A stretch of 64,000 bases of DNA from Cognatishimia sp. SS12 (GTDB lineage Bacteria > Pseudomonadota > Alphaproteobacteria > Rhodobacterales > Rhodobacteraceae), in NCBI RefSeq assembly GCF_028369055.1, contig NZ_JAQNCZ010000002.1, positions 1 through 64,000 on the forward strand. Reading direction: 5' to 3'. Positions 1 through 64,000 of the stretch are shown here, piece after piece (position 1 is the first letter of the stretch; the number at the start of each line of letters is the position of its first letter). The notes below the pieces were generated by a model. It saw nothing but the letters and a program-made list of their open reading frames with translations. It had not been told where the DNA came from and made no database searches. The position numbers were made by a program, and so were the translations under genes.

Positions 1-327
1 TTCAAACGACCCCCAGAGCACCGCTCCGTTTCCCGTCTGACCCGCCGTTGTGCGCCTCAGCGCCGCCGGTGAAGGGGGTTCTAAGGTTTCCCCGCAAAAC
101 CCGCAAGCGCTTTTTCATAGAAAATGCACAAAACTATTAACTTTCTAAAATATACCAATAAAACCAGATACTTATGCGTAAACTTTCTGCGCTAACAGTC
201 GCCTACCCAGCGAAATCGCAACGGCAAAGCGCTGCAAAATCCGCCCGGCAGCCCCGATTTGGCGGCGATCCCCCCAAACGGCACCGCTTTGACGCCCGAG
301 TCACCCACAAAACGGCGACTCGCAGGG
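1..327. other. Left-edge stretch without a recognised gene
   Basis: I see no convincing coding region here; the open frames are short and have no recognisable domain. Positions 1-110 are GC-rich, about 115-190 is clearly AT-rich with several A/T runs, and the rest is GC-rich again. The leftward urease operon ends at 328, so this is its 3' flank. I find no clean hairpin followed by a T-run on the minus strand, so the urease transcript may end outside the window or by another mechanism. The AT-rich block could be a promoter for a gene off the left edge. Confidence 0.4.
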
Positions 328-942
328 TCAGTTCAAACCCGAAATCTCCTTGAGCGCGGCCACAACCGCCGCCACCCCGGTGCCATGACGCAGCGCGGTG
401 AAGAAAAACGGACGCTCCGCGCGCATGCGGGCCGCATCCGTCTGCATCACCTCAAGCGAGGCACCGACATGCGGGGCGAGATCGGTTTTGTTGATCACCA
501 GAATATCGGAGCGCGTGATCGCCGGCCCGCCTTTGCGTGGGATCTCTTCGCCCGCAGCCACGTCGATCACATAGACCGTCACATCCGCCAGCTCGGGGCT
601 GAACGTGGCCGAAAGATTGTCGCCGCCGCTTTCGATCAGCACCACCTCAAGATCCGGATGGCGGGCCTGCATCTCGGCCACAGCTGCGAGGTTGATGGAG
701 GCATCTTCGCGAATGGCGGTATGCGGGCACCCGCCGGTTTCCACCCCGATGATGCGATCGCCGGGCAGGATCTGTTGGCGCATCAGCGCCTCGGCGTCCT
801 CTTGCGTGTAGATATCATTGGTGATCACGCCGATTGAATAGCTGTCCTTCAGGATCTCGGCGAGGCGCGCTGTCAGCGTGGTTTTGCCCGCGCCGACGGG
901 GCCGCCAATGCCAATACGGATAGGGCCATGCATTTGGGTCAT
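328..942 (-). CDS. ureG: Urease accessory GTPase UreG
   Basis: SIMIBI-class GTPase that drives nickel delivery to apo-urease together with UreD, UreE and UreF in the cytoplasm. The 204-residue length is normal for the family. A Walker A loop (GGPVGAGKT) lies at residues 13-21, the nickel-binding CPH motif of UreG is at residues 72-74, an ESGGDNL switch follows near residue 103, and the guanine-specifying NKTD is near residue 150. It is the last gene of the leftward urease operon, and its start overlaps the end of ureF by 4 bp. All signature motifs are intact, so I expect it to be functional. Confidence 0.97.
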
Positions 943-1592
943 GATTGAAAAAGCCTTGGCTGGAGTGTTTCGTGCTGCATCGCCGCCACATCCGACAGGA
1001 AAGCGGAGGAGGCGATATCGTTCAACTGCGCCGTCGCCGCGGCCCTGGCGCAGGCCAGACAGGCGGGGACCATCTGCGCAATAACGCGCTGCGCCCCGGT
1101 TTGCCCCAGCGGCATCAGGCGCTGCGCTGCGCTGGCAAGATTGCTGACAAAGGCCTGCAGGTAAAGCGTCGTGGCGGCGGTGACGTCGAGCCCGAGCAGA
1201 TGCGCCGCGCGGCCCAGCGCCACAGGCATCAAAAGCGGCGGCAGGGTGATCTGCCAGACATCAGCCGTGATCTGGGCAAAGGCAGCGCCCTGCCGCGTTG
1301 CTTCGCGCAGACGTTCCGCCGCAGGCGCAAAGGCTTTGGCTTCAGCATTCAGCGCCAGCACGGCCGCGGCATCTGGGGCCTCATAACCTAGTCTGATCCA
1401 GATTGCGTCCGCCTTGCCACTGCCGTGGTGCAACAGATCGTTCAGCCAGCCCTGCAGGCTGACCTCATCGTGCACCCACCCATTGGCGATGGCGCTTTCC
1501 AGCCCATGCGAGAAGGCAAAGCTGCCCACCGGGTAGGCGGGCGACAGCCATTGGGTCAGAGTCAGAAGGCGCGGATCAATGGCTGTGCTCAT
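939..1592 (-). CDS. ureF: Urease accessory protein UreF
   Basis: All-helical UreF, which bridges UreD and UreG in the pre-activation complex and gates GTP-dependent nickel insertion. I choose the ATG at 1592 (217 residues, starting [10 protein letters not shown]). The open frame runs further upstream, but that extension lies inside ureE and looks like out-of-frame translation of its His-rich tail. The ATG at 1604 is also possible. The family's N-terminal feature, [17 protein letters not shown], is present near residues 16-32. The chosen start overlaps the end of ureE by 17 bp, which implies coupled translation. Confidence 0.93.
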
Positions 1593-2073
1593 GGGATCCT
1601 GCATGTGAATGGTCATGCGCGGATGCGCCGTGCTCATGTGAATGGGTGCGGCCATGGCCATAGGCCCCACCTTCCGGCGTGAAAGGTTCCTGCGCCTCAG
1701 TGATGTCCGCCCCCAGATGCGCAAGCATGTGCCGGATGACCGGATCCTTCTGGATCAGCAGTCGATTGCTTTCGATCTGGCAGGGGGTATGGCGATTGCC
1801 AATGTGCCAGGCCAGCCGATGCAATGGCGCGCCGGTCACGACCAGCACTTCCTCAACGGCGGCGCGCACCTCGACAAAACGGCCATCATCCAATGCGAGG
1901 CAATCCCCGTGATTAAGCGACGTGGTCTTTTCCAGATCGATCACAAACGGCCAGCCCTGATCGGTGATCAGCCGTTTGCGGCGCAAGAAACGCCCATCGT
2001 AATCTAGCGTCACCGTGCCATCTGCATCATGGGCATGGCGGTGCAGGGTCTGCGCCAAAGGCAGCGTGGTCAT
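1576..2073 (-). CDS. ureE: Urease nickel metallochaperone UreE
   Basis: Nickel-binding chaperone that hands Ni to the UreG/UreD/UreF complex. It has 165 residues, with an N-terminal beta-rich domain and a C-terminal ferredoxin-like metal domain. The last 28 residues hold ten histidines (repeats of HSHEH, HDHSH and HEHSH type), the variable nickel-storage tail seen in many UreE proteins. It lies 11 bp downstream of ureC in the operon and overlaps ureF. The tail suggests extra nickel buffering, but tail length varies widely in the family, so this is not diagnostic. Confidence 0.95.
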   Translation of the reverse strand: MTTLPLAQTLHRHAHDADGTVTLDYDGRFLRRKRLITDQGWPFVIDLEKTTSLNHGDCLALDDGRFVEVRAAVEEVLVVTGAPLHRLAWHIGNRHTPCQIESNRLLIQKDPVIRHMLAHLGADITEAQEPFTPEGGAYGHGRTHSHEHGASAHDHSHAGSHEHSH

Positions 2074-2084
2074 ATTCGCCTCCT

Positions 2085-3797
2085 TCAGAACAGGAAATAG
2101 CGCTGCGCCATCGGCAGCTCGGTGGCAGGCTGGCAGGTCAAAAGCTCCCCATCAGCGCGCACCTCATAGGTTTCCGGGTCCACCTCGACGGTGGGGGTGG
2201 CGTTGTTTAGCAGCAGATCCTTTTTGCCAATATCGCGCGTCTTCTCTACGGCGATGGTCTGTTTGGCGAGGCCGAGACGGTCGCGCAACCCATCGGCTGC
2301 GGCGGCTTGCGACACGAAGGTGACGGCAGAGTTTTCAACGCTGCGGCCGTAGGCCCCGAACATCGGGCGGCTGTAGACCGGCTGTGGCGTCGGAATGGAC
2401 GCATTGGGGTCGCCCATCTGCGCCATTGCAATTGTCCCGCCCAAAAGCACCATTTCCGGTTTGATCCCAAAAAACGCCGGGTTCCAAAGCACCAGATCAG
2501 CGCGCTTGCCTTCGGCGATGCTGCCAATTTCATGGCTCAAGCCATGGGCGATCGCCGGGTTGATCGTATATTTGGCAATATAGCGGCGCACGCGGAAGTT
2601 ATCATTGTCGCCGGTCTCTTCGGCGAGACGCCCGCGCTGCTTTTTCATCTTGTCTGCGGTCTGCCAGGTGCGGATCAGCACCTCGCCCACGCGGCCCATG
2701 GCCTGAGAATCCGAGGCGATAATCGAAAACGCCCCCATGTCATGCAGGATGTCCTCGGCGGCAATCGTCTCGCGGCGGATGCGGCTTTCGGCAAAAGCGA
2801 TATCCTCGGGGATCGACTTGTCCAGGTGATGACAGACCATGAGCATATCCAGATGCTCTTCGATGGTGTTCACCGTAAAGGGCCGGGTCGGGTTGGTTGA
2901 GCTGGGCAGCACGTGATCTTCGCCGCAGATTTTGATGATATCGGGCGCATGGCCACCCCCGGCCCCTTCGGTATGAAAGGCGTGGATCGTCCGGCCTTTC
3001 ATGGCCCCGACGGTGTGTTCGACAAAACCGGATTCATTCAGCGTGTCAGTGTGGATCATCACCTGCACATCCATGGCATCCGCCACGGACAGGCAGCAAT
3101 CAATCGCCGCAGGCGTTGTGCCCCAATCTTCGTGCAGCTTTAGTGCGCAGGCACCGCCCTTAATCTGCTCTTCCAATGCGGCGGGCAGGCTGGCATTGCC
3201 CTTGCCCGCAAAGGCCAGGTTCATCGGAAAGGCATCTGCAGCCTGCATCATGCGGCCAATATGCCAAGGACCCGGCGTGCAGGTTGTCGCCAAGGTGCCA
3301 TGGGCCGGGCCGGTACCCCCGCCCAGCATCGTGGTCAGGCCGGAATGCAGCGCATCTTCGATCTGCTGCGGGCAGATGAAATGAATGTGGCTGTCAAAGC
3401 CGCCTGCGGTCAGAATGCGCCCTTCGCCCGCAATCACCTCGGTGCCGGGGCCGACAATGACGTCGACGCCCGGCTGGGTATCCGGGTTGCCGGCTTTGCC
3501 GATCTTGTAAATGCGGCCGTCTTTGAGGCCAACGTCAGCCTTGAAGATCCCCGAATGATCGACGATCAGCGCATTGGTAATGACGGTATCCACCGCCCCC
3601 TCGGCGCGGGTGACTTGCGATTGCCCCATACCATCGCGAATGACCTTGCCGCCGCCAAATTTGACCTCTTCGCCATAGGGGCCGGTCAGGTCTTTTTCGA
3701 CTTCGATAATCAGATCTGTATCCGCCAGGCGGAGTTTGTCGCCCACGGTCGGGCCAAACATCGCGGCGTAGTCGGAGCGTTTGATTTTGGCTGGCAT
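2085..3797 (-). CDS. ureC: Urease alpha (catalytic) subunit UreC
   Basis: Catalytic subunit of nickel urease: urea + H2O to 2 NH3 + CO2. The length of 570 residues is standard for bacterial UreC. Visible active-site parts include the metal-binding HIHFICP segment, the lysine in [11 protein letters not shown] that is carbamylated to bridge the two Ni ions, histidines in [10 protein letters not shown] and [14 protein letters not shown], and the mobile-flap Cys-His in [22 protein letters not shown] (given here as family landmarks). The start overlaps the ureB stop by one base (TGATG). No catalytic residue appears to be missing. Confidence 0.99.
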
Positions 3798-4102
3798 CAG
3801 AGCGCCCCCATCACTTTCTGGTTAAATCCGTAGATCTTGCGCGCGCCGGAAATCGGGATCAGCTGCACCTCGCGGCGCTGGCCCGGCTCAAACCGCACAG
3901 CGGTCCCCGAGGCGATATCAAGCCGTAGACCGCGCGCGGCGTCGCGATCAAAATCAAGCGCCGGGTTGGTTTCGGCAAAATGATAGTGACTGCCCACCTG
4001 CACCGGACGATCGCCGGTATTGGCCACCATCATGGATATGGCTTGTGCGCCTGTGTTCAGCTCAATCTCGCCCGCTGCCGGGAACAATTCACCGGGGATC
4101 AT
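3797..4102 (-). CDS. ureB: Urease beta subunit UreB
   Basis: Small structural subunit of the (alpha-beta-gamma)3 urease. It is 101 residues long, starts [18 protein letters not shown], and shows the family core [19 protein letters not shown] followed by FDRDAARG. It is a separate gene, not fused to ureA, as usual in proteobacteria. Its ATG overlaps the stop of the upstream 50-codon gene as ATGA, and its own stop overlaps the ureC start by one base, so these genes are probably translationally coupled. Confidence 0.98.
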
Positions 4103-4251
4103 TTTGCGAAGGCCAGTTTGGCGGCCACACCGGCAACCGCAATCAGCGCGAGGCCAATCAGCAGGGGTTCAACCCCATGCGGATGCAGATGCACGCCGGT
4201 ATGGGCGGCGGCGGGGCTGGCTAGCAGGACAAGTGGCAAAGCGAATTTCAT
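4099..4251 (-). CDS. 50-residue His-rich membrane peptide inside the urease operon
   Basis: A short gene between ureA and ureB, read directly from the minus strand: ATG at 4251 and TGA at 4099-4101. The product has a hydrophobic N-terminus ending in ASPAAA, which looks like a signal peptide or first membrane segment. A histidine cluster [10 protein letters not shown] follows at residues 17-26, then a second hydrophobic helix (about residues 29-45) ending in Lys. A GGAGATC ribosome-binding sequence precedes the ATG, and the stop overlaps the ureB start as ATGA. The His cluster after a signal peptide recalls the N-terminus of HupE/UreJ nickel permeases, but the rest of such a permease is absent. 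A nickel-related role is inference; I know of no assigned function. Confidence 0.8.
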
Positions 4252-4263
4252 GGGCGGATCTCC

Positions 4264-4566
4264 TTATCGAATGGGGTTGTGAACGGTGACAAGCTTGGTG
4301 CCGTCGGGAAAGGTCGCCTCGACTTGCACGTCGTGGATCATCTCGGGCACGCCCGCCATGCACATCTCGCGGGTCACGACGGTGGCCCCGGCCTCCATCA
4401 TATCAGCGACAGAGCGGCCATCTCGCGCGCCTTCGACCACCGCATCGGTGATCAGGGCAATGGCTTCCGGGTGGTTCAATTTCACACCGCGCGCCAACCG
4501 TTTGCGTGCGACTTCGGCGGCCATGGCAATCAAAAGTTTGTCTTTCTCGCGGGGGGTCAGGTTCAT
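4264..4566 (-). CDS. ureA: Urease gamma subunit UreA
   Basis: Structural gamma subunit of urease. It has 100 residues when started at the ATG at 4566 ([13 protein letters not shown]), which is the canonical UreA start and length. An in-frame TTG 15 bp upstream is rejected because the GGAG between the two codons is the ribosome-binding site for the ATG. The family motif for this subunit, NHPEAIALI followed by [12 protein letters not shown], is present. It lies two bases downstream of the ureD stop, and its ribosome-binding site is inside ureD. Confidence 0.98.
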
Positions 4567-4568
4567 TT

Positions 4569-5441
4569 CTATAGTCTCCAAGAAGTCGGAAGCCCGTCGC
4601 GGCTGAGCCGATCCAGAACGGGCAGAAGGCTGCGGCGCAACTCATAGCTGTCGGCGGCAATCAATCGGATGGCCAACAAATCGTCCGCCAGAAGGCTTGC
4701 GCCCGCCGTCTGTGGCAACATGGCGCGTATGGGGGCAAGATGGGCCATCGCATCCGGCGCGACATAAACCACACTCGCCATGGCAGCCCCGGCCTGCGCA
4801 ACGGCTCGCCCAGCCAGGTGACGGGTCATGTCGCCCATGAGGCGCAGGGCGTCATTGTAAAGCGGCGCGCCATCGCGGTGGATGCGGATGCGATCCTCAA
4901 ATTCGATATCTTTTAACGTCTCACCCATGGCCGCGCGGCCAAACACCACCGGCTCCACCATCAGCAATCGGGCGTTTGGCGCAAGATCTGCTGTGAGGCT
5001 GCGGTTCAGCTTGCAGCCTTCAAACAAAATCAGCTCTTGCGGCAACCAGTTGATCTGCCCGCCCGCGTCAATTTGCAGATGGGTTGAAACTCGGGCGCGG
5101 CCCGCATCTGCGCGATAGGCCCGCTCTGCCGCTTGGGTGGTTGCGGTCATTTTGCTGTCCGGTCCGGCGTGCAGCGAAAGCGTCAATTGATCGCCGCTGG
5201 TCAGACCACCCGACGTATTGATCAAGATCGCCTCAACATCATCACCACGCGAGAAGAGCCCCTTCATCGCGCCCTGAGCCCGAAAGCGGTCAATACCGCT
5301 CCGCGCACCAATACGCTTGCTGCTGAGCGTCAGCATGCCCTGCGTGCGTGGCACCGGGCCGACGGCAAACGCGGGTGAATTTTTTAAGGGGGCGTTAATG
5401 GCAGACATTCCTTTTCTTGATCGCTCTGCCACATCTTTCAT
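4569..5441 (-). CDS. ureD: Urease accessory protein UreD
   Basis: Scaffold chaperone that binds apo-urease and receives UreF/UreG during nickel insertion. The ATG at 5441 gives 290 residues; a second ATG at 5408 ([10 protein letters not shown]) would give 279. Neither has a strong ribosome-binding sequence, so the start is uncertain. The UreD hallmark [11 protein letters not shown] lies near residue 76, followed by [10 protein letters not shown] and the [10 protein letters not shown] segment. It is the first gene of the leftward urease operon and is divergent from urtA. Confidence 0.95.
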
Positions 5442-5502
5442 CAACAGCGCCGGAATGTGATGACGATTCTCTCAAATCATACACGAAACCCCGCGCCTAC
5501 GC

Positions 5503-5544
5503 CTAATTTTTAGACATCATGCCTCGCATTCGATTAAAAATTAG
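5503..5544. promoter_or_regulatory. AT-rich inverted repeat in the ureD-urtA gap
   Basis: CTAATTTTTA (5503-5512) and TAAAAATTAG (5535-5544) are perfect 10-bp inverted copies separated by 22 bp. Both copies run into the direct extension AGAC. They lie 62-103 bp upstream of the ureD ATG and about 250 bp upstream of urtA, the only strongly AT-rich part of this 345-bp gap. This looks like a two-site operator or UP-type element for the leftward urease promoter. The protein that would bind it is unknown. Confidence 0.5.
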
Positions 5545-5706
5545 ACAACCGCGTCCAAACCGGCGCGTTCACACATCTAAATATTGGTGTAGCGCCACTT
5601 CAGCCTTTTTCTAAGGCCACCCAAGCGCATCGCGGCGCGAACATGATGGGATGTGGGTGTGTGACGGCCATACGAATTGGACCTCGAAGCGGCCGCCACA
5701 CGAAAT

Positions 5707-5757
5707 GCAACGATAGTTGCGAAGCTACTGCTACGCGGTTGTGCAACCCTGCGCAAC
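5707..5757 (+). promoter_or_regulatory. Cluster of GCAAC/GTTGC half-sites upstream of urtA
   Basis: In 51 bp just before urtA there are the inverted repeats GCAAC-GATA-GTTGC (5707-5720) and GGTTG-TG-CAACC (5737-5748), then TGCGCAA at 5750-5756. The octamer TTGTGCAA (5739-5746) also occurs in the glnK upstream region (55768-55775). Half-sites of GTGCA type are what enteric NtrC recognises, so NtrC control is a reasonable inference, not a demonstrated fact. The position fits a regulator bound close to the urtA promoter or leader. Confidence 0.45.
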
Positions 5758-5785
5758 AATCTGCAGGCTTCGCGAGGAGCTAAAA

Positions 5786-7066
5786 ATGAACCTGTTTTCT
5801 AAAACTCTCACCAGTGCAGCGGCCCTGACGGTCATGGCCGGCGCGGCTATGGCGGCAGACTGCCCGGTTAAAGTTGGCGTTCTTCACTCGCTGTCCGGTA
5901 CGATGGCCATTTCCGAAACCACTCTGAAAGACACCATGCTGATGCTGGTTGAACAGCAGAACGCAAAAGGTGGCGTACTGGGCTGTGAGATCGAGCCTGT
6001 TGTTGTCGACCCTGCATCTGACTGGCCACTGTTTGCTGAAAAAGCACGCGAGCTGCTGACCACACACGAAGTGGACGTGATCTTTGGCAACTGGACATCG
6101 GTGTCCCGCAAATCCGTTCTGCCGGTCATCGAAGAGCTGAACGGCCTGCTGTTCTACCCGGTTCAGTACGAAGGTGAAGAATCCTCCAAAAACGTATTCT
6201 ACACAGGCGCTGCCCCGAACCAACAGGCGATCCCTGCGGTGGACTACTTCCTGGAAGAGCTGGGCGTTGAGAAATTCGCGCTGCTGGGCACTGACTATGT
6301 CTACCCACGCACCACCAACAACATTCTTGAGCAATACCTGCAAGACAACGGCATTGCTAAAGACGACATCTTTGTAAACTACACACCGTTTGGCCATTCT
6401 GACTGGGCGACCATCGTTGCGGATGTTGTGGCTCTGGGCGAAGACGGCAAATCTGTCGGTGTCATCTCCACCATCAACGGCGACGCAAACATCGGCTTCT
6501 ATAAAGAACTGGCAGCGGCCGGCATCTCTGCTGACGAAATCCCAGTTGTGGCCTTCTCCGTGGGTGAAGAAGAACTGTCCGGTCTGGACACATCCAACCT
6601 TGTTGGCCACCTGGCGGCCTGGAACTACTTCCAATCCGCTGAAACCGAATCCAACGCTGAGTTCATCGACGCATGGAAAGCCTATGCCGGTGCAGAGCGC
6701 GTGACCAATGACCCAATGGAAGCCCACTATATCGGCTTTAACATGTGGGTGAACGCGGTCGAAGCGGCGGGCACCACCGATGTCGACGCTGTGCGCACCG
6801 CAATGTACGGTCAAGAGTTCCCGAACCTGACCGGCGGTACAGCTGTCATGCTTCCAAACCATCACCTGGCGAAACCAGTGCTGATCGGCGAGATTCAAGC
6901 AGACGGTCAGTTTGACATCATTTCCAAGACTGAAGAAGTGCCAGGCGATGCTTGGACTGACTTCCTGCCTGCCTCCGCAGTGCTGAAGTCTGACTGGAAA
7001 GATCTGGGTTGCGGTATGTACAACACCGAAACCGCAAGCTGCGTACAGATCAAATCCAACTACTAA
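5786..7066 (+). CDS. urtA: Urea ABC transporter, periplasmic urea-binding protein UrtA
   Basis: High-affinity urea-binding protein that feeds the UrtBC permease. The ATG at 5786 follows a good ribosome-binding site (GAGGAG) and gives 426 residues. A signal peptide ends at AMA (residues 1-22), and the mature part starts ADCPVKVGVLHSLSGTMAISE, typical of the Leu/Ile/Val-type binding-protein fold. Segments such as FGNWTSVSRKSVLPV and NGLLFYPVQYEGEE are UrtA-specific in my recollection. Codon use differs from its neighbours (many GTT, CTG, TCC and ATC), which suggests very high expression. A strong terminator-like hairpin follows before urtB. Confidence 0.98.
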   Translation: MNLFSKTLTSAAALTVMAGAAMAADCPVKVGVLHSLSGTMAISETTLKDTMLMLVEQQNAKGGVLGCEIEPVVVDPASDWPLFAEKARELLTTHEVDVIFGNWTSVSRKSVLPVIEELNGLLFYPVQYEGEESSKNVFYTGAAPNQQAIPAVDYFLEELGVEKFALLGTDYVYPRTTNNILEQYLQDNGIAKDDIFVNYTPFGHSDWATIVADVVALGEDGKSVGVISTINGDANIGFYKELAAAGISADEIPVVAFSVGEEELSGLDTSNLVGHLAAWNYFQSAETESNAEFIDAWKAYAGAERVTNDPMEAHYIGFNMWVNAVEAAGTTDVDAVRTAMYGQEFPNLTGGTAVMLPNHHLAKPVLIGEIQADGQFDIISKTEEVPGDAWTDFLPASAVLKSDWKDLGCGMYNTETASCVQIKSNY

Positions 7067-7076
7067 GACCAATACA

Positions 7077-7108
7077 CCGAGGGGCGTGATGGCACGCCCC
7101 TCGGTTTT
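7077..7108 (+). terminator. Hairpin with T-run between urtA and urtB
   Basis: CCGAGGGGCGTG (7077-7088) pairs perfectly with CACGCCCCTCGG (7093-7104) over 12 bp with a four-base loop, followed by TTTTCCTT. It is a textbook intrinsic terminator, yet urtB starts only 22 bp later in the same direction. The likely role is partial termination or 3'-end protection, so that the binding protein is made in excess over the permease. Confidence 0.9.
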
Positions 7109-7129
7109 CCTTATCCGGCGAACACTCCC

Positions 7130-9073
7130 ATGATCAGACTACTGACATTCGTGCTGGCGGCGCTTTGCTTGCCTTTGACGGCGCATGCCCAAGACCTACA
7201 GGCCCTCTTACAGACCCACGAAAAAATCATTGCGAAACCCTCGCGCAAGAACGTGACCCCAGTGCTGGATGCGCTGGTGGGCTCCGGTCTGCCGCAGGTT
7301 CCAGAATTTTTGCAGAACTGGCAGGACAAAGAGGTCTATCAGCGCGCGGCGGATGGGCTGTTTTTCTACGCCGACAAGACCGGCAAGACCTATACGCTGA
7401 AAGACGTATCAGGCGGCACCGAAGTCGCCACAGAGGTTTCTGCCAGCGACATCAAACAGATCAAACCCAATGGCGGCGTCCGTAAAGTCATCGCGCAATA
7501 TCTGGTGCAATTTCAACTGAGCGACCCGGATATCAACCGCCGCACCGATGCGCTCAACGCGATTTCGCGCAACCTGAGTGCCGATCAGATCGAACCGCTG
7601 CGCGCGTCGATCGACGGCGAGAGCGATGCGACATTGAAACTGCGCAAGCAACGCCTTGCCAATTACCTCATGGCGCGTTTTGGCGAGAGCAGCGCAGACC
7701 GCGTTGCGGCGATTGAAGCCATTGCAGGCGACCTGAGTGTCGAAGGCCGCGCCGTGCTGTCGCAAATTCTGGAAACTCGCGTTGCGGCGTCGCAGGCGCT
7801 GCCCGATGGCGAAAACATCGCGCGTCAACTTGAAGTTGGCGAGGACCTCAGCCGCACCGAGGCCTACACGCTGCTCGTGGAAACCAGCGGGCTTCCGGCG
7901 ACCATCAGCGACAACGAGATTCGCCTGGCGCTGGAAAGCTATGTCGATGGTGGCCGTGTCGCAGGTATCCCGATTGCCCAGCTTGATACGCTGGATGCGC
8001 GCGCCAAGGCCTATGATGCGCTGGCCGCATCTGATGTCGTGCCCGCGCGCGTGACCCAAGAAGATATTGACGCAGCATTGGCAGACTGGGGGATTTACGA
8101 AATCTACCTTGATCAAGACGACGCAGTGACCGCTGCGGCCAAAGAGGCGCAGTCAGCGGTCAATACCCGCGTCGGCCTCAACCAGGCCGCAGATCTTGGG
8201 CTTGATGCCATTTCGCTGGCCTCGATTTACTTTCTTGCCGCCGTCGGTCTGGCCATCACCTTTGGCGTGATGGGTGTGATCAACATGGCCCACGGTGAAT
8301 TCATCATGATGGGTGCTTATACGGGCTATGTCGTGCAGCAATTCATCACCAATTATACGCTGTCCTTGGTTGTCGCGCTGCCGCTGGCCTTCGCCGTGAC
8401 CTTTGCGGCGGGTGTGTTGATGGAGCGCACGGTCATTCGCTGGCTCTACAATCGCCCGCTGGAAACCTTGCTGGCGACCTTCGGGATCTCGATTGCGCTG
8501 CAACAGCTGGCGAAAAACATTTTTGGCACGCAGGCGCGCCCGCTGACCTCACCGGGTTGGCTGGATGGCGCTTGGGTCATCAACGACGTGGTGCAGATCA
8601 GCTATATCCGCATCGCGATCTTTGTGCTGGCGCTCCTGTTCCTTGGGCTGCTGCTCTTTATCCTCAAGAAAACCCGCCTAGGCCTTGAGGTGCGCGCCGT
8701 GACGCAAAACCCGCGCATGGCGGCTTCGATGGGGATCAACCCAGACAAGATCAAGATGATGACCTTCGGGCTTGGCTCTGGCATCGCCGGGATCGCTGGC
8801 GTGGCCATCGGCCTCTTTGCCAAAGTGACCTCCGAGATGGGCTCTGACTATATTGTGCAGTCGTTCATGACCGTTGTGGTCGGCGGCGTGGGCAATGTTT
8901 GGGGCACATTGGCCGGGGCCGCGATGATTGGCACCTTCCAGAAGGGGGTCGAATGGCTCAACCCGTCCAATACCTTGGCCGCGCAGACCTATATGATCCT
9001 GTTTATCATCCTCTTCATTCAATTTCGGCCCAAGGGCATTATCGCCCTCAAAGGCCGTGCGGCAGGAGATTGA
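7130..9073 (+). CDS. urtB: Urea ABC transporter permease UrtB
   Basis: First inner-membrane permease of the urea importer, LivH-like. The 647-residue protein has an N-terminal signal sequence (MIRLLTFVLAALCLPLTAHA), a long non-membrane segment of roughly 340 residues, and then the canonical permease part starting near LGLDAISLASIYFLAAVGLAITFGVMGVINMAHGEF. The long N-terminal extension is known for proteobacterial UrtB, but its role is unclear to me. It is the second gene of the urt operon; its stop lies 4 bp before the urtC ATG. Confidence 0.96.
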   Translation: MIRLLTFVLAALCLPLTAHAQDLQALLQTHEKIIAKPSRKNVTPVLDALVGSGLPQVPEFLQNWQDKEVYQRAADGLFFYADKTGKTYTLKDVSGGTEVATEVSASDIKQIKPNGGVRKVIAQYLVQFQLSDPDINRRTDALNAISRNLSADQIEPLRASIDGESDATLKLRKQRLANYLMARFGESSADRVAAIEAIAGDLSVEGRAVLSQILETRVAASQALPDGENIARQLEVGEDLSRTEAYTLLVETSGLPATISDNEIRLALESYVDGGRVAGIPIAQLDTLDARAKAYDALAASDVVPARVTQEDIDAALADWGIYEIYLDQDDAVTAAAKEAQSAVNTRVGLNQAADLGLDAISLASIYFLAAVGLAITFGVMGVINMAHGEFIMMGAYTGYVVQQFITNYTLSLVVALPLAFAVTFAAGVLMERTVIRWLYNRPLETLLATFGISIALQQLAKNIFGTQARPLTSPGWLDGAWVINDVVQISYIRIAIFVLALLFLGLLLFILKKTRLGLEVRAVTQNPRMAASMGINPDKIKMMTFGLGSGIAGIAGVAIGLFAKVTSEMGSDYIVQSFMTVVVGGVGNVWGTLAGAAMIGTFQKGVEWLNPSNTLAAQTYMILFIILFIQFRPKGIIALKGRAAGD

Positions 9074-9077
9074 TCCG

Positions 9078-10244
9078 ATGCAACGCAGTTTTATTGCAAA
9101 CAATCCCTCTGTCCTCTGGTTCCTGCTGTGCCTGGCTGCTTTCACCCTCGGCGTGACGGTCTTGGCCGAAGCCACGGGGGCGGGCCTGATCTCGACATCT
9201 TTTGTGAAAACGCTCGGCAAGGTGTTGTGCCTCTGTCTGGTCGCCATCGCGATGGATGTGGTCTGGGGCTATTGCGGCATCCTGAGCCTGGGGCATTTCG
9301 CCTTTTTCGGCATCGGGGGTTATGCGGTCGGCATGTGGCTGATGTATGCGCGCACCGAAGCCATCGTGGTTGAGAACCTCTCTGCCCGGCTGATCCCGCC
9401 CACCCCGGCCGAAGTGAATGACGCCATTGCGACGCAGATTTTTGGCGTGGTCGGCTCGTCCGAATTTCCGCTGATCTGGGCCTTTGCCGATAGCCTGCTG
9501 CTGCAGTTGCTGTTGGTGGTGCTGGTGCCGGGCTTTCTGGCGCTGATCTTTGGCTGGCTGGCCTTCCGTTCGCGCGTCACAGGGGTCTATCTGTCGATCC
9601 TGACGCAAGCGATGACCTTGGCGCTGGCGCTGTATCTGTTTCAGAACGACAGTGGCCTGCGCGGCAACAACGGTCTTTCGGGGCTACAGAATATCCCCGG
9701 ATTTGAAGCGGTGCCGCAATCGGTCGTCTCCATGGCGTTCTTCTGGGCGTCCGCTGTCGCCCTCGGCGCGGGCTATGTGCTGTTTGCACGGGTGCTGTCG
9801 GGCAAGATGGGCAGCGTGATCCGCGCCATTCGCGACGATGAAAGCCGGGTGCGGTTTCTGGGCTACCATGTCGAAAGCTACAAGCTTTTCGTGTTCACGC
9901 TGACGGCCATTGTCGCCGGGATCGCCGGGGCGCTTTATTACCCGCAGGCGGGCATCATCAATCCGGCCGAAATTGCGCCCATCGCCTCGATCTATCTGGC
10001 GGTCTGGGTGGCTATCGGCGGGCGCGGGCGGCTTTATGGTGCCGTGATTGGCACCGCCTTTGTCTCGCTCCTGTCCAGCTGGTTCACCGGCGGCAGCGCG
10101 CCAAATGTAAACCTCGGCTTTTACACCATCCAATGGACCGAATGGTGGCTGGTTCTTCTGGGCCTGTCCTTTGTTGCAGTCACATTGTTCTTCCCAGGGG
10201 GCATCGGCATGCTCTTTGACAAATTCACAAGGAAATCCCAATGA
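9078..10244 (+). CDS. urtC: Urea ABC transporter permease UrtC
   Basis: Second membrane permease, LivM-like, of 388 residues from the ATG at 9078. I prefer that start because AGGAG lies nine bases upstream; a GTG at 9057 would overlap urtB. The family signature VAIAMDVVWGYCGILSLGHFAFFG is visible in the first third, and an EAA-like cytoplasmic loop near IRDDESRVRFLGY contacts the ATPases. About ten hydrophobic helices are apparent. It ends in an ATGA overlap with urtD. Confidence 0.96.
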   Translation: MQRSFIANNPSVLWFLLCLAAFTLGVTVLAEATGAGLISTSFVKTLGKVLCLCLVAIAMDVVWGYCGILSLGHFAFFGIGGYAVGMWLMYARTEAIVVENLSARLIPPTPAEVNDAIATQIFGVVGSSEFPLIWAFADSLLLQLLLVVLVPGFLALIFGWLAFRSRVTGVYLSILTQAMTLALALYLFQNDSGLRGNNGLSGLQNIPGFEAVPQSVVSMAFFWASAVALGAGYVLFARVLSGKMGSVIRAIRDDESRVRFLGYHVESYKLFVFTLTAIVAGIAGALYYPQAGIINPAEIAPIASIYLAVWVAIGGRGRLYGAVIGTAFVSLLSSWFTGGSAPNVNLGFYTIQWTEWWLVLLGLSFVAVTLFFPGGIGMLFDKFTRKSQ

Positions 10245-10981
10245 GCGCGCTTCTCGAACTGTCCGGCGTCTCGGTCTCATTTGACGGGTTCAAGGCGATC
10301 AACAACCTCGCCTTTCAGATCAATGAACCCGAACTCAGGGCCATCATCGGTCCCAATGGGGCGGGCAAGACCACGTTCATGGATATCGTGACCGGCAAAA
10401 CCAAACCTGATGAAGGGCGCGTGCTGTGGGGGGAAAAGTCGATCAACCTCATTGGCCGCTCTGAAAGCCACATCGCGCGCGCCGGGATTGGCCGTAAATT
10501 TCAGAAACCCACGGTGTTCGAAGAGCAAACCGTGCGCGAAAACCTCGCCATGGCGCTGAAGAACCCGCGCGGGCCATTTGAAGTTTTGTTTTATCGCAAA
10601 ACCCAAAACGGCTCTGACCGGATCGAAGCCATCGCCGAACAGACCAACCTGACCGAGCAGCTGACCCGCAAAGCCGGTGAACTAAGCCATGGTCAAAAGC
10701 AGTGGCTGGAAATCGGCATGTTGCTGGCGCAAGAGCCCCGGCTTTTGCTGGTCGACGAACCCGCCGCGGGCATGACCCCGGCCGAGCGCGAAAAGACCAC
10801 CGAAATTCTGGTCGAGGCCGCCAAAACCCGCGCCGTGGTCGTGGTGGAACATGACATGGAATTCGTGCGCCGCCTTAACTGCAAGGTCACGGTGCTGCAC
10901 GAAGGGTCGGTTCTGGCCGAAGGCTCGCTGGATCACGTGACCCAAAACCCCGAAGTCATTGACGTATATCTAGGACGCTAA
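10241..10981 (+). CDS. urtD: Urea ABC transporter ATPase UrtD
   Basis: LivG-type nucleotide-binding subunit of the urea importer. It has 246 residues, with Walker A GPNGAGKT near residues 37-44. The Q-loop region contains GRKFQKPTVFEEQTVREN, the ABC signature is a slightly divergent LSHGQKQWLEIG, and Walker B is LLLVDEPAAGMT, followed by the H-loop in VVVEHDMEF. The LSHGQ form (His replacing Gly) is common in UrtD/LivG proteins, so it is not a defect. It overlaps urtC as ATGA and precedes urtE by 2 bp. Confidence 0.97.
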   Translation: MSALLELSGVSVSFDGFKAINNLAFQINEPELRAIIGPNGAGKTTFMDIVTGKTKPDEGRVLWGEKSINLIGRSESHIARAGIGRKFQKPTVFEEQTVRENLAMALKNPRGPFEVLFYRKTQNGSDRIEAIAEQTNLTEQLTRKAGELSHGQKQWLEIGMLLAQEPRLLLVDEPAAGMTPAEREKTTEILVEAAKTRAVVVVEHDMEFVRRLNCKVTVLHEGSVLAEGSLDHVTQNPEVIDVYLGR

Positions 10982-10983
10982 AG

Positions 10984-11682
10984 ATGCTGAATATCGAAAA
11001 CCTGACGCTGCATTACGGCCATTCCCAGATTCTTTACGATGTTTCACTGACGTCGGAGTTGGGCAAAGTGACCTGCCTGATGGGCACAAATGGGGTGGGC
11101 AAGACCTCTTTGCTGAAGGCCATATCCGGCACCCATGCGCGCTCGGGCGGGGTCATGCGGCTGGATGGAACCGACGTGGCACAAAACGCAACCGCCTTTC
11201 AGCTCGCGCGGATGGGCGTTGGTTATGTACCGCAGGGGCGCGATGTCTTTCCGCTGATGACCGTGCGCGAAAACCTTGAAACCGGCTACGCCTGCCTGCC
11301 CCGCGAAGAGCGCATGGTGCCGGATGAAATCTACGAGCTTTTTCCCGTGCTGAAAGACATGCGCAATCGGCGCGGCGGGGATTTGTCCGGCGGGCAGCAA
11401 CAGCAGCTTGCGATTGCGCGGGCCTTGGTGACGAAACCCAAGCTCTTGTTGCTGGATGAACCCACCGAAGGCATTCAGCCCAATATCATCAAGCAGATCG
11501 GTCAGGTGATTTCTTATCTGCGGGACCGGGGCGACATGGCGATCATTCTGGTCGAACAGTTTTTTGATTTTGCTTATGGGCTTGGGGATCATTTCGTTGC
11601 GCTCACCCGCGGCGAAGTGGTGCACAACGCCCCAAGCAGCGCAACCGAGCGCGAGGCTCTGCTGAGCAAAGTGTCCGTTTAA
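10984..11682 (+). CDS. urtE: Urea ABC transporter ATPase UrtE
   Basis: LivF-type ATPase and last gene of the urt operon, 232 residues. Walker A is GTNGVGKTS near residues 34-42, the signature is LSGGQQQQLAIARAL, Walker B is LLLLDEPTEGIQP, and the H-loop is in a variant context (ILVEQFFDFA, with Gln in place of His). That substitution is usual in LivF/UrtE subunits, where hydrolysis is asymmetric. A bidirectional terminator follows within 30 bp. Confidence 0.97.
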   Translation: MLNIENLTLHYGHSQILYDVSLTSELGKVTCLMGTNGVGKTSLLKAISGTHARSGGVMRLDGTDVAQNATAFQLARMGVGYVPQGRDVFPLMTVRENLETGYACLPREERMVPDEIYELFPVLKDMRNRRGGDLSGGQQQQLAIARALVTKPKLLLLDEPTEGIQPNIIKQIGQVISYLRDRGDMAIILVEQFFDFAYGLGDHFVALTRGEVVHNAPSSATEREALLSKVSV

Positions 11683-11705
11683 CTTTCGGCGCATTGCAAA
11701 CCGAA

Positions 11706-11731
11706 AAAAGGCACCCAGCCGGGTGCCTTTT
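11706..11731. terminator. Bidirectional terminator between urtE and carbonic anhydrase
   Basis: AAAAGGCACCC (11706-11716) and GGGTGCCTTTT (11721-11731) form an 11-bp perfect stem with an AGCC loop. It is flanked by an A-run on one side and a T-run on the other, so it can serve both convergent genes. Confidence 0.93.
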
Positions 11732-11748
11732 GCCATATTAGAGCCTAT

Positions 11749-12399
11749 TCAGAGCGCAACGAATTTGTCGCTTTCGTTGTCGTAGACCTCCACACCACCT
11801 TCAGCAATATCGTGCCAGGCCCCGTGAATGGTCAGTTGCCCGGCCGCGACACGTTCTTTGACAAACGGGAAGCTCATGAGGTTTTCCAAGCTGGCCAGGA
11901 CGGCATGTTTTTCAAGGGCCCGGGCCTGCGCTGCCGGGTCTTTGATTTTTGCAACGCTGTCATAGCGCGGCTTCAGGATATCCATCCAACGGCCAACAAA
12001 GCTTTCCTTGGCTTCTAGCTGCGGCGCGTTGCCCTTGCACATATCGATGCAGCCCTGCACCCCGCCACAAGACGAATGGCCCAGCACGATCACATGCGCG
12101 ACCTTGAGCGCCGACACCGCGTATTCGATCGCAGCCGAGGTGCCATGATGATCTCCATCTGGCGCATAGGGGGGCACGAGGTTGGCGATATTGCGGTGAA
12201 TGAAAAATTCGCCCTGATCTGCGCCGAAAATCGAGGTGACATGCACGCGGCTGTCGCAACAGGAAATCACCATTGCGCGCGGGTGCTGGCCTTCTTCGCC
12301 CAAATGGCGATACCAGGATTTGTTGTTCTCATAGCTGGTCGCTCTCCAACCTTTGAACCGTTGGATCAGATAAGCGGGCAATTGCTTGGCGTATTTCAT
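11749..12399 (-). CDS. Beta-class carbonic anhydrase
   Basis: Zinc enzyme that interconverts CO2 and bicarbonate in the cytoplasm. It has 216 residues. The zinc ligands and catalytic dyad are visible: C47-x-D49-x-R51 (CCDSR) and H108-x-x-C111 (GHSSCGG). It ends 67 bp from urtE in convergent orientation, sharing a terminator. Since urease releases CO2 inside the cell, the location next to urea import and hydrolysis is functionally sensible. It has its own promoter, so co-regulation is only inferred. Confidence 0.96.
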   Translation of the reverse strand: MKYAKQLPAYLIQRFKGWRATSYENNKSWYRHLGEEGQHPRAMVISCCDSRVHVTSIFGADQGEFFIHRNIANLVPPYAPDGDHHGTSAAIEYAVSALKVAHVIVLGHSSCGGVQGCIDMCKGNAPQLEAKESFVGRWMDILKPRYDSVAKIKDPAAQARALEKHAVLASLENLMSFPFVKERVAAGQLTIHGAWHDIAEGGVEVYDNESDKFVAL

Positions 12400-12608
12400 G
12401 TTATCTCCGTTCCGCGCGTTCTGCGGTGATACGCTGATCTTTCAAAAATTTCGAGGGAAAAGCCACAATCAATCCGATCTTGGACATATAACGCCACGGC
12501 GGCCCGGAAACCTGCCTGCGCCTATCACGCCCGGCGGCGTGCGAATTCTGTTGCAGCGAGTCACTAGGCAGCTAGGCTGTCAAAAACGGCAACTCAAAAG
12601 ATGACCCT

Positions 12609-13997
12609 ATGCCCCTGACTTTTGCCACCGACGCCCAAGGCGCCCTTCCGCTTCATATCGTTGATACCGACTCTTTTGCTGCCTGGTGCACGGATCAGAC
12701 GCAAGCGATACAAACATGGCTGCAGGCCACTGGTTTTACCGCCGAGATCGGGAGCTGCGCGGTTCTGCCGGCGCCTGATGGCAGCTGCGCGGGGGCCGTT
12801 GTCGGCTATGGGTCGGCAGACACGCGCAAGCGCGGAAGATTTGCGCTCGCGGCCGCGCAGCCCAAGCTGCCGGGCGCAACCTTTCAGATCGCCAGCAAAC
12901 CACCGTCCTTTGAAAACCAGCAAGAGACCGAACTGCTGGGGTGGCTTCTGGCCCAATACAGGTTTGACCGCTACCGCGATCAGGCCAAGCCGGGCGCTGC
13001 GCTGGCCTGCCCGGACGGCGTGAACCGCGCAGAGATTGAAAGCATTGCCGCGGGCGAAGCCCTGACGCGCGATCTGATCAACACCCCGGCCAGCGATATG
13101 GGCCCTGACGCATTGGATGCAGCAGCCCACACCCTTGCCCAGCAATTTGGTGCCAAGATCGCGGTCATCAAAGGCGATGACCTTTTGCAACAGAATTTCC
13201 CGATGATCCACGCCGTCGGCCGCGCCGCGTCGCAGGCGCCGCGCCTGCTGGACATGCGCTGGGGGACACGCGGCCCAACGCTGACTTTGGTTGGCAAAGG
13301 CGTCTGTTTTGACACCGGCGGTCTGAATCTGAAACCTGGTGCCTCCATGGGGCTTATGAAAAAGGACATGGGCGGCGCAGCCACAGTCCTGGGCCTTGCG
13401 CATATGATCATGGCGCAGGACATGCCGCTGCAATTGCGCGTGCTGATTCCGGCGGTGGAAAACGCCGTCAGCGGCAATGCCTTCCGGCCCGGTGACATCC
13501 TGACCTCGCGCAAGGGGCTGACCGTGGAAATCAACAACACAGATGCCGAAGGGCGTCTGGTTCTCGCGGACGCCTTGGCGCTCGCCGCCGAAGAAGCGCC
13601 GGATCAAATCATTTCGATGGCGACACTGACCGGCGCAGCGCGTGTGGCAGTGGGGCCTGATCTGTCGCCCTATTATGCCGAAGAGGACAGCATGGCAGCC
13701 GCGCTGGAGGCGGCCGGGCATGCGGTGGCGGACCCGCTCTGGCGGATGCCGTTTTGGGACGCCTATGAAAGCATGATCGAACCCGGCATTGCCGATCTGG
13801 ACAACGCGCCCAGCGGCGGCTTTGCCGGATCGATCACCGCCGCGCTGTTTCTGCGCCGCTTTGTCGATACCGGGCGTTACACGCATTTTGACATCTACGG
13901 CTGGAACCCCTCCGCCAAGCCCGCCCGTCCCAAAGGTGGGGTGGGCATGGGCGCGCGCGCCATCCTAGAAGCTTTGCCCAAAGTGCTGAACCTGTGA
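12609..13997 (+). CDS. M17 family leucyl aminopeptidase
   Basis: Cytosolic di-zinc/manganese aminopeptidase of the PepA/PepB family. It has 462 residues, with a variable N-terminal domain to about residue 160 and then the catalytic domain. Metal-binding and catalytic parts are clear: VGKGVCFDTGGLNLKPG, KKDMGGAATVLG, and the family signature NNTDAEGRLVLADAL. It shares a GTGA start-stop overlap with the NlpC/P60 gene downstream, so both are likely made together, perhaps for recycling peptides from the cell wall. Confidence 0.95.
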   Translation: MPLTFATDAQGALPLHIVDTDSFAAWCTDQTQAIQTWLQATGFTAEIGSCAVLPAPDGSCAGAVVGYGSADTRKRGRFALAAAQPKLPGATFQIASKPPSFENQQETELLGWLLAQYRFDRYRDQAKPGAALACPDGVNRAEIESIAAGEALTRDLINTPASDMGPDALDAAAHTLAQQFGAKIAVIKGDDLLQQNFPMIHAVGRAASQAPRLLDMRWGTRGPTLTLVGKGVCFDTGGLNLKPGASMGLMKKDMGGAATVLGLAHMIMAQDMPLQLRVLIPAVENAVSGNAFRPGDILTSRKGLTVEINNTDAEGRLVLADALALAAEEAPDQIISMATLTGAARVAVGPDLSPYYAEEDSMAAALEAAGHAVADPLWRMPFWDAYESMIEPGIADLDNAPSGGFAGSITAALFLRRFVDTGRYTHFDIYGWNPSAKPARPKGGVGMGARAILEALPKVLNL

Positions 13998-14845
13998 GAG
14001 ACCGCCGCCTGACTGCCGCCAACAAACGCGTCGCCGACCCCAGTTTGCGCGCGGTCTGGCCGGGCGTTTCCTATGTCGATCCTGAACCCTATGCGGTGCA
14101 TTGGCCGATGGTCGATCTGATGTCCTCCCCAGAAGGACACCGGGACCGGCAGCTGTTGTTCGGGGAGTCTGTGGGCGTCTACGAGATGCATGAGGGCTGG
14201 GCCTTCGTGAAAGCCGAGAAAGACGGCTATGTCGGCTATGTTCCAAAATCCTCGCTCGCGGCGGTGCCCGCGCCAACCCACCGCATCGCGGCAGCGGCCA
14301 CCCATGTCTATGAGCGCCCTCATTTCAAATCCCGTGACCTGATGCGCCTGAGCCACGGCTGCAGCCTGCATGGGCAGACCGAGGAAAACGGCTTCCTCAA
14401 AATCGCCGAAGGCTTCGTGCCCCTGGTGCATTGCTGCGCGATCGACTTTCGCCAGCCCGATCCCCTCACAGAGGCCAAGCTCTATCTGGATACGCCCTAC
14501 CTTTGGGGCGGTAACAGCCGGTTTGGCATTGATTGTTCCGGGCTGGTGCAGGCGGCGTTTCTGGCCTGTGGCATCCCCTGCCCGGCAGACAGCGACCTGC
14601 AAGAGGCACAGCTTGGCGAAGTCTTGCCCGAGGATGCGCCGCTTGCGCGGAATGATCTGCTGTTTTGGAAGGGCCATGTCGCCCTTGTGGCCGATGAGCG
14701 GCGGCTCATTCATGCCAATGCGCACCACATGTGCGTGACCTATGAAGGGATTGAGGCGGCGGTGCAGCGCATCGCGGCGCAGGGCGACGGGCCGGTCACA
14801 GCGCGCAAACGGGTTGCATTGGCGTCTAGTCGATCGGGCGAATAA
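13994..14845 (+). CDS. NlpC/P60 endopeptidase with two SH3-like domains
   Basis: Probable cell-wall peptide hydrolase (gamma-glutamyl dipeptide endopeptidase type). It starts with GTG inside the stop of the upstream aminopeptidase and has 283 residues. Two SH3-like modules (about residues 25-90 and 95-150) precede the papain-like domain. The catalytic Cys sits in FGIDCSGLVQAAF, the His in WKGHVALVADE, and a third polar residue probably in LIHANAHH. There is no signal peptide, so it may act on imported murein peptides in the cytoplasm, which would match the neighbouring aminopeptidase. Confidence 0.92.
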   Translation: MRDRRLTAANKRVADPSLRAVWPGVSYVDPEPYAVHWPMVDLMSSPEGHRDRQLLFGESVGVYEMHEGWAFVKAEKDGYVGYVPKSSLAAVPAPTHRIAAAATHVYERPHFKSRDLMRLSHGCSLHGQTEENGFLKIAEGFVPLVHCCAIDFRQPDPLTEAKLYLDTPYLWGGNSRFGIDCSGLVQAAFLACGIPCPADSDLQEAQLGEVLPEDAPLARNDLLFWKGHVALVADERRLIHANAHHMCVTYEGIEAAVQRIAAQGDGPVTARKRVALASSRSGE

Positions 14846-15173
14846 GTTTGCGTTCCAAGACGCGCAGAACCGACTTCAGATCGTGGCCACGTTTCAAGAT
14901 CTGCCCATCCATACCGATCACCGCATATAGCCCCTGCCGATTGCGCAGCTTTGGGCGTTTCTCAATGCGATAAAGCGGATGCTCTGCCGTGCGGCGAAAC
15001 ACTGAAAAGACCGCGACATCCCGCAGGTTGGAAATCCCGTAATCGCGCCATTCACCGGCCGCCACCATTCGCCCGTAAAGCGATAGGATGATATTCAATT
15101 CAGTGCGATGGAATGCCACCTGTGTCTGTGTGGCCTGCGCTCCGGGAAATGGGGTGGTTGGAGACATGTTCAT
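14826..15173 (-). CDS. DUF2794 family protein
   Basis: A 115-residue conserved alphaproteobacterial protein of unknown function. The family core is visible as FHRTELNIILSLYGRMVAAGEWRDY, then DVAVFSVFRRTAEHPLYRIEKRPKLRNRQG and the C-terminal ILKRGHDLKSVLRVLERKL. It is basic and soluble with no signal peptide. It is convergent with the NlpC/P60 gene and overlaps its 3' end by 20 bp. A second ATG at 15167 could also be the start. Confidence 0.88.
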   Translation of the reverse strand: MNMSPTTPFPGAQATQTQVAFHRTELNIILSLYGRMVAAGEWRDYGISNLRDVAVFSVFRRTAEHPLYRIEKRPKLRNRQGLYAVIGMDGQILKRGHDLKSVLRVLERKLIRPID

Positions 15174-15329
15174 ACAGACAGTGTCACCCCGATCCTGAAA
15201 TAAATCAAGTTTACAATAAGTTGTGCGCGCCCAGATTTTGCCGCAGATTCAGCGGCAAATCGCCCCTTCGCTTCCCCGAATCCGCCCAAGGGTGCTGCAA
15301 TAAAGGGATCATAGCGAAAATAACCGCTA

Positions 15330-15375
15330 CCCCGACGGCCTCTTATCTTGCCCCCACCCAGATGCGCCGTCGGGG
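15330..15375. promoter_or_regulatory. 10-bp inverted repeat upstream of the cytochrome gene
   Basis: CCCCGACGGC (15330-15339) and GCCGTCGGGG (15366-15375) are perfect inverted copies with a 26-bp spacer, about 85-130 bp before the cytochrome ATG. The intergenic gap is 286 bp and otherwise holds nothing I recognise. It may be an operator or an RNA stem; there is no T-run to make it a terminator. Confidence 0.4.
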
Positions 15376-15459
15376 GCTCTTCCCGAAAAGCACTTTTCTT
15401 TCAGGCCCCTTGCGATAGGGTGCGGCCCATCGCGTTCGCACCCAAGAAGAGGCCCTTTC

Positions 15460-15897
15460 ATGAAGTTTCAAAAGACAATCGCCGCCGTGTTGGTCATCAC
15501 TGCGCTGACCGGGGCAGCCCTGGCCCATTCCGGCGTGAGCGATCCGCATGTCAAAGCACGGATGCATGCCATGGGTCAGGCGCAACAGGCCAGCAAACTG
15601 TTGAGCAACATGGCCCGCGGCAGAACCACCTTTGACGCAGACGCCGCCGCGAAGGCCAAGGCCATCTTGATAGAGGTTGCCGCGCAGACGCCCGCGTTGT
15701 TTACCGTCAACGCCAGCGACCCGGTCAGCGAGGCGCGCGCTTCCGTCTGGGAAAACTTCGACGATTTTACCGCAAAATCCCAAAACATGCGCGACGCTGC
15801 AGAGGCGCTGGATGTGTCTGACATCGCGCGTTTGGGCGCGGGCATGCGTGCCGTTGGGCAAAGCTGCAGCAGCTGTCACAAAAGCTATCGCAAATAA
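15460..15897 (+). CDS. Cytochrome c'/c-556-type periplasmic c-type cytochrome
   Basis: A 145-residue secreted cytochrome. The signal peptide ends near LTGAALA (residues 1-22). The mature protein is helical, and the heme-binding CSSCH motif is at the extreme C-terminus (residues 136-140), exactly as in four-helix-bundle cytochromes c'. It stands 95 bp upstream of the formaldehyde dehydrogenase gene in the same direction. In Rhodobacter, a cytochrome gene near adhI is also known, so a link to C1 oxidation or electron disposal is plausible but inferred. Confidence 0.92.
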   Translation: MKFQKTIAAVLVITALTGAALAHSGVSDPHVKARMHAMGQAQQASKLLSNMARGRTTFDADAAAKAKAILIEVAAQTPALFTVNASDPVSEARASVWENFDDFTAKSQNMRDAAEALDVSDIARLGAGMRAVGQSCSSCHKSYRK

Positions 15898-15992
15898 CCG
15901 TCTGTCGTATCTGTTGCCACGGCTGTCGCTGCAGCACTTGCAGCGAAGCTTGGGTTGACCGACAATATCCGCAATCAAACGGAGGATAAGCT

Positions 15993-17126
15993 ATGATGCG
16001 CACACGCGCCGCCGTCGCCCTTGAGGCCGGCAAACCGCTTGAAGTCATGGATGTGAACCTGGAAGGCCCAAAAGCGGGCGAGGTTCTGATCGAAGTCAAA
16101 GCCACGGGACTGTGTCACACCGATGAATTCACCCGTTCTGGCGCTGATCCGGAAGGTCTGTTTCCAGCGATTTTGGGCCATGAAGGCGCAGGCATCGTTC
16201 TGGAAGTGGGCGAAGGCGTCACCACGCTCGAGCCGGGCGATCATGTGATCCCGCTTTATACGCCCGAATGCCGTGAGTGCCACGCCTGCCTTTCGGGCAA
16301 AACCAACCTCTGCACCGCCATTCGTGGCACGCAGGGTCAGGGGTTGATGCCGGATGGGACCACGCGATTCTCCATGCTCGATGGCACGCCGATCTATCAC
16401 TACATGGGCTGCTCGACCTTTGCCAATCACACCGTCATGCCGGAAATCGCACTGGCCAAAGTGCGCAAGGACGCGCCGTTTGACAAAATTTGTTATATTG
16501 GCTGCGGCGTCACCACCGGCATTGGCGCGGTGATCAACACCGCCGGTGTCGAAATCGGCTCAACCGCCGCTGTTTTTGGTCTTGGCGGAATTGGCCTGAA
16601 CGTCATTCAGGGGCTGCGTATGGCCGGGGCGGACACCATCATTGGGGTGGACCTGAATGATTCCAAAGCTGATATGGCGCGCAAATTCGGCATGACGCAT
16701 TTCGTGAACCCGTCGAAAATTGATGGCTCGGTCACGGAAGAAATCATCAAGCTGACCACCACCGAGAAAGATACCTTTGGCGGCGTCGATTATTCTTTTG
16801 ACGCCACCGGCAACGTTGAGGTCATGCGCGACGCGCTAGAATGTTCGCACCGTGGTTGGGGCGTTTCCGTCATCATCGGGGTCGCGCCAGCGGGGGCAGA
16901 AATTTCGACCCGCCCCTTCCAGCTTGTGACGGGGCGCGTTTGGAAAGGCACTGCTTTCGGCGGTGCCAAAGGCCGCACCGATGTGCCGAAATTTGTCGAT
17001 TGGTACATGGACGGCAAGATCGAAATCGACCCAATGATCACACACAAGCTGACCTTGGATCAGATCAACGATGGCTTTGATCTGATGCACGAAGGCAAAT
17101 CCATTCGCGCTGTTGTCGAATATTGA
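15993..17126 (+). CDS. adhI: S-(hydroxymethyl)glutathione dehydrogenase / class III alcohol dehydrogenase
   Basis: Zn- and NAD-dependent enzyme that oxidises the formaldehyde-glutathione adduct to S-formylglutathione; it also reduces S-nitrosoglutathione in this family. It has 377 residues, preceded by GGAGG. The catalytic zinc site includes [12 protein letters not shown] and GHEGAGIV; the structural zinc Cys cluster is [15 protein letters not shown]; the NAD-binding Rossmann motif is [14 protein letters not shown]. The next pathway enzyme (S-formylglutathione hydrolase) is encoded 2.8 kb downstream, separated by unrelated transport genes. Confidence 0.97.
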
Positions 17127-17138
17127 TGCCGTTAGGCT

Positions 17139-17157
17139 GGGCGCGCCGCGCGCGCCC
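17139..17157. terminator. GC-only stem-loop between adhI and the TetR gene
   Basis: GGGCGCGC (17139-17146) pairs with GCGCGCCC (17150-17157) over a three-base loop, directly after adhI. There is no clear T-run, so it is a weak terminator candidate or an mRNA 3'-end structure shared by the two convergent genes. Confidence 0.45.
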
Positions 17158-17162
17158 GGCCA

Positions 17163-17780
17163 CTAGGCGCCGTAGCGCGCCAAAAAAGTCTCGACCGCTT
17201 CGGTTGCGATTTCTTTCATTTCGTCATCCGAAAAATCAGACTGCACCCCAAAACATGCGCGTATGAACACGCGCGTTTTGCACAGTTCAGTGAACTGATG
17301 GGCGGCCATATCGATATCGTTGATCACCAGCTCGCCCTGTTCGACCGCGCATTTCAGATGATAACGCACCTCAGCATGTCCTTTTGCCGGCCCACTGGCA
17401 TAATAGGCTTGCCCAAGCTCGGGAAACCGATCCCGTTCTGCGACGCAAATGCGAAAAATGCGCTGCGCAAAATCAGAGACGATAAAGCGCCCCGCCCCAT
17501 AGGCTGCTGTAATCAGCCGCTCGCGCACGGGGGCGTTTTCATTGATCTGACCAACAATACGTGTCGCCATGCGATCACATTCGCTCTGTACAACTTCTTG
17601 AAAAAGCTGCCGCTTGTCGGAAAAATAGCTATAGAGCGTGGCCTTTGATACGCCAGCCGCCCGGGCGATATCATCGACGCTTGCGCCCTCAAAGCCGTCG
17701 CGTAGAAAAATTTCGCGCGCGCCATGAAGCACCTGATCGACCTTGCGGCCCTTCCGCGTAAGTGGGGATTGAGAATTCAT
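17163..17780 (-). CDS. TetR/AcrR family transcriptional regulator
   Basis: A 205-residue repressor-like protein. The N-terminal helix-turn-helix is clear: REIFLRDGFEGASVDDIARAAGVSKATLYSYFSDKRQLF (about residues 22-60). The rest is the variable all-helical ligand domain. It is transcribed away from the iron exporter gene mbfA, and a perfect 16-bp palindrome lies 30 bp upstream of its ATG, which is probably its operator. The ligand is not recognisable from sequence. Confidence 0.93.
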   Translation of the reverse strand: MNSQSPLTRKGRKVDQVLHGAREIFLRDGFEGASVDDIARAAGVSKATLYSYFSDKRQLFQEVVQSECDRMATRIVGQINENAPVRERLITAAYGAGRFIVSDFAQRIFRICVAERDRFPELGQAYYASGPAKGHAEVRYHLKCAVEQGELVINDIDMAAHQFTELCKTRVFIRACFGVQSDFSDDEMKEIATEAVETFLARYGA

Positions 17781-17809
17781 AGCGCCCTTTGAATATGAGG
17801 GTTCAAATA

Positions 17810-17825
17810 TAAACTGATCAGTTTA
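17810..17825. promoter_or_regulatory. Perfect 16-bp palindrome, probable TetR operator
   Basis: TAAACTGATCAGTTTA is fully palindromic and lies between the divergent TetR gene (ATG at 17780) and mbfA (ATG at 17903). The length, symmetry and position are typical of a TetR-family operator. The sub-sequence TAAACTGA recurs at 17888-17895. Confidence 0.8.
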
Positions 17826-17874
17826 GTTTTCACAAGGACTCAAATGTATTGCCTTGGCGGAAACACGCCTCTAA

Positions 17875-17891
17875 CCTAGAACCATTCTAAA
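17875..17891 (+). promoter_or_regulatory. Irr-type iron control element (ICE) before mbfA
   Basis: CCTAGAACCATTCTAAA matches the known alphaproteobacterial ICE pattern TTTAGAA-NNN-TTCTAAA at all conserved positions except the first two. The core TAGAA-CCA-TTCTA is a perfect palindrome. It ends 11 bp before the mbfA ATG. Irr represses mbfA-type iron exporters under iron limitation in Rhizobiales (established knowledge), so the same control is inferred here. Confidence 0.75.
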
Positions 17892-17902
17892 CTGAGGGCC
17901 AT

Positions 17903-18877
17903 ATGCGTTATTTCACACAGAGGCGGCATTTCCGCGATTTGAGCGAGCAGGAAATCATCGCTCTGGCCATTTCAAACGAAGAAGACGACGCCCGAATCTT
18001 TCGGAGTTTCGCGCAATCCCTGCGCGAGGATTACCCGGCGACGGCCCAGGTTTTTGACGGCATGGCGCTGGAGGAAGATGGCCATCGCCAGCAGCTGATT
18101 GATCTGCATATTGCGCGCTTTGGCGAAACCATTCCGCTGATCCGGCGTGAGCATGTCGCCGGGGCCTATGCCCGGCGCCCGGTCTGGCTGACCAAGAATC
18201 TCGACGTGGCGCGCCTGCGGGCCGAAGCCGCAGAGATGGAGCGCACGGCGGAACGTTTCTACCGGCAAGCCGCCCAGCGCAGCACAGATGCGGCGACGCG
18301 CAAACTATTGGGTGATTTGGCGGCAGCAGAGGCAGATCACCAATCCACGGCGCAGGATTTGGAAGACACCCATTTGGATCATGAAACCCGGGACGCGGAA
18401 AACGAAACCGCCAAACGGCAGTTCATTCTGACCTGGGTACAGCCCGGCCTCGCTGGCTTGATGGACGGCTCGGTATCCACCCTCGCGCCAATCTTTGCCA
18501 CCGCCTTTGCCACCCAGGACACCTGGACCACGTTTCTTGTTGGGTTGGCGGCCTCCGTCGGGGCGGGCATTTCGATGGGCTTCACCGAAGCCGCAAGTGA
18601 CGATGGCGCGCTGTCCGGTCGCGGCTCACCTATCAAACGCGGGTTCGCCTCTGGCATCATGACCACGGTCGGGGGGCTTGGGCACGCGCTGCCCTACCTC
18701 ATCACCGATTTTTGGACCGCCACGGTCATTGCCATCATCGTGGTGTTCATTGAACTTTGGGCCATCGCCTGGATCCAAAACAAATTCATGGAAACGCCGT
18801 TTTTCCGCGCGGCGTTTCAAGTGGTGATGGGCGGCGCGCTTGTCTTTGCTGCAGGCGTGTTGATTGGATCGGGGTGA
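17903..18877 (+). CDS. mbfA: Er-VIT1 fusion iron exporter (membrane-bound ferritin A)
   Basis: A 324-residue protein that joins an N-terminal rubrerythrin/ferritin-like di-iron domain to a C-terminal VIT1-type membrane transporter domain. In the first domain, ISNEEDDARIFRSF, ALEEDGHRQQL, EAAEMERTAERFY and AAAEADHQ supply the Glu/His iron ligands. The second domain begins around residue 175 with the VIT signature GLMDGSVSTLAPIFATAFAT and has about five hydrophobic helices. MbfA exports iron and protects against H2O2 stress in Agrobacterium and Bradyrhizobium. The upstream region carries both an Irr-type box and a TetR palindrome. Confidence 0.93.
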   Translation: MRYFTQRRHFRDLSEQEIIALAISNEEDDARIFRSFAQSLREDYPATAQVFDGMALEEDGHRQQLIDLHIARFGETIPLIRREHVAGAYARRPVWLTKNLDVARLRAEAAEMERTAERFYRQAAQRSTDAATRKLLGDLAAAEADHQSTAQDLEDTHLDHETRDAENETAKRQFILTWVQPGLAGLMDGSVSTLAPIFATAFATQDTWTTFLVGLAASVGAGISMGFTEAASDDGALSGRGSPIKRGFASGIMTTVGGLGHALPYLITDFWTATVIAIIVVFIELWAIAWIQNKFMETPFFRAAFQVVMGGALVFAAGVLIGSG

Positions 18878-18923
18878 TCACATTCTGATTGCAGATCGCT
18901 AAATAAGCGCTAGCAATCAAAGT

Positions 18924-19859
18924 ATGCTTGCGATTTTTCTCAAAACCTTGCCGTTCTTTGCCATTATTGGCCTTGGCTATTGGGCCGGGCGCACCCGTTT
19001 CTTTAGCGAGGAAGCGACCGCCTATCTCACAAAGTTCGTGTTTTATTTTGCCCTCTCGGCAATGCTGTTTCGCTTTGCCGCCAATCTTTCACTGGCAGAG
19101 GCGGTCGATTGGAAAGTCATCTTTGCCTATCTTGCGGGATCGCTGCTGGTTTACCTGATCGCAACGGCCATTGCGCTCTGGCGCAAACAGACCATCCCCG
19201 AAGCCGCCGTAGAGGCGCAATGCGCTGTCATCGGCAACGTCGGATTTCTTGGCATTCCCATGCTCAGCCTGCTGCTGGGCGAAGCCTCACTTGGGCCCAA
19301 TATGCTGGTTCTGATTGTGGATTCCGTCTTCTTTGCGTCGCTTATCGTCATATTGATCAATGTTGGCCGCGATGGTCGCCTGACACTGCACCTGTTCAAA
19401 ACCGTGGCGCTCGGCCTGATCCGAAATCCGATGATTGTTGCCATTTCGACCGGCCTGATCTGGGCCGGGCTCAGCCTGCCGATGCCCGTCGTTCTAGACG
19501 AATTCCTGGTGCTGCTCGGTGCTGCCGCCACCCCGGGGGCCTTGTTTGCCATCGGTGCGAGTCTTGCCTCCAAATCGGCAGAGCGCCCCTATGTTGCCGG
19601 ATGGATCGCCCTGTGCAAACTGGCGCTGCACCCGCTGGCCGTCGCCTTTTTTGCGCTTTGGGTGTTTGATGTTGATCCCTTTGCCGCGGCGGTGATCATT
19701 ACTGCCTCGGCGCTGCCGGTTGCCAATAACGTCTTTATTCTGGCGCAACACTATCGGGTCGCCCCGCAGCGTGTCTCGGCCTCAATCTTGATCACAACCG
19801 CGCTGTCGATCATCACAGTTTCGCTTGTCATCAGCTGGGTAAGCACGCTGATAATTTAG
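18924..19859 (+). CDS. AEC family transporter (auxin efflux carrier type)
   Basis: An inner-membrane carrier of 311 residues with about ten hydrophobic helices arranged as two five-helix halves, starting LAIFLKTLPFFAIIGLGYWAGRTRFFS and including the conserved NVGFLGIPML and ALPVANNVFILA stretches. The family moves organic anions such as malate or malonate, but the substrate here cannot be told. It follows mbfA by 46 bp and precedes fghA by 92 bp in the same direction. Confidence 0.9.
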   Translation: MLAIFLKTLPFFAIIGLGYWAGRTRFFSEEATAYLTKFVFYFALSAMLFRFAANLSLAEAVDWKVIFAYLAGSLLVYLIATAIALWRKQTIPEAAVEAQCAVIGNVGFLGIPMLSLLLGEASLGPNMLVLIVDSVFFASLIVILINVGRDGRLTLHLFKTVALGLIRNPMIVAISTGLIWAGLSLPMPVVLDEFLVLLGAAATPGALFAIGASLASKSAERPYVAGWIALCKLALHPLAVAFFALWVFDVDPFAAAVIITASALPVANNVFILAQHYRVAPQRVSASILITTALSIITVSLVISWVSTLII

Positions 19860-19951
19860 CCATTTGTCGTAAATTTCTGCTCTTTCGGCGCAGGTTGCTT
19901 GCCCTTGGCTGCAACGATGCGTTAGCCATGCCGCAAACCTCGGAGGGCTAG

Positions 19952-20785
19952 ATGCAGAAAGTTTCGGAAAGCAAGTGTTTTGGCGGGACGCAGGCCGTTT
20001 ACACCCATGCGTCGACCAGCTGCCAATGCGACATGACGTTTGGCCTGTTCCTGCCAGCCGAGGCCCAAGACGGCCCCGTCCCGCTTTTGTGGTTTCTGTC
20101 CGGCCTGACCTGCACCCATGAAAACGCGATGACCAAAGCGGGCGCGCAGGCCTGGGCGGCGGAACAGGGCATTGCGCTTGTCTTTCCAGACACCAGCCCA
20201 CGGGGCGGTGATGTCGCGGATGATGACGCCTTTGATCTCGGCCAAGGGGCAGGCTTTTACGTGAACGCCACGCAGGCCCCCTGGTCCGCGCATTTCCGCA
20301 TGTGGGACTACATCGCTTCTGAACTGCCCGAGCTTTTGGCAGAGGCATTTTCGCTTGATATGGAGCGCCAAGCGATCACAGGTCATTCGATGGGCGGCCA
20401 TGGCGCGCTGACACTTGCGATGTCACTGCCGGGGCGCTTTAAATCTGTCTCTGCCTTTGCGCCGATTTCCAACCCAATTGCCTCCGATTGGGGCCAAAAA
20501 CAATTCAGCGCATATCTGGGCGATGACCGCGATACATGGCAGGCCCATGACGCATCTTATCTGATGACTCAGCAGGGCTTTGACGGGCCGATGCTGATTG
20601 ATGTGGGCACGGACGATCAGTTCATCGACCTGCTGCGCATCGACGTCCTTGCCGAGGCGATTGCCCGCAAACGGCAACCCGCCACCCTGCGGCTGCAACC
20701 TGACTATGACCACAGCTTTTTCTTTGTTTCGACCTATATGGAAGATCATATCTCTTTCCATGCAGAAGCCCTTTACGCGGATTAA
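19952..20785 (+). CDS. fghA: S-formylglutathione hydrolase
   Basis: Alpha/beta-hydrolase that splits S-formylglutathione to formate and glutathione, the step after adhI. It has 277 residues, preceded by CGGAGGG. The oxyanion-region FLSGLTCTHENAMTKAG, the nucleophile elbow GHSMGGHGAL, the acid in DVGTDDQF and the His in PDYDHSFFF are all present. It is followed 2 bp later by sthA, so formaldehyde-derived reductant and nicotinamide balance could be co-expressed (inference). Confidence 0.96.
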   Translation: MQKVSESKCFGGTQAVYTHASTSCQCDMTFGLFLPAEAQDGPVPLLWFLSGLTCTHENAMTKAGAQAWAAEQGIALVFPDTSPRGGDVADDDAFDLGQGAGFYVNATQAPWSAHFRMWDYIASELPELLAEAFSLDMERQAITGHSMGGHGALTLAMSLPGRFKSVSAFAPISNPIASDWGQKQFSAYLGDDRDTWQAHDASYLMTQQGFDGPMLIDVGTDDQFIDLLRIDVLAEAIARKRQPATLRLQPDYDHSFFFVSTYMEDHISFHAEALYAD

Positions 20786-20787
20786 CT

Positions 20788-22260
20788 ATGTCACACTACG
20801 ACCTCATCATCATTGGTTCCGGCCCCGCCGGACGCGCGGCAGCGATCCAAGCTGGCAAGTTGAAACGCAAAGTGCTGGTCATTGACCGCAAAGACCGGTT
20901 TGGCGGCGTTTCGGTGCACACTGGGACCATTCCCTCCAAAACACTTCGGGAAACCGTGCTGAACCTGTCTGGCTGGCGGGAACGCACGTTTTACGGCCGC
21001 AGCTACCGCGTCAAAGAGGAAATCAAAGCCGAAGACCTCAAGGCGCGGCTGCATATGACGCTGGATTACGAAGTTGACGTGTTGGAACACCAGTTCAACC
21101 GCAACCATGTGGATACGCTAAACGGCGTGGCAAAATTCGTCGGCCCCAAAGAAGTCGAGGTCGCGACCGAAGCCGGGGAAACCACCAGACTGACGGCTGA
21201 CAATTTCCTGATCGCAACCGGCACCAAAACCTACCGCCCGGATACGGTGCCATTTAACGGCACCAACATTCTGGACAGCGACGAGTTTCTGGATATGGCG
21301 CGCATCCCGCGGTCCCTGGTTGTGGTCGGCGCGGGCGTCATCGGCGTCGAATACGCAACCATGTTCTCGGCGCTGGATGTCAAAGTCACTCTGATTGAGC
21401 CGCGCGATAGTTTTCTCGACTTCATCGACAAGACGCTCATCCAAGATTTCACCCACCAGATCCGCGAAAACGGCGTGGACCTGCGCCTTGGCTCGGCGAT
21501 TGAAAAAGTCGAAGAGCACGAGGATATGGTTGAGGTTTCGCTGGCCAACGGTCGACACGTGCGCGCCGAAATGCTGCTGTTTGCGGCCGGGCGCATGGGC
21601 GCGACCGATCGGCTGAACCTGAAGGCGGTTGGCCTGGAAACGGATCACCGTGGGCGCATTTCGGTCAATCGCAAGAACTATCAGACCGAGGTGCCGCATA
21701 TCTATGCCGCCGGCGATGTGATCGGCCATCCCAGCCTGGCATCAACCTCGATGCAGCAGGGGCGCGTTGCCGCCTGTCACGCGCTTGAAACCCCGACACT
21801 GCCGGAAAGCCCGTGGTTTCCTTATGGCATCTATTCGGTGCCGGAAATTTCCACCTGCGGCATGTCCGAAGAAGAGCTGCAAGAGCGCGGCATCGCTTAT
21901 GAAGTCGGCGTGGCCCGTTTTCGCGAAACTTCGCGCGGGCACATCATGGGGCTGGAACATGGCATGCTGAAAATGCTGCTGTCGCTGAAAACCCGCCGCT
22001 TGCTGGGGGTGCAGATCGTCGGTGAAGGCGCAACAGAGCTGATCCACATCGCGCAGGCTGTTTTGAACCTCAAGGGCACCGTGGATTACTTTGTTGAAAA
22101 TACCTTCAACTATCCAACCCTCGCCGAAGCCTATCGTATTGCCGGCCTGGATGCGTTTAATCGCATGCCGATCCCCGAAGAATTCAAAGCAAAACGCAAA
22201 GAGCGTGAAGCTGAGAAAAAGGCCACCCGGGCCAAGATGAAGGCTGAGGCGAAAAAGTGA
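20788..22260 (+). CDS. sthA: Soluble (Si-specific) NAD(P)+ transhydrogenase
   Basis: Flavoprotein that transfers hydride between NADPH and NAD+ in the cytoplasm. It has 490 residues. The FAD-binding motif IIGSGPAGRAAAIQAG is at the N-terminus and the NAD(P) motif VVGAGVIGVEYATM is near residue 175. The segment GGVSVHTGTIPSKTLRE lacks the redox-active Cys pair of lipoamide dehydrogenases, which is the diagnostic of SthA. The C-terminus is Lys/Glu-rich. It overlaps the next gene as GTGA. Confidence 0.95.
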   Translation: MSHYDLIIIGSGPAGRAAAIQAGKLKRKVLVIDRKDRFGGVSVHTGTIPSKTLRETVLNLSGWRERTFYGRSYRVKEEIKAEDLKARLHMTLDYEVDVLEHQFNRNHVDTLNGVAKFVGPKEVEVATEAGETTRLTADNFLIATGTKTYRPDTVPFNGTNILDSDEFLDMARIPRSLVVVGAGVIGVEYATMFSALDVKVTLIEPRDSFLDFIDKTLIQDFTHQIRENGVDLRLGSAIEKVEEHEDMVEVSLANGRHVRAEMLLFAAGRMGATDRLNLKAVGLETDHRGRISVNRKNYQTEVPHIYAAGDVIGHPSLASTSMQQGRVAACHALETPTLPESPWFPYGIYSVPEISTCGMSEEELQERGIAYEVGVARFRETSRGHIMGLEHGMLKMLLSLKTRRLLGVQIVGEGATELIHIAQAVLNLKGTVDYFVENTFNYPTLAEAYRIAGLDAFNRMPIPEEFKAKRKEREAEKKATRAKMKAEAKK

Positions 22261-22721
22261 CCGACATTTACGTCGATGCCGATGCCTGTCCGGTCAAAGC
22301 CGAAGTGGAACGGGTCGCGACCCGCCACAAGCTCAAGGTCTATGTGGTCAGCAACGGCGGCTTGCGGCCTTCGGTGAACCCGCTGATTGAAAACGTCATC
22401 GTGCCCGAGGGCCCGGACGTCGCTGATATGTGGATCGCCGACCGGGCAGGCGTTGGCGATGTGGTGATCACCGGCGATATTCCATTGGCGGCGAAATGCG
22501 TCGAGGCAGGCGCCAAAGTGCTGAAGCACAACGGCGAGCCATTGAACGAGCGCAACGTGGGCCAGGCCTTGGCGGTCCGGGATTTGATGACTGACCTTCG
22601 CTCCGCTGATCCTTTCCGTCAGGGCGGTGGCAAAGCTTTTTCCAAAGCTGACCGCAGCCGTTTTTTAGATGCATTAGAGCGCGACATTCGCGCCGCAAAA
22701 GCCGCAAAACCGCAGAAATAG
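22257..22721 (+). CDS. YaiI/YqxD family protein (UPF0178, DUF188)
   Basis: A 154-residue protein with a GTG start in the sthA stop. The family signature DADACPVKAEVERVA is at the N-terminus, with NPLIENVIVPEGPDVAD and ITGDIPLAAKCVEAGA following. The fold resembles PIN/FLAP nucleases with conserved Asp residues, but no function has been established to my knowledge. Confidence 0.92.
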   Translation: MTDIYVDADACPVKAEVERVATRHKLKVYVVSNGGLRPSVNPLIENVIVPEGPDVADMWIADRAGVGDVVITGDIPLAAKCVEAGAKVLKHNGEPLNERNVGQALAVRDLMTDLRSADPFRQGGGKAFSKADRSRFLDALERDIRAAKAAKPQK

Positions 22722-22732
22722 GGTCGATATTC

Positions 22733-23353
22733 ATGCCAATCGAAGCAGTCATTTTTGACGTCGGAAACGTGTTGATCGAATGGGACCCAGAGCGGTTCTA
22801 TGACAAGGCCATTGGCGAGGAGCGGCGCAAGGCCATGTTCGCCGAACTCGACATGCACGACATGAACAACGACATCGATCTAGGCGCGCCGTTTAAAGAC
22901 CGCATCTATGATTTCGCCGAAGAAAACCCCAAATGGGGCGATGAAATCCGCATGTGGCATGACAATTGGTTCGACATGGCCAGCCCCGCCATTGATCACT
23001 CCTGGCGGTTACTACGCGCCTTGCGGGCCAAAGGCATTCAGGTCTTTGCCCTTTCCAACTTCGGGGTGGAAAATTGGCCCCCCGCAGTCAAGGTCTATCC
23101 GGTGCTCGGCGAATTTGACCGCGAGTACATCTCGGGGCGGCTGCAAATGGTGAAGCCATTCAACCGCATCTATGAGCATGTCGAAGAAGACAGCGGGATC
23201 GAACCGGATCGCCTGCTCTTTACCGATGATCGCGCCGACAACATCGCCACGGCCCATGCGCGCGGCTGGAAAACCCATTTGTTCGAAGGCCCGCAGGGCT
23301 GGGCTGACCGGCTGGTGGCCGAAGGGCTGCTGACGACTGAAGAAGCGGCTTAG
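22733..23353 (+). CDS. HAD-superfamily hydrolase, YihX-like
   Basis: A 206-residue haloacid dehalogenase-fold enzyme. Motif I is IFDVGNVLIEWDPERFY, where the usual second Asp is Gly, as in the YihX (alpha-glucose-1-phosphatase) group and epoxide-hydrolase N-domains. Motif II is ALSNFG, the motif III Lys lies in MVKPFNRIY, and motif IV is FTDDRADN. The substrate is unknown. It converges with, and overlaps by 4 bp, the MFS gene. Confidence 0.9.
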   Translation: MPIEAVIFDVGNVLIEWDPERFYDKAIGEERRKAMFAELDMHDMNNDIDLGAPFKDRIYDFAEENPKWGDEIRMWHDNWFDMASPAIDHSWRLLRALRAKGIQVFALSNFGVENWPPAVKVYPVLGEFDREYISGRLQMVKPFNRIYEHVEEDSGIEPDRLLFTDDRADNIATAHARGWKTHLFEGPQGWADRLVAEGLLTTEEAA

Positions 23354-24588
23354 GCCCCTGCGGCGGCGGTCAACGGGCGCTCTTTGATCGGCAGGTGCAC
23401 AATCGCGCTAAACGCCCCGATGCCGACACCGATCCACCAGACCGCCTCATAGCTGCCATAGGCATCATACAGCCGCCCGCCCAGCCAGACCCCAAGAAAG
23501 CTGCCAAGCTGGTGGCTGAAAAATACGATGCCATAAAGCGTGCCCATGTAGCGCAGCCCATAGATATGCGCGACCAATCCCGAGGTCAGCGGCACGGTTG
23601 CCAGCCAGAGAGACCCCATCGCAATCGAAAATAATATCACCGTGGCAGGGGTCATCGGCGTCAGGATAAAGGCCGCGGCGACAATGGTGCGCCCGGTATA
23701 AATCGCGGCCAACAGGTATTTTTTAGAATAACGTTTGCCCAGATATCCGGCGAGCAACGTGCCCGCGATATTGGCCAATCCAATCAGCGAAATCGCCACC
23801 GCGCCAAGCCGCGAGGTAGTGCCAATGCCGACAGAGGCCAGAATGCCGGTTGGGTCGATTGCGCCGCAAACCTCGGTCACAAACGCCGGGAAATGCGCGG
23901 TGATAAACGCCAGCTGATAACCGCAGGAAAAAAAGCCCAGAAAGATCAGCGTATAGGTCGGATCGCGCATGGCTTTGCCGAGGATCTGCCCCATGCTTTC
24001 TTCGAGCTCGGCCTTGCTGACCGGCTGCGGCGAACGCATGAGCGGCAAGGCCAGCAGCACCGCCAGAATGGCCGCTGCAAAGATCAGGAAGGTGTTCTGC
24101 CAGCTGGTAAAACTGAGAATCCATTCCGCGAGCGGCGCGCCAAAAACCTGCCCGGCGCTGCCTGCAGCCGTCGCAATCGCCAATGACATCGAGCGATTCT
24201 CATCGGAACTGGCGCGGCCCACAACGGCCAGGATCACGCCAAACCCGGTCCCGGCCACGCCAAAACCAACCAGCACCTCATAGAGCTGATGCGCCTCTGG
24301 TGTGACCGCAAAGGACGACAGCACAAGGCCCGCCGCATAGATCAGCGCGCCCAGAACGATGGCCTTGCGATCACCGATCTTTTCCGCCAATGCCCCAAAC
24401 AACGGCTGCCCGATACCCCAGGCCAGGTTCTGGATGGCGATCGCCATTGAAAATTCTGCGCGCAGCCAGCCAAATTCTTCGGCAATGGGAATCTGAAAGA
24501 CACCAAAACTTGCCCGGATCGCAAACGACACAAGGATAATCAGGCAACCGACGATGAGGACGGGTGTAAACAGGGGCGTACGGGTCAT
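23350..24588 (-). CDS. Major facilitator superfamily transporter
   Basis: A 412-residue twelve-helix carrier. The ATG at 24588 is preferred over a TTG one codon upstream. The motif between helices 2 and 3 is GALAEKIGDRKAIVLG, and the central loop (about residues 195-215) is charged and cytoplasmic. It resembles the oxalate/formate or monocarboxylate-type MFS group in outline, but I cannot name a substrate. It is divergent from zapE with a 138-bp gap. Confidence 0.88.
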   Translation of the reverse strand: MTRTPLFTPVLIVGCLIILVSFAIRASFGVFQIPIAEEFGWLRAEFSMAIAIQNLAWGIGQPLFGALAEKIGDRKAIVLGALIYAAGLVLSSFAVTPEAHQLYEVLVGFGVAGTGFGVILAVVGRASSDENRSMSLAIATAAGSAGQVFGAPLAEWILSFTSWQNTFLIFAAAILAVLLALPLMRSPQPVSKAELEESMGQILGKAMRDPTYTLIFLGFFSCGYQLAFITAHFPAFVTEVCGAIDPTGILASVGIGTTSRLGAVAISLIGLANIAGTLLAGYLGKRYSKKYLLAAIYTGRTIVAAAFILTPMTPATVILFSIAMGSLWLATVPLTSGLVAHIYGLRYMGTLYGIVFFSHQLGSFLGVWLGGRLYDAYGSYEAVWWIGVGIGAFSAIVHLPIKERPLTAAAGA

Positions 24589-24726
24589 CAAAACCTCCCA
24601 AAGCTCCCCCCATCATGCGAAAGATGTGCCCCAATTCAAATCAGTTTTTGTGCAACCTCCCGTCACGGGCTGTGATGCAGCACTGCGCCGCTTCCCAAAT
24701 TCTGCGCGGCAGGCTATCCAAAGCGC

Positions 24727-25800
24727 ATGAAAACGCTCGAACAGATTTATTCGGACCTGGTGACCCAGGGCAAACTTTCGCATGACCCGGCGCAAGAAGC
24801 GGTGCTGCCTGAATTTGACCGAATCCGTGCGGCCCTGAACGCCCCGGTGCCCAAACGATCCTGGTTCAAAAAACCCAAGATTGAGCCGGTCAAAGGCCTG
24901 TATCTGTGGGGCGGTGTCGGGCGCGGCAAGTCCATGTTGATGGATCTTTTTGTTGATCACCTCGACGTGCCCGCGCGGCGCGTGCATTTTCACGCCTTCA
25001 TGCAGGAAATTCACGCCGGCATGCATGCGGCACGCCAAGACGGGGTGGAAGATGCGCTGGCCCCGGTTGCCGCCAAAGTGGCCGAGGATGTGCGGCTGTT
25101 GGCCTTTGATGAAATGCAGATCACTGACATCACCGACGCGATGATTGTCGGACGGCTGTTTGAGATGCTGTTTGACGCGGGCGTCACGGTTGTCACCACC
25201 TCAAACCGGGTGCCCGATGACCTTTACAAAAACGGCCTGAACCGGCAGCTTTTCTTGCCCTTCATCGACATTTTGAAAGACCAGATGGTGGTTTGGGAAA
25301 TGGTGTCGCCCACGGATTATCGGCAAAACCGCCTGTCCGGCAAACAGGTCTATTTCGTGCAAGCCCGCGGCGAGGCCAGCGCGCAGATGCGTCAAATTTT
25401 CGAAGACCTCAGCGGCGGCAATGCACGCCCCTTGATGCTGACCGTAAAGGGACGCGAAGTTGAAATCCCCGCCTATCGCAACGGCGTGGGCCGCGCCAGT
25501 TTCTTTGATCTCTGCGGCAAGATGCTGGGGCCTGCCGACTACCTTGCCATCGCAGAGGCCCTGAAAGTGCTGGTGCTTGAGGATATCCCCAACCTCAGCC
25601 GCAATAACTTTAACGAAGCGAAGCGCTTCGTGACGCTGATTGACGCGCTGTATGAGGCCAAGGTCCGGCTGATCTGCTCTGCCGCTGCGCAGCCTGAAAT
25701 GCTCTATCTGGAAGGCGAAGGCACGTTTGAATTTGAACGCACCGCCAGCCGGTTGCGCGAAATGCAGGATGCGGATTGGGGCCGAGATTCGGGCCAATAG
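24727..25800 (+). CDS. zapE: Cell division protein ZapE (AFG1-family ATPase)
   Basis: P-loop ATPase associated with the Z-ring and with stress handling, 357 residues. Walker A is GGVGRGKS (residues 62-69), followed by MDLFVDHL; HFHAFMQEIH and Walker B LLAFDEMQITD are characteristic of AFG1/ZapE. The C-terminal part contains LSRNNFNEAKRFVTLIDALYE, another family hallmark. It is monocistronic between the divergent MFS gene and the convergent folC. Confidence 0.94.
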   Translation: MKTLEQIYSDLVTQGKLSHDPAQEAVLPEFDRIRAALNAPVPKRSWFKKPKIEPVKGLYLWGGVGRGKSMLMDLFVDHLDVPARRVHFHAFMQEIHAGMHAARQDGVEDALAPVAAKVAEDVRLLAFDEMQITDITDAMIVGRLFEMLFDAGVTVVTTSNRVPDDLYKNGLNRQLFLPFIDILKDQMVVWEMVSPTDYRQNRLSGKQVYFVQARGEASAQMRQIFEDLSGGNARPLMLTVKGREVEIPAYRNGVGRASFFDLCGKMLGPADYLAIAEALKVLVLEDIPNLSRNNFNEAKRFVTLIDALYEAKVRLICSAAAQPEMLYLEGEGTFEFERTASRLREMQDADWGRDSGQ

Positions 25801-25817
25801 CGCCATATAGAAACGAA

Positions 25818-25841
25818 ACAGGGGACGCCGAAGCATCCCCT
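25818..25841 (+). terminator. Weak hairpin after zapE
   Basis: CAGGGGACGC (25818-25827) pairs with GCATCCCCTG (25832-25841) with one mismatch and a CGAA tetraloop, 18 bp after the zapE stop. No T-run follows, so termination here is uncertain. Confidence 0.45.
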
Positions 25842-25949
25842 GAAACTCGATGAATTTTTGCCTGCATTTAGGAATAGATGCGCTGCTCGGCCACCTCTAT
25901 CCCACTGCCATCATTGAAAAAAGTTCATTGAACCGACTATACGGCACCC

Positions 25950-26021
25950 GAATCGAATCGGTCAAGAGGTGATGATTCGATTTCCGCGAATCGGGCAGGT
26001 GCCGATTCGTAGAACTGAGTC
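25950..26021. repeat. Cluster of six GANTC sites in the zapE-folC gap
   Basis: Within 72 bp there are GAATC at 25950, 25955 and 25988, GATTC at 25974 and 26004, and GAGTC at 26017. GANTC is the site methylated by the alphaproteobacterial cell-cycle methylase CcrM. The same stretch contains nested inverted repeats (CGAATCGG at 25987-25994 with CCGATTCG at 26002-26009). It lies between two convergent genes, so it is not an obvious promoter. I see no gene in the 248-bp gap. Confidence 0.7.
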
Positions 26022-26048
26022 GTTTCAACGGCTTACGCCGCAAAAAAA

Positions 26049-27320
26049 TTATCCGTTTTCGCGCAGCACCGCCCCCGCAAGATAAAGGGAGCCGCAAATC
26101 AGCACCCGAGCCCGCGGCGACTGTGCCGCGATCTTGCTAAGAGCGCTGGCGACATCTTCGGAAATTTCGGCTGGCATACCGACCTGAGTGGCTGCCAAGG
26201 CCGTCGCCTCCGCCGGGAGCGTATTGGCCTCACCCGGGATCGACACAGCGGTCAAGCGTGCCACATGTGGCTTCATCGGGCTGAGATATCCGGCGATATC
26301 CTTGGTGTTCAACATGCCGCAAATCAGGTGGGTTTCCCGCTCTGGCAGCGTTGCCAAAAGCGCAGCAATCGCCTCGCCCGCGGCGGCGTTGTGCCCACCG
26401 TCCAGCCACAGTTCAATCTCTGGCGCCGCCTCAACCAGCGGGCCGGTTTTCAATCGTTGCATACGCGCGGGCCAATGCGCCTCGCACATCGCCGCCTCGC
26501 AGGCCGCTTCATCCGCACCCAGATGGCGCAGGGTGGCCAGCGCGGCCCCCGCGTTGATCACCTGATGCGCGCCCAAAAGCGCGGGCATCGGCAAGTCCAG
26601 CAGGCCGGTGTCGTCTTGGAAAATCAAACGGCCGCGTTCGGTGCTGACATGCCAGTGCTGCCCATATGCGAGTAGCGGCGCGCCCAGCCGCATAGCGGTG
26701 GCTTCAATCACCTCCAGCGCGTCATCCTTCTGCGGGCCGACCACACAGGGCACGCCGCGTTTGATGATCCCCGCCTTTTCACCAGCGATCTTGGCCAGCG
26801 TATTGCCCAGGAATTGCTCATGGTCAATCGACACCGGGGTGATCACGCTGACCTTGGGTGTCATCACATTTGTGGCGTCCAGACGCCCCCCCAGCCCGAC
26901 CTCAAGCAAAGTGTAATCCGCCGGCGTGCGCGCAAAGGCCAGGAGCGCGGCGCAGGTGGTGATTTCGAAATAAGTGATATCGGTGCCGCCGTTCTTGGCA
27001 TAACACTCATCGAGGATTTCGGTCAGCGCATCCTCAGAGATCAACTCTCCGGCCAGACGAATACGTTCGTGAAACCGCGCCAGATGTGGGGACGTATAGG
27101 CATGGGCGGTCTTGCCCATCGCCTCAATCCCGGCGCGGATCATCGCCAAAGTGGACCCTTTGCCATTGGTCCCGGCAATGTGAATCACCGGCGGCAGCTG
27201 ATCCTGCGGATTGCCCAGCGCCGCAAGCAGACGCCACATGCGATCCAGCGTCAGATCAATAACCTTGGGGTGCAACGCCATCATGCGCTGCAAAATGGCG
27301 TCAGAGGTGTGGTCAGCCAT
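26049..27320 (-). CDS. folC: Bifunctional dihydrofolate / folylpolyglutamate synthase
   Basis: ATP-dependent ligase that adds glutamate to dihydropteroate and folates, 423 residues. The P-loop GTNGKGST is at residues 50-57; the Mur-ligase-like segment YTSPHLARFHERIRL and the HEQFLGNTLAKIAGEKAGIIK block are diagnostic, as is WLDGGHNAAAGEAI in the C-terminal domain. It follows accD in the leftward direction with a 72-bp gap, the common accD-folC arrangement in proteobacteria. Confidence 0.96.
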   Translation of the reverse strand: MADHTSDAILQRMMALHPKVIDLTLDRMWRLLAALGNPQDQLPPVIHIAGTNGKGSTLAMIRAGIEAMGKTAHAYTSPHLARFHERIRLAGELISEDALTEILDECYAKNGGTDITYFEITTCAALLAFARTPADYTLLEVGLGGRLDATNVMTPKVSVITPVSIDHEQFLGNTLAKIAGEKAGIIKRGVPCVVGPQKDDALEVIEATAMRLGAPLLAYGQHWHVSTERGRLIFQDDTGLLDLPMPALLGAHQVINAGAALATLRHLGADEAACEAAMCEAHWPARMQRLKTGPLVEAAPEIELWLDGGHNAAAGEAIAALLATLPERETHLICGMLNTKDIAGYLSPMKPHVARLTAVSIPGEANTLPAEATALAATQVGMPAEISEDVASALSKIAAQSPRARVLICGSLYLAGAVLRENG

Positions 27321-27392
27321 GGCAGTATCCGTGAAATTTCAGCTGGCTACGGCCTTAGCGAAATTCCACGCCAAGCTCAACGGCAACAGGGA

Positions 27393-28337
27393 TCAGGCTT
27401 TGGCGTCCGCCGGCGCTGGCGCTTCGGCCGTCGCCTTTTCAGCCTCGGCAACCTGCTCGGGCGATGGCAAATCGCCACTGACCGCAGGCGGCAGATCCAT
27501 CAGCATCCGCACAATCGTGATCAGCTCTTCCCGCAGCTCGGTCCGTTTGGTCACACGGTCCAACATACCGTGATCCAACAGGTATTCGGCACGCTGGAAA
27601 CCTTCGGGAAGTTGCTCGCCAATGGTTTGCTGAATAACGCGCGCGCCGGCAAAGCCGATCAGCGCGTTTGGCTCCGCAATCTGCACATCACCAAGCATCG
27701 CATAAGAGGCAGTCACACCCCCGGTGGTTGGATGGGTCAGCACAACGATATAGGGCAGACCGGCTTCTTTCAGCATCTGAACTGCAATGGTGGTGCGAGG
27801 CATTTGCATGAGGCCAAGGATGCCCTCTTGCATACGCGCGCCGCCCGCCGCGGAAAACAGAACCAGCGGGCGTTTCATCGCCACCGCACGTTCTGCCGCC
27901 GCCAGAATGGCATTGCCGACATACATCGACATCGAACCGCCCATGAACGAAAAATCCTGTGCGCAGGCCACGATCGGCGTGCGGCCAATGTCGCCCTCGG
28001 CCACCAGCATCGCTTCTTTTTCGCCGGTTTTCTTTTGCGCGGCTTTCATGCGCTCGGGGTATTTTTTCTGGTCTTTGAACTGCAGCGGGTCAGTGATTGG
28101 TGCCGGTACAGAAACTTCGGTGAAAATGCCGCCGTCAAACAACGCCTCAAACCGGTCACGCGGGGAAATGGCCATGTGATGATCACATTGCGTGCAGACG
28201 TTCAGGTTTTCTTTCAGCTCACGGTGAAACAGCATGGTGCCGCATTCGCCGCATTTGGACCACAGATTTTCCGGCACCTCACGGCGCGAGAAAATCGAAT
28301 TGATCCGAGGACGGACGTAATTTGTGATCCAGTTCAT
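27393..28337 (-). CDS. accD: Acetyl-CoA carboxylase carboxyltransferase subunit beta
   Basis: Beta half of the carboxyltransferase that makes malonyl-CoA for fatty acid synthesis. I take the ATG at 28337 (MNWITNYVRPRI, 314 residues), with AGGGG eight bases upstream; an ATG at 28364 is in frame but has a poorer context. The zinc ribbon Cys are at residues 29, 32, 48 and 51. The crotonase-like core includes FSAAGGARMQEGILGLMQM and THPTTGGVTASYA. The C-terminal tail is Ala/Glu-rich. Confidence 0.96.
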   Translation of the reverse strand: MNWITNYVRPRINSIFSRREVPENLWSKCGECGTMLFHRELKENLNVCTQCDHHMAISPRDRFEALFDGGIFTEVSVPAPITDPLQFKDQKKYPERMKAAQKKTGEKEAMLVAEGDIGRTPIVACAQDFSFMGGSMSMYVGNAILAAAERAVAMKRPLVLFSAAGGARMQEGILGLMQMPRTTIAVQMLKEAGLPYIVVLTHPTTGGVTASYAMLGDVQIAEPNALIGFAGARVIQQTIGEQLPEGFQRAEYLLDHGMLDRVTKRTELREELITIVRMLMDLPPAVSGDLPSPEQVAEAEKATAEAPAPADAKA

Positions 28338-28397
28338 ACGAAGTACCCCTAATTCGCGAAACATTCACGAGATAAGCTGCAATGACAGGAATTGCAA

Positions 28398-29279
28398 TCA
28401 ACGCCTGATGGCAATGCGCCCCACAAGCCAAAAGCACAGAAGAAAGGGCAATTCAATGACCAATGCCATGCGCAGGATATCCGTGTCACCCGGCCCATAG
28501 CCGACGTGCAACAACGCAAGGCCATCCCAGTAGCCATAAAACGACATGATCAGGATCGAGGCGACATTATTGACGAAGTGCAGCGCCAATGCCGGGCCAA
28601 GGTTGCCCGCCCGCGCGGTCAAATCCGCCGCGATCACCCCAAACGCGGTCGCCCAAACCGCAACAAGTATGGCGTTATCGCCATAGGTCCCCGGCGCGTA
28701 GTGCAGCAAGCCAAAAAGCACACTGGGAACTGCCAACCAAACCACGGGATGGGCAAACCGCGCCGCCAGCTGGCTTTGAAGATACCCACGAAAGATCAGC
28801 TCTTCGGTGCTGATCTGAACAAAAATTGCGGCCAGCCCAAGTGGCAATAGCAAAAGCCAGCTGGCAAACCCCATGTGAAATTGCGGCTTCAGCGCCTCGG
28901 GGGTGGGCAGGATGAACACCACCGCCACCAACACAAGCGCCGGGCGCAACACCTTGAAGAAATCGCGAAAGGCGATGCGCAGCGGCCCGACAAGCCCAAG
29001 GATCGAGCGGCGGTGCACAAGGCGTGTCACCACCCAGAGCGCGGCGGCAGGCGCAAGAAAGGCAAAAAGCGTGATCAAGACAGCGCGGGCCGATGTGCCG
29101 TCACGCAGCTCAGCCATCAAGGTTGAGCCTTCGGAGGCATCCCGCAAGATCTGGACCAGCGCCAGGTTCAGCGCTGTGCTGGCAATCATCAGGCACAAAA
29201 ACCCCAAAAGCAGACGCGGCACCCCTGCGCTGGCACGGGCCGGATCAATCAATTGCTGATGGTTCTGATATCGCGACAT
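28398..29279 (-). CDS. CPBP family intramembrane glutamic endopeptidase
   Basis: A multi-pass membrane protein of 293 residues from the ATG at 29279 (a GTG at 29288 is possible). The ABI/CPBP signature EELIFRGYLQSQL contains the EExxxR motif in the second half, with the conserved His in LFGLLHYAPGTYGDN and the Asn in LHFVNNVAS. About eight hydrophobic helices are present. Members act as CAAX-like or bacteriocin-related proteases; no substrate can be named here. Confidence 0.9.
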   Translation of the reverse strand: MSRYQNHQQLIDPARASAGVPRLLLGFLCLMIASTALNLALVQILRDASEGSTLMAELRDGTSARAVLITLFAFLAPAAALWVVTRLVHRRSILGLVGPLRIAFRDFFKVLRPALVLVAVVFILPTPEALKPQFHMGFASWLLLLPLGLAAIFVQISTEELIFRGYLQSQLAARFAHPVVWLAVPSVLFGLLHYAPGTYGDNAILVAVWATAFGVIAADLTARAGNLGPALALHFVNNVASILIMSFYGYWDGLALLHVGYGPGDTDILRMALVIELPFLLCFWLVGRIAIRR

Positions 29280-29378
29280 GCCCTTCACCTAGCGAGTTTC
29301 AGCCTATAGGTACAGCGCTTTGCTTGCTGGAATTTCCCCCTTGGGCTATCCCTTTGCCATCAGAATTTCGGGGTCCAT

Positions 29379-29999
29379 ATGTCGCGCCTTTCCAATCTTC
29401 GCACCATCGCGCTTTCTGTTCTGGTCTTCGGGGCACTGACCGCATGTGTGCCCACGGTCAGCGGCGATAGCACCGAGCGGCGCGGGTTCCTGTCTGGGCT
29501 TGAGCGGCCGGAACGCGACAATGCGAACCTTTTGCGCCAGCGCAAGCTCGCGGATGGCGCGGTTATCGTCAAAGCACCGAAACATTACTGCGTTGACCCG
29601 GCAGTTATTGGCACGGCGCATTTCGCGCTGATCGCCGAATGCGGCACGTTGCAAGGGGCCCCGGCGCAGCACCCGCAGGATCGGGGCATTCTGACGGTCA
29701 GCATCAGCAGCCCGCTGACCGAAGGCAGCCTGCCCAGAGATCTCGGGGCTGCTTTGGGCGAAGGTCAGCGATTTGACAGCCGTATCAATGGCCTGACGGT
29801 CAAACGCATCACCGACGCGCGCGCACAAACGCTTGCCGGGGCGGACCCAACCCATTGGCGCGGGGCGCTTTTGCTGAATGAACGGCTTGTCACCTTTGCG
29901 GTGTATGGCCCGGAGAACGGCGCCGTTCTGGGCGATGCCGGCCGTGTTTTGCTGGAAGAACTGGCGCGCAACACGCAGCGGTCAAGCCGCCTGCGTTAA
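29379..29999 (+). CDS. Putative lipoprotein of unknown function
   Basis: A 206-residue protein with an N-terminal signal and lipobox LTAC (Cys near residue 23), so it is probably an outer- or inner-membrane lipoprotein. The mature part has a region YCVDPAVIGTAHFALIAECGTLQG with paired cysteines and a C-terminal helix LLEELARNTQRS. I do not recognise a family. It is transcribed alone, divergent from the CPBP protease gene by 99 bp. Confidence 0.78.
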   Translation: MSRLSNLRTIALSVLVFGALTACVPTVSGDSTERRGFLSGLERPERDNANLLRQRKLADGAVIVKAPKHYCVDPAVIGTAHFALIAECGTLQGAPAQHPQDRGILTVSISSPLTEGSLPRDLGAALGEGQRFDSRINGLTVKRITDARAQTLAGADPTHWRGALLLNERLVTFAVYGPENGAVLGDAGRVLLEELARNTQRSSRLR

Positions 30000-30165
30000 C
30001 CCCGCGCTGACCGCATCTGATCGGTCACAAAATACGCTGGAATGCTCCGGCCCGGAATTGGGCGTTTGTCTCATATAAACCAATCGGCTACACAATCATT
30101 AACAGCGGCGCGAATTGTTTCCGAGAACAGCGCGCTCAAAGAGACGAAAGACGGAACGGGGCCGT

Positions 30166-30939
30166 ATGGGACAGCAATCGCGCAGTCTACTTCAGAAGTT
30201 CTTTCAACGCGGCGTGGCCCGGTTTTGGGCACAGGCCGCGCAAGAAGCGTCCGAAGCTGACCTGGCACAGCTGCGGCGACGCCGGTTTGCCGCGCGGCGG
30301 CTGCGCGCACATCTTGATACCCTGATCTCAATTGCGGATGGCCGTCTGGCCCTGCCGATCATCGGGTCAAACACCTTCCATAAACCCCATGGGACCGATT
30401 GGGCCTGGCGCCCGCATCTGTGGCGTGAAAGCCTGCCCGTTCAGGGCATGGTGGCCGTCCAAAGCCAGGAGGGCCTGGGCGATGAGGTCACGCTGTTTCA
30501 CGACTGCAAAATCTCGGAACTGACCCTGCGCCAGCTGCGCAACCTGCGCGAAAAGGATCTTGCGCCTTTTGGGCTGCGCCTGGATGTTTTCCGCTTTGAC
30601 GGCTCGTTCCTGTCGCTGGTGATCGAACTGCCCGAAGAGGCGTTGAGCAATCTGAACAAACATTACCTTGTGCGCATGGACACCATTGTAGAGATGGAAA
30701 AACCACTGGAAATTTTTGCGCGCCTCAACATCAAACATGGTCCCAATACCGAACAGATCGTGCGTGAACTGCCGTTGCACGAAGAAGACATCATGGTCGA
30801 ATTTGACCTTGCCTATTCGCGCCTGAATGAAAAACGCATTGAAAAGGCCTGGATTGATCTGATTTTCGAGGGGCCGGAAATGAACCAAGTGATCCTGCGG
30901 GATGTCACCTTCAGCCGCCGCCCTCGCGCCGAAGTCTGA
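30166..30939 (+). CDS. DUF6478 family protein
   Basis: A 257-residue protein from the ATG at 30166 (MGQQSRSLLQKFF); the open frame continues upstream only through a TTG. The N-terminal helix is Arg-rich (RRRRFAARRLRAHLD), and the body includes GSNTFHKPHGTDWAWRP, VTLFHDCKISELTLRQLRN and a long C-terminal block ending FEGPEMNQVILRDVTFSRRPRAE. In my recollection this is a conserved Rhodobacterales family with no known function. It is followed 19 bp later by a small partner gene. Confidence 0.85.
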   Translation: MGQQSRSLLQKFFQRGVARFWAQAAQEASEADLAQLRRRRFAARRLRAHLDTLISIADGRLALPIIGSNTFHKPHGTDWAWRPHLWRESLPVQGMVAVQSQEGLGDEVTLFHDCKISELTLRQLRNLREKDLAPFGLRLDVFRFDGSFLSLVIELPEEALSNLNKHYLVRMDTIVEMEKPLEIFARLNIKHGPNTEQIVRELPLHEEDIMVEFDLAYSRLNEKRIEKAWIDLIFEGPEMNQVILRDVTFSRRPRAEV

Positions 30940-30958
30940 GGCGAGAAAGGAAACCACG

Positions 30959-31333
30959 ATGAGCGCCTATAGCATCAGCAAGACCCGCCTTCTGGAAGGC
31001 ATGTGGGAAGGCATTGTCACCGCCGAGACAGCGGACGCAGATCAACCGATCCTCGAAGTGACGCATCAAGACAAGCCGCTCGAAAAAATCGGCCTGACCG
31101 AACGTGGTGAAGGCCATTGGAATTTGCGCATTCCGATCCCCGCGACGCTGATCGCAGATGGCGTCCATACCATCCTGATCCGCGATCAGCAGGCGCAGCA
31201 GACATTGGACACGATCACCATTGTCGCTGGCGAACCCCTGGCCGAGGATATTCGCGCCGAAATGGACCTGCTGCGCGCCGAACTTGATATGCTCAAACGC
31301 GCCTTCCGCCGCCATTGTCTGGAAACGAGCTGA
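30959..31333 (+). CDS. Small conserved protein paired with DUF6478
   Basis: A 124-residue protein with a good ribosome-binding site (GAAAGGA) before the ATG at 30959. It has a beta-rich N-terminal part (RLLEGMWEGIVTAET, WNLRIPIPATLIADGVHTILI) and a C-terminal helix with heptad-like Leu/Glu spacing (AEMDLLRAELDMLKRAF) that could be a coiled coil. There is no signal peptide. Tight spacing to the upstream gene suggests the two products work together; the function is unknown. Confidence 0.8.
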   Translation: MSAYSISKTRLLEGMWEGIVTAETADADQPILEVTHQDKPLEKIGLTERGEGHWNLRIPIPATLIADGVHTILIRDQQAQQTLDTITIVAGEPLAEDIRAEMDLLRAELDMLKRAFRRHCLETS

Positions 31334-31370
31334 ACAAAAGGTTGACGCAACCGCCCTTTACGTCACGTAG

Positions 31371-33455
<2,085 letters not shown>

Positions 33456-33461
33456 ACCCTG

Positions 33462-33806
33462 TCAGCCATGGGTTGCGCGGCTGTCCTGCGGGGCCTCCGC
33501 GCGATCCGTCATGCCGTAATCACGCATCACGTGAAGCACCTTGAGGCGGTAGTCGCGGAAGATCCCTGCGCGCCCGGCCGTCTGCGCGCCGCGGTGTTTG
33601 TCGAGCTGCCGCCAGGCATCCAGCGCGGTTTCGTCGCGATAATAGGACAGCGACAGAAGCTTGCCGGGATTTGTGAGACTTTGAAAGCGTTCAACCGAGA
33701 TGAACCCATCGATCTGCGACAGCAGCGGCTTCAGCTCTTCGGCAATGGCCAGATAATCCGCTTTGCGCCCGTCGGCGATTTCCACTTCGAATATGACGGC
33801 AATCAT
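33462..33806 (-). CDS. Antibiotic biosynthesis monooxygenase (ABM) domain protein
   Basis: A 114-residue single-domain protein of the dimeric ferredoxin-like ABM fold: MIAVIFEVEIADGRKADYLAI, FISVERFQSLTNPGKLLSLSYYRDE, and a second-half WRQLDKH. Such proteins act as cofactor-free oxygenases or as quinone- or heme-degrading enzymes, and many have no known substrate. It overlaps the upstream NIPSNAP gene as ATGA, and the pair is divergent from an ArsR-type regulator. Confidence 0.9.
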   Translation of the reverse strand: MIAVIFEVEIADGRKADYLAIAEELKPLLSQIDGFISVERFQSLTNPGKLLSLSYYRDETALDAWRQLDKHRGAQTAGRAGIFRDYRLKVLHVMRDYGMTDRAEAPQDSRATHG

Positions 33807-34126
33807 CGCGTGTCCCCATGTGGCGCTGACACCAGTTTCAGAAATGTCCGGTCCTCACGCAATATGAAACGCTCGGATTGGGCAAATTCATAGTTTTCTC
33901 GCCCGAGAGGGTCCGCAGCGAGCCGCGCGCGATAGGCTTCGTAATCGGCGAGGCTCGCGACATTATAGATCCCATAGGCCAATGTGGTGGACCCTTCGTG
34001 CGGGGCATAATAGCCAATCAGGTCCGCGCCGTTGCGCGGGATGGCTGTGCCCCAGTTGCGGGCATATTGCGCAAATTGGGCGTGCTTTGTGGGATCGATA
34101 TGGTAGCGAATGATGCAGGTCAGCAT
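33803..34126 (-). CDS. NIPSNAP family protein
   Basis: A 107-residue protein from the ATG at 34126, preceded by AGGAG. The longer open frame upstream crosses the regulator gene on the other strand and is not real. NIPSNAP features include MLTCIIRYHIDPTKHAQF, a central GADLIGYYAPHEG, and NVASLADYEAYRARLAADP. Like ABM proteins it has a dimeric alpha-beta barrel, and the two genes overlap as ATGA, so a joint small oxidoreductase or chaperone-type role is possible but unproven. Confidence 0.9.
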   Translation of the reverse strand: MLTCIIRYHIDPTKHAQFAQYARNWGTAIPRNGADLIGYYAPHEGSTTLAYGIYNVASLADYEAYRARLAADPLGRENYEFAQSERFILREDRTFLKLVSAPHGDTR

Positions 34127-34143
34127 GGGGGTCTCCTGTTTTC

Positions 34144-34195
34144 TCGAAGTATAGGCACTTGCCCTGCGGGCATGCTTCGGCAATGATCGAAGTAT
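34144..34195. promoter_or_regulatory. Repeated TCGAAGTAT sites between NIPSNAP and ArsR genes
   Basis: TCGAAGTAT occurs at 34144-34152 and again at 34187-34195. The second copy forms an imperfect inverted repeat with ATGCTTCG (34172-34179), and it overlaps the ATG of the regulator gene (34194). This is a good candidate operator for the ArsR-type repressor on both divergent genes. Confidence 0.65.
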
Positions 34196-34889
34196 GAAAG
34201 AAGGTCCGAATATCGCCGAAGTCGCCGCGCTGATCGGTGATCCCGCGCGCGCCAACATTTTGACGGCACTGATGAGCGGCAAGGCCCTCACAGCCAGTGA
34301 ATTGGCGCTTGAGGCTGGTGTCACCCCGCAAACGGCCAGCAGCCACCTGGCCAAACTTGAGCGTGGCGGATTGGTCGCGCCGCGCAAGTCGGGGCGGCAC
34401 AAATACTTTTCATTGACCAGCGACGCAGTGGCCGAAACGCTGGAGGCGCTGATGGGTCTGGCCGCCGGGCACGGCCAATTGCGCAGCCGGCCCGGGCCGC
34501 GCGATGTCGCGATGCGGCGCGCGCGCGTGTGTTATGACCATCTTGCCGGGGACATGGGCGTTGCAATGTACGACTCGCTTTTGCGGCGCGGTCACATCAA
34601 CGCAAACCCAAACGCCATAATCTTGACAGAATCCGGCAAGGCTTTTGTTTCCGAATTCGGGATTGATTTGGCGTCCCTGCCCCCAAGCAAAGCCCCGCTT
34701 TGTCGCGCCTGTTTGGATTGGAGCGCCCGGACATCTCATCTGGCCGGGCAATTGGGCCGCGCCTTTCTGTCCCATTTTATAACGCGCGGATGGACGCGGC
34801 GGATCGAAAACAGCCGAACGCTCGTGTTTACACCAGAGGGACAGCGTGCCTTTAGTGCTCTCTTTGAGCTGCGCGCGGATCACCCCTGA
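34194..34889 (+). CDS. ArsR-type winged-helix transcriptional regulator
   Basis: A 231-residue regulator, longer than typical ArsR proteins. The N-terminal winged helix is clear: IGDPARANILTALMSGKALTASELALEAGVTPQTASSHLAKLE (about residues 14-56). The C-terminal half includes CYDHLAGDMGVAMYDSLLRRG, a segment seen in a subfamily of long ArsR-type regulators, and has Cys residues near CRACLD that could bind metal or a redox signal (inference). It starts inside its own probable operator and faces the NIPSNAP/ABM pair. Confidence 0.9.
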   Translation: MKEGPNIAEVAALIGDPARANILTALMSGKALTASELALEAGVTPQTASSHLAKLERGGLVAPRKSGRHKYFSLTSDAVAETLEALMGLAAGHGQLRSRPGPRDVAMRRARVCYDHLAGDMGVAMYDSLLRRGHINANPNAIILTESGKAFVSEFGIDLASLPPSKAPLCRACLDWSARTSHLAGQLGRAFLSHFITRGWTRRIENSRTLVFTPEGQRAFSALFELRADHP

Positions 34890-35023
34890 AATCGAAACAG
34901 CGCTGTTTCCACCTGTTGCACGATCCGCGACAAAACCCAGATATTGTCTGCACCCCGCCCCTTTCATGCCCCATTTCAGGTTCAATCATTGAAGGAACAA
35001 GAAATGTCATCAAGGAACGCGAG

Positions 35024-35929
35024 ATGGATCGCCTTACGGAAATGGAAGCCTTTGCCACGGTCGTTGACCAGGGTGGATTTACGGATGCCGCGAAAAAGAT
35101 GGGCATCTCTAAATCGGCTGTCTCCAAACATGTTTCCAGTCTGGAAGCGCGCCTTGGAGCGCGGCTTCTTAATCGCACCACGCGGCGCGTCAGTCCGACG
35201 GAAATTGGCCTTGCCTATTACGATCGCGCCCGCCGCGTTCTGAATGATGCTGGCGAGGCGGATGCACTGGTGACATCCATGCAAACCGCGCCATCAGGGT
35301 TGCTGCGCATCAGTGTTGCGACCGATTTTGGTGTCAATCATCTGTCTCCGGTGCTGGGCGAATTCCTCGCGGATTTCCCTGAAATCACCGTGAACATGGT
35401 GCTGAACAACCGCTATGTTGAACTGATCTCGGAAGGCTTTGACATGGCAATCCGCATTGGCGAGCTGGAAGACAGCTCACTGCGGGCCCGCAAGCTGACC
35501 GAAACCACCAAACGCATGATCGCAAGCCCGGACTATCTGGAAAAACACGGGCGGCCGCAAAAGATTGATGATCTGAACGAGCACAAGCTGCTGCATTATT
35601 CCAGCCAGTCCAATGGCGCTGTCTGGAAGCTGACCGCCCCCTCCGGCGAAAAACGGCAGGTCCGCACCGCGGGCTGGCTGTCGGTGAATGACGGGCAATC
35701 GCTGCTGAACGCGGCCATCGCCGGACTGGGCATCGCCTATCTGCCAAGCTTTCTTTACGCCGAAGCGATGGAGCAAGGCCTGGTCGTCGATGCGATCCCC
35801 GAGCTTCCGATGGAAACGCAAGGCATCTACGCGGTGTATCCCCCCGGCCGATTTACCCAGCCCAAGGTCCGCGCCTTTATTGATTTTCTGGTCAATGCCT
35901 TTGCCGAAAAAGGCCCAACTGACTGGTAA
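35024..35929 (+). CDS. LysR family transcriptional regulator
   Basis: A 301-residue LysR-type activator or repressor from the ATG at 35024 (AAGGA upstream). The helix-turn-helix is in residues 4-60: MEAFATVVDQGGFTDAAKKMGISKSAVSKHVSSLEARLG. The rest is the periplasmic-binding-like effector domain. It belongs to the group exemplified by AaeR/DsdC-like small regulators with the RTTRR motif. Its target is unclear; a terminator follows before uraA. Confidence 0.93.
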   Translation: MDRLTEMEAFATVVDQGGFTDAAKKMGISKSAVSKHVSSLEARLGARLLNRTTRRVSPTEIGLAYYDRARRVLNDAGEADALVTSMQTAPSGLLRISVATDFGVNHLSPVLGEFLADFPEITVNMVLNNRYVELISEGFDMAIRIGELEDSSLRARKLTETTKRMIASPDYLEKHGRPQKIDDLNEHKLLHYSSQSNGAVWKLTAPSGEKRQVRTAGWLSVNDGQSLLNAAIAGLGIAYLPSFLYAEAMEQGLVVDAIPELPMETQGIYAVYPPGRFTQPKVRAFIDFLVNAFAEKGPTDW

Positions 35930-35963
35930 CAGAATTTCCCGCGGCTTTTCACAAAGCCTTCCT

Positions 35964-35989
35964 GCCCCAGCAACAGCTGGGGCTTTTTT
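35964..35989 (+). terminator. Intrinsic terminator after the LysR gene
   Basis: GCCCCAGC (35964-35971) pairs with GCTGGGGC (35976-35983) over an AACA loop, followed by six T residues. It clearly ends the LysR transcript before the uracil permease gene. Confidence 0.95.
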
Positions 35990-36058
35990 CATGTTTGCAT
36001 GATGACCTCCGCAGTCGCTTTGGCTATGCACAGGCAAAGCTTTCCCAAGGAGTGGTTC

Positions 36059-37327
36059 ATGAGCCAAGACATTCATTCTACAGAGTATAATTTTTCCGCC
36101 CGGCAGGCATTGGTCGGCGCACAGATGTTGTTTGTGGCCTTTGGTGCGCTGGTGCTGGTGCCATTGTTGACAGGGCTGGACCCAAGCGTTGCCTTGTTCA
36201 CTGCTGGTTTGGGCACGCTGATCTTTCAGATCACCACCCGCGGCAAAGTGCCGGTCTTTCTGGCGTCGTCATTCGCCTTTATCGCGCCGATTATCTATGG
36301 CGTGCAAACCTGGGGCCTTGCGGCGACCACTGGCGGTCTTGCCGCAGCGGGCCTGCTCTATGTCGTGATCAGCTTTCTCATCCGTTTCTTTGGCAGTGAC
36401 TGGCTGCATCGTTACTTGCCGGCTGTGGTGGTTGGCCCGGTCATCATGGTGATCGGTCTTGCGCTGGCGCCTGTTGCGATCAACATGGCGACGGGCCTTG
36501 CGGGGGATACGCAGATCATGCCGAAATCCACCGCGCTTATTCTCGCGGGTGTTTCACTGGGAACCACGGTGTTCTTTGCCCTGCGCGGCAAAGGCATGAT
36601 GCGCATTGTCCCGATCATTTTTGGCGTGATCGCCGGATATCTCGCCGCGCTCATCATGGGGGCCGTCACCGGACAAACCCTGATCGACACCGCGCCGGTT
36701 GCCAATGCGCCCTGGCTGGCCATACCGGCCTTTGTTGCGCCAGAGCTTAACTGGGCCGCGATCCTGTTTATCCTGCCCGTCGCCATCGCCCCGGCCATCG
36801 AGCATTTCGGCGACATCATCGCCATCGGTGGCGTCACCAAGAAAGACTATCTGAAGACCCCCGGCATTCAGAACACCATGCTGGGCGATGGTCTGGCCAC
36901 GACCTTTGCGGGCCTGCTGGGTGGGCCACCCAACACCACATATTCCGAAGTCACCGGGGCCGTGACGCTGACCCGCGCGTTTAACCCGGCCGTGATGACA
37001 TGGGCAGCGCTATTTGCGATCGCGTTTTCGTTCATTGGCAAGATCAGCGGCGCGCTGTCGACCATTCCGATGCCGGTGATGGGCGGGATCATGATCCTGA
37101 TGTTCGGCATGGTGACGGTTGTCGGCCTGACCGTGTTGACCAAGATCGGCAGCGAAGACCTGTCAGAACCGCGCAATATGGTGATTGTTTCCGTCATCCT
37201 GGTGATCGGCCTGGGCGGATTGGCGATCCCCTTTGGCGAAAGCTTCACGCTTTCGGGGATTGGTCTGGCGGGGATTGCAGGCATTCTGCTCAATCTCATC
37301 CTGCCAAAATCGCGGCAGGACGCTTAA
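36059..37327 (+). CDS. uraA: Uracil/xanthine permease, UraA family
   Basis: Proton-coupled nucleobase carrier, 422 residues from the ATG at 36059 (CAAGGAG upstream). The NAT/NCS2 features are present: SARQALVGAQMLFVAFGALVLVPLLTG at the N-terminus, and the signature LLGGPPNTTYSEVTGAVTLTR in the second half, with Glu in APAIEHFGDI. About fourteen hydrophobic helices are expected. It is monocistronic, between two terminators. Confidence 0.95.
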   Translation: MSQDIHSTEYNFSARQALVGAQMLFVAFGALVLVPLLTGLDPSVALFTAGLGTLIFQITTRGKVPVFLASSFAFIAPIIYGVQTWGLAATTGGLAAAGLLYVVISFLIRFFGSDWLHRYLPAVVVGPVIMVIGLALAPVAINMATGLAGDTQIMPKSTALILAGVSLGTTVFFALRGKGMMRIVPIIFGVIAGYLAALIMGAVTGQTLIDTAPVANAPWLAIPAFVAPELNWAAILFILPVAIAPAIEHFGDIIAIGGVTKKDYLKTPGIQNTMLGDGLATTFAGLLGGPPNTTYSEVTGAVTLTRAFNPAVMTWAALFAIAFSFIGKISGALSTIPMPVMGGIMILMFGMVTVVGLTVLTKIGSEDLSEPRNMVIVSVILVIGLGGLAIPFGESFTLSGIGLAGIAGILLNLILPKSRQDA

Positions 37328-37346
37328 CAGGCGGCGACAAAAACAA

Positions 37347-37375
37347 AAAAACCGGGCGCTTTGCCCGGTTTTCCT
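37347..37375. terminator. Bidirectional terminator between uraA and mlaC
   Basis: ACCGGGC (37351-37357) pairs with GCCCGGT (37363-37369), extended by an A-run on the left and a T-run on the right. It can terminate both uraA and the convergent mlaC operon. Confidence 0.93.
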
Positions 37376-37392
37376 TTGCAAGGCCGCGGGCC

Positions 37393-37977
37393 TCAGCCCG
37401 CTTTTTTCAGATCTGCGATCAACCCGTCGATATTGCCGCGGTTCTTATCCAGCATAGCGCCAATTTCGCTCTTTTCGGTCAGGCGCAGGCTGATGCCTTC
37501 GATCACCATGTCAAAGAACAGGTCTTTGCCGGATTTATCAGACACAAGAAAGTTCACGCCAAACGGCGATTGACCGGGCAGAATGGCGGTCGCCTGCACC
37601 TCAAAGAAGCTTTTGACCTGGCGCCCGCCGGTCACTTCGATCCGGCCACCCACAAATTCATTGAACCGCTTGCCATATTTGCGCGAGATATAGCCCGTGA
37701 AGGCCGACACATAAGCGCGCTCTTGGCTGGCAGACAGGCGGCGTGCATCCGCGCCCAGCGCAGAACGCGCGATGATGTTCACATCACCATAGCGCTTAAA
37801 AATCGCCTCAAAATCCGCGATCATGCCGGACAAGGATTTGCCCGAGGCAATCACCCGGTTGATATCGACGACAACCTTGTTCACCAAAACTTCTGCCTGC
37901 GCCGTGGTCAGCGCAAAGGCTTGCATCGGCAGCAGCGCCAGCGCTGCGGCAGATGCGATAAACTCACGTCGTTTCAT
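37393..37977 (-). CDS. mlaC: Phospholipid-binding periplasmic protein MlaC
   Basis: Soluble periplasmic carrier of the Mla retrograde phospholipid pathway (toluene tolerance Ttg2 family), 194 residues. A signal with twin Arg (MKRREFIASAAALALLPMQAFA) could be Tat-exported. The mature domain includes ISRKYGKRFNEFVGGRIEVTG and FDMVIEGISLRLTEKSEI. It follows mlaA by 11 bp. The inner-membrane mlaFEDB genes are not in this window. Confidence 0.9.
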   Translation of the reverse strand: MKRREFIASAAALALLPMQAFALTTAQAEVLVNKVVVDINRVIASGKSLSGMIADFEAIFKRYGDVNIIARSALGADARRLSASQERAYVSAFTGYISRKYGKRFNEFVGGRIEVTGGRQVKSFFEVQATAILPGQSPFGVNFLVSDKSGKDLFFDMVIEGISLRLTEKSEIGAMLDKNRGNIDGLIADLKKAG

Positions 37978-37988
37978 TGCGTCACCTA

Positions 37989-38792
37989 TTACTCTGCATA
38001 AGGATCGTCATATGGATCTAGATAGGTCGCCTCTGACGATCCGCCAAGTTCAAACCTGCGATTTTGCAAATAAAGAATGCGGGCCTGCGCATAGCTGTCA
38101 GCACTTTCATAGAGCACGGAATCGATAGTGCCCCGCAACTCATAGCGTTGCCCCATGCGGTCAGCGACATTTGCCACCGTGCCGATATATTTTTCCGGGC
38201 GCGGCAGAATGACAGAAACCGGATCCAGCGTGAAATCCAGAATGGTCCCGATGGTGTCGCGCTCTGTCGAGGGGCCAAGGAGCGGCAGCTCAACATAGGC
38301 ACCTTCTTTCATGCCCCAAACATGAAACGTCTCGCCAAAATCGGTCTCGCGACGCGGCACATGAACTGCGGTGGCCGGATCGCCGATGCCGCCAAGGCCG
38401 AACACCGTGTTGAACACCAACCGAAAGCTATTGGCCCCCGCGCCCTTCAGGTCGCCCTGCAACAGGTTGTTCACGATATCGGCAGGCAGCGAAAGGTGAT
38501 CGGAAAAGTTGGAAACCAAAAGGCGCGCATCTTCGTGCACGACCGTGCCATAGCCGTTGGAAACCGGCCTAAAGACAATCTTATCAACTTTACGGTTGAA
38601 TTCATGGACCTTCCGATTCGACGCCTCTTGCGGGTCATAAATCGCGTCGGAGGACACAGATCCATCGTTTGCTGCACAGGCAGCAACCATCAGACAAGAA
38701 AGCGAAATAGCGATTGCACGACCGAAAGATGTCAGCCGGGCGCGGAAAAATGGCAGCACGGTAATTCTCAATTTAAGACTGTTGGTCCCCAT
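37989..38792 (-). CDS. mlaA: Outer-membrane lipid asymmetry lipoprotein MlaA (VacJ)
   Basis: A 267-residue lipoprotein with lipobox VAAC near residue 39. It removes phospholipid from the outer leaflet. MlaA features include [62 protein letters not shown] and LGPSTERDTIG. The extended N-terminus of about 38 residues before the lipid Cys is a little long. It is first in the mlaA-mlaC pair and divergent from the type I secretion genes. Confidence 0.94.
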   Translation of the reverse strand: MGTNSLKLRITVLPFFRARLTSFGRAIAISLSCLMVAACAANDGSVSSDAIYDPQEASNRKVHEFNRKVDKIVFRPVSNGYGTVVHEDARLLVSNFSDHLSLPADIVNNLLQGDLKGAGANSFRLVFNTVFGLGGIGDPATAVHVPRRETDFGETFHVWGMKEGAYVELPLLGPSTERDTIGTILDFTLDPVSVILPRPEKYIGTVANVADRMGQRYELRGTIDSVLYESADSYAQARILYLQNRRFELGGSSEATYLDPYDDPYAE

Positions 38793-38914
38793 TTAGTTTA
38801 CAGCGAGGGCCCGGGTACACCCAGCTTAGTTTTCATCACGGCGATGTTGCAATGCAGTAACAGGCACTTTCCCGCCAAATAATTGCACAAATGCTCAGAA
38901 ATTCGAAAGGCGGC

Positions 38915-40648
38915 ATGACAGAGACAGCCTCATCATCTGGCAAGAAGGAATTGCAGAGCGCGCTCAGGCGCTATCGTGTGTATGTCTGGGCTGTCGCATT
39001 GTTCAGCGCGGTGGCGAATCTGCTGATGCTGACAGGGCCGCTGTACATGCTGCAGGTCTATGATCGTGTGCTCAGCAGTGGATCAGTTGAAACCCTCGTT
39101 GGCCTGACCCTGATTGTTGTGTTTCTCTACGTGATGATGGGCGCGCTGGACTATCTGCGTGGCCGGATCTTGGCCCGCGTGGCCGCGCGGCTTCAGACTC
39201 AGGTTGAGCAGCGCGTATTTCACGCCGCCCTTGCGCCCGCGCCACAGGGAAAACGGGCACAGGGCGATACGGCGCTTGCGGACTTAGAGGCGATCACCCG
39301 ATTTCTCAGCTCCCCGGCCTGCATTGCGATTCTGGATCTGCCCTGGACACCAATTTTCCTGGCAGGGATTTCATTTTTTCACCCGCTGCTTGGCCTGCTG
39401 GCGCTCTGCGGCGGCGGCGTTTTGGTCTTATTCGCCATCCTGAACCAGATATTGACGCGCGGTCCAGCGGCAGAGGCGAGCCAAAGAACGCAACACGCCA
39501 CCGCCCTGGCCGAACAGCAACGCAGCGAAGCTGAAATGCTGCGCAATCTGGGCATGCAAGCCAATGCTTTTGAACGGTGGCGACAGGCCCGGCAGAACGC
39601 CCGATCCGCAGACAGGCGCGCCTCTGACATGGGCGCGCGGTTTAATGCGCTTATCAAGGTCTGCCGCCTGATCCTGCAATCCGCGATGCTGGGACTTGGG
39701 GCCTATCTGGTCCTGCACGGCCAATTTTCTGCGGGTGCCATGATCGCAGGGTCGATCCTGCTGGGGCGTGCCTTGGCCCCGGTCGAGGCACTGATTGCCA
39801 ATTGGCAAGTTTTGCAGCGGGCGCAGTCCGGCTGGGCGTCTTTGGCCCGTCTGTTGTCCCAACATCCGCCGCCTCGCAGGCCCATCGATCTGCCCAAACC
39901 CGGCGCAAATCTTGTGGTGGACGGGCTGACCATTGTGCCACCCGGCCAGACGCGCCCGACGCTTCGGTTGATTTCTTTTTCAATCACGCCGGGTCAGGCC
40001 GTGGGCGTCATTGGCCCTTCGGCCGCCGGGAAATCGACTCTGGCGCGGGCGATTACCGCCAACTGGGCCCCGGTGAGCGGCACGATACGGCTTGGCGGCG
40101 CTGCCCTTGATCAATACGCGCCCGAGGCGCTTAGCGAATATATCGGCTATCTGCCGCAGCGCGTTCAGCTCTTTGATGGCACCATCGCCGAGAATATCGC
40201 GCGCCTGTCCCCTGAAGCCGACGCCACCCGCGTCGTTGCCGCGGCAAAGCGGGCCGATGCCCATGACATGATTGTCGGTCTGCCGCACGGGTATGACACG
40301 CAGATCGACGCTGGGCGCGAGGCGCTTTCGGGCGGGCAGATCCAACGCATTGCCCTGGCGCGTGCGCTTTATTCCGAACCGCTCCTGGTGGTGCTGGATG
40401 AGCCGAATTCAAACCTCGACCACCCCGGGGCCGAGGCGCTGAACGCTGCGATCCGTGCGCTCAAGGCCGCGGGCCGCGCGGTGCTGATCATGGCGCATCG
40501 TCCCGCCGCCATTCGCGAATGCGATATGCTGATGCTACTGGATGGCGGCACCATGAAATCCTTTGGGCCGCGCGATACTGTCCTGCGTAATGTCGTCAGC
40601 AACCATACCGATGTGCAGCCCAATCAGGCCACGGGGCTCGCCGGCTGA
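38915..40648 (+). CDS. Type I secretion ABC transporter (permease/ATPase, PrtD type)
   Basis: A 577-residue exporter half-transporter from the ATG at 38915, preceded by AAAGG; an ATG at 38891 lacks a ribosome-binding site. The N-terminal membrane domain has about six helices and no peptidase C39 part, as in PrtD-type exporters of proteases or RTX-like proteins. The ATPase has Walker A GPSAAGKST, signature LSGGQIQRIALARAL and Walker B LLVVLDEPNSNLD. It overlaps the fusion-protein gene by one base. No secreted cargo or TolC-type gene is nearby. Confidence 0.92.
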   Translation: MTETASSSGKKELQSALRRYRVYVWAVALFSAVANLLMLTGPLYMLQVYDRVLSSGSVETLVGLTLIVVFLYVMMGALDYLRGRILARVAARLQTQVEQRVFHAALAPAPQGKRAQGDTALADLEAITRFLSSPACIAILDLPWTPIFLAGISFFHPLLGLLALCGGGVLVLFAILNQILTRGPAAEASQRTQHATALAEQQRSEAEMLRNLGMQANAFERWRQARQNARSADRRASDMGARFNALIKVCRLILQSAMLGLGAYLVLHGQFSAGAMIAGSILLGRALAPVEALIANWQVLQRAQSGWASLARLLSQHPPPRRPIDLPKPGANLVVDGLTIVPPGQTRPTLRLISFSITPGQAVGVIGPSAAGKSTLARAITANWAPVSGTIRLGGAALDQYAPEALSEYIGYLPQRVQLFDGTIAENIARLSPEADATRVVAAAKRADAHDMIVGLPHGYDTQIDAGREALSGGQIQRIALARALYSEPLLVVLDEPNSNLDHPGAEALNAAIRALKAAGRAVLIMAHRPAAIRECDMLMLLDGGTMKSFGPRDTVLRNVVSNHTDVQPNQATGLAG

Positions 40649-41952
40649 TGGCGCGGCGCGAGGCAGATCATATGCCACGTTTGGTGATCATGGGCCTTGT
40701 CCTGATCTGGGTGATGATCGGCGGCTTTGGGCTCTGGGCGGCCCAAACGCAGCTTGCCGCCGCCATCATCGCCGAAGGCACGTTGACCAGTTCGGCGGCG
40801 CGGCAGCTTGTTCAGCACCCCCAAGGCGGGCAAATTGCCGAATTGCGCATCGCCGAAGGGGATACAGTGCGCGCCGGGCAGCCCTTGCTGATCCTGCGTG
40901 GGCAGCGGCTCGCATCAGAGGTCAGCGTCATGGAGGGCCAGTTGTTTGAGCTTCTGGCGCGCCGCGCGCGGCTGGAAGCAGAGCGCGATGGGCTCAGCGC
41001 CCCGGTCTTTGCGCCCCGCTTGCTGCGCCGGGCGGCAACCCACCCCGACATTGACGAACTCATCAAAGGGCAAGCGCGGCTGTTCACTGCGCGCCGGGAC
41101 AGTCTGCGCCAGACGCATATGCAGCTCACGCTCAAATTGGCCCAGATCGATGACCGCATGGCGGGCCTCACGGCACAGGAAACGGCACTTGATCGGCAAT
41201 TCAACCTCATCAGCAAGGAACGGGCCTCGCAGAAAACCTTGCTGGAGCGCGGGCTGACACAGGCGGCACGGGTGCTGGCGCTGGAGCGTGAAGAGGCGCG
41301 CCTGGCCGGGCAGCGCGGCGAATTGCGCGCCGTCCGCGCGCAGGCCAAAGGACAATCCCGCGAAATCACCCTCGAAAGAGAACGTGCAACCGCCGCCTAT
41401 CGAGAAGAGGCAATCACCACGCTGCGCGACCTGCAATACCGCGAGATCGAATTGACCGAACGCTTGTCCGATCTGCAAGATCGCGCGGGCGACAAAATCA
41501 TCCGCGCGCCTGTTTCGGGCGTGGTACATGACCTGGCAGTGCACTCGGTGGGCGCTGTGATCCGCCCTGCCGACATCTTGATGGCCATTGTACCGCAAAA
41601 CAAGCTGACCCTCGTCACCGTAAAACTCCCCCCCGCGCAGGCGGACCAGGCCTATGCTGGGCAACAGGTGGATGTCGTTTTTCCGGGCCTGGACCAGCGG
41701 CAAACATCCAAAATGACCGGAGAGGTCACGCGCATCTCTGCTGATGTGTTGGAGGATGCCCGCAGCGGCCAGCCCTATTACAGTGCCGAAATACGGCTGT
41801 CGGAGGCCGCGCTCGACGCCCTTCCCAGCGACGTTGCCCTGCGCCCCGGCATGCCGGTGCAAAGCTTTTTGAGGATCAAAGAGCGCTCCGCCCTGGCCTA
41901 TCTGCTGGAACCCTTCACCAGCTATTTCGAAACAGCGTTTCGGGAAAACTAA
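40648..41952 (+). CDS. Type I secretion membrane fusion protein (HlyD/PrtE family)
   Basis: A 434-residue periplasmic adaptor with one N-terminal membrane helix (LVIMGLVLIWVMIGGFGLWAA). A beta-barrel/lipoyl segment follows, then long coiled-coil arms (about residues 90-280), and the second lipoyl half near IRAPVSGVVHDLAVHSVGAVI, typical of HlyD. The ATG at 40648 overlaps the ABC gene; an ATG at 40672 with GAGG upstream is equally possible. It works with the preceding ABC protein and an outer-membrane TolC encoded elsewhere. Confidence 0.92.
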   Translation: MARREADHMPRLVIMGLVLIWVMIGGFGLWAAQTQLAAAIIAEGTLTSSAARQLVQHPQGGQIAELRIAEGDTVRAGQPLLILRGQRLASEVSVMEGQLFELLARRARLEAERDGLSAPVFAPRLLRRAATHPDIDELIKGQARLFTARRDSLRQTHMQLTLKLAQIDDRMAGLTAQETALDRQFNLISKERASQKTLLERGLTQAARVLALEREEARLAGQRGELRAVRAQAKGQSREITLERERATAAYREEAITTLRDLQYREIELTERLSDLQDRAGDKIIRAPVSGVVHDLAVHSVGAVIRPADILMAIVPQNKLTLVTVKLPPAQADQAYAGQQVDVVFPGLDQRQTSKMTGEVTRISADVLEDARSGQPYYSAEIRLSEAALDALPSDVALRPGMPVQSFLRIKERSALAYLLEPFTSYFETAFREN

Positions 41953-42027
41953 GGTCGGTGACGTTTCGCCCTTCTCATTCATTTCGGCCCGCACTAGCCT
42001 GCGCGCAATTGCGAAGGAGAGTTCAAC

Positions 42028-42489
42028 ATGAGCGGTTTTGAAACCAAATTGGCCGAAATGGGCATCACCCTGCCTGACGCGCCTGCGCCTGCTGCCAACT
42101 ATGTGCCCTATGTTCAGGTCGGTGACTTGGTGCATGTCTCTGGGCAGATTCCCGTGACCGCTAATGGCATGATCATCGGCAAACTCGGTGACACGATGGA
42201 TACCGAAGCAGGCGCAGAAGCAGCAAAAACCTGCGCCATTGCGCTGCTCGCGCAGGTCAAGGCGGCCTGCGGCGGCGATCTAGATCGACTGGTGCGCGTG
42301 GTCAAACTGGTCGGCTTTGTCAATTCGACCCCCGCATTTGGCGATCAGCCCAAGGTCATCAACGGCGCATCCGATTTCCTGGCCGAAGCGTTGGGCGACG
42401 CAGGGCGGCACGCCCGATCTGCCGTCTCCGCGGCCGCGCTGCCTTTTGGGGTCGCTGTGGAAATCGAAGGCATTTTCCAGATCAAATGA
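42028..42489 (+). CDS. RidA family enamine/imine deaminase-like protein
   Basis: A 153-residue YjgF/YER057c/UK114-type protein of the longer subgroup. Visible features: APAPAANYVPYVQVGDLVHVSGQIPV, a central VKLVGFVNSTPAFGDQPKVINGAS, and the C-terminal GRHARSAVSAAALPFGVAVEIEGIF with the conserved Arg. RidA clears reactive enamines made by PLP enzymes. The gene overlaps the phosphodiesterase gene as ATGA. Confidence 0.93.
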   Translation: MSGFETKLAEMGITLPDAPAPAANYVPYVQVGDLVHVSGQIPVTANGMIIGKLGDTMDTEAGAEAAKTCAIALLAQVKAACGGDLDRLVRVVKLVGFVNSTPAFGDQPKVINGASDFLAEALGDAGRHARSAVSAAALPFGVAVEIEGIFQIK

Positions 42490-43253
42490 CCCAGCTCGAT
42501 CCCGGGTTTCTCAAACATCCCATCGCGCATCGCGCGCTGCATGATGTGTCAGACGGGCGGCCAGAAAACAGTCGCGCGGCGATCCGCGCGGCCATCGCCG
42601 CAGGTTACGGCATCGAAATCGATCTGCAGCCCGCGCAGGATGGCACGCCGATGGTGTTTCATGACTATGGGCTGGAGCGGCTGGCGCAGGGCACCGGCCG
42701 CATTCGCAACACCACCGTGGCAGACCTCAGCACCATCCGGCTCAAAGGGGGCGATGAAACAATCCCCACACTTGCCGAGGTGCTGACACTGGTGGATGGG
42801 CAGGTGCCGCTGCTGATCGAGTTCAAGGACCAGGACGGGCAGATGGGCCCGAACGTGGGCGATCTGGAAACCAAGGCTGCGGAGGTGTTGCGGGAGTATT
42901 CTGGCCCGCTTGCGGTGATGTCATTTAACCCGCATTCGGTTGCGAAACTCGCCGAGGTGCTGCCCGATGTACCGCGTGGCCTTGTGACCAGCGCCTATGA
43001 TCCGGCAAATTGGTCCCCCCTGCCCGCTACGGTCTGCACCCGTTTGCGCGCCATCCCGGATTATGAGGCCGTTGGCGCATGTTTCATCAGCCATGAGGTC
43101 GCCGATCTGGCCCGGCCGCGTGTGGCTGCGCTGAAAGCGGCCGGGGCGCATATCCTGTGCTGGACCGTCAAAAGCCCCGAAAACGAGGCAGAAGCGCGCA
43201 AGATTGCAGAAAACATCACCTTTGAACAATATCTTGCCGCCCATCCGGCTTGA
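42486..43253 (+). CDS. Glycerophosphodiester phosphodiesterase
   Basis: A 255-residue cytoplasmic GDPD-domain enzyme that splits glycerophosphodiesters to glycerol-3-phosphate and alcohol. The signature starts IAHRALHDVSDGRPENSRAAIRAAI, with the metal-binding Glu-Asp in EIDLQPAQDGTPMVFHDYGLERL. No signal peptide is present. It sits in a chain of overlapping genes: RidA, GDPD and a FemAB/GNAT-like gene. Confidence 0.93.
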   Translation: MTQLDPGFLKHPIAHRALHDVSDGRPENSRAAIRAAIAAGYGIEIDLQPAQDGTPMVFHDYGLERLAQGTGRIRNTTVADLSTIRLKGGDETIPTLAEVLTLVDGQVPLLIEFKDQDGQMGPNVGDLETKAAEVLREYSGPLAVMSFNPHSVAKLAEVLPDVPRGLVTSAYDPANWSPLPATVCTRLRAIPDYEAVGACFISHEVADLARPRVAALKAAGAHILCWTVKSPENEAEARKIAENITFEQYLAAHPA

Positions 43254-43297
43254 TTAAGCAAGCGGCGGGGCCAACTATGGAATGGCAGGGGGCAGAC

Positions 43298-44485
43298 ATG
43301 CGCGATACCGCCATCACCATTGAGGTTCATCCAAGCCTGAAAGGCATTCCGGCGAGCGATTGGGATGCCTGCGCAGACCCGGCGGCGCGCGCCGGACAGC
43401 GCCCGCTTGATCCCTTTACCACCCACCGCTTTCTGCTGGCGCTGGAAGACAGCGGGTCGGTTGGTCCGGGCACGGGCTGGCAGCCGCAATATCTTGCGGC
43501 GTATACCGAGCATCAGCTGATCGCCTGCGCACCGCTTTATGCCAAGGGTCACAGCCAGGGCGAATATATCTTTGATCATAACTGGGCCCATGCCTATGAG
43601 AACGCCGGCGGGCGCTATTATCCGAAGCTGCAGATTGCTGTCCCCTTTACCCCGGCCACCGGGCGGCGCTTTCTGGTCAGGCCGGGCTTTGAAGACATCG
43701 GAATGGCAGCATTGATGCAAGGCGCGGTCGAGATCGCGAACCGAAATCAGCTCAGCTCGTTGCATGCAACGTTTTGCACCGCCGCCGAGGTCGAGACCGG
43801 CGCATCGCTGGGGCTCATGCATCGCCGGGGCCAGCAATTTCACTGGACCAATGCCGACTATCCAAATTTTGATGCGTTCCTCGCCAGCCTCAATTCGCGC
43901 AAACGCAAAACCATCCGCAAAGAACGTGCACGGGCGCAGCGCTTTGGTGGCGAGCTGCGGCACTATACCGGGGACCAAATTCAGCCGGAACATTGGGACG
44001 CCATCTGGACGTTCTATCAGGACACCGGCAGCCGAAAATGGGGATCACCCTATCTGACGCGGGCGTTCTTTGACATCATGCATGAGACCATGCGCGATGA
44101 CATCCTGCTGGTTCTGGCAGAACGTCACGGCAGCCCTATCGCCGGGGCCATGAATTTCATCGGGCGTGACACGTTGTTTGGTCGCTATTGGGGCTGTATC
44201 GAACATCATGACTGCCTGCATTTCGAAGTCTGCTATTATCAGGCGATGGACTGGGCGATTGCCCATGGGCTTGCCAAGGTGGAGGCCGGCGCGCAGGGCG
44301 AACACAAACTAGCGCGCGGCTATTTGCCTGCAGAAACCCACTCATTGCATTGGATCGCTGATCCGGGATTTGCCGAAGCCATTGACAGATATCTGGTCGC
44401 AGAGCGGGAGGCCGTCAGCGAAGAGATCGAAGTGATGACCCGCTTTGGGCCGTTTCGCAACGAACACCGGGAGGAACAGGAATGA
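43298..44485 (+). CDS. FemAB/GNAT-like protein (peptidoglycan-biosynthesis-related, DUF482 type)
   Basis: A 395-residue protein from the ATG at 43298, with GGGGG five bases upstream; ATG 43277 and TTG 43250 are other candidates. It has the domain order of the DUF482 family: an N-terminal segment [60 protein letters not shown], and [23 protein letters not shown] with [14 protein letters not shown] near the C-terminus. These proteins are annotated as possible GNAT-fold acyl transferases, but the substrate is unknown. Confidence 0.86.
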
Positions 44486-44772
44486 CCGAAATTCTGAGCA
44501 CCGCAGCGCGCGACGCCATGCTTGGCCCGCTTTTGGACAGTGGCTGGTCTGTGCTGGAAGATCGGGATGCCATCAGCAAGACCTTCACGTTTGAGAACTT
44601 TGTTGAGGCCTTTGGCTGGATGACCCAAGCTGCGATCTGGGCCGAAAAGTGGAACCATCATCCAGAATGGTGCAACACCTACAACAAGGTCACGGTTGTG
44701 CTGACCACGCATGATGTGGGCGGGCTGTCCGCGCAGGATGTGAAACTGGCGCGCAAAATGAACAGCCTATGA
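44482..44772 (+). CDS. phhB: 4a-hydroxytetrahydrobiopterin dehydratase (pterin carbinolamine dehydratase)
   Basis: A 96-residue protein with the family signature [38 protein letters not shown] (the catalytic His-His pair and Trp are visible) and [16 protein letters not shown]. It recycles pterin for aromatic amino acid hydroxylases. It overlaps the preceding gene as ATGA. No phenylalanine hydroxylase is in the window, so it may have a moonlighting pterin role. Confidence 0.93.
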
Positions 44773-44774
44773 AA

Positions 44775-44795
44775 AACGGCGCATAACGCGCCGTT
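44775..44795. terminator. Stem-loop between the pterin dehydratase and peroxiredoxin genes
   Basis: AACGGCGC (44775-44782) pairs with GCGCCGTT (44788-44795) over an ATAAC loop. An A-run precedes it on the plus strand, which gives a T-run for the leftward peroxiredoxin transcript. It can act for both convergent genes. Confidence 0.65.
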
Positions 44796-44821
44796 AGTCT
44801 AAAGTCGTTTCTCTGGGCCCG

Positions 44822-45310
44822 TTAGAGCGCGGCAACCATCGAGTCGCCCGAAGAAATGTCGCAGGTGCCGGGGGTTTCTTCGGCTTCAATGGCTTTGACC
44901 ACACCGTCTTCGGCCACCAACGCATAGCGTTTTGAACGATCGTGAAAGCCAATGTCAGGGGCCGAAAAATTCATGCCTGCGGCTTTGGTGAACTCGCTTT
45001 TGACATCCGCCAACGACACAATGCCCGCGTCGTTTGCGCCGGTTTGCTTTTCCCAGGCGGCCACAACAAACGGATCATTGACCGACAGGCAGATGACTTC
45101 GTCCACGCCTTTGGCCTTCAGCGCATCCATATTGCGAATAAAGCTGGGCACATGCGCGGTCGAGCAGGTACCTGTAAAGGCCCCTGGCAGACCAAATAGC
45201 ACCACCTTGCGACCTGCGGTCAGGCTTGAGAGTGCCACGCTTTCCGGGCCATTTGCCCCAAGGCGTGAGAGGGTGGCGTCTGGCAATTTACCCCCGATAG
45301 TAATGGTCAC
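44822..45310 (-). CDS. Peroxiredoxin (Prx5 / hybrid type)
   Basis: A 162-residue thiol peroxidase that starts with GTG at 45310 (GGAG seven bases upstream); the open frame reads much further upstream but that part is not homologous to anything. The peroxidatic Cys is C49 in PGAFTGTCS, and a resolving Cys candidate is C150 in ETPGTCDIS. It is the family often annotated as glutaredoxin-dependent peroxiredoxin. Unlike some relatives it has no fused glutaredoxin domain. Confidence 0.94.
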   Translation of the reverse strand: MTITIGGKLPDATLSRLGANGPESVALSSLTAGRKVVLFGLPGAFTGTCSTAHVPSFIRNMDALKAKGVDEVICLSVNDPFVVAAWEKQTGANDAGIVSLADVKSEFTKAAGMNFSAPDIGFHDRSKRYALVAEDGVVKAIEAEETPGTCDISSGDSMVAAL

Positions 45311-45391
45311 TTGGCATCTCCTGTTTGCGTTACCTAGACCTCGGATATAGGGTCTGCGATCAAAGCGGCAAGGAAAAACATAGGGTAAGTC

Positions 45392-46597
45392 ATGACGCAT
45401 GTCATCGTGGTGGGGGCCGGGCAGGCCGGGGCATCCTGCGTTGCAAAGCTGCGCAACGACGGGTTTGACGGGCAGATCACATTGATCGGTGCCGAAACCG
45501 CGCTGCCTTATCAGCGCCCGCCGCTGTCCAAGGCCTATTTGCTGGGCGATATGGCGTTGGACCGGCTCTATCTCAGGCCGCGCTCTTTTTATGACGAACA
45601 GAATATCGATCTGCGCCTTGGCCAGACCGTGACGGACATCGACGCCGGGCAGCAGGTTCTGAGGGTGGGGGATGATACGCTGAACTATGATCACCTTGTG
45701 CTGACCACCGGATCAACGCCGCGCGCCTTGCCCGCCGCCATCGGTGGCGATCTGGAGGGCGTTTATACCGTCCGTGACCTAGCGGATGCCGATGCGATGG
45801 CACCGCAATTTCAGGCCGGAAAACACGCGCTGATTGTGGGCGGCGGTTACATTGGCCTCGAAGCGGCGGCGGTGGCCGCGCAAAAAGGGCTGGAGGTCAC
45901 ATTGGTTGAAATGGCACCGCGTATCCTGCAGCGTGTGGCGGCCAAAGAAACCTCAGACTATTTCCGCGCATTGCACCAAGCGCATGGGGTGACGATCTTG
46001 GAAAACACCGGACTTGCGCGGCTGACGGGCCCCGCACATGTCACCGCCGCAGAATTGAGTGACGGCCAAAAACTTGAGGTTGATTTTGTCATTGTGGGCG
46101 TCGGGATTGCCCCCAATACCGCGTTGGCCGAAGCCGCTGGCTGCGCGCTCAACAATGGCATTGCCACCGATGAATACGGTGCAACAAGTATCGCCAACAT
46201 CTGGGCCGCGGGCGATTGCGCCTCTTTCCCTTACCGGGGGCAGCGCATTCGCCTCGAAAGCGTACCAAATGCGATTGATCAGGCAGAATGTGTCGCGGCC
46301 AACATCATGGGCCACCAAAAATCCTATGTCGCCAAACCATGGTTCTGGTCCGATCAATATGACGTCAAACTGCAAATCGCGGGGCTTAATTCGGGGTATG
46401 ATCACGTCATCAGCCGACCCGGCGCGGGCAGCGCCTCTTTCTGGTATTACGCAGGCCCGCAGCTCTTGGCGGTCGATGCCATGAACGCCCCGCGCGATTA
46501 CATGATCGGCAAACGCCTGATCGAAGCGGGGAAATCGCCCGATCCGACCGTCCTTTCGGATCCGAACACGGACCTGAAAGCGCTGCTCAAAGCATGA
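45392..46597 (+). CDS. NAD(P)H:ferredoxin/rubredoxin-type reductase, FAD-dependent
   Basis: A 401-residue flavoprotein with the usual order: FAD motif VVGAGQAGASCVAKLR at the N-terminus, YQRPPLSKAYLLGD, the NAD(P) motif IVGGGYIGLEAAAVAA near residue 150, the ATG-like and WAAGDCASFPY motifs, and a C-terminal domain typical of ferredoxin reductases (Reductase_C). It is likely to pass electrons from NAD(P)H to a small ferredoxin, perhaps for a P450 or dioxygenase encoded elsewhere. It overlaps rsmD as ATGA. Confidence 0.92.
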   Translation: MTHVIVVGAGQAGASCVAKLRNDGFDGQITLIGAETALPYQRPPLSKAYLLGDMALDRLYLRPRSFYDEQNIDLRLGQTVTDIDAGQQVLRVGDDTLNYDHLVLTTGSTPRALPAAIGGDLEGVYTVRDLADADAMAPQFQAGKHALIVGGGYIGLEAAAVAAQKGLEVTLVEMAPRILQRVAAKETSDYFRALHQAHGVTILENTGLARLTGPAHVTAAELSDGQKLEVDFVIVGVGIAPNTALAEAAGCALNNGIATDEYGATSIANIWAAGDCASFPYRGQRIRLESVPNAIDQAECVAANIMGHQKSYVAKPWFWSDQYDVKLQIAGLNSGYDHVISRPGAGSASFWYYAGPQLLAVDAMNAPRDYMIGKRLIEAGKSPDPTVLSDPNTDLKALLKA

Positions 46598-47157
46598 GGA
46601 TCATCGCAGGTACATATCGCGGGGTTGCCCTGGCATCGCTCGGCAAAGGCGATGCAGGCGCGCATTTGCGCCCCACGACGGACCGCGTGCGCGAAAGCCT
46701 GTTTAACGTGCTTATGGGCGGCAAATTTGGCGACCCGATTTCGGATGCGCATGTGCTCGATCTTTTTGCGGGCACCGGTGCCTTGGGTCTTGAGGCGCTG
46801 TCGCGCGGTGCCGCCAGCGTCACATTTGTCGATGATGGCCGCAAATCCCAGAGCCTTCTGCGCCAGAACATCAAAATCACCCGCAGTCAGGCGCAGACCA
46901 CCCTGATTGCGCGCGATGCCAGACGGTTGCCTGTGCGCGATGGTGCGCCGTTTGATTTGGTGTTTCTTGACCCGCCCTATGGCAAAGGGTTGGGGCAAGC
47001 GGCGCTTGCCGTGCTGCGTGCGGGGGGCTGGCTCGCGCCCGAGGCTCTGATTGTTTTTGAAGAGAACGCACCGCAACTTGCGCCCGAGGGTTTCGCGCTT
47101 TTGGATCAGCGCAAATATGGCGATACCCACGTGACTTTTCTGGAAATGCACCGCTAA
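46594..47157 (+). CDS. rsmD: 16S rRNA (guanine966-N2)-methyltransferase RsmD
   Basis: SAM-dependent methyltransferase that modifies G966 of 16S rRNA, 187 residues. The N-terminus MRIIAGTYRG, the RPTTDRVRESLFNVL segment, the SAM motif LDLFAGTGALGLEALSRGA and the catalytic FLDPPYGKG are diagnostic. It overlaps the reductase gene by 4 bp. Confidence 0.96.
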   Translation: MRIIAGTYRGVALASLGKGDAGAHLRPTTDRVRESLFNVLMGGKFGDPISDAHVLDLFAGTGALGLEALSRGAASVTFVDDGRKSQSLLRQNIKITRSQAQTTLIARDARRLPVRDGAPFDLVFLDPPYGKGLGQAALAVLRAGGWLAPEALIVFEENAPQLAPEGFALLDQRKYGDTHVTFLEMHR

Positions 47158-47317
47158 CAGCGCTGTCGCGCCATCGTGATCACAAATCTGCTGTCATGTG
47201 CTACACTTAGCGCAGATCGCGGGCCGTCGGGTTGTGAGCGGACACGCACAAAAAGCATCGCTGTCTCAGCGGACACCTCGTCACAATGGCCTGCTTGTCC
47301 ATGACAAGGAGGAGAAC

Positions 47318-48178
47318 ATGGTAGACACGATCGGCAATCCACTGTCCTGGGGGGCAAAAACCCTTGGCAGCGCCTCGCGCTCGGCGAGCGACGTTGCAAC
47401 GCATCTGGGCGGCACTGTTGGGGCGCAGCCAAACATACAGGTCCTCAGCTGGCACCACGTCAAAACCGCGCTGCGGCTGGGCTGGCGGGATGTCATGCAA
47501 TTTCGCAGCGATGTGCTTGCGCTATGTCTGGTGTACCCGGTCATAGGGATCGCGCTGGTCTACCTGGCGTTTGAGCAAGCGCTCTTGCCAATGCTCTTCC
47601 CGCTGGCCGCCGGGTTCGCGCTGCTTGGTCCGGTGGCGTCCATTGGCATGTATGAAATCAGTCGACAAAACGAAGGTACCGGCCGGGCCAATTGGGGGGC
47701 TGCCTTTGACGCGCTGCGCATGCGCGTCGTGGGCCCGGTGATGATGCTGGGACTCTTCCTGCTCTTCTGGTTCATGCTGTGGATGGCTGCCGCTTTTGCG
47801 ATTTACAGCGTGACACTCGGCCCTGCGATGCCGCAAAGCACCGCAGCGTTTGTTAGTAGCGTGTTCACCACATCGGCAGGCTGGGCGATGATTGTCCTTG
47901 GCATGGCGGTTGGGGCCGGTTTTGCGGTGGTGGTCCTCATCGTGGCGGCCATCAGCTTTCCGATGCTGATTGATCGCCCTGTGGGCCTGCCGCAAGCGGT
48001 CATCACCTCGGCCAAGGTGTTCAAAACGAACCCCGTGATCATGCTAGGCTGGGGAGCCATCGTGGCGGCCTTATTGGCGCTGGCGTCGGTGCCGGTCTTT
48101 TTAGGTTTGGTTCTGGTCTTGCCGCTTCTGGGCCATGCCACCTGGCATCTTTATCGTTTTGCCATCGACTATGACTGA
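47318..48178 (+). CDS. DUF2189-type integral membrane protein
   Basis: A 286-residue protein from the ATG at 47318 with a strong AAGGAGGAG site. A soluble N-terminal region of about 60 residues precedes five or six hydrophobic helices: DVLALCLVYPVIGIALVYLAFE, MLFPLAAGFALLGPVASIGMYEISR, PVMMLGLFLLFWFMLWMAAAFAIY, WAMIVLGMAVGAGFAVVVLIVAAISF, and a final pair near the C-terminus. This pattern matches the DUF2189 family of predicted inner-membrane proteins with unknown role. It has its own promoter region and a terminator. Confidence 0.82.
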   Translation: MVDTIGNPLSWGAKTLGSASRSASDVATHLGGTVGAQPNIQVLSWHHVKTALRLGWRDVMQFRSDVLALCLVYPVIGIALVYLAFEQALLPMLFPLAAGFALLGPVASIGMYEISRQNEGTGRANWGAAFDALRMRVVGPVMMLGLFLLFWFMLWMAAAFAIYSVTLGPAMPQSTAAFVSSVFTTSAGWAMIVLGMAVGAGFAVVVLIVAAISFPMLIDRPVGLPQAVITSAKVFKTNPVIMLGWGAIVAALLALASVPVFLGLVLVLPLLGHATWHLYRFAIDYD

Positions 48179-48185
48179 CACACAA
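48109..48185 (+). terminator. Terminator-like hairpin after the DUF2189 gene
   Basis: Stem AAAGGGCGCG (48185-48194) with CGCGCCCTTT (48200-48209) and a five-base loop; the 3' arm ends at 48209 (the start-end pair of this entry should be read as 48185-48209). It lies between convergent genes and has A-run and T-run flanks on both sides, so it may act bidirectionally. Confidence 0.8.
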
Positions 48186-48229
48186 AAGGGCGCGACCTGC
48201 GCGCCCTTTGAATCCGGCCCCTGAAAGGA

Positions 48230-49036
48230 TCAGGCGTAGGTCGGATGAAACTTGCCGGCTGGGGAGAGTGTAAAAATCTCAACCCCGCCTGATGTCACGC
48301 CCACCGAATGCTCAAACTGCGCAGACAGTGACTTGTCGCGTGTGACCGCTGTCCAGTCGTCCGCCAGCACTTTGGTTTCCGGGCGGCCAAGATTCACCAT
48401 CGGTTCAATGGTAAAAAACATCCCTTCTTCCAGAACCGGACCGGTGCCAGGGCGACCGTAATGCAGCACATTAGGGGGCGAGTGGAACACCCGGCCTAGC
48501 CCGTGCCCGCAAAAATCACGCACCACGCTCATGCGGTTTCCTTCAGCATAGGACTGGATCGCATGTCCGATATCGCCAAAGGTATTGCCCGGCTTCACCG
48601 CCTCAATCCCTTTCATGAGCGCATCATGTGTCACCTGAATCAGCCGCTCGCATTTGCGCGACAGCTTCCCAGCCACATACATGCGGCTGGAATCGCCGTA
48701 CCACCCATCAACGATGGTGGTCACATCGATATTCAGAATGTCACCATCCTTCAGCTTTTTGTCGCCGGGGATGCCATGGCAGACCACGTGGTTGACCGAA
48801 ATGCAGCTCGCGTGCTGATAGCCTTTGTAACCGATGGTCGCCGAGGTCGCGCCCGCTTCGTTCACCTTATCGGTGATAATACGATCGATTTCGCCGGTGG
48901 TCTGACCGGGGAAAACATGTTCGGCAATCTCGTCCAGAATGCGTGCTGTCAGCGCGCCGGCCTTGTGCATGCCTGCATAATCCACCTCTTGGTGGATCGT
49001 GATCCCGTCGCGGGTTTTGCCGGCCCTGCCAATCAT
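48230..49036 (-). CDS. map: Type I methionine aminopeptidase
   Basis: Removes N-terminal Met from nascent proteins, 268 residues. The substrate His is in YQHASCISVNHVVCHGIPG; metal ligands are the Asp in DILNIDVTTIVDGWYGDSSRMY, the His in FCGHGLGRVFHSPPNVLHYG, and the Glu in FTIEPMVNLG and QFEHSVGVT. All are intact. The next gene leftward is convergent; sfsA lies upstream, 47 bp away, on the same strand. Confidence 0.97.
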   Translation of the reverse strand: MIGRAGKTRDGITIHQEVDYAGMHKAGALTARILDEIAEHVFPGQTTGEIDRIITDKVNEAGATSATIGYKGYQHASCISVNHVVCHGIPGDKKLKDGDILNIDVTTIVDGWYGDSSRMYVAGKLSRKCERLIQVTHDALMKGIEAVKPGNTFGDIGHAIQSYAEGNRMSVVRDFCGHGLGRVFHSPPNVLHYGRPGTGPVLEEGMFFTIEPMVNLGRPETKVLADDWTAVTRDKSLSAQFEHSVGVTSGGVEIFTLSPAGKFHPTYA

Positions 49037-49083
49037 AGAGCGTCTCCGAGTCCTGTCATACGTTTTGACCTATTTAGGCGACC

Positions 49084-49809
49084 TTACCGCAAAGAACCAG
49101 AGGGGCTGCGTTCAAATGGCACGCGCTTGCCGATCAGAATCTCTTGCGGTGAAATCCGGCAATCATAGGCCAACACCTCAACCCCCGCCGCAATCGCGCG
49201 GTCAAATGCAGCCGCATAGGTCGGATCGATATCCTCGGCCAGCGTGACCTGCGCCACATCCGTTCGCTGCACCAGATAGAACATCATGGCGCGCTGCCCG
49301 CTTTGGGCAACCTCTGTCAGTTCTGCCAGATGTTTGGCCCCGCGCGCGGTCACACTATCGGGAAACTCGCCCAAACCCGGCGCGCGCAACAGTGTGACGC
49401 ATTTGACCTCCAGATAGAGATCGGGCGCGCCCGTACGCTGCAGCAGAAAATCAATGCGGCTGTTCTGTCCATATTTTACCTCGGGCCGCACCGTCGCATA
49501 GTCGGCGAGCTCGGCAATTTCGCCAGCTTGCAAGGCCGCCTTGAGCGCCCGGTTTGGCACAGAGGTGTCCACGCCCGTAAAATGCCCATCCGCATGTTCC
49601 ACCAAACGCCACCCATATTTGAGCTTTTTGCGCGGGTCATCGTTTGGCTCGAGCCAAATGCGCATCCCGGGGTCTTTCAACCCCAGCATCGAGCCTGGAT
49701 TGGCACAATGCGCCGTGACCTCGCGACCATCCTCAAGGCGGACATCAGCGAGAAAACGTTTGTAGCGACGCAGCAACGTGGCGGGGATCAAGGGCTGTGC
49801 AAAAACCAT
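49084..49809 (-). CDS. sfsA: Sugar fermentation stimulation protein SfsA
   Basis: A 241-residue protein from the ATG at 49809 (MVFAQPLIPATLLRRYKRFLADV); the in-frame ATG 11 codons upstream adds a non-family extension. SfsA features: TAHCANPGSMLGL, YGQNSRIDFLL, LYLEVKCVTLL, the catalytic-looking PDSVTARGAKHLAEL and VQRTDVAQVTLAEDIDPTYA. The fold is nuclease-like and binds DNA; the physiological role is uncertain. It is followed by map on the same strand. Confidence 0.95.
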   Translation of the reverse strand: MVFAQPLIPATLLRRYKRFLADVRLEDGREVTAHCANPGSMLGLKDPGMRIWLEPNDDPRKKLKYGWRLVEHADGHFTGVDTSVPNRALKAALQAGEIAELADYATVRPEVKYGQNSRIDFLLQRTGAPDLYLEVKCVTLLRAPGLGEFPDSVTARGAKHLAELTEVAQSGQRAMMFYLVQRTDVAQVTLAEDIDPTYAAAFDRAIAAGVEVLAYDCRISPQEILIGKRVPFERSPSGSLR

Positions 49810-49876
49810 AAGTCTGGCTAACCCAGCACATCGAAAATGCAAAGAGCCGCATTGGGTATTTGCCCGGGCCGAAAAA

Positions 49877-49897
49877 ATGCCTATCTAGGCATAGGTA
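49877..49897. promoter_or_regulatory. Palindrome upstream of a TetR gene, probable autoregulatory operator
   Basis: ATGCCTA-TC-TAGGCAT at 49877-49892 has perfect 7-bp arms, and the adjacent AGGTA extends a second overlapping near-palindrome to 49897. It lies 16 bp before the ATG of the TetR gene at 49913, as expected for autoregulation. Confidence 0.75.
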
Positions 49898-49912
49898 AAC
49901 AAAGGACATCCC

Positions 49913-50458
49913 ATGCCATCCAGCGACACCGCCGAGAAAATCCTTGATATCGCCGAACGCGCCGCGCGCCAGGGCGGGTATAATGCGTTTTCCTTTCGCG
50001 ATATCGCCGCCGAAATCGGGATCAAATCTGCCTCAGTGCATTATCACTTTCCCACCAAGGAAGCACTCGGCGAAGCTTTGGCCGCGCGTTACACTGATCG
50101 TTTTCTTGCGGCGCTTGGCTCGCCCACTGACGCGGCGCCAGATGTCATGATCCGTCGATATATCGAGGCCTTTTCAAATGCGCTGAAGAACGACGGTCTG
50201 ATGTGCCTGTGCGGCATGTTCGGCGCTGAAATCGAAGGGTTGCCAAGACCCGTCGCAAAAACAACGCGCGATTTTTTTGCGCGCAATTTTGTCTGGCTGC
50301 GGGCCGTCTATGCCAGTCAGGGCCAAACGAGCGAGCGATCAAAGGCCGCCGCTGCGCAGTTGATCGCCATTCTGGAGGGCGCGGTGATCCTGGCGCGTGC
50401 GATGGATGATCACACGCTGTTTGACGCTGCGACGGCCGATCTGACAGGCGCAAAATAA
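49913..50458 (+). CDS. TetR/AcrR family transcriptional regulator
   Basis: A 181-residue repressor. The helix-turn-helix is in residues 8-52: ILDIAERAARQGGYNAFSFRDIAAEIGIKSASVHYHFPTKEAL. A C-terminal ligand domain follows, with LKNDGLMCLCGMFGAEIEGLP, a motif of the subfamily that includes the nemR/YxaF-like Cys-containing repressors, so thiol or electrophile sensing is possible (inference). It sits upstream of the CinA-type gene in the same direction. Confidence 0.92.
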   Translation: MPSSDTAEKILDIAERAARQGGYNAFSFRDIAAEIGIKSASVHYHFPTKEALGEALAARYTDRFLAALGSPTDAAPDVMIRRYIEAFSNALKNDGLMCLCGMFGAEIEGLPRPVAKTTRDFFARNFVWLRAVYASQGQTSERSKAAAAQLIAILEGAVILARAMDDHTLFDAATADLTGAK

Positions 50459-50512
50459 CTTGCCCCGCCGCGCCGTCAGGGTATCTTGCGGCCAAACCAC
50501 CGGAGACCAGCG

Positions 50513-51232
50513 ATGCCCAACCCCACAGCCGCCATGCTCGTCATCGGAGACGAAATATTGTCCGGTCGCACCCGGGATGCCAATGCGCATTATCTGGCGC
50601 AAGAGCTTGCCAAACGCGGGATTGATTTGCTTGAGATCCGCGTTGTGCGCGATGAAGCCCCGGCCATTGTCTCAGCGGTGCGCGCCTTGTCCTCTGCGGT
50701 GGATCACCTGTTCACATCCGGTGGCATCGGGCCGACGCATGATGACATAACCGCAGACTGTATCGCCGCGGCCTTTGCGACGCCAATCGACGTGCGCGAT
50801 GATGCACGGGCGCTATTGCAGGCGCATTACGACCAGACGGGCAAAGAATTGAACGCCGCGCGCCTCAGAATGGCGCGCATTCCCGATGGCGCGACGCTGA
50901 TTGACAACCCTGTCTCGATTGCACCGGGGTTCACCTTGCAGAATGTCCATGTCATGGCCGGCGTCCCCTCGGTGTTTCAGGCCATGGTGGCCAGCGTTCT
51001 GGCGACCGTATCAGGCGGCGCGGCGCTCTATTCGCAATCTGTGCGTGTTGATCGGGGCGAAGGCGATATCGCCGGCCCTCTCGCAGAGTTGGCGCGGGCC
51101 TTCCCAGAGGTATCCATCGGCTCCTATCCGTTTCAGGAAAACGGGGCCTATGGGTCCAATATCGTCGTGCGCTGCGCTGATGCAGCGGCGGTCGACGCCG
51201 CGGTCCTGAAGCTGACCAATCTTTTTTCATGA
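50513..51232 (+). CDS. CinA-type molybdopterin-binding domain protein
   Basis: A 239-residue protein consisting of the MoaB/Mog-like domain of CinA only: MLVIGDEILSGRTRDANAHYLAQELAKRGIDL, FTSGGIGPTHDDIT, NPVSIAPGFTLQNVHVMAGVPSVFQAM. The C-terminal NMN deamidase domain of full CinA is absent, as in the short CinA-like group. The ATG at 50513 is chosen because CGGAG lies shortly upstream. It overlaps the GNAT gene as ATGA. Confidence 0.93.
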   Translation: MPNPTAAMLVIGDEILSGRTRDANAHYLAQELAKRGIDLLEIRVVRDEAPAIVSAVRALSSAVDHLFTSGGIGPTHDDITADCIAAAFATPIDVRDDARALLQAHYDQTGKELNAARLRMARIPDGATLIDNPVSIAPGFTLQNVHVMAGVPSVFQAMVASVLATVSGGAALYSQSVRVDRGEGDIAGPLAELARAFPEVSIGSYPFQENGAYGSNIVVRCADAAAVDAAVLKLTNLFS

Positions 51233-51990
51233 GCAGCGCCCCCCTTGACGCGGTTTTTGCTGCCCTGGACGCCACCTGGCCTGCCGCCGCGCAGTTTGAC
51301 TGCGGCGGCTGCACCCTACGCGATGGGCAAGGCGGCGGAAAACGTGTGTCTGCGGCGACACTCGCGGGCCCTCAGTCCGACGTTGATCTTGGCCGGGCGG
51401 CCAAGGCAATGCGCGCCCTTGGTCAAACCCCGCTGTTTCAAGTGCGCAACGATCAGCGCGCCTTGGACATGCGGCTGGAACAGGCCGGATACCTGCGCGC
51501 TGATCCAAGCGTGATCTACGCAGCCCCCGCCCGCGCCCTTGCTACCGAACTGCCGCCGCGCACCGTTGCCATCCCGGCATGGGAGCCTTTGAAAATCATG
51601 GAAGACATCTGGTCGCGGGGCGGCATCGGCCCTGATCGGATCGAAATCATGCGCCGCGCGCCCTTTCCAAAGACTGGTCTCATCAGCCGGTGGCAGGACA
51701 GCCCGGCGGGCACCGGGTTTGTCGCGCGGCACCAGAATATCGCCATGCTGCATGCTTTGGAAATTTTGCCGGAATATCGCGGCAAGGGGCTGGGCCGCTG
51801 GGCCGTCAGGCGTGCAGCTTTCTGGGCCTTGGCCAATGGGGCCGAAACGCTCTGCGTCATTTGCACCGAGGCAAATGACGCAGCGAATGGCTTGTATTCG
51901 TCTCTCGGCATGGATGTGATCGGATCGTATCACTATCGTAGCCTGCCAGAGGACCCACATGACCGCCACCGCCACACCAACCGCACTTGA
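51229..51990 (+). CDS. GNAT family N-acetyltransferase
   Basis: A 253-residue protein with a divergent N-terminal half and a C-terminal acetyl-CoA-binding GNAT domain: ALEILPEYRGKGLGRWAVRRAAFWALANGAETL (motif A with RGKGLG) and TEANDAANGLYSSLGM. The substrate is unknown. Its last 32 bp overlap the start of the AhpD-like gene in another frame, and the C-terminus is His/Arg-rich as a result. Confidence 0.88.
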   Translation: MSSAPLDAVFAALDATWPAAAQFDCGGCTLRDGQGGGKRVSAATLAGPQSDVDLGRAAKAMRALGQTPLFQVRNDQRALDMRLEQAGYLRADPSVIYAAPARALATELPPRTVAIPAWEPLKIMEDIWSRGGIGPDRIEIMRRAPFPKTGLISRWQDSPAGTGFVARHQNIAMLHALEILPEYRGKGLGRWAVRRAAFWALANGAETLCVICTEANDAANGLYSSLGMDVIGSYHYRSLPEDPHDRHRHTNRT

Positions 51991-52531
51991 TCTGCCCATC
52001 GTCTCGCCGCTGCCCGAAGAAACTCAGGCCTATTTTGACCTTTGCGCAGAAAAGCTCGGTCTTATTCCAAACGTGCTCAAGGCCTATGCGTTTGACATCG
52101 AAAAGCTGAATGCCTTCACCGGCATCTACAACAACCTGATGCTGGCCGAGAGCGGCCTAAGCAAACTTGAACGCGAGATGATTGCAGTGGTCGTCAGCGC
52201 AATCAACAAATGCGTTTACTGCCTTGTGGCCCATGGTGCGGCGGTGCGGCAGCTATCGGGCAACCCGGCATTGGGCGAACAACTGGTGATGAATTATCGC
52301 GTGGCCGACCTGAGCCAAAAGCAGCGCGCCATGCTGGACTTTGCCGCCTTGATGACAACCGCAAGCGCCACGATCGAGGACCAGGACCGACAAAAATTGC
52401 GTGACGTGGGCTTTACGGATCGCGATATTTGGGACATTGCCAATGTTGCAGGCTTTTTCAACATGTCCAACCGTGTGGCCAGCGCCACGATGATGCAACC
52501 CAACCCTGAGTACCACGCACAGTTCCGATGA
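51959..52531 (+). CDS. AhpD-like / carboxymuconolactone decarboxylase family peroxidase-related protein
   Basis: A 190-residue protein. The alkylhydroperoxidase-like CxxC motif is in NKCVYCLVAHGAAVRQL (Cys-x-x-Cys with a following His), in the helical AhpD fold. The N-terminal LPEETQAYFDLCAEKLGLIPNVLKAY and the C-terminal GFTDRDIWDIANVAGFFNMSNRVAS fit the 'uncharacterised peroxidase-related enzyme' family. It overlaps the GNAT gene by 32 bp and the OmpA gene by 4 bp. Confidence 0.91.
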   Translation: MTATATPTALDLPIVSPLPEETQAYFDLCAEKLGLIPNVLKAYAFDIEKLNAFTGIYNNLMLAESGLSKLEREMIAVVVSAINKCVYCLVAHGAAVRQLSGNPALGEQLVMNYRVADLSQKQRAMLDFAALMTTASATIEDQDRQKLRDVGFTDRDIWDIANVAGFFNMSNRVASATMMQPNPEYHAQFR

Positions 52532-53478
52532 TCCGAATTTTTGGCCTTGTCGCAGTCTTCCTCTTTCCCGGCACGCTGGGCGCATTGGAAATTTCAATGC
52601 CAGCGGGCAGTTTTCTGACGGTTGATAAAGTGACCGAACAGGGCAGCTATGATGTGCCCACGGGTCGGTTCGCTGACGGGCATCTGCCCAGCCTGCCGAT
52701 GACCGGCTATGTTTCGCGCCAGATCTGGCAGCTTGATGGGCAGCGTATTGCGACCGAACAATTGATCGAACCGTTGCGGCGCCAGGCCCTGGCGGCGGGC
52801 TTTGATGTGCTCTTGGATTGCGACGCAAGCAGCTGCGGCGGGTTCGATTTTCGGTTTGCAACCGAGGTGCTACCTGCGCCAGAGATGTTTGTTGATCTGA
52901 TCGACTATCGTTTCTTTTCTGCGCGGCGCGACACGGAGGCCGGCAAAGAAGCACTCAGCGTTTTGGTCAGTCGCACCGATCGCGCCGGGCTGATCCAGCT
53001 GATCGCGGTGCAGCCGGGCGCTGAGAGCCTTGCGCTGTCGCTGGCTAAGGACACTGCTGCCCCGACCCTGCCACCGGCCAGTGTCGCAAACCCCGCCATC
53101 CCCGGTGACGTCGCCAAGGCGCTGGACGTGGGCGGACATGCGATCCTGCATGATCTGGCCTTTGAAACCGGATCAGCGGTGCTTGAGGATCGCGATTTTG
53201 CCTCGCTGAATGCGCTCGCGGCCTATCTGGCAGATCACCCAAATCTGCGCATCGCGCTGGTGGGGCACACCGACAATGTCGGGGCCCTGGAAAACAATAT
53301 CGCCCTTTCGGAAAAACGAGCCACCGCAGTCCGTGACCACCTGGTCACCAATCACGGCGTCGCCCTCTCGCAACTCGAAGCGCAGGGCGTCGGCTATCTG
53401 GCACCCGTGGCGTCCAATCTGACTGACGCGGGCCGCACCGCCAACCGCCGAGTCGAAGCGGTTGTGCTTGGCAACTAG
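52528..53478 (+). CDS. OmpA family outer-membrane/peptidoglycan-anchored protein
   Basis: A 316-residue exported protein with a signal peptide (residues 1-18) and a C-terminal OmpA domain (about residues 205-315) that binds diaminopimelate in peptidoglycan: the core is ALVGHTDNVGALENNIALSEKRATAVRDHLV. The N-terminal part is a non-barrel domain with two Cys in DCDASSCGGFDFRF. It ends 5 bp from the convergent PBP gene. Confidence 0.92.
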   Translation: MIRIFGLVAVFLFPGTLGALEISMPAGSFLTVDKVTEQGSYDVPTGRFADGHLPSLPMTGYVSRQIWQLDGQRIATEQLIEPLRRQALAAGFDVLLDCDASSCGGFDFRFATEVLPAPEMFVDLIDYRFFSARRDTEAGKEALSVLVSRTDRAGLIQLIAVQPGAESLALSLAKDTAAPTLPPASVANPAIPGDVAKALDVGGHAILHDLAFETGSAVLEDRDFASLNALAAYLADHPNLRIALVGHTDNVGALENNIALSEKRATAVRDHLVTNHGVALSQLEAQGVGYLAPVASNLTDAGRTANRRVEAVVLGN

Positions 53479-53483
53479 CGCCG

Positions 53484-55646
53484 TCAATTCACGCCCAGCA
53501 GGCCTTTCAGCAATTGCTCCAGCACATTCTCGCGGTTGTTGCGCCGCGGCGTCGTGGCCTGCGGCGGCGCTGGTTTGCGTTTCGGCGTAAAGGCAGGCAG
53601 CGGACGCGGCGACATCCCGTCGGTAATGCGCACCATGGCTTCGTGCCAGATTTCGGCGGGCAGGCCACCGCCTGTGACGCCCGTCAGCGGGGTGTTATCG
53701 TCATAGCCCATCCAGACGCCGACGACATAATCTGCGGTGAACCCAATGAACCAGGCGTCTTTGGCGGCGCTTGTGGTGCCGGTCTTACCCGCAATTTCCC
53801 AGCCCGCGATCTTGGCGCGCGACCCGGTGCCCTGCGAGACAACTTTTTCCATCATATAGATCAGCTCGCGCGCGGCGTCGTCGCTGATCACCCGCTCACC
53901 AATGCCGCCGCCCGAGCCCATCATCGGCTCGGTATCGCCCTGCAAGCGCAGTTCCACCAGACCATAGGGCGTCACCGAAGAGCCACCGTTCAGAATACCG
54001 GCGTAGGCACCCGTCATTTCCAGCAGCGAGGCCTCGGAGGCGCCCAGCGCCAGCGCCGGACCGTTGGCCAGATCGCTGACGATGCCGAAATCTTCCGCCA
54101 CTTTGCGTACGTTGTCGCGCCCGACCGCCTCGGAGATTTTCACCGCTGGCACGTTCAGAGAATTCTGCAGCGCCCATTCTAGGGACACCTGGCCATAATG
54201 CTTGTTGGTGTAATTGCGCGGGCACCATTGGCCGGAGCCGGGGATATTCAGACAATAAGGTTCATCCAGCACCGTATCGACATGGGAATAGCCCAGATCA
54301 AGCGCGGTTGCGTAGACAAAGGGTTTGAAAGCCGAGCCTGTCTGGCGTTTGGCCTGCACCGCGCGATTGAAGGCACCCGACACTTTGGTCTTGCGCCCCC
54401 CCACCATGGCGCGCACGGCGCCATCGGCGGACATCACCACAATCGCCGCTTCCGCTTTGGAGCCTTCGCGCACCTTATTGTCAAATACCCAGCGCAGCCC
54501 CTCTTCGGCCGCTTTTTGAATCCGGCGATCAAGCGTGGTGGAGATCACCACGTCTTCGGTGGTGTTCTTGGTAAAGAACTCCGGTCCCGTGCTCATCACC
54601 CAATCGGCAAAATACCCGCCCGCCTTGGCCTGCGCCACCTGCGAAAGCTCGGCTGGATTGTTCTGCCAGCGCTTGGTTTCCGCATCATCCAGAAACCCCT
54701 GCTCGTTCATCAGGCGCAAGACCGTTGCCGCGCGCGCCTGCGAACGTTCAATGTCATTGGTGGGCGCGAGCCGTGTTGGCGCGGTCAAAAGCCCCGCGAT
54801 CATCGCGCTTTCTGCCGGGTTCAGCTGCACCGCCTCTTTGCCAAAATAAATCTGTGCTGCGGCTTCGGCCCCATAAGCCCCCCCGCCCATATAAGCGCGG
54901 TTGAGATAGATCGACAGAATGTCGTTCTTGGAATATTTCGCCTCCATCGCCAGCGAATAAATCGCCTCTTTGATCTTGCGTGCCATCGAGGTGCGGCGGC
55001 AATCGGCGACATACGCTGCCTCGTTTTTCCAAACGGATTTGTCGTACTCAACACCAAGGCAAAGCAGTTTTGCGGTCTGTTGGGTAATGGTGGAGCCGCC
55101 GTGGCCAGACAGGGGGCCGCGTCCTTCGCGCAAGTTGATGCGCACGGCAGAGGCGATGCCGCGTGGGCTGACGCCGATATGCTGGTGGAAGCGTTTGTCT
55201 TCTGTGGCGATGACGGCGTTTTTCAGATGCGGCGACACGGTGGAGGCCCGCACAACCCCGCCAAACTGATCGCCACGCCAGGCAAACACTTCGTTGTTGC
55301 GATCCAGAAGCGTCACCGACCCCTGCGCCCGACCATCCAGCAAAGCCGTGACATCCGGCAGCTGAAGATACACATAGCCAACTGCCGCGCCGATGATCAG
55401 CATCACAATCGCCGCGCTGCGCCAGACAAGCGACCAAATCAGATGCAGCACCCAGCCAATCAGATTGCGAAAGAACCCAAGGATCCCCGTGCGCTTGGGC
55501 GCGGATTTGCGGCGCGCCGCCCCGCGCCGACGTTTGTTGGCCCCGGACTTGGGCTTTTTCGGAGCAGCTTTCTTGGTGGTGGTGCGGCTTTTGCCATAGC
55601 GCTTTTCGGCCACCAAAGGTGGTTTACGTCGTTTGGAATCGCTCAT
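53484..55646 (-). CDS. Class A penicillin-binding protein (PBP1A-type)
   Basis: A 720-residue bifunctional peptidoglycan glycosyltransferase/transpeptidase. The N-terminus is Lys/Arg-rich (about 50 residues) before one membrane helix. The GT51 domain shows EDKRFHQHIGVSPRGI and GHGGSTITQQTAKLL with AYMGGGAYGAEAAAQIYFG. The transpeptidase has SxxK in TGSAFKPFVYA, SxN in QNSLNVPAVKIS and KTG in AGKTGTTSAAKDAWFIG. All catalytic motifs are intact. It is convergent with the OmpA gene and divergent from glnK. Confidence 0.95.
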   Translation of the reverse strand: MSDSKRRKPPLVAEKRYGKSRTTTKKAAPKKPKSGANKRRRGAARRKSAPKRTGILGFFRNLIGWVLHLIWSLVWRSAAIVMLIIGAAVGYVYLQLPDVTALLDGRAQGSVTLLDRNNEVFAWRGDQFGGVVRASTVSPHLKNAVIATEDKRFHQHIGVSPRGIASAVRINLREGRGPLSGHGGSTITQQTAKLLCLGVEYDKSVWKNEAAYVADCRRTSMARKIKEAIYSLAMEAKYSKNDILSIYLNRAYMGGGAYGAEAAAQIYFGKEAVQLNPAESAMIAGLLTAPTRLAPTNDIERSQARAATVLRLMNEQGFLDDAETKRWQNNPAELSQVAQAKAGGYFADWVMSTGPEFFTKNTTEDVVISTTLDRRIQKAAEEGLRWVFDNKVREGSKAEAAIVVMSADGAVRAMVGGRKTKVSGAFNRAVQAKRQTGSAFKPFVYATALDLGYSHVDTVLDEPYCLNIPGSGQWCPRNYTNKHYGQVSLEWALQNSLNVPAVKISEAVGRDNVRKVAEDFGIVSDLANGPALALGASEASLLEMTGAYAGILNGGSSVTPYGLVELRLQGDTEPMMGSGGGIGERVISDDAARELIYMMEKVVSQGTGSRAKIAGWEIAGKTGTTSAAKDAWFIGFTADYVVGVWMGYDDNTPLTGVTGGGLPAEIWHEAMVRITDGMSPRPLPAFTPKRKPAPPQATTPRRNNRENVLEQLLKGLLGVN

Positions 55647-55767
55647 CTTTCGGCCTGCTCACGTCTGTTGTTGGGCGCAGTTTAACCAACCTATTGGCAA
55701 ATGTAGAGCGGATCTGACAGGGAGAAACCCTTCTAAAACTGCCTATATTTTAATCGACAATCATGTT

Positions 55768-55796
55768 TTGTGCAAAAAATGTGCGTTTATTGCGCA
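55768..55796 (+). promoter_or_regulatory. TTGTGCAA / TGCGCA half-site cluster upstream of glnK
   Basis: An AT-rich stretch contains TTGTGCAA (55768-55775), TGTGCG (55780-55785) and TTGCGCA (55790-55796). The octamer is shared with the region upstream of urtA. The half-sites are GTGCA-like and so could be NtrC sites, given that glnK-amtB is usually NtrC-controlled. This is inference from sequence similarity. Confidence 0.5.
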
Positions 55797-55863
55797 TATG
55801 CTGAGCAATTTTGCAGCGTTTTGCTTCGGTTTGCGGCGCATAGGCGGTTTTCTGCGACGGCAA

Positions 55864-55878
55864 GCGCAAGCTTTGCGC
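55864..55878 (+). promoter_or_regulatory. GCGCAA-GCT-TTGCGC inverted repeat before glnK
   Basis: A perfect 6-bp inverted repeat with a three-base spacer, 34 bp before the glnK start codon. It repeats the GCGCAA/TTGCGC theme of the cluster 70 bp upstream and may be another regulator site or a leader hairpin. Confidence 0.45.
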
Positions 55879-55911
55879 AAAAGGCTAACAGCCAGTGGAA
55901 AGGGGATCAGT

Positions 55912-56250
55912 GTGAAACTGATTATTGCAACGATCAAACCATTCAAGCTGGAGGAGGTCCGCGAGGCGCTGACTGACATCGGTGTACGTGGTCTCATGGT
56001 AACAGAAATCAAGGGTTTCGGTGCTCAGTCGGGCCATACCGAAATCTATCGTGGCGCGGAATACACCGTGAATTTCGTGCCCAAGGTCAAACTGGAGCTC
56101 GTTGTCGCTGCCTCCATGGTTGACCAGGTTGTCGAAACCATCAGCAACACCGCCCGTACCGGCAAGATCGGCGACGGCAAAATCTTTGTTCTGGACGTGG
56201 CGCAGGCTGTGCGTGTGCGGACCGGCGAAACCAACGAGGACGCGCTATAA
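55912..56250 (+). CDS. glnK: Nitrogen regulatory protein P-II (GlnK)
   Basis: A 112-residue PII signal protein from the GTG at 55912 (MKLIIATIKPFKLEEVREAL when read with Met). Tyr51 in the T-loop segment YRGAEYTVNF is the uridylylation site. The C-terminal signature TGKIGDGKIFVLDVAQAVRVRTGE is intact. It senses 2-oxoglutarate and ATP and blocks AmtB by inserting its T-loop. The gene is followed 28 bp later by amtB, the near-universal glnK-amtB pairing. Confidence 0.97.
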   Translation: MKLIIATIKPFKLEEVREALTDIGVRGLMVTEIKGFGAQSGHTEIYRGAEYTVNFVPKVKLELVVAASMVDQVVETISNTARTGKIGDGKIFVLDVAQAVRVRTGETNEDAL

Positions 56251-56278
56251 AGCGCGCCAGGGAAAGGGACTTCTATCA

Positions 56279-57610
<1,332 letters not shown>

Positions 57611-57632
57611 GACCTTCGGACAGTGAATTGAG

Positions 57633-57666
57633 AAAGCCCGGGGCGTCTGCTCCGGGCTTTTTCTTT
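57633..57666 (+). terminator. Intrinsic terminator after amtB
   Basis: AAAGCCCGGGGC (57633-57644) pairs with GCTCCGGGCTTT (57649-57660), one G-T pair, over a GTCT loop, followed by TTTTTCTTTT. Confidence 0.95.
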
Positions 57667-57693
57667 TGCGCACTCCTCACGTGCAAGCAAAAG

Positions 57694-57719
57694 AAAAGGG
57701 GCCCCGCGGGGCCCCTTTT
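57694..57719. terminator. Palindromic terminator shared with the aminotransferase gene
   Basis: AAAAGGGGCCCC (57694-57705) and GGGGCCCCTTTT (57708-57719) are perfect 12-bp inverted arms around GC. This mainly ends the leftward aminotransferase transcript, which stops at 57743. Confidence 0.92.
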
Positions 57720-57742
57720 ATCAGATCAGATTTTTCTGCAGA

Positions 57743-58927
57743 TCAGATGCCGGCGTCGACAATCGCCTTGGCCAGCAGCGGCACCGTGTCTTTGTTCAGA
57801 CCGGCAATATTCATGCGGCTGTCGCCAACCATATAGATGCCATTGTCGACACGCAGCTGCTCGACCTTGTCTGGCGTGGTGCCAATCTGGCTGAACATAC
57901 CGCGATGCTCGGCAATGAAGCCAAAGCGGTCGGAGCCGGACAGTTTTTGCAGCTCATCCGCGAGTTGCTGACGCAATGCCAGCATGCCCAGGCGAATCTC
58001 TTCCAGTTCAGCGGCCCAATCAGCACGCAGCTCTGGATCCGTCAGGATCGTCGTCACCACCCGCGCGCCATGATCGGGCGGGAAAGAATAGTTCTGGCGG
58101 TTGAGGAAGTTCAGGTTCTGCTGCACCACAGCTGTGCCTTCAGCCTCTGTCGAAATCGCCATCAGGATGCCGGTACGTTCGCGGTAAACACCAAAGTTCT
58201 TGGAGCAGCTGCCTGCGATCAGACATTCCTTGACCGAAGACGCCACAAGGCGCGTGGCGGCGGCATCTTCTTCCAGACCGTCCCCAAAGCCCTGATAGGC
58301 GATATCGATCATCGCAATCAGACCCTTTTCGTTGATCAGATCAACAACCGCCTGCCATTGGGTGAGGTTCAGGTTCGCGCCGGTTGGGTTGTGGCAGCAG
58401 CCATGCAGCAGCACCACATCGCCTTCGCGCGCTTCGCCAAGGTCCGCCAGCATGCCTTCGAAATCGACGGCGCGGGTCTCTGTATCAAAATAGCGGTAGG
58501 CAACGGTTTCGATGCCAACATATTTCAGGATCGAAAGGTGGTTGGGCCAGGTTGGATTGGACACGTAAACCCGCGCATCCGGGTTGGCCATTTTCACCAG
58601 TTCAAACGCCTGCCGCACCGCGCCGGTCCCGCCCGGAGTGGCCACCGCAGCAATGCGATCACGCGCGACGGTATCGCCCAAAATCAGGTCGATCATCGCG
58701 TCAGAGAACGCAGGATCACCCGCAAGCGCCACATAGCTTTTGGAGGTCTGTTCTTCGACCAAACGACGCTCAGCCTCTTTCACTGCGCGCATGACCGGGG
58801 TGACACCCTCGGCGTTTTTGTAAACGCCAACGCCTAGATCCACCTTGATGGGGCGCGGATCTTCTTTGAACTTCGCCATCAAGGCGAGGATCTTGTCAGC
58901 AGGTTGGGCTTTTAGGTTGCTCAGCAT
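57743..58927 (-). CDS. Aromatic/aspartate aminotransferase (class I, Ia)
   Basis: A 394-residue PLP enzyme from the ATG at 58927 (MLSNLKAQPADKIL). The family Ia features are KVDLGVGVYKNAEG near the N-terminus, LLHGCCHNPTGANL with the conserved Asn, the Asp in MIDIAYQGFGDGLEEDAAA, and the Schiff-base Lys in GSCSKNFGVYRERTG. The C-terminal Arg for the substrate carboxylate is in GDSRMNIAGLN. It transfers amino groups between aspartate or aromatic amino acids and 2-oxoglutarate. It overlaps the sseA stop by one base. Confidence 0.95.
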   Translation of the reverse strand: MLSNLKAQPADKILALMAKFKEDPRPIKVDLGVGVYKNAEGVTPVMRAVKEAERRLVEEQTSKSYVALAGDPAFSDAMIDLILGDTVARDRIAAVATPGGTGAVRQAFELVKMANPDARVYVSNPTWPNHLSILKYVGIETVAYRYFDTETRAVDFEGMLADLGEAREGDVVLLHGCCHNPTGANLNLTQWQAVVDLINEKGLIAMIDIAYQGFGDGLEEDAAATRLVASSVKECLIAGSCSKNFGVYRERTGILMAISTEAEGTAVVQQNLNFLNRQNYSFPPDHGARVVTTILTDPELRADWAAELEEIRLGMLALRQQLADELQKLSGSDRFGFIAEHRGMFSQIGTTPDKVEQLRVDNGIYMVGDSRMNIAGLNKDTVPLLAKAIVDAGI

Positions 58928-59784
58928 TAGGCTTCTCCGGTTGCAATTGGGACAGTTGGGAAAGCCCCCCATTCTGTCCATGAGCCGTCATAAAGCGCAT
59001 GATCGGTTTTGCCGAAACGCTCCATGGCAAGACAAAGGATCGCGGCGGTCACGCCGGATCCGCATGTTGTGATCGCGGGTTTGCTCAGATCGACGCCCGC
59101 TTCCTCAAAGATAGCCCGCAGGGTTTCGGGGTCTTTCATGGTTTTGTCGTCGTTGAGCAAATCGGTATACGGCACATTGCGCGAATTCGGGATATGCCCG
59201 GCGCGGATGCCTTCGCGCGGCTCGGGCACGGCACCTTTGAAGCGGTCCGCACCGCGCGCATCAATGATCGCATAATCGCGCAGCTTAGAGGCATGGGACA
59301 CTTCGGTCACGTCCTTGACCATGTCATCGCGGCGTTGCACGAACATATGGCGGTCGCGGATCACCGGCGGTGTTGTCACCACCGGGTGCCCCTCGGCTCG
59401 CCATTTGGGCAGCCCACCATCCAATACGGCAATATTGTCCTGCCCCATGAGTTTGAAAAGCCACCAAACACGCGCCGCAGAAAACAGCCCCTGACTGTCA
59501 TAAACCACGATCTGATGGCCATCACCCACACCCATTTGGCGCACGCGCGACATGAATTTTTCGACCGGGGGCACCATATGCGGAAGGTCAGAGCGATGAT
59601 CAGAGACATCATCAATGTCAAAGAAACGCGCGCCCTCGATGTGCCCCGCTTCGTATTCGGCGCGGACGTCTACACCGGTGCTGCCGATCGGGGGCATGGA
59701 TGCATCCAGAATCCGCAGATCCGGGTCTTTCAAATGGTTGGCCAGCCAATCGGTTGAAACCAGCGTTTTGGGATCGTCCTGCAT
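58927..59784 (-). CDS. sseA: 3-mercaptopyruvate sulfurtransferase
   Basis: A 285-residue two-rhodanese-domain protein. The first, inactive domain has VVYDSQGLFSAARVWWLFKLMG; the second has the catalytic Cys in TTCGSGVTAAIL (the CGSGVT loop of MST). It moves sulfur from mercaptopyruvate to thiols or cyanide. It overlaps the aminotransferase gene as TAATG, and the coupling makes sense: cysteine transamination yields mercaptopyruvate. Confidence 0.95.
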   Translation of the reverse strand: MQDDPKTLVSTDWLANHLKDPDLRILDASMPPIGSTGVDVRAEYEAGHIEGARFFDIDDVSDHRSDLPHMVPPVEKFMSRVRQMGVGDGHQIVVYDSQGLFSAARVWWLFKLMGQDNIAVLDGGLPKWRAEGHPVVTTPPVIRDRHMFVQRRDDMVKDVTEVSHASKLRDYAIIDARGADRFKGAVPEPREGIRAGHIPNSRNVPYTDLLNDDKTMKDPETLRAIFEEAGVDLSKPAITTCGSGVTAAILCLAMERFGKTDHALYDGSWTEWGAFPTVPIATGEA

Positions 59785-59975
59785 CGTTATCGCCCCGCGG
59801 TAAAAACGTACCTTGCCTACTACCCGATGCGATCAGTGGCAAGAGGAGCGCTGCGGATTCCGCGCCAGACGTCAAGAACGGCGCAACATTCTTTCCGCTG
59901 CGCGATTTGAAACGCCATACACGGGCGCGTCCGCCTGCCGCCGCCAGAGGTGAAAGTCCGCTCCAGAAGTCGCGC

Positions 59976-60013
59976 CAAGTGAAACACTTGTCCCACTGAT
60001 GTCACAAATGTGA
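59976..60013. promoter_or_regulatory. Two palindromes upstream of the candidate small RNA
   Basis: CAAGTG-AAA-CACTTG (59976-59990) is a perfect 6-bp inverted repeat and TCACA-AA-TGTGA (60002-60013) a perfect 5-bp one. They lie about 45-80 bp upstream of the predicted start of the small RNA. The regulator is unknown; the second has CRP-like half-sites in inverted order and so is not a normal CRP site. Confidence 0.5.
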
Positions 60014-60045
60014 ACACAAAAGTCCCAAAACTTCGTTCATTTAGG

Positions 60046-60051
60046 TATGAT
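60046..60051 (+). promoter_or_regulatory. Candidate -10 element for a small RNA
   Basis: TATGAT at 60046-60051 differs from the TATAAT consensus at one position. It lies 6-7 bp before the predicted 5' end near 60058. I find no good -35 hexamer at the usual spacing (the 60023-60028 sequence is TCCCAA), so an activator may be needed. Confidence 0.45.
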
Positions 60052-60057
60052 AGGGTT

Positions 60058-60147
60058 AAGACAGTTCGATTCGAGATTCGGAATACGAGTGCCAGGGAGT
60101 TATGAGTACCCCCATGCTATCAACTGATAGCATGGGGTTTATTTTTG
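60058..60147 (+). ncRNA. Candidate small RNA upstream of smpB
   Basis: About 90 nt between a plausible -10 element (60046-60051) and a strong intrinsic terminator (60110-60146), in a gap with no supported gene, convergent with smpB. Inside are two GATTC direct repeats (60068-60079), a purine-rich CAGGGAG (60093-60099) that could bind or mimic a ribosome-binding region, and the long terminator stem. The exact ends are inferred. It is not one of the small RNA families I can name, and I do not see the tRNA-like part of tmRNA. Confidence 0.6.
60110..60146 (+). terminator. Strong intrinsic terminator
   Basis: CCCCATGCTATCA (60110-60122) pairs perfectly with TGATAGCATGGGG (60125-60137) over 13 bp with a minimal loop, followed by TTTATTTTT. 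No coding gene ends just upstream on the plus strand, so it implies a non-coding transcript. It ends about 20 bp before the smpB stop. Confidence 0.92.
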
Positions 60148-60166
60148 TCCGCCCGCACAGCGCGCC

Positions 60167-60643
60167 TTATTCGCCGTGGCGCAGCAGCCGCTGTTTCTGC
60201 CGCCCCCAATCGCGCTTGGCTTCTGTGGCGCGCTTGTCATGCAGCTTCTTACCCTTCGCGATACCAACCTTGAGTTTCACGAATCCCTTGTGATTGAAAT
60301 ACAGCACCATGGGCACGATGGTCATGCCTTTGCGCTGGGTTTCATTCCACAGGCGCGCAAGTTCCCGTTTGCTGACCAAAAGCTTGCGGCGACGGCGCTC
60401 CATATGGCTGAACATCGCGCGTTCATAGGGCGCGATATAGCTGTTCACGAGCCACAGTTCGCCGTCTTTGACCTCTGCATAGCTTTCGGCGACATTGGCC
60501 GAGTTTTCGCGCAGCGATTTTACCTCTGACCCGGTCAGCACCACACCGCATTCGATGTCATCTTCGATGGCATAATCAAACCGTGCGCGCCGGTTTTCGG
60601 CGATCACTTTGTAATTCGGGTCAGATTTGGGTTTATTAGCCAT
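60167..60643 (-). CDS. smpB: SsrA-binding protein SmpB
   Basis: tmRNA partner in trans-translation, 158 residues. Family blocks: [57 protein letters not shown], and the C-terminal [10 protein letters not shown]-type segment (here [33 protein letters not shown]), which binds the decoding centre. It is leftward and lies 75 bp downstream of rppH on the same strand. Confidence 0.97.
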
Positions 60644-60718
60644 AGTCGCACTTGCTTACATGCCCACCGGACGGCTGTCCACGGGATTCCCAATTGAGAT
60701 AGGGCGCGTTTGCCGCAG

Positions 60719-61201
60719 TTAAAGATGCGGTAAGAATGCGGCAACAACCTGTGCGTAAACTGTGCGCTTAAAGGGCACGATATTGTCGACAAGCTCGCTT
60801 ACCGGCAGCCAGCGCCATTCAGAAAACTCTGGATGATCGACCTCGATATTCACGTGCTCGTCAGACCCATGAAACCGGTACAAGAACCATTTCTGTTCCT
60901 GCCCCTTATAGCGGCCTTTCCAGATACGCGGCACGATGTCATGGGGCAAATCATAGGCGATCCACCCGTCAGTTTCCGCGATCTGCGTCACCAGATCAGG
61001 CGTGACGCCGGTTTCTTCTTCCAGCTCGCGCAGCGCGGCCTCGGCTGGGGTTTCCCCAGCATCAATGCCCCCTTGCGGCATCTGCCAGGCAGGCACTTCG
61101 CTGTCCAGGCGCTGACCGACAAAAGCCGCGCCCTCTTGGTTCACAAGCATGACGCCGACATTGCGGCGATAGGGCAGTTTGGCAATTTCGTCAGGGGACA
61201 T
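60719..61201 (-). CDS. rppH: RNA pyrophosphohydrolase RppH (Nudix)
   Basis: Removes pyrophosphate from mRNA 5' ends to start decay, 160 residues. The Nudix box spans residues 44-66 with the REL-EEETG core intact. The N-terminal [14 protein letters not shown] and the [12 protein letters not shown] stretch are typical. It follows a terminator behind ctpA, and smpB lies downstream, so two RNA quality-control genes are adjacent. Confidence 0.96.
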
Positions 61202-61222
61202 GGGTCTTCCGTCACAAAAGAA

Positions 61223-61256
61223 ATGCCGGCGCGCAGCAATAAGCCGCGCGCCGGCA
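61223..61256 (-). terminator. Intrinsic terminator after ctpA
   Basis: TGCCGGCGCGC (61224-61234) and GCGCGCCGGCA (61246-61256) form an 11-bp perfect stem with an 11-base loop. On the minus strand the stem is followed by TTTCTTTT, so it ends the leftward gpmI-envC-ctpA operon 6 bp after the ctpA stop. Confidence 0.92.
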
Positions 61257-61261
61257 AATAA

Positions 61262-62593
61262 TTATGGCTGCAGGGCGGTCAAACCCTTCAGGATATCAAT
61301 GGCATAGGCCAGCTGATAATCATCCTCGCGCAGTTTCGCGGCGGCATCGGCGCGGGCGCGGTCCTCTTCGATCTGGCGGATTTCATCTTCGCTCAGGCTA
61401 TCGTTATTCAGGCTGCCCCGCAGATCTGCTTCGGAGCGCGAGCGGCGGGCGTCTTGCTCTTCCTGTGGCTCCGTTTCACGGCGTGGCTGCGCCACAACGA
61501 TGTCGGGCGAAACACCCAGCGCCTGAATAGATCGACCGGACGGCGTGTAGTACCGCGCGGTGGTCAGGCGCATCGCGCCATCCCCGCGCAGCGGCATCAC
61601 CGTCTGAACCGAGCCTTTGCCAAAGCTCTTGGTGCCAACCACAATCGCCCGGCGGTGATCTTTCAGCGCGCCAGCCACAATCTCGGATGCCGAGGCTGAG
61701 CCGCCGTTGATCAGAACCACGATAGGTTTGCCGTCAATCAGATCACCTGGGGTGGCATTGTACCGTTCGCCATCAGCGGCTTCGCGACCACGGGTTGAAA
61801 CGATTTCACCTTTTTCAAGGAAAGCATCAGACACGCGGATCGCCTGGGTCAGCAAACCGCCCGGGTTGTTGCGCAAATCAAGCACAAGCCCGTTGAGATT
61901 CTCAAGCCCGCCTGCGGCTTCGATCTCTTTTTCGATCCCGTCGCGCAGGTTCGGATAGGTCTGATCGTTAAAGGTGGTGACACGCATCACCAAAGTGTCG
62001 CCTTCGGTGCGCGCGCGCACGGCGGTCAGTTTGATGGTGTCGCGGATGATCGACACATCAAATGGCTCGGCCTCGCCTTCGCGCGCGATGGTGATGATGA
62101 TTTCAGATCCGACCGGACCGCGCATCATCTCGACCGCCTCATCCAGGGTCAGCCCCAAGACGCTTTCGCCATCTACATGGGTGATGAAATCCCCGGCTTC
62201 GACCCCCGCCTCGGAGGCCGGGGTGCCATCAATCGGCGAGACGACTTTGACAAAGCCTTCTTCCTGCGTGACTTCGATGCCCAGACCGCCAAATTCGCCG
62301 CGAGTCTGCAGCCGCATCTGCGCCGCGTCATCAGGCGCAAGGTAGCTGGAGTGCGGATCAAGCGACGTCAGCATGCCGTTGATGGCCGCCTCGATCAGCT
62401 CGCTTTCGTCGACCTCTTCCACGTATTGCGCGCGAATCCGTTCAAAGATATCGCCGAACAGGTCAAGCTGTTCGTAAACGCTAGCCTTGCGGTCGGCTTC
62501 CTGCGCAATCAGCGGCCCGGCGATCTGGGTGGTGGCCAATATCCCGGCCAAAGTGCCGCCCAGCGCGGCCACAACAAATCTTCTCATGCTCAT
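61262..62593 (-). CDS. ctpA: C-terminal processing protease CtpA (S41 family, PDZ)
   Basis: A 443-residue periplasmic serine protease from the ATG at 62593, which overlaps the preceding gene as ATGA. An N-terminal membrane/signal segment (about residues 3-30) is followed by the N-domain, a PDZ domain (about 85-170), and the S41 core. The catalytic Ser is in NGGSASASEIVAGAL and the Lys in GTKSFGKGSVQT. The C-terminal tail is charged. It trims or degrades cell-wall enzymes in other bacteria, and the operon mate here is an EnvC-like hydrolase activator. Confidence 0.95.
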   Translation of the reverse strand: MSMRRFVVAALGGTLAGILATTQIAGPLIAQEADRKASVYEQLDLFGDIFERIRAQYVEEVDESELIEAAINGMLTSLDPHSSYLAPDDAAQMRLQTRGEFGGLGIEVTQEEGFVKVVSPIDGTPASEAGVEAGDFITHVDGESVLGLTLDEAVEMMRGPVGSEIIITIAREGEAEPFDVSIIRDTIKLTAVRARTEGDTLVMRVTTFNDQTYPNLRDGIEKEIEAAGGLENLNGLVLDLRNNPGGLLTQAIRVSDAFLEKGEIVSTRGREAADGERYNATPGDLIDGKPIVVLINGGSASASEIVAGALKDHRRAIVVGTKSFGKGSVQTVMPLRGDGAMRLTTARYYTPSGRSIQALGVSPDIVVAQPRRETEPQEEQDARRSRSEADLRGSLNNDSLSEDEIRQIEEDRARADAAAKLREDDYQLAYAIDILKGLTALQP

Positions 62594-63726
62594 CCATCCT
62601 TGTTGGTCTGGAACCAATCTTCCGGGTCTACCGGAATCTTGCCTTGTCTGACTTCTATATAGAGCGTTTCCGTGCGGTCCTGACCAGACCCTTCACCGGA
62701 CTGTGAAAGAATGGCACTGATTTCTGGATCTTTTCCGCCCATCAAACCGACCGGGGTGCCACTTGGGACCACTTCACCCACGTCTCCGTAAACCGTCTCT
62801 AGCCCGGCCAAAACAAACAAGAGGCCCGGCTGCGGTTCTAGCACCATGACGTTGCCATAATCCAGCAAGGGGCCACGATAACGAATCGTTGCTGCCGCGG
62901 GGGCTGCCACCAGCGCGTTGGGCCGTGTCGCCAGAACCAGCCCCGGTCGCCGCAAACCGGCGGCGTCGGCCTCTCCGGCGCGGCGCAGAATCTCGGCCTG
63001 CACCGGCAGGGGCAACTTGCCCTTGCGGTGGGAAATATCCGGCAGGGGCGCAATCCCTTCCGGTTCCGGCGCCATTTCGGTCAGTCCGCTTGCAAACCCT
63101 TCGAGGGTTTCGGTCGCCGCGATCAGCAACGCGGTTTGCACCGGATCTTCAATAAAACGTTTCGGCAAATTCGTCCGCTCTGCAATCGCCTGCGACAGCA
63201 TGAGCCGCGCGGATTGCGCACCTGCGAGCCCGTTTTGCAGGGTTTCTGCCGCGCTCTTTTGCAGCTCTGCCAGAATTTGAACCTCTTGCAAGGCCTCACG
63301 CAGCTTGGCAGCTTCGGCGTCAAGCGCCGGCGCGATATCCGCCAAGATCATTCCCGCCCGCGCGGTCCCTTCGGCCCCATCGGGGTGCAAAAGAACCGCA
63401 GGGCTTTGATTGCCGCCCATGGATTGCAGGACACCCAAGAGGCGCGCGATTTCCGTTTCCTGAGCCTTGAGTTGCTGATCAAGCTGGCGCTCGCGGATGG
63501 CCGCCCGGCGCAGGCCTTCGCGCATCGCGGCAAGGCCCGTCTCATAGGCTTGCACGGTTTCGGTCAATGCCTTCACGCGATTGCGTGCGCTTTCGGCCTG
63601 CTCAAGCGATAGGGCCGCCTGCTCCAAATGCGCCGCCGCAGCCCGCGCCGTATCAGCCGCAGTGCTCTGCGCCTCGGCGGTGCCAAACCCAATCAACAGG
63701 GACAGCAGAGCTGCGGCAAATTTCAT
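62590..63726 (-). CDS. EnvC-like murein hydrolase activator (degenerate LytM/M23)
   Basis: A 378-residue exported protein: signal peptide (MKFAAALLSLLIGFGTAEA), a long coiled-coil region (about residues 20-220) and a C-terminal LytM-type domain (about 270-365). In active M23 peptidases the C-terminal domain has an HxH motif; here the equivalent stretch is GLLFVLAGLETVYG, with no His, so it is probably an activator of amidases rather than a hydrolase. It overlaps gpmI and ctpA with ATGA junctions. Confidence 0.92.
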   Translation of the reverse strand: MKFAAALLSLLIGFGTAEAQSTAADTARAAAAHLEQAALSLEQAESARNRVKALTETVQAYETGLAAMREGLRRAAIRERQLDQQLKAQETEIARLLGVLQSMGGNQSPAVLLHPDGAEGTARAGMILADIAPALDAEAAKLREALQEVQILAELQKSAAETLQNGLAGAQSARLMLSQAIAERTNLPKRFIEDPVQTALLIAATETLEGFASGLTEMAPEPEGIAPLPDISHRKGKLPLPVQAEILRRAGEADAAGLRRPGLVLATRPNALVAAPAAATIRYRGPLLDYGNVMVLEPQPGLLFVLAGLETVYGDVGEVVPSGTPVGLMGGKDPEISAILSQSGEGSGQDRTETLYIEVRQGKIPVDPEDWFQTNKDG

Positions 63727-64000
63727 TGCTCAATCAGGCTTTCGCCGGTCATTTCCTCGGGCTGTGGCAGATCCATCAGCGCCAGCAGGCTGGGCGCGAG
63801 ATCGGCCAGTCGCCCGCCATCGCGCAACCGCGCCCCTTCCGGGCCATTGACCAGAATGACCGGCACCAGATTGGTGGTATGCGCCGTATGCGCGCCGCCG
63901 GTTTCAGGGTCAATCATCACCTCGCAATTGCCGTGGTCGGCAGTGACAATCATGGTGCCGCCCGCCTTTTCCAATGCCGCGCGCACCGCGCCAAGCCCCG
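63723..64000 (-). CDS. gpmI: 2,3-bisphosphoglycerate-independent phosphoglycerate mutase, C-terminal part
   Basis: Partial gene cut by the right window edge; about 91 C-terminal residues are visible. The metal-binding ADHGNCEVMIDPETGGAHTAHTTN block (Asp-His and His ligands of the alkaline-phosphatase fold) and the terminal LADLAPSLLALMDLPQPEEMTGESL are diagnostic of GpmI. It interconverts 3- and 2-phosphoglycerate in glycolysis. It is the upstream member of the operon with the EnvC-like and ctpA genes, joined by ATGA overlap. Confidence 0.95.
   Translation of the reverse strand, partial: GLGAVRAALEKAGGTMIVTADHGNCEVMIDPETGGAHTAHTTNLVPVILVNGPEGARLRDGGRLADLAPSLLALMDLPQPEEMTGESLIEQ

Follow-up and report, generated by a model that had tools for sequence, protein, structure and literature searches.

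A 50-codon membrane microprotein gene between ureA and ureB of Rhodobacteraceae urease operons, a candidate accessory for nickel capture

Introduction

The HupE/UreJ permeases are presented, in the available part of the source, as proteins of six helices with the motif HPXXGXDH in the first of them (PMC7689651). In the anglerases Ang-1 and Ang-2, N-terminal-histidine domains are fused to HupE/UreJ-2 permeases and were proposed to capture metal for delivery to the permease, the Ang-1 domain having been characterized with copper according to the sections available (PMC12537917). Gastric Helicobacter carry two small histidine-rich nickel-binding proteins linked to urease, as far as the accessible text describes them (PMC4671568). 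For guanidine hydrolase, the consulted portion of one paper reported that the Nitrospira enzyme contains nickel and manganese, that the Synechocystis enzyme was produced together with nickel-loading chaperones, and that the route of metal loading in Nitrospira was unclear (PMC11410670).

The gene considered here, designated X, lies between ureA and ureB. It was not described in the literature searched on urease operons, small ORFs and histidine-rich or nickel proteins, mostly consulted as titles and abstract openings, and the parts seen of two Paracoccus yeei urease papers named no gene of this kind.

Gene X in the urease operon of Cognatishimia sp. SS12

The window, that is, the whole stretch of 64,000 nucleotides analysed from Cognatishimia sp. 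SS12, carries a urease operon in the order ureD-ureA-X-ureB-ureC-ureE-ureF-ureG, all on the minus strand:

4569-5444, minus strand: ureD (Pfam PF01774)
4264-4581, minus strand: ureA, urease gamma (PF00547)
4260-4265, minus strand: AAGGAG, Shine-Dalgarno of X, 8 nt 5' of the ATG and sharing bases with the ureA stop codon (4264-4266)
4099-4251, minus strand: X, gene for a 50-residue membrane microprotein (ATG 4251-4249, TGA 4101-4099)
4099-4102, minus strand: ATGA, overlap of the X stop TGA and the ureB ATG
3797-4102, minus strand: ureB, urease beta (PF00699)
2085-3797, minus strand: ureC, urease alpha (PF00449 and PF01979)
1576-2073, minus strand: ureE, with a histidine-rich tail (PF02814 and PF05194)
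939-1577, minus strand: ureF, start codon not fixed (PF01730)
328-942, minus strand: ureG (PF02492)

A binding protein and a permease of an ABC transporter, presumably Urt-like, were also recognized by Pfam, with a divergent start near 5786.

The short frame that a sequence-only reading had marked at 4099-4251 is a real gene, and it is the minus strand that holds it: translation of the plus strand runs into an internal stop. The ribosome-binding site and the ATGA coupling to ureB proposed in that reading were both confirmed. Within the window, the duplex energy of the Shine-Dalgarno was –8.2 for X vs –1.5 for ureB, which has hardly any site of its own; therefore, translation of ureB probably relies on ribosomes that have read X, which makes translation of X itself likely. 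Among 71 copies of X, the stop-start overlap with ureB was found in 67, and the median Shine-Dalgarno energy was –5.4 for ureB vs –7.3 for X, the site of ureB being weaker, not absent. Searches with X returned no match above cut-off in Pfam, none at E<=10 in NCBIfam, and none in the plasmid collection.

Protein layout and selective constraint

Three segments were delimited in the predicted protein:

4204-4251, minus strand: predicted signal peptide, residues 1-16, ending A-A-A before H17
4174-4203, minus strand: predicted mature N-terminus and histidine cluster, residues 17-26
4108-4170, minus strand: membrane helix, residues 28-48, in the AlphaFold2 model

The protein thus reads as a signal peptide, a mature N-terminal histidine, the cluster HxGxHxHPHG, one membrane helix and a basic tail. 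The histidine cluster and second hydrophobic helix noticed earlier were both recovered, the AlphaFold2 model (mean pLDDT 80.2) placing helices at residues 4-15 and 28-48. By pattern only, cleavage being predicted, the signal-peptide end is marked by a histidine in 70/71 copies and AxA-H occurs in 66/71. The strict form AHxGxHxHPH was preserved in 45/71 copies and a lysine or arginine among the last four residues in all 71. In the 66 AxA-H copies, the number of histidines within mature residues 1-14 ranged from one to five and was four in 51/66; the copy at locus L043 has lost the cluster, and some divergent copies have few histidines. Judging from charge and helix order, the cluster would lie on the periplasmic side with the signal peptide either cleaved or retained, a location that would fit metal capture better than assembly in the cytoplasm.

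Conservation of the frame in the ureA-ureB gaps of relatives and its dN/dS had been suggested as checks, and both turned out in favour of a working gene. X was present in 9/9 genomes of Cognatishimia (this one and eight others) in a search of 100 relatives, and in 43/80 operons of the family. The dN/dS ratio ranged from 0.09 to 0.32 in seven non-overlapping pairs, one drawn from guanidine-hydrolase copies and the other six from urease copies; pooled over these pairs, 132/313 synonymous sites had changed vs 93/839 non-synonymous ones (Fisher P about 2e-29). Within the genus, dN/dS lay between 0.13 and 0.56 over all 36 pairs, dS being close to saturation in many of them. The pN/pS ratio was 0.18 in the signal peptide, 0.16 in the histidine region and 0.36 in the helix and tail. 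X is therefore under purifying selection, strongest in the signal peptide and histidine region.

Occurrence beside two nickel enzymes

A profile was built from 18 copies of X, most of them belonging to a 112-locus set or to the same genomes, with one row (L010) beginning upstream of its ATG; the 112-locus set was itself partly chosen for X or UreJ and includes genome G010 twice. When 295 genomes of the family were searched, 81 matches were obtained at E<=1e-4, and every one lies beside the gene of a nickel enzyme, 68 at urease and 13 as the third gene of a guanidine-hydrolase operon, with none elsewhere. The urease-side figure includes 16 matches placed adjacent to ureB by coordinates only, and the 81 include G030, cut before ureA, as well as G170 and G259, where X and ureB are separated by a further frame. 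Family membership, taken as a profile match together with a site beside such a gene, thus covers 81/81, and the nickel link of a real microprotein gene anticipated by the sequence-only reading is borne out by this association and by a slot shared with HupE/UreJ. The count does not include thirty further rows with 1e-4 < E <= 0.01; those examined comprised divergent urease-slot copies (e.g., G044 and G209), the beginnings of UreJ genes, and also unrelated frames (L203, L209, L210). Among 25 loci from named records, 21 were urease and four guanidine-hydrolase loci; Cognatishimia maritima and Ruegeria halocynthiae carry X in the urease slot, and Thioclava carries the guanidine-hydrolase copy. Beyond the Rhodobacteraceae, the urease slot carried X in one genome (G439) among 289 sampled from the class, and a copy was also found in Roseibium sediminis.

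The guanidine-hydrolase operon consists of an arginase-family enzyme, a histidine-rich protein of 137-171 aa and then the paralogue X'. Assignment of the enzyme rests on comparison of the copy from genome G175 with Synechocystis GdmH (7esr/7oi1; E 4.9e-160) and with Nitrospira guanidinase (9fek; E 1.5e-156), and the GdmH of Cognatishimia sp. SS12 is 90% identical to that copy. Of 44 GdmH loci, 30 were read and one (L187) was cut, leaving 29 readable; the histidine-rich gene lies directly 3' of gdmH in 29/29 (L171:2760-3221, L166:2769-3230 and 27 others), and X' follows it in 21/29, with a four-base overlap in 20, being absent in the other 8/29. The copies of the histidine-rich protein scanned gave no Pfam or NCBIfam match, and in a fold search the best PDB match had E 0.16, with none at E<=0.001. 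This protein could serve guanidine hydrolase as a nickel chaperone. In a literature search on guanidine hydrolase and histidine-rich proteins in Rhodobacter or Roseobacter, none of the titles listed concerned guanidine hydrolase.

Occupants of the ureA-ureB slot

The slot was surveyed in 80 Rhodobacteraceae operons, one per genus, being those most like the UreB of the window (80 of the best 82 rows, two at contig ends having been dropped). X occupied 43, 22 were empty (a ureA-ureB gap under 120 nt), seven held HupE/UreJ and eight something else. With four further copies chosen by coordinates, full-length HupE/UreJ genes were found between ureA and ureB at L049, L071, L079, L083, L086, L098, L111 and L205-L208. 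Two of the eight other slots (L080 and L120) encode proteins similar to X in layout but not accepted by the profile.

Several slots and gaps had additional content. A 181-189 aa protein resembling, by eye, an HD-type hydrolase was present in the slot at L100, L114 and L118, and a membrane protein of a different kind (96-100 aa), whose stop overlaps ureB, at L092 and L107. At L078, a 248-aa frame that by eye resembles an ion channel separates X from ureB. The ureB-ureC gap, taken from the tblastn match, ranged from 2 to over 3000 bases across many of loci L041-L120, often with room for genes.

It was also considered whether X replaces UreJ genome-wide. This idea was rejected, as UreJ, counted at PF04955 E<=2e-18, was encoded outside the slot in 8/43 genomes with X vs 6/22 with an empty slot, with no clear negative link.

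When the slot states were mapped on a 107-row UreABC tree, 27 changes were needed for X, 15 for the empty slot and nine for UreJ. Shuffles needed as few changes in 16/500 cases for X and 4/500 for the empty slot, which are somewhat clustered, and in 152/500 for UreJ, which is not. The order of gain and loss is not readable from this tree, in which 45/104 inner branches are without support, and X and UreJ were probably gained and lost several times.

Proposed role and alternative explanations

An even call, in our estimation, is that X acts as a functional, coupled microprotein, anchored in the membrane and facing the periplasm, which would capture nickel as an accessory. The protein would be exported by means of its signal peptide, and cleavage would leave histidine 17 as the N-terminus; the mature form would then be held in the inner membrane by its single helix, with the basic tail in the cytoplasm. 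The periplasmic lure H-x-G-x-H-x-H-P-H-G, offering a free amino end and four histidines, could bind Ni2+ (possibly Co2+ or Cu2+) and concentrate the metal at the membrane, ready for an importer, whereby the supply of metal would keep pace with urease synthesis. The paralogue X' would do likewise for the nickel-dependent guanidine hydrolase, and the presence of this second nickel enzyme at X' loci lends the nickel idea strong but indirect support. The 22/80 urease slots that are empty and the 8/29 GdmH loci lacking X' indicate that X is dispensable for the enzymes. Moreover, since the published Ang-1 work used copper, the metal of X may be other than nickel.

Candidate importers were sought in the genome of Cognatishimia sp. 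SS12. It encodes a CbiM/CbiQ ECF system that does not adjoin X, and no NicO match was found in it. The PF04955 hit of this genome is a HupE/UreJ-2 protein (L224), encoded away from X. This protein has a signal peptide followed by AHEVNP at the N-terminus, and a PF13795 domain (E 3.2e-48) at the C-terminus; it is as much a possible partner of X as a possible substitute for it. At this locus, the HupE/UreJ-2 gene (1270-2406, plus strand) and a DUF4198 gene (477-1289, minus strand) are adjacent, the layout published for Ang-1.

X could alternatively be a membrane tether or regulator that binds an importer, a chaperone or a urease component and no metal itself. Small regulatory membrane proteins often consist of a single helix and a short tail, as X does, and the tight coupling of X to the operon would suit such a function; however, the best-conserved parts are the signal peptide and the exported histidine cluster, not the helix or tail, and we regard this explanation as unlikely.

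Less probable still is that X serves as a coupling cistron passing ribosomes from ureA to ureB and setting the subunit ratio, the peptide being of little use. Its Shine-Dalgarno lying within the ureA stop and the frequent stop-start overlap agree with this, as does the Shine-Dalgarno of ureB, weaker downstream of the 71 X copies (the median given above) than downstream of 22 empty slots (median –6.1; P 0.01). Yet the histidine cluster is constrained at the residue level, paralogues occur in a second operon where the gene after X' varies by locus, and the urease operons with an empty slot work without X.

The least probable explanation, that X derives, as a relic or minimal descendant, from a slot-occupying UreJ and keeps its signal peptide and first membrane stretch, would account for the shared slot, for the opening of both proteins with a signal peptide then AH (followed by HPxxGxDH in UreJ vs HPHGxE in X) and for a UreJ profile score of 20.7, above 150/150 full shuffles (maximum 14.6). 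However, 64/150 shuffles that kept the signal peptide scored as high, so that it is the signal peptide that carries the likeness. Moreover, the 18 members gave no PF04955 match at E<=1 (and X itself none at E<=10), the constraint on X is typical of a working gene, and a second locus carries a related family of equal size. Of the two suggestions made in the sequence-only reading, the resemblance to the start of HupE/UreJ stands for the signal peptide then AH, being confined to the signal-peptide region, and that of a relic of a larger permease is not supported.

The finding has a wider meaning: urease and guanidine hydrolase both need nickel, and the conserved, coupled microprotein present at both is a direct and testable candidate for provisioning nickel across a widespread family of bacteria. 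X also suggests that part of a well-studied operon can escape notice for being only 50 codons long.

Comparison with known systems

HupE/UreJ (PF04955) shares with X the urease-operon slot, in other genera, the signal peptide followed by AH, and a His-Pro near the first helix. The slot copies, however, are proteins of 186-195 aa with HPxxGxDH, whereas X has 50 aa, HPHGVE and one helix past the signal peptide, and with two helices in all, signal peptide included, it does not fit the six-helix description of the permeases.

By profile scores against shuffles, DUF6732 (PF20506) is nearer to X than UreJ is, and it is a probable distant sister. Both have a signal peptide with a histidine at its end, a histidine motif and one hydrophobic stretch; DUF6732 differs in its HPGHxxxxxGHDHW-like motif, its acidic tail and its locus. 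X scored 9.0 bits against PF20506, below the curated cut-off of 27, and 10/18 members of the X profile matched at E<=1 (best 4.4e-4). A profile that included ten of twelve DUF6732 proteins gave a match probability of 96, with a score of 43.0 vs a maximum of 42.4 among 120 signal-peptide-kept shuffles, a narrow margin. No literature on DUF6732 was found. Its gene lies directly upstream of a CbiX-type chelatase gene (PF01903) in 12/12 loci read (L212-L223), and the NCBIfam models nearest to this CbiX are nickelochelatases, matched below their cut-offs. The CbiX copy at L215 has a histidine-rich C-terminus. A Paracoccus relative makes siroheme, according to the part of the source available (PMC7689651).

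More tentatively, and with some doubt, these families may form a guild in Rhodobacteraceae: stand-alone, anchored N-terminal-histidine metal lures of about 50-80 residues, each encoded inside the operon of the enzyme served (X with urease, X' with guanidine hydrolase, DUF6732 with CbiX). Capturing metal on the outer surface of the inner membrane, they could supply larger Ni/Co permeases or take their place.

By description, the small histidine-rich nickel proteins of Helicobacter resemble X in size, histidine content and urease link. To our knowledge, a membrane layout like that of X is not among their features.

The closest working model for X, by analogy, would be the anglerases, which likewise present an N-terminal histidine after a signal peptide, recognized in X by the pattern given above. 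The anglerase, in the portion of the source available, is a folded domain fused to its permease through a linker at residues about 175-184 (PMC12537917), whereas X ends after one helix, with no fused HupE/UreJ-2 domain, and would act as a short free lure carrying its own anchor.
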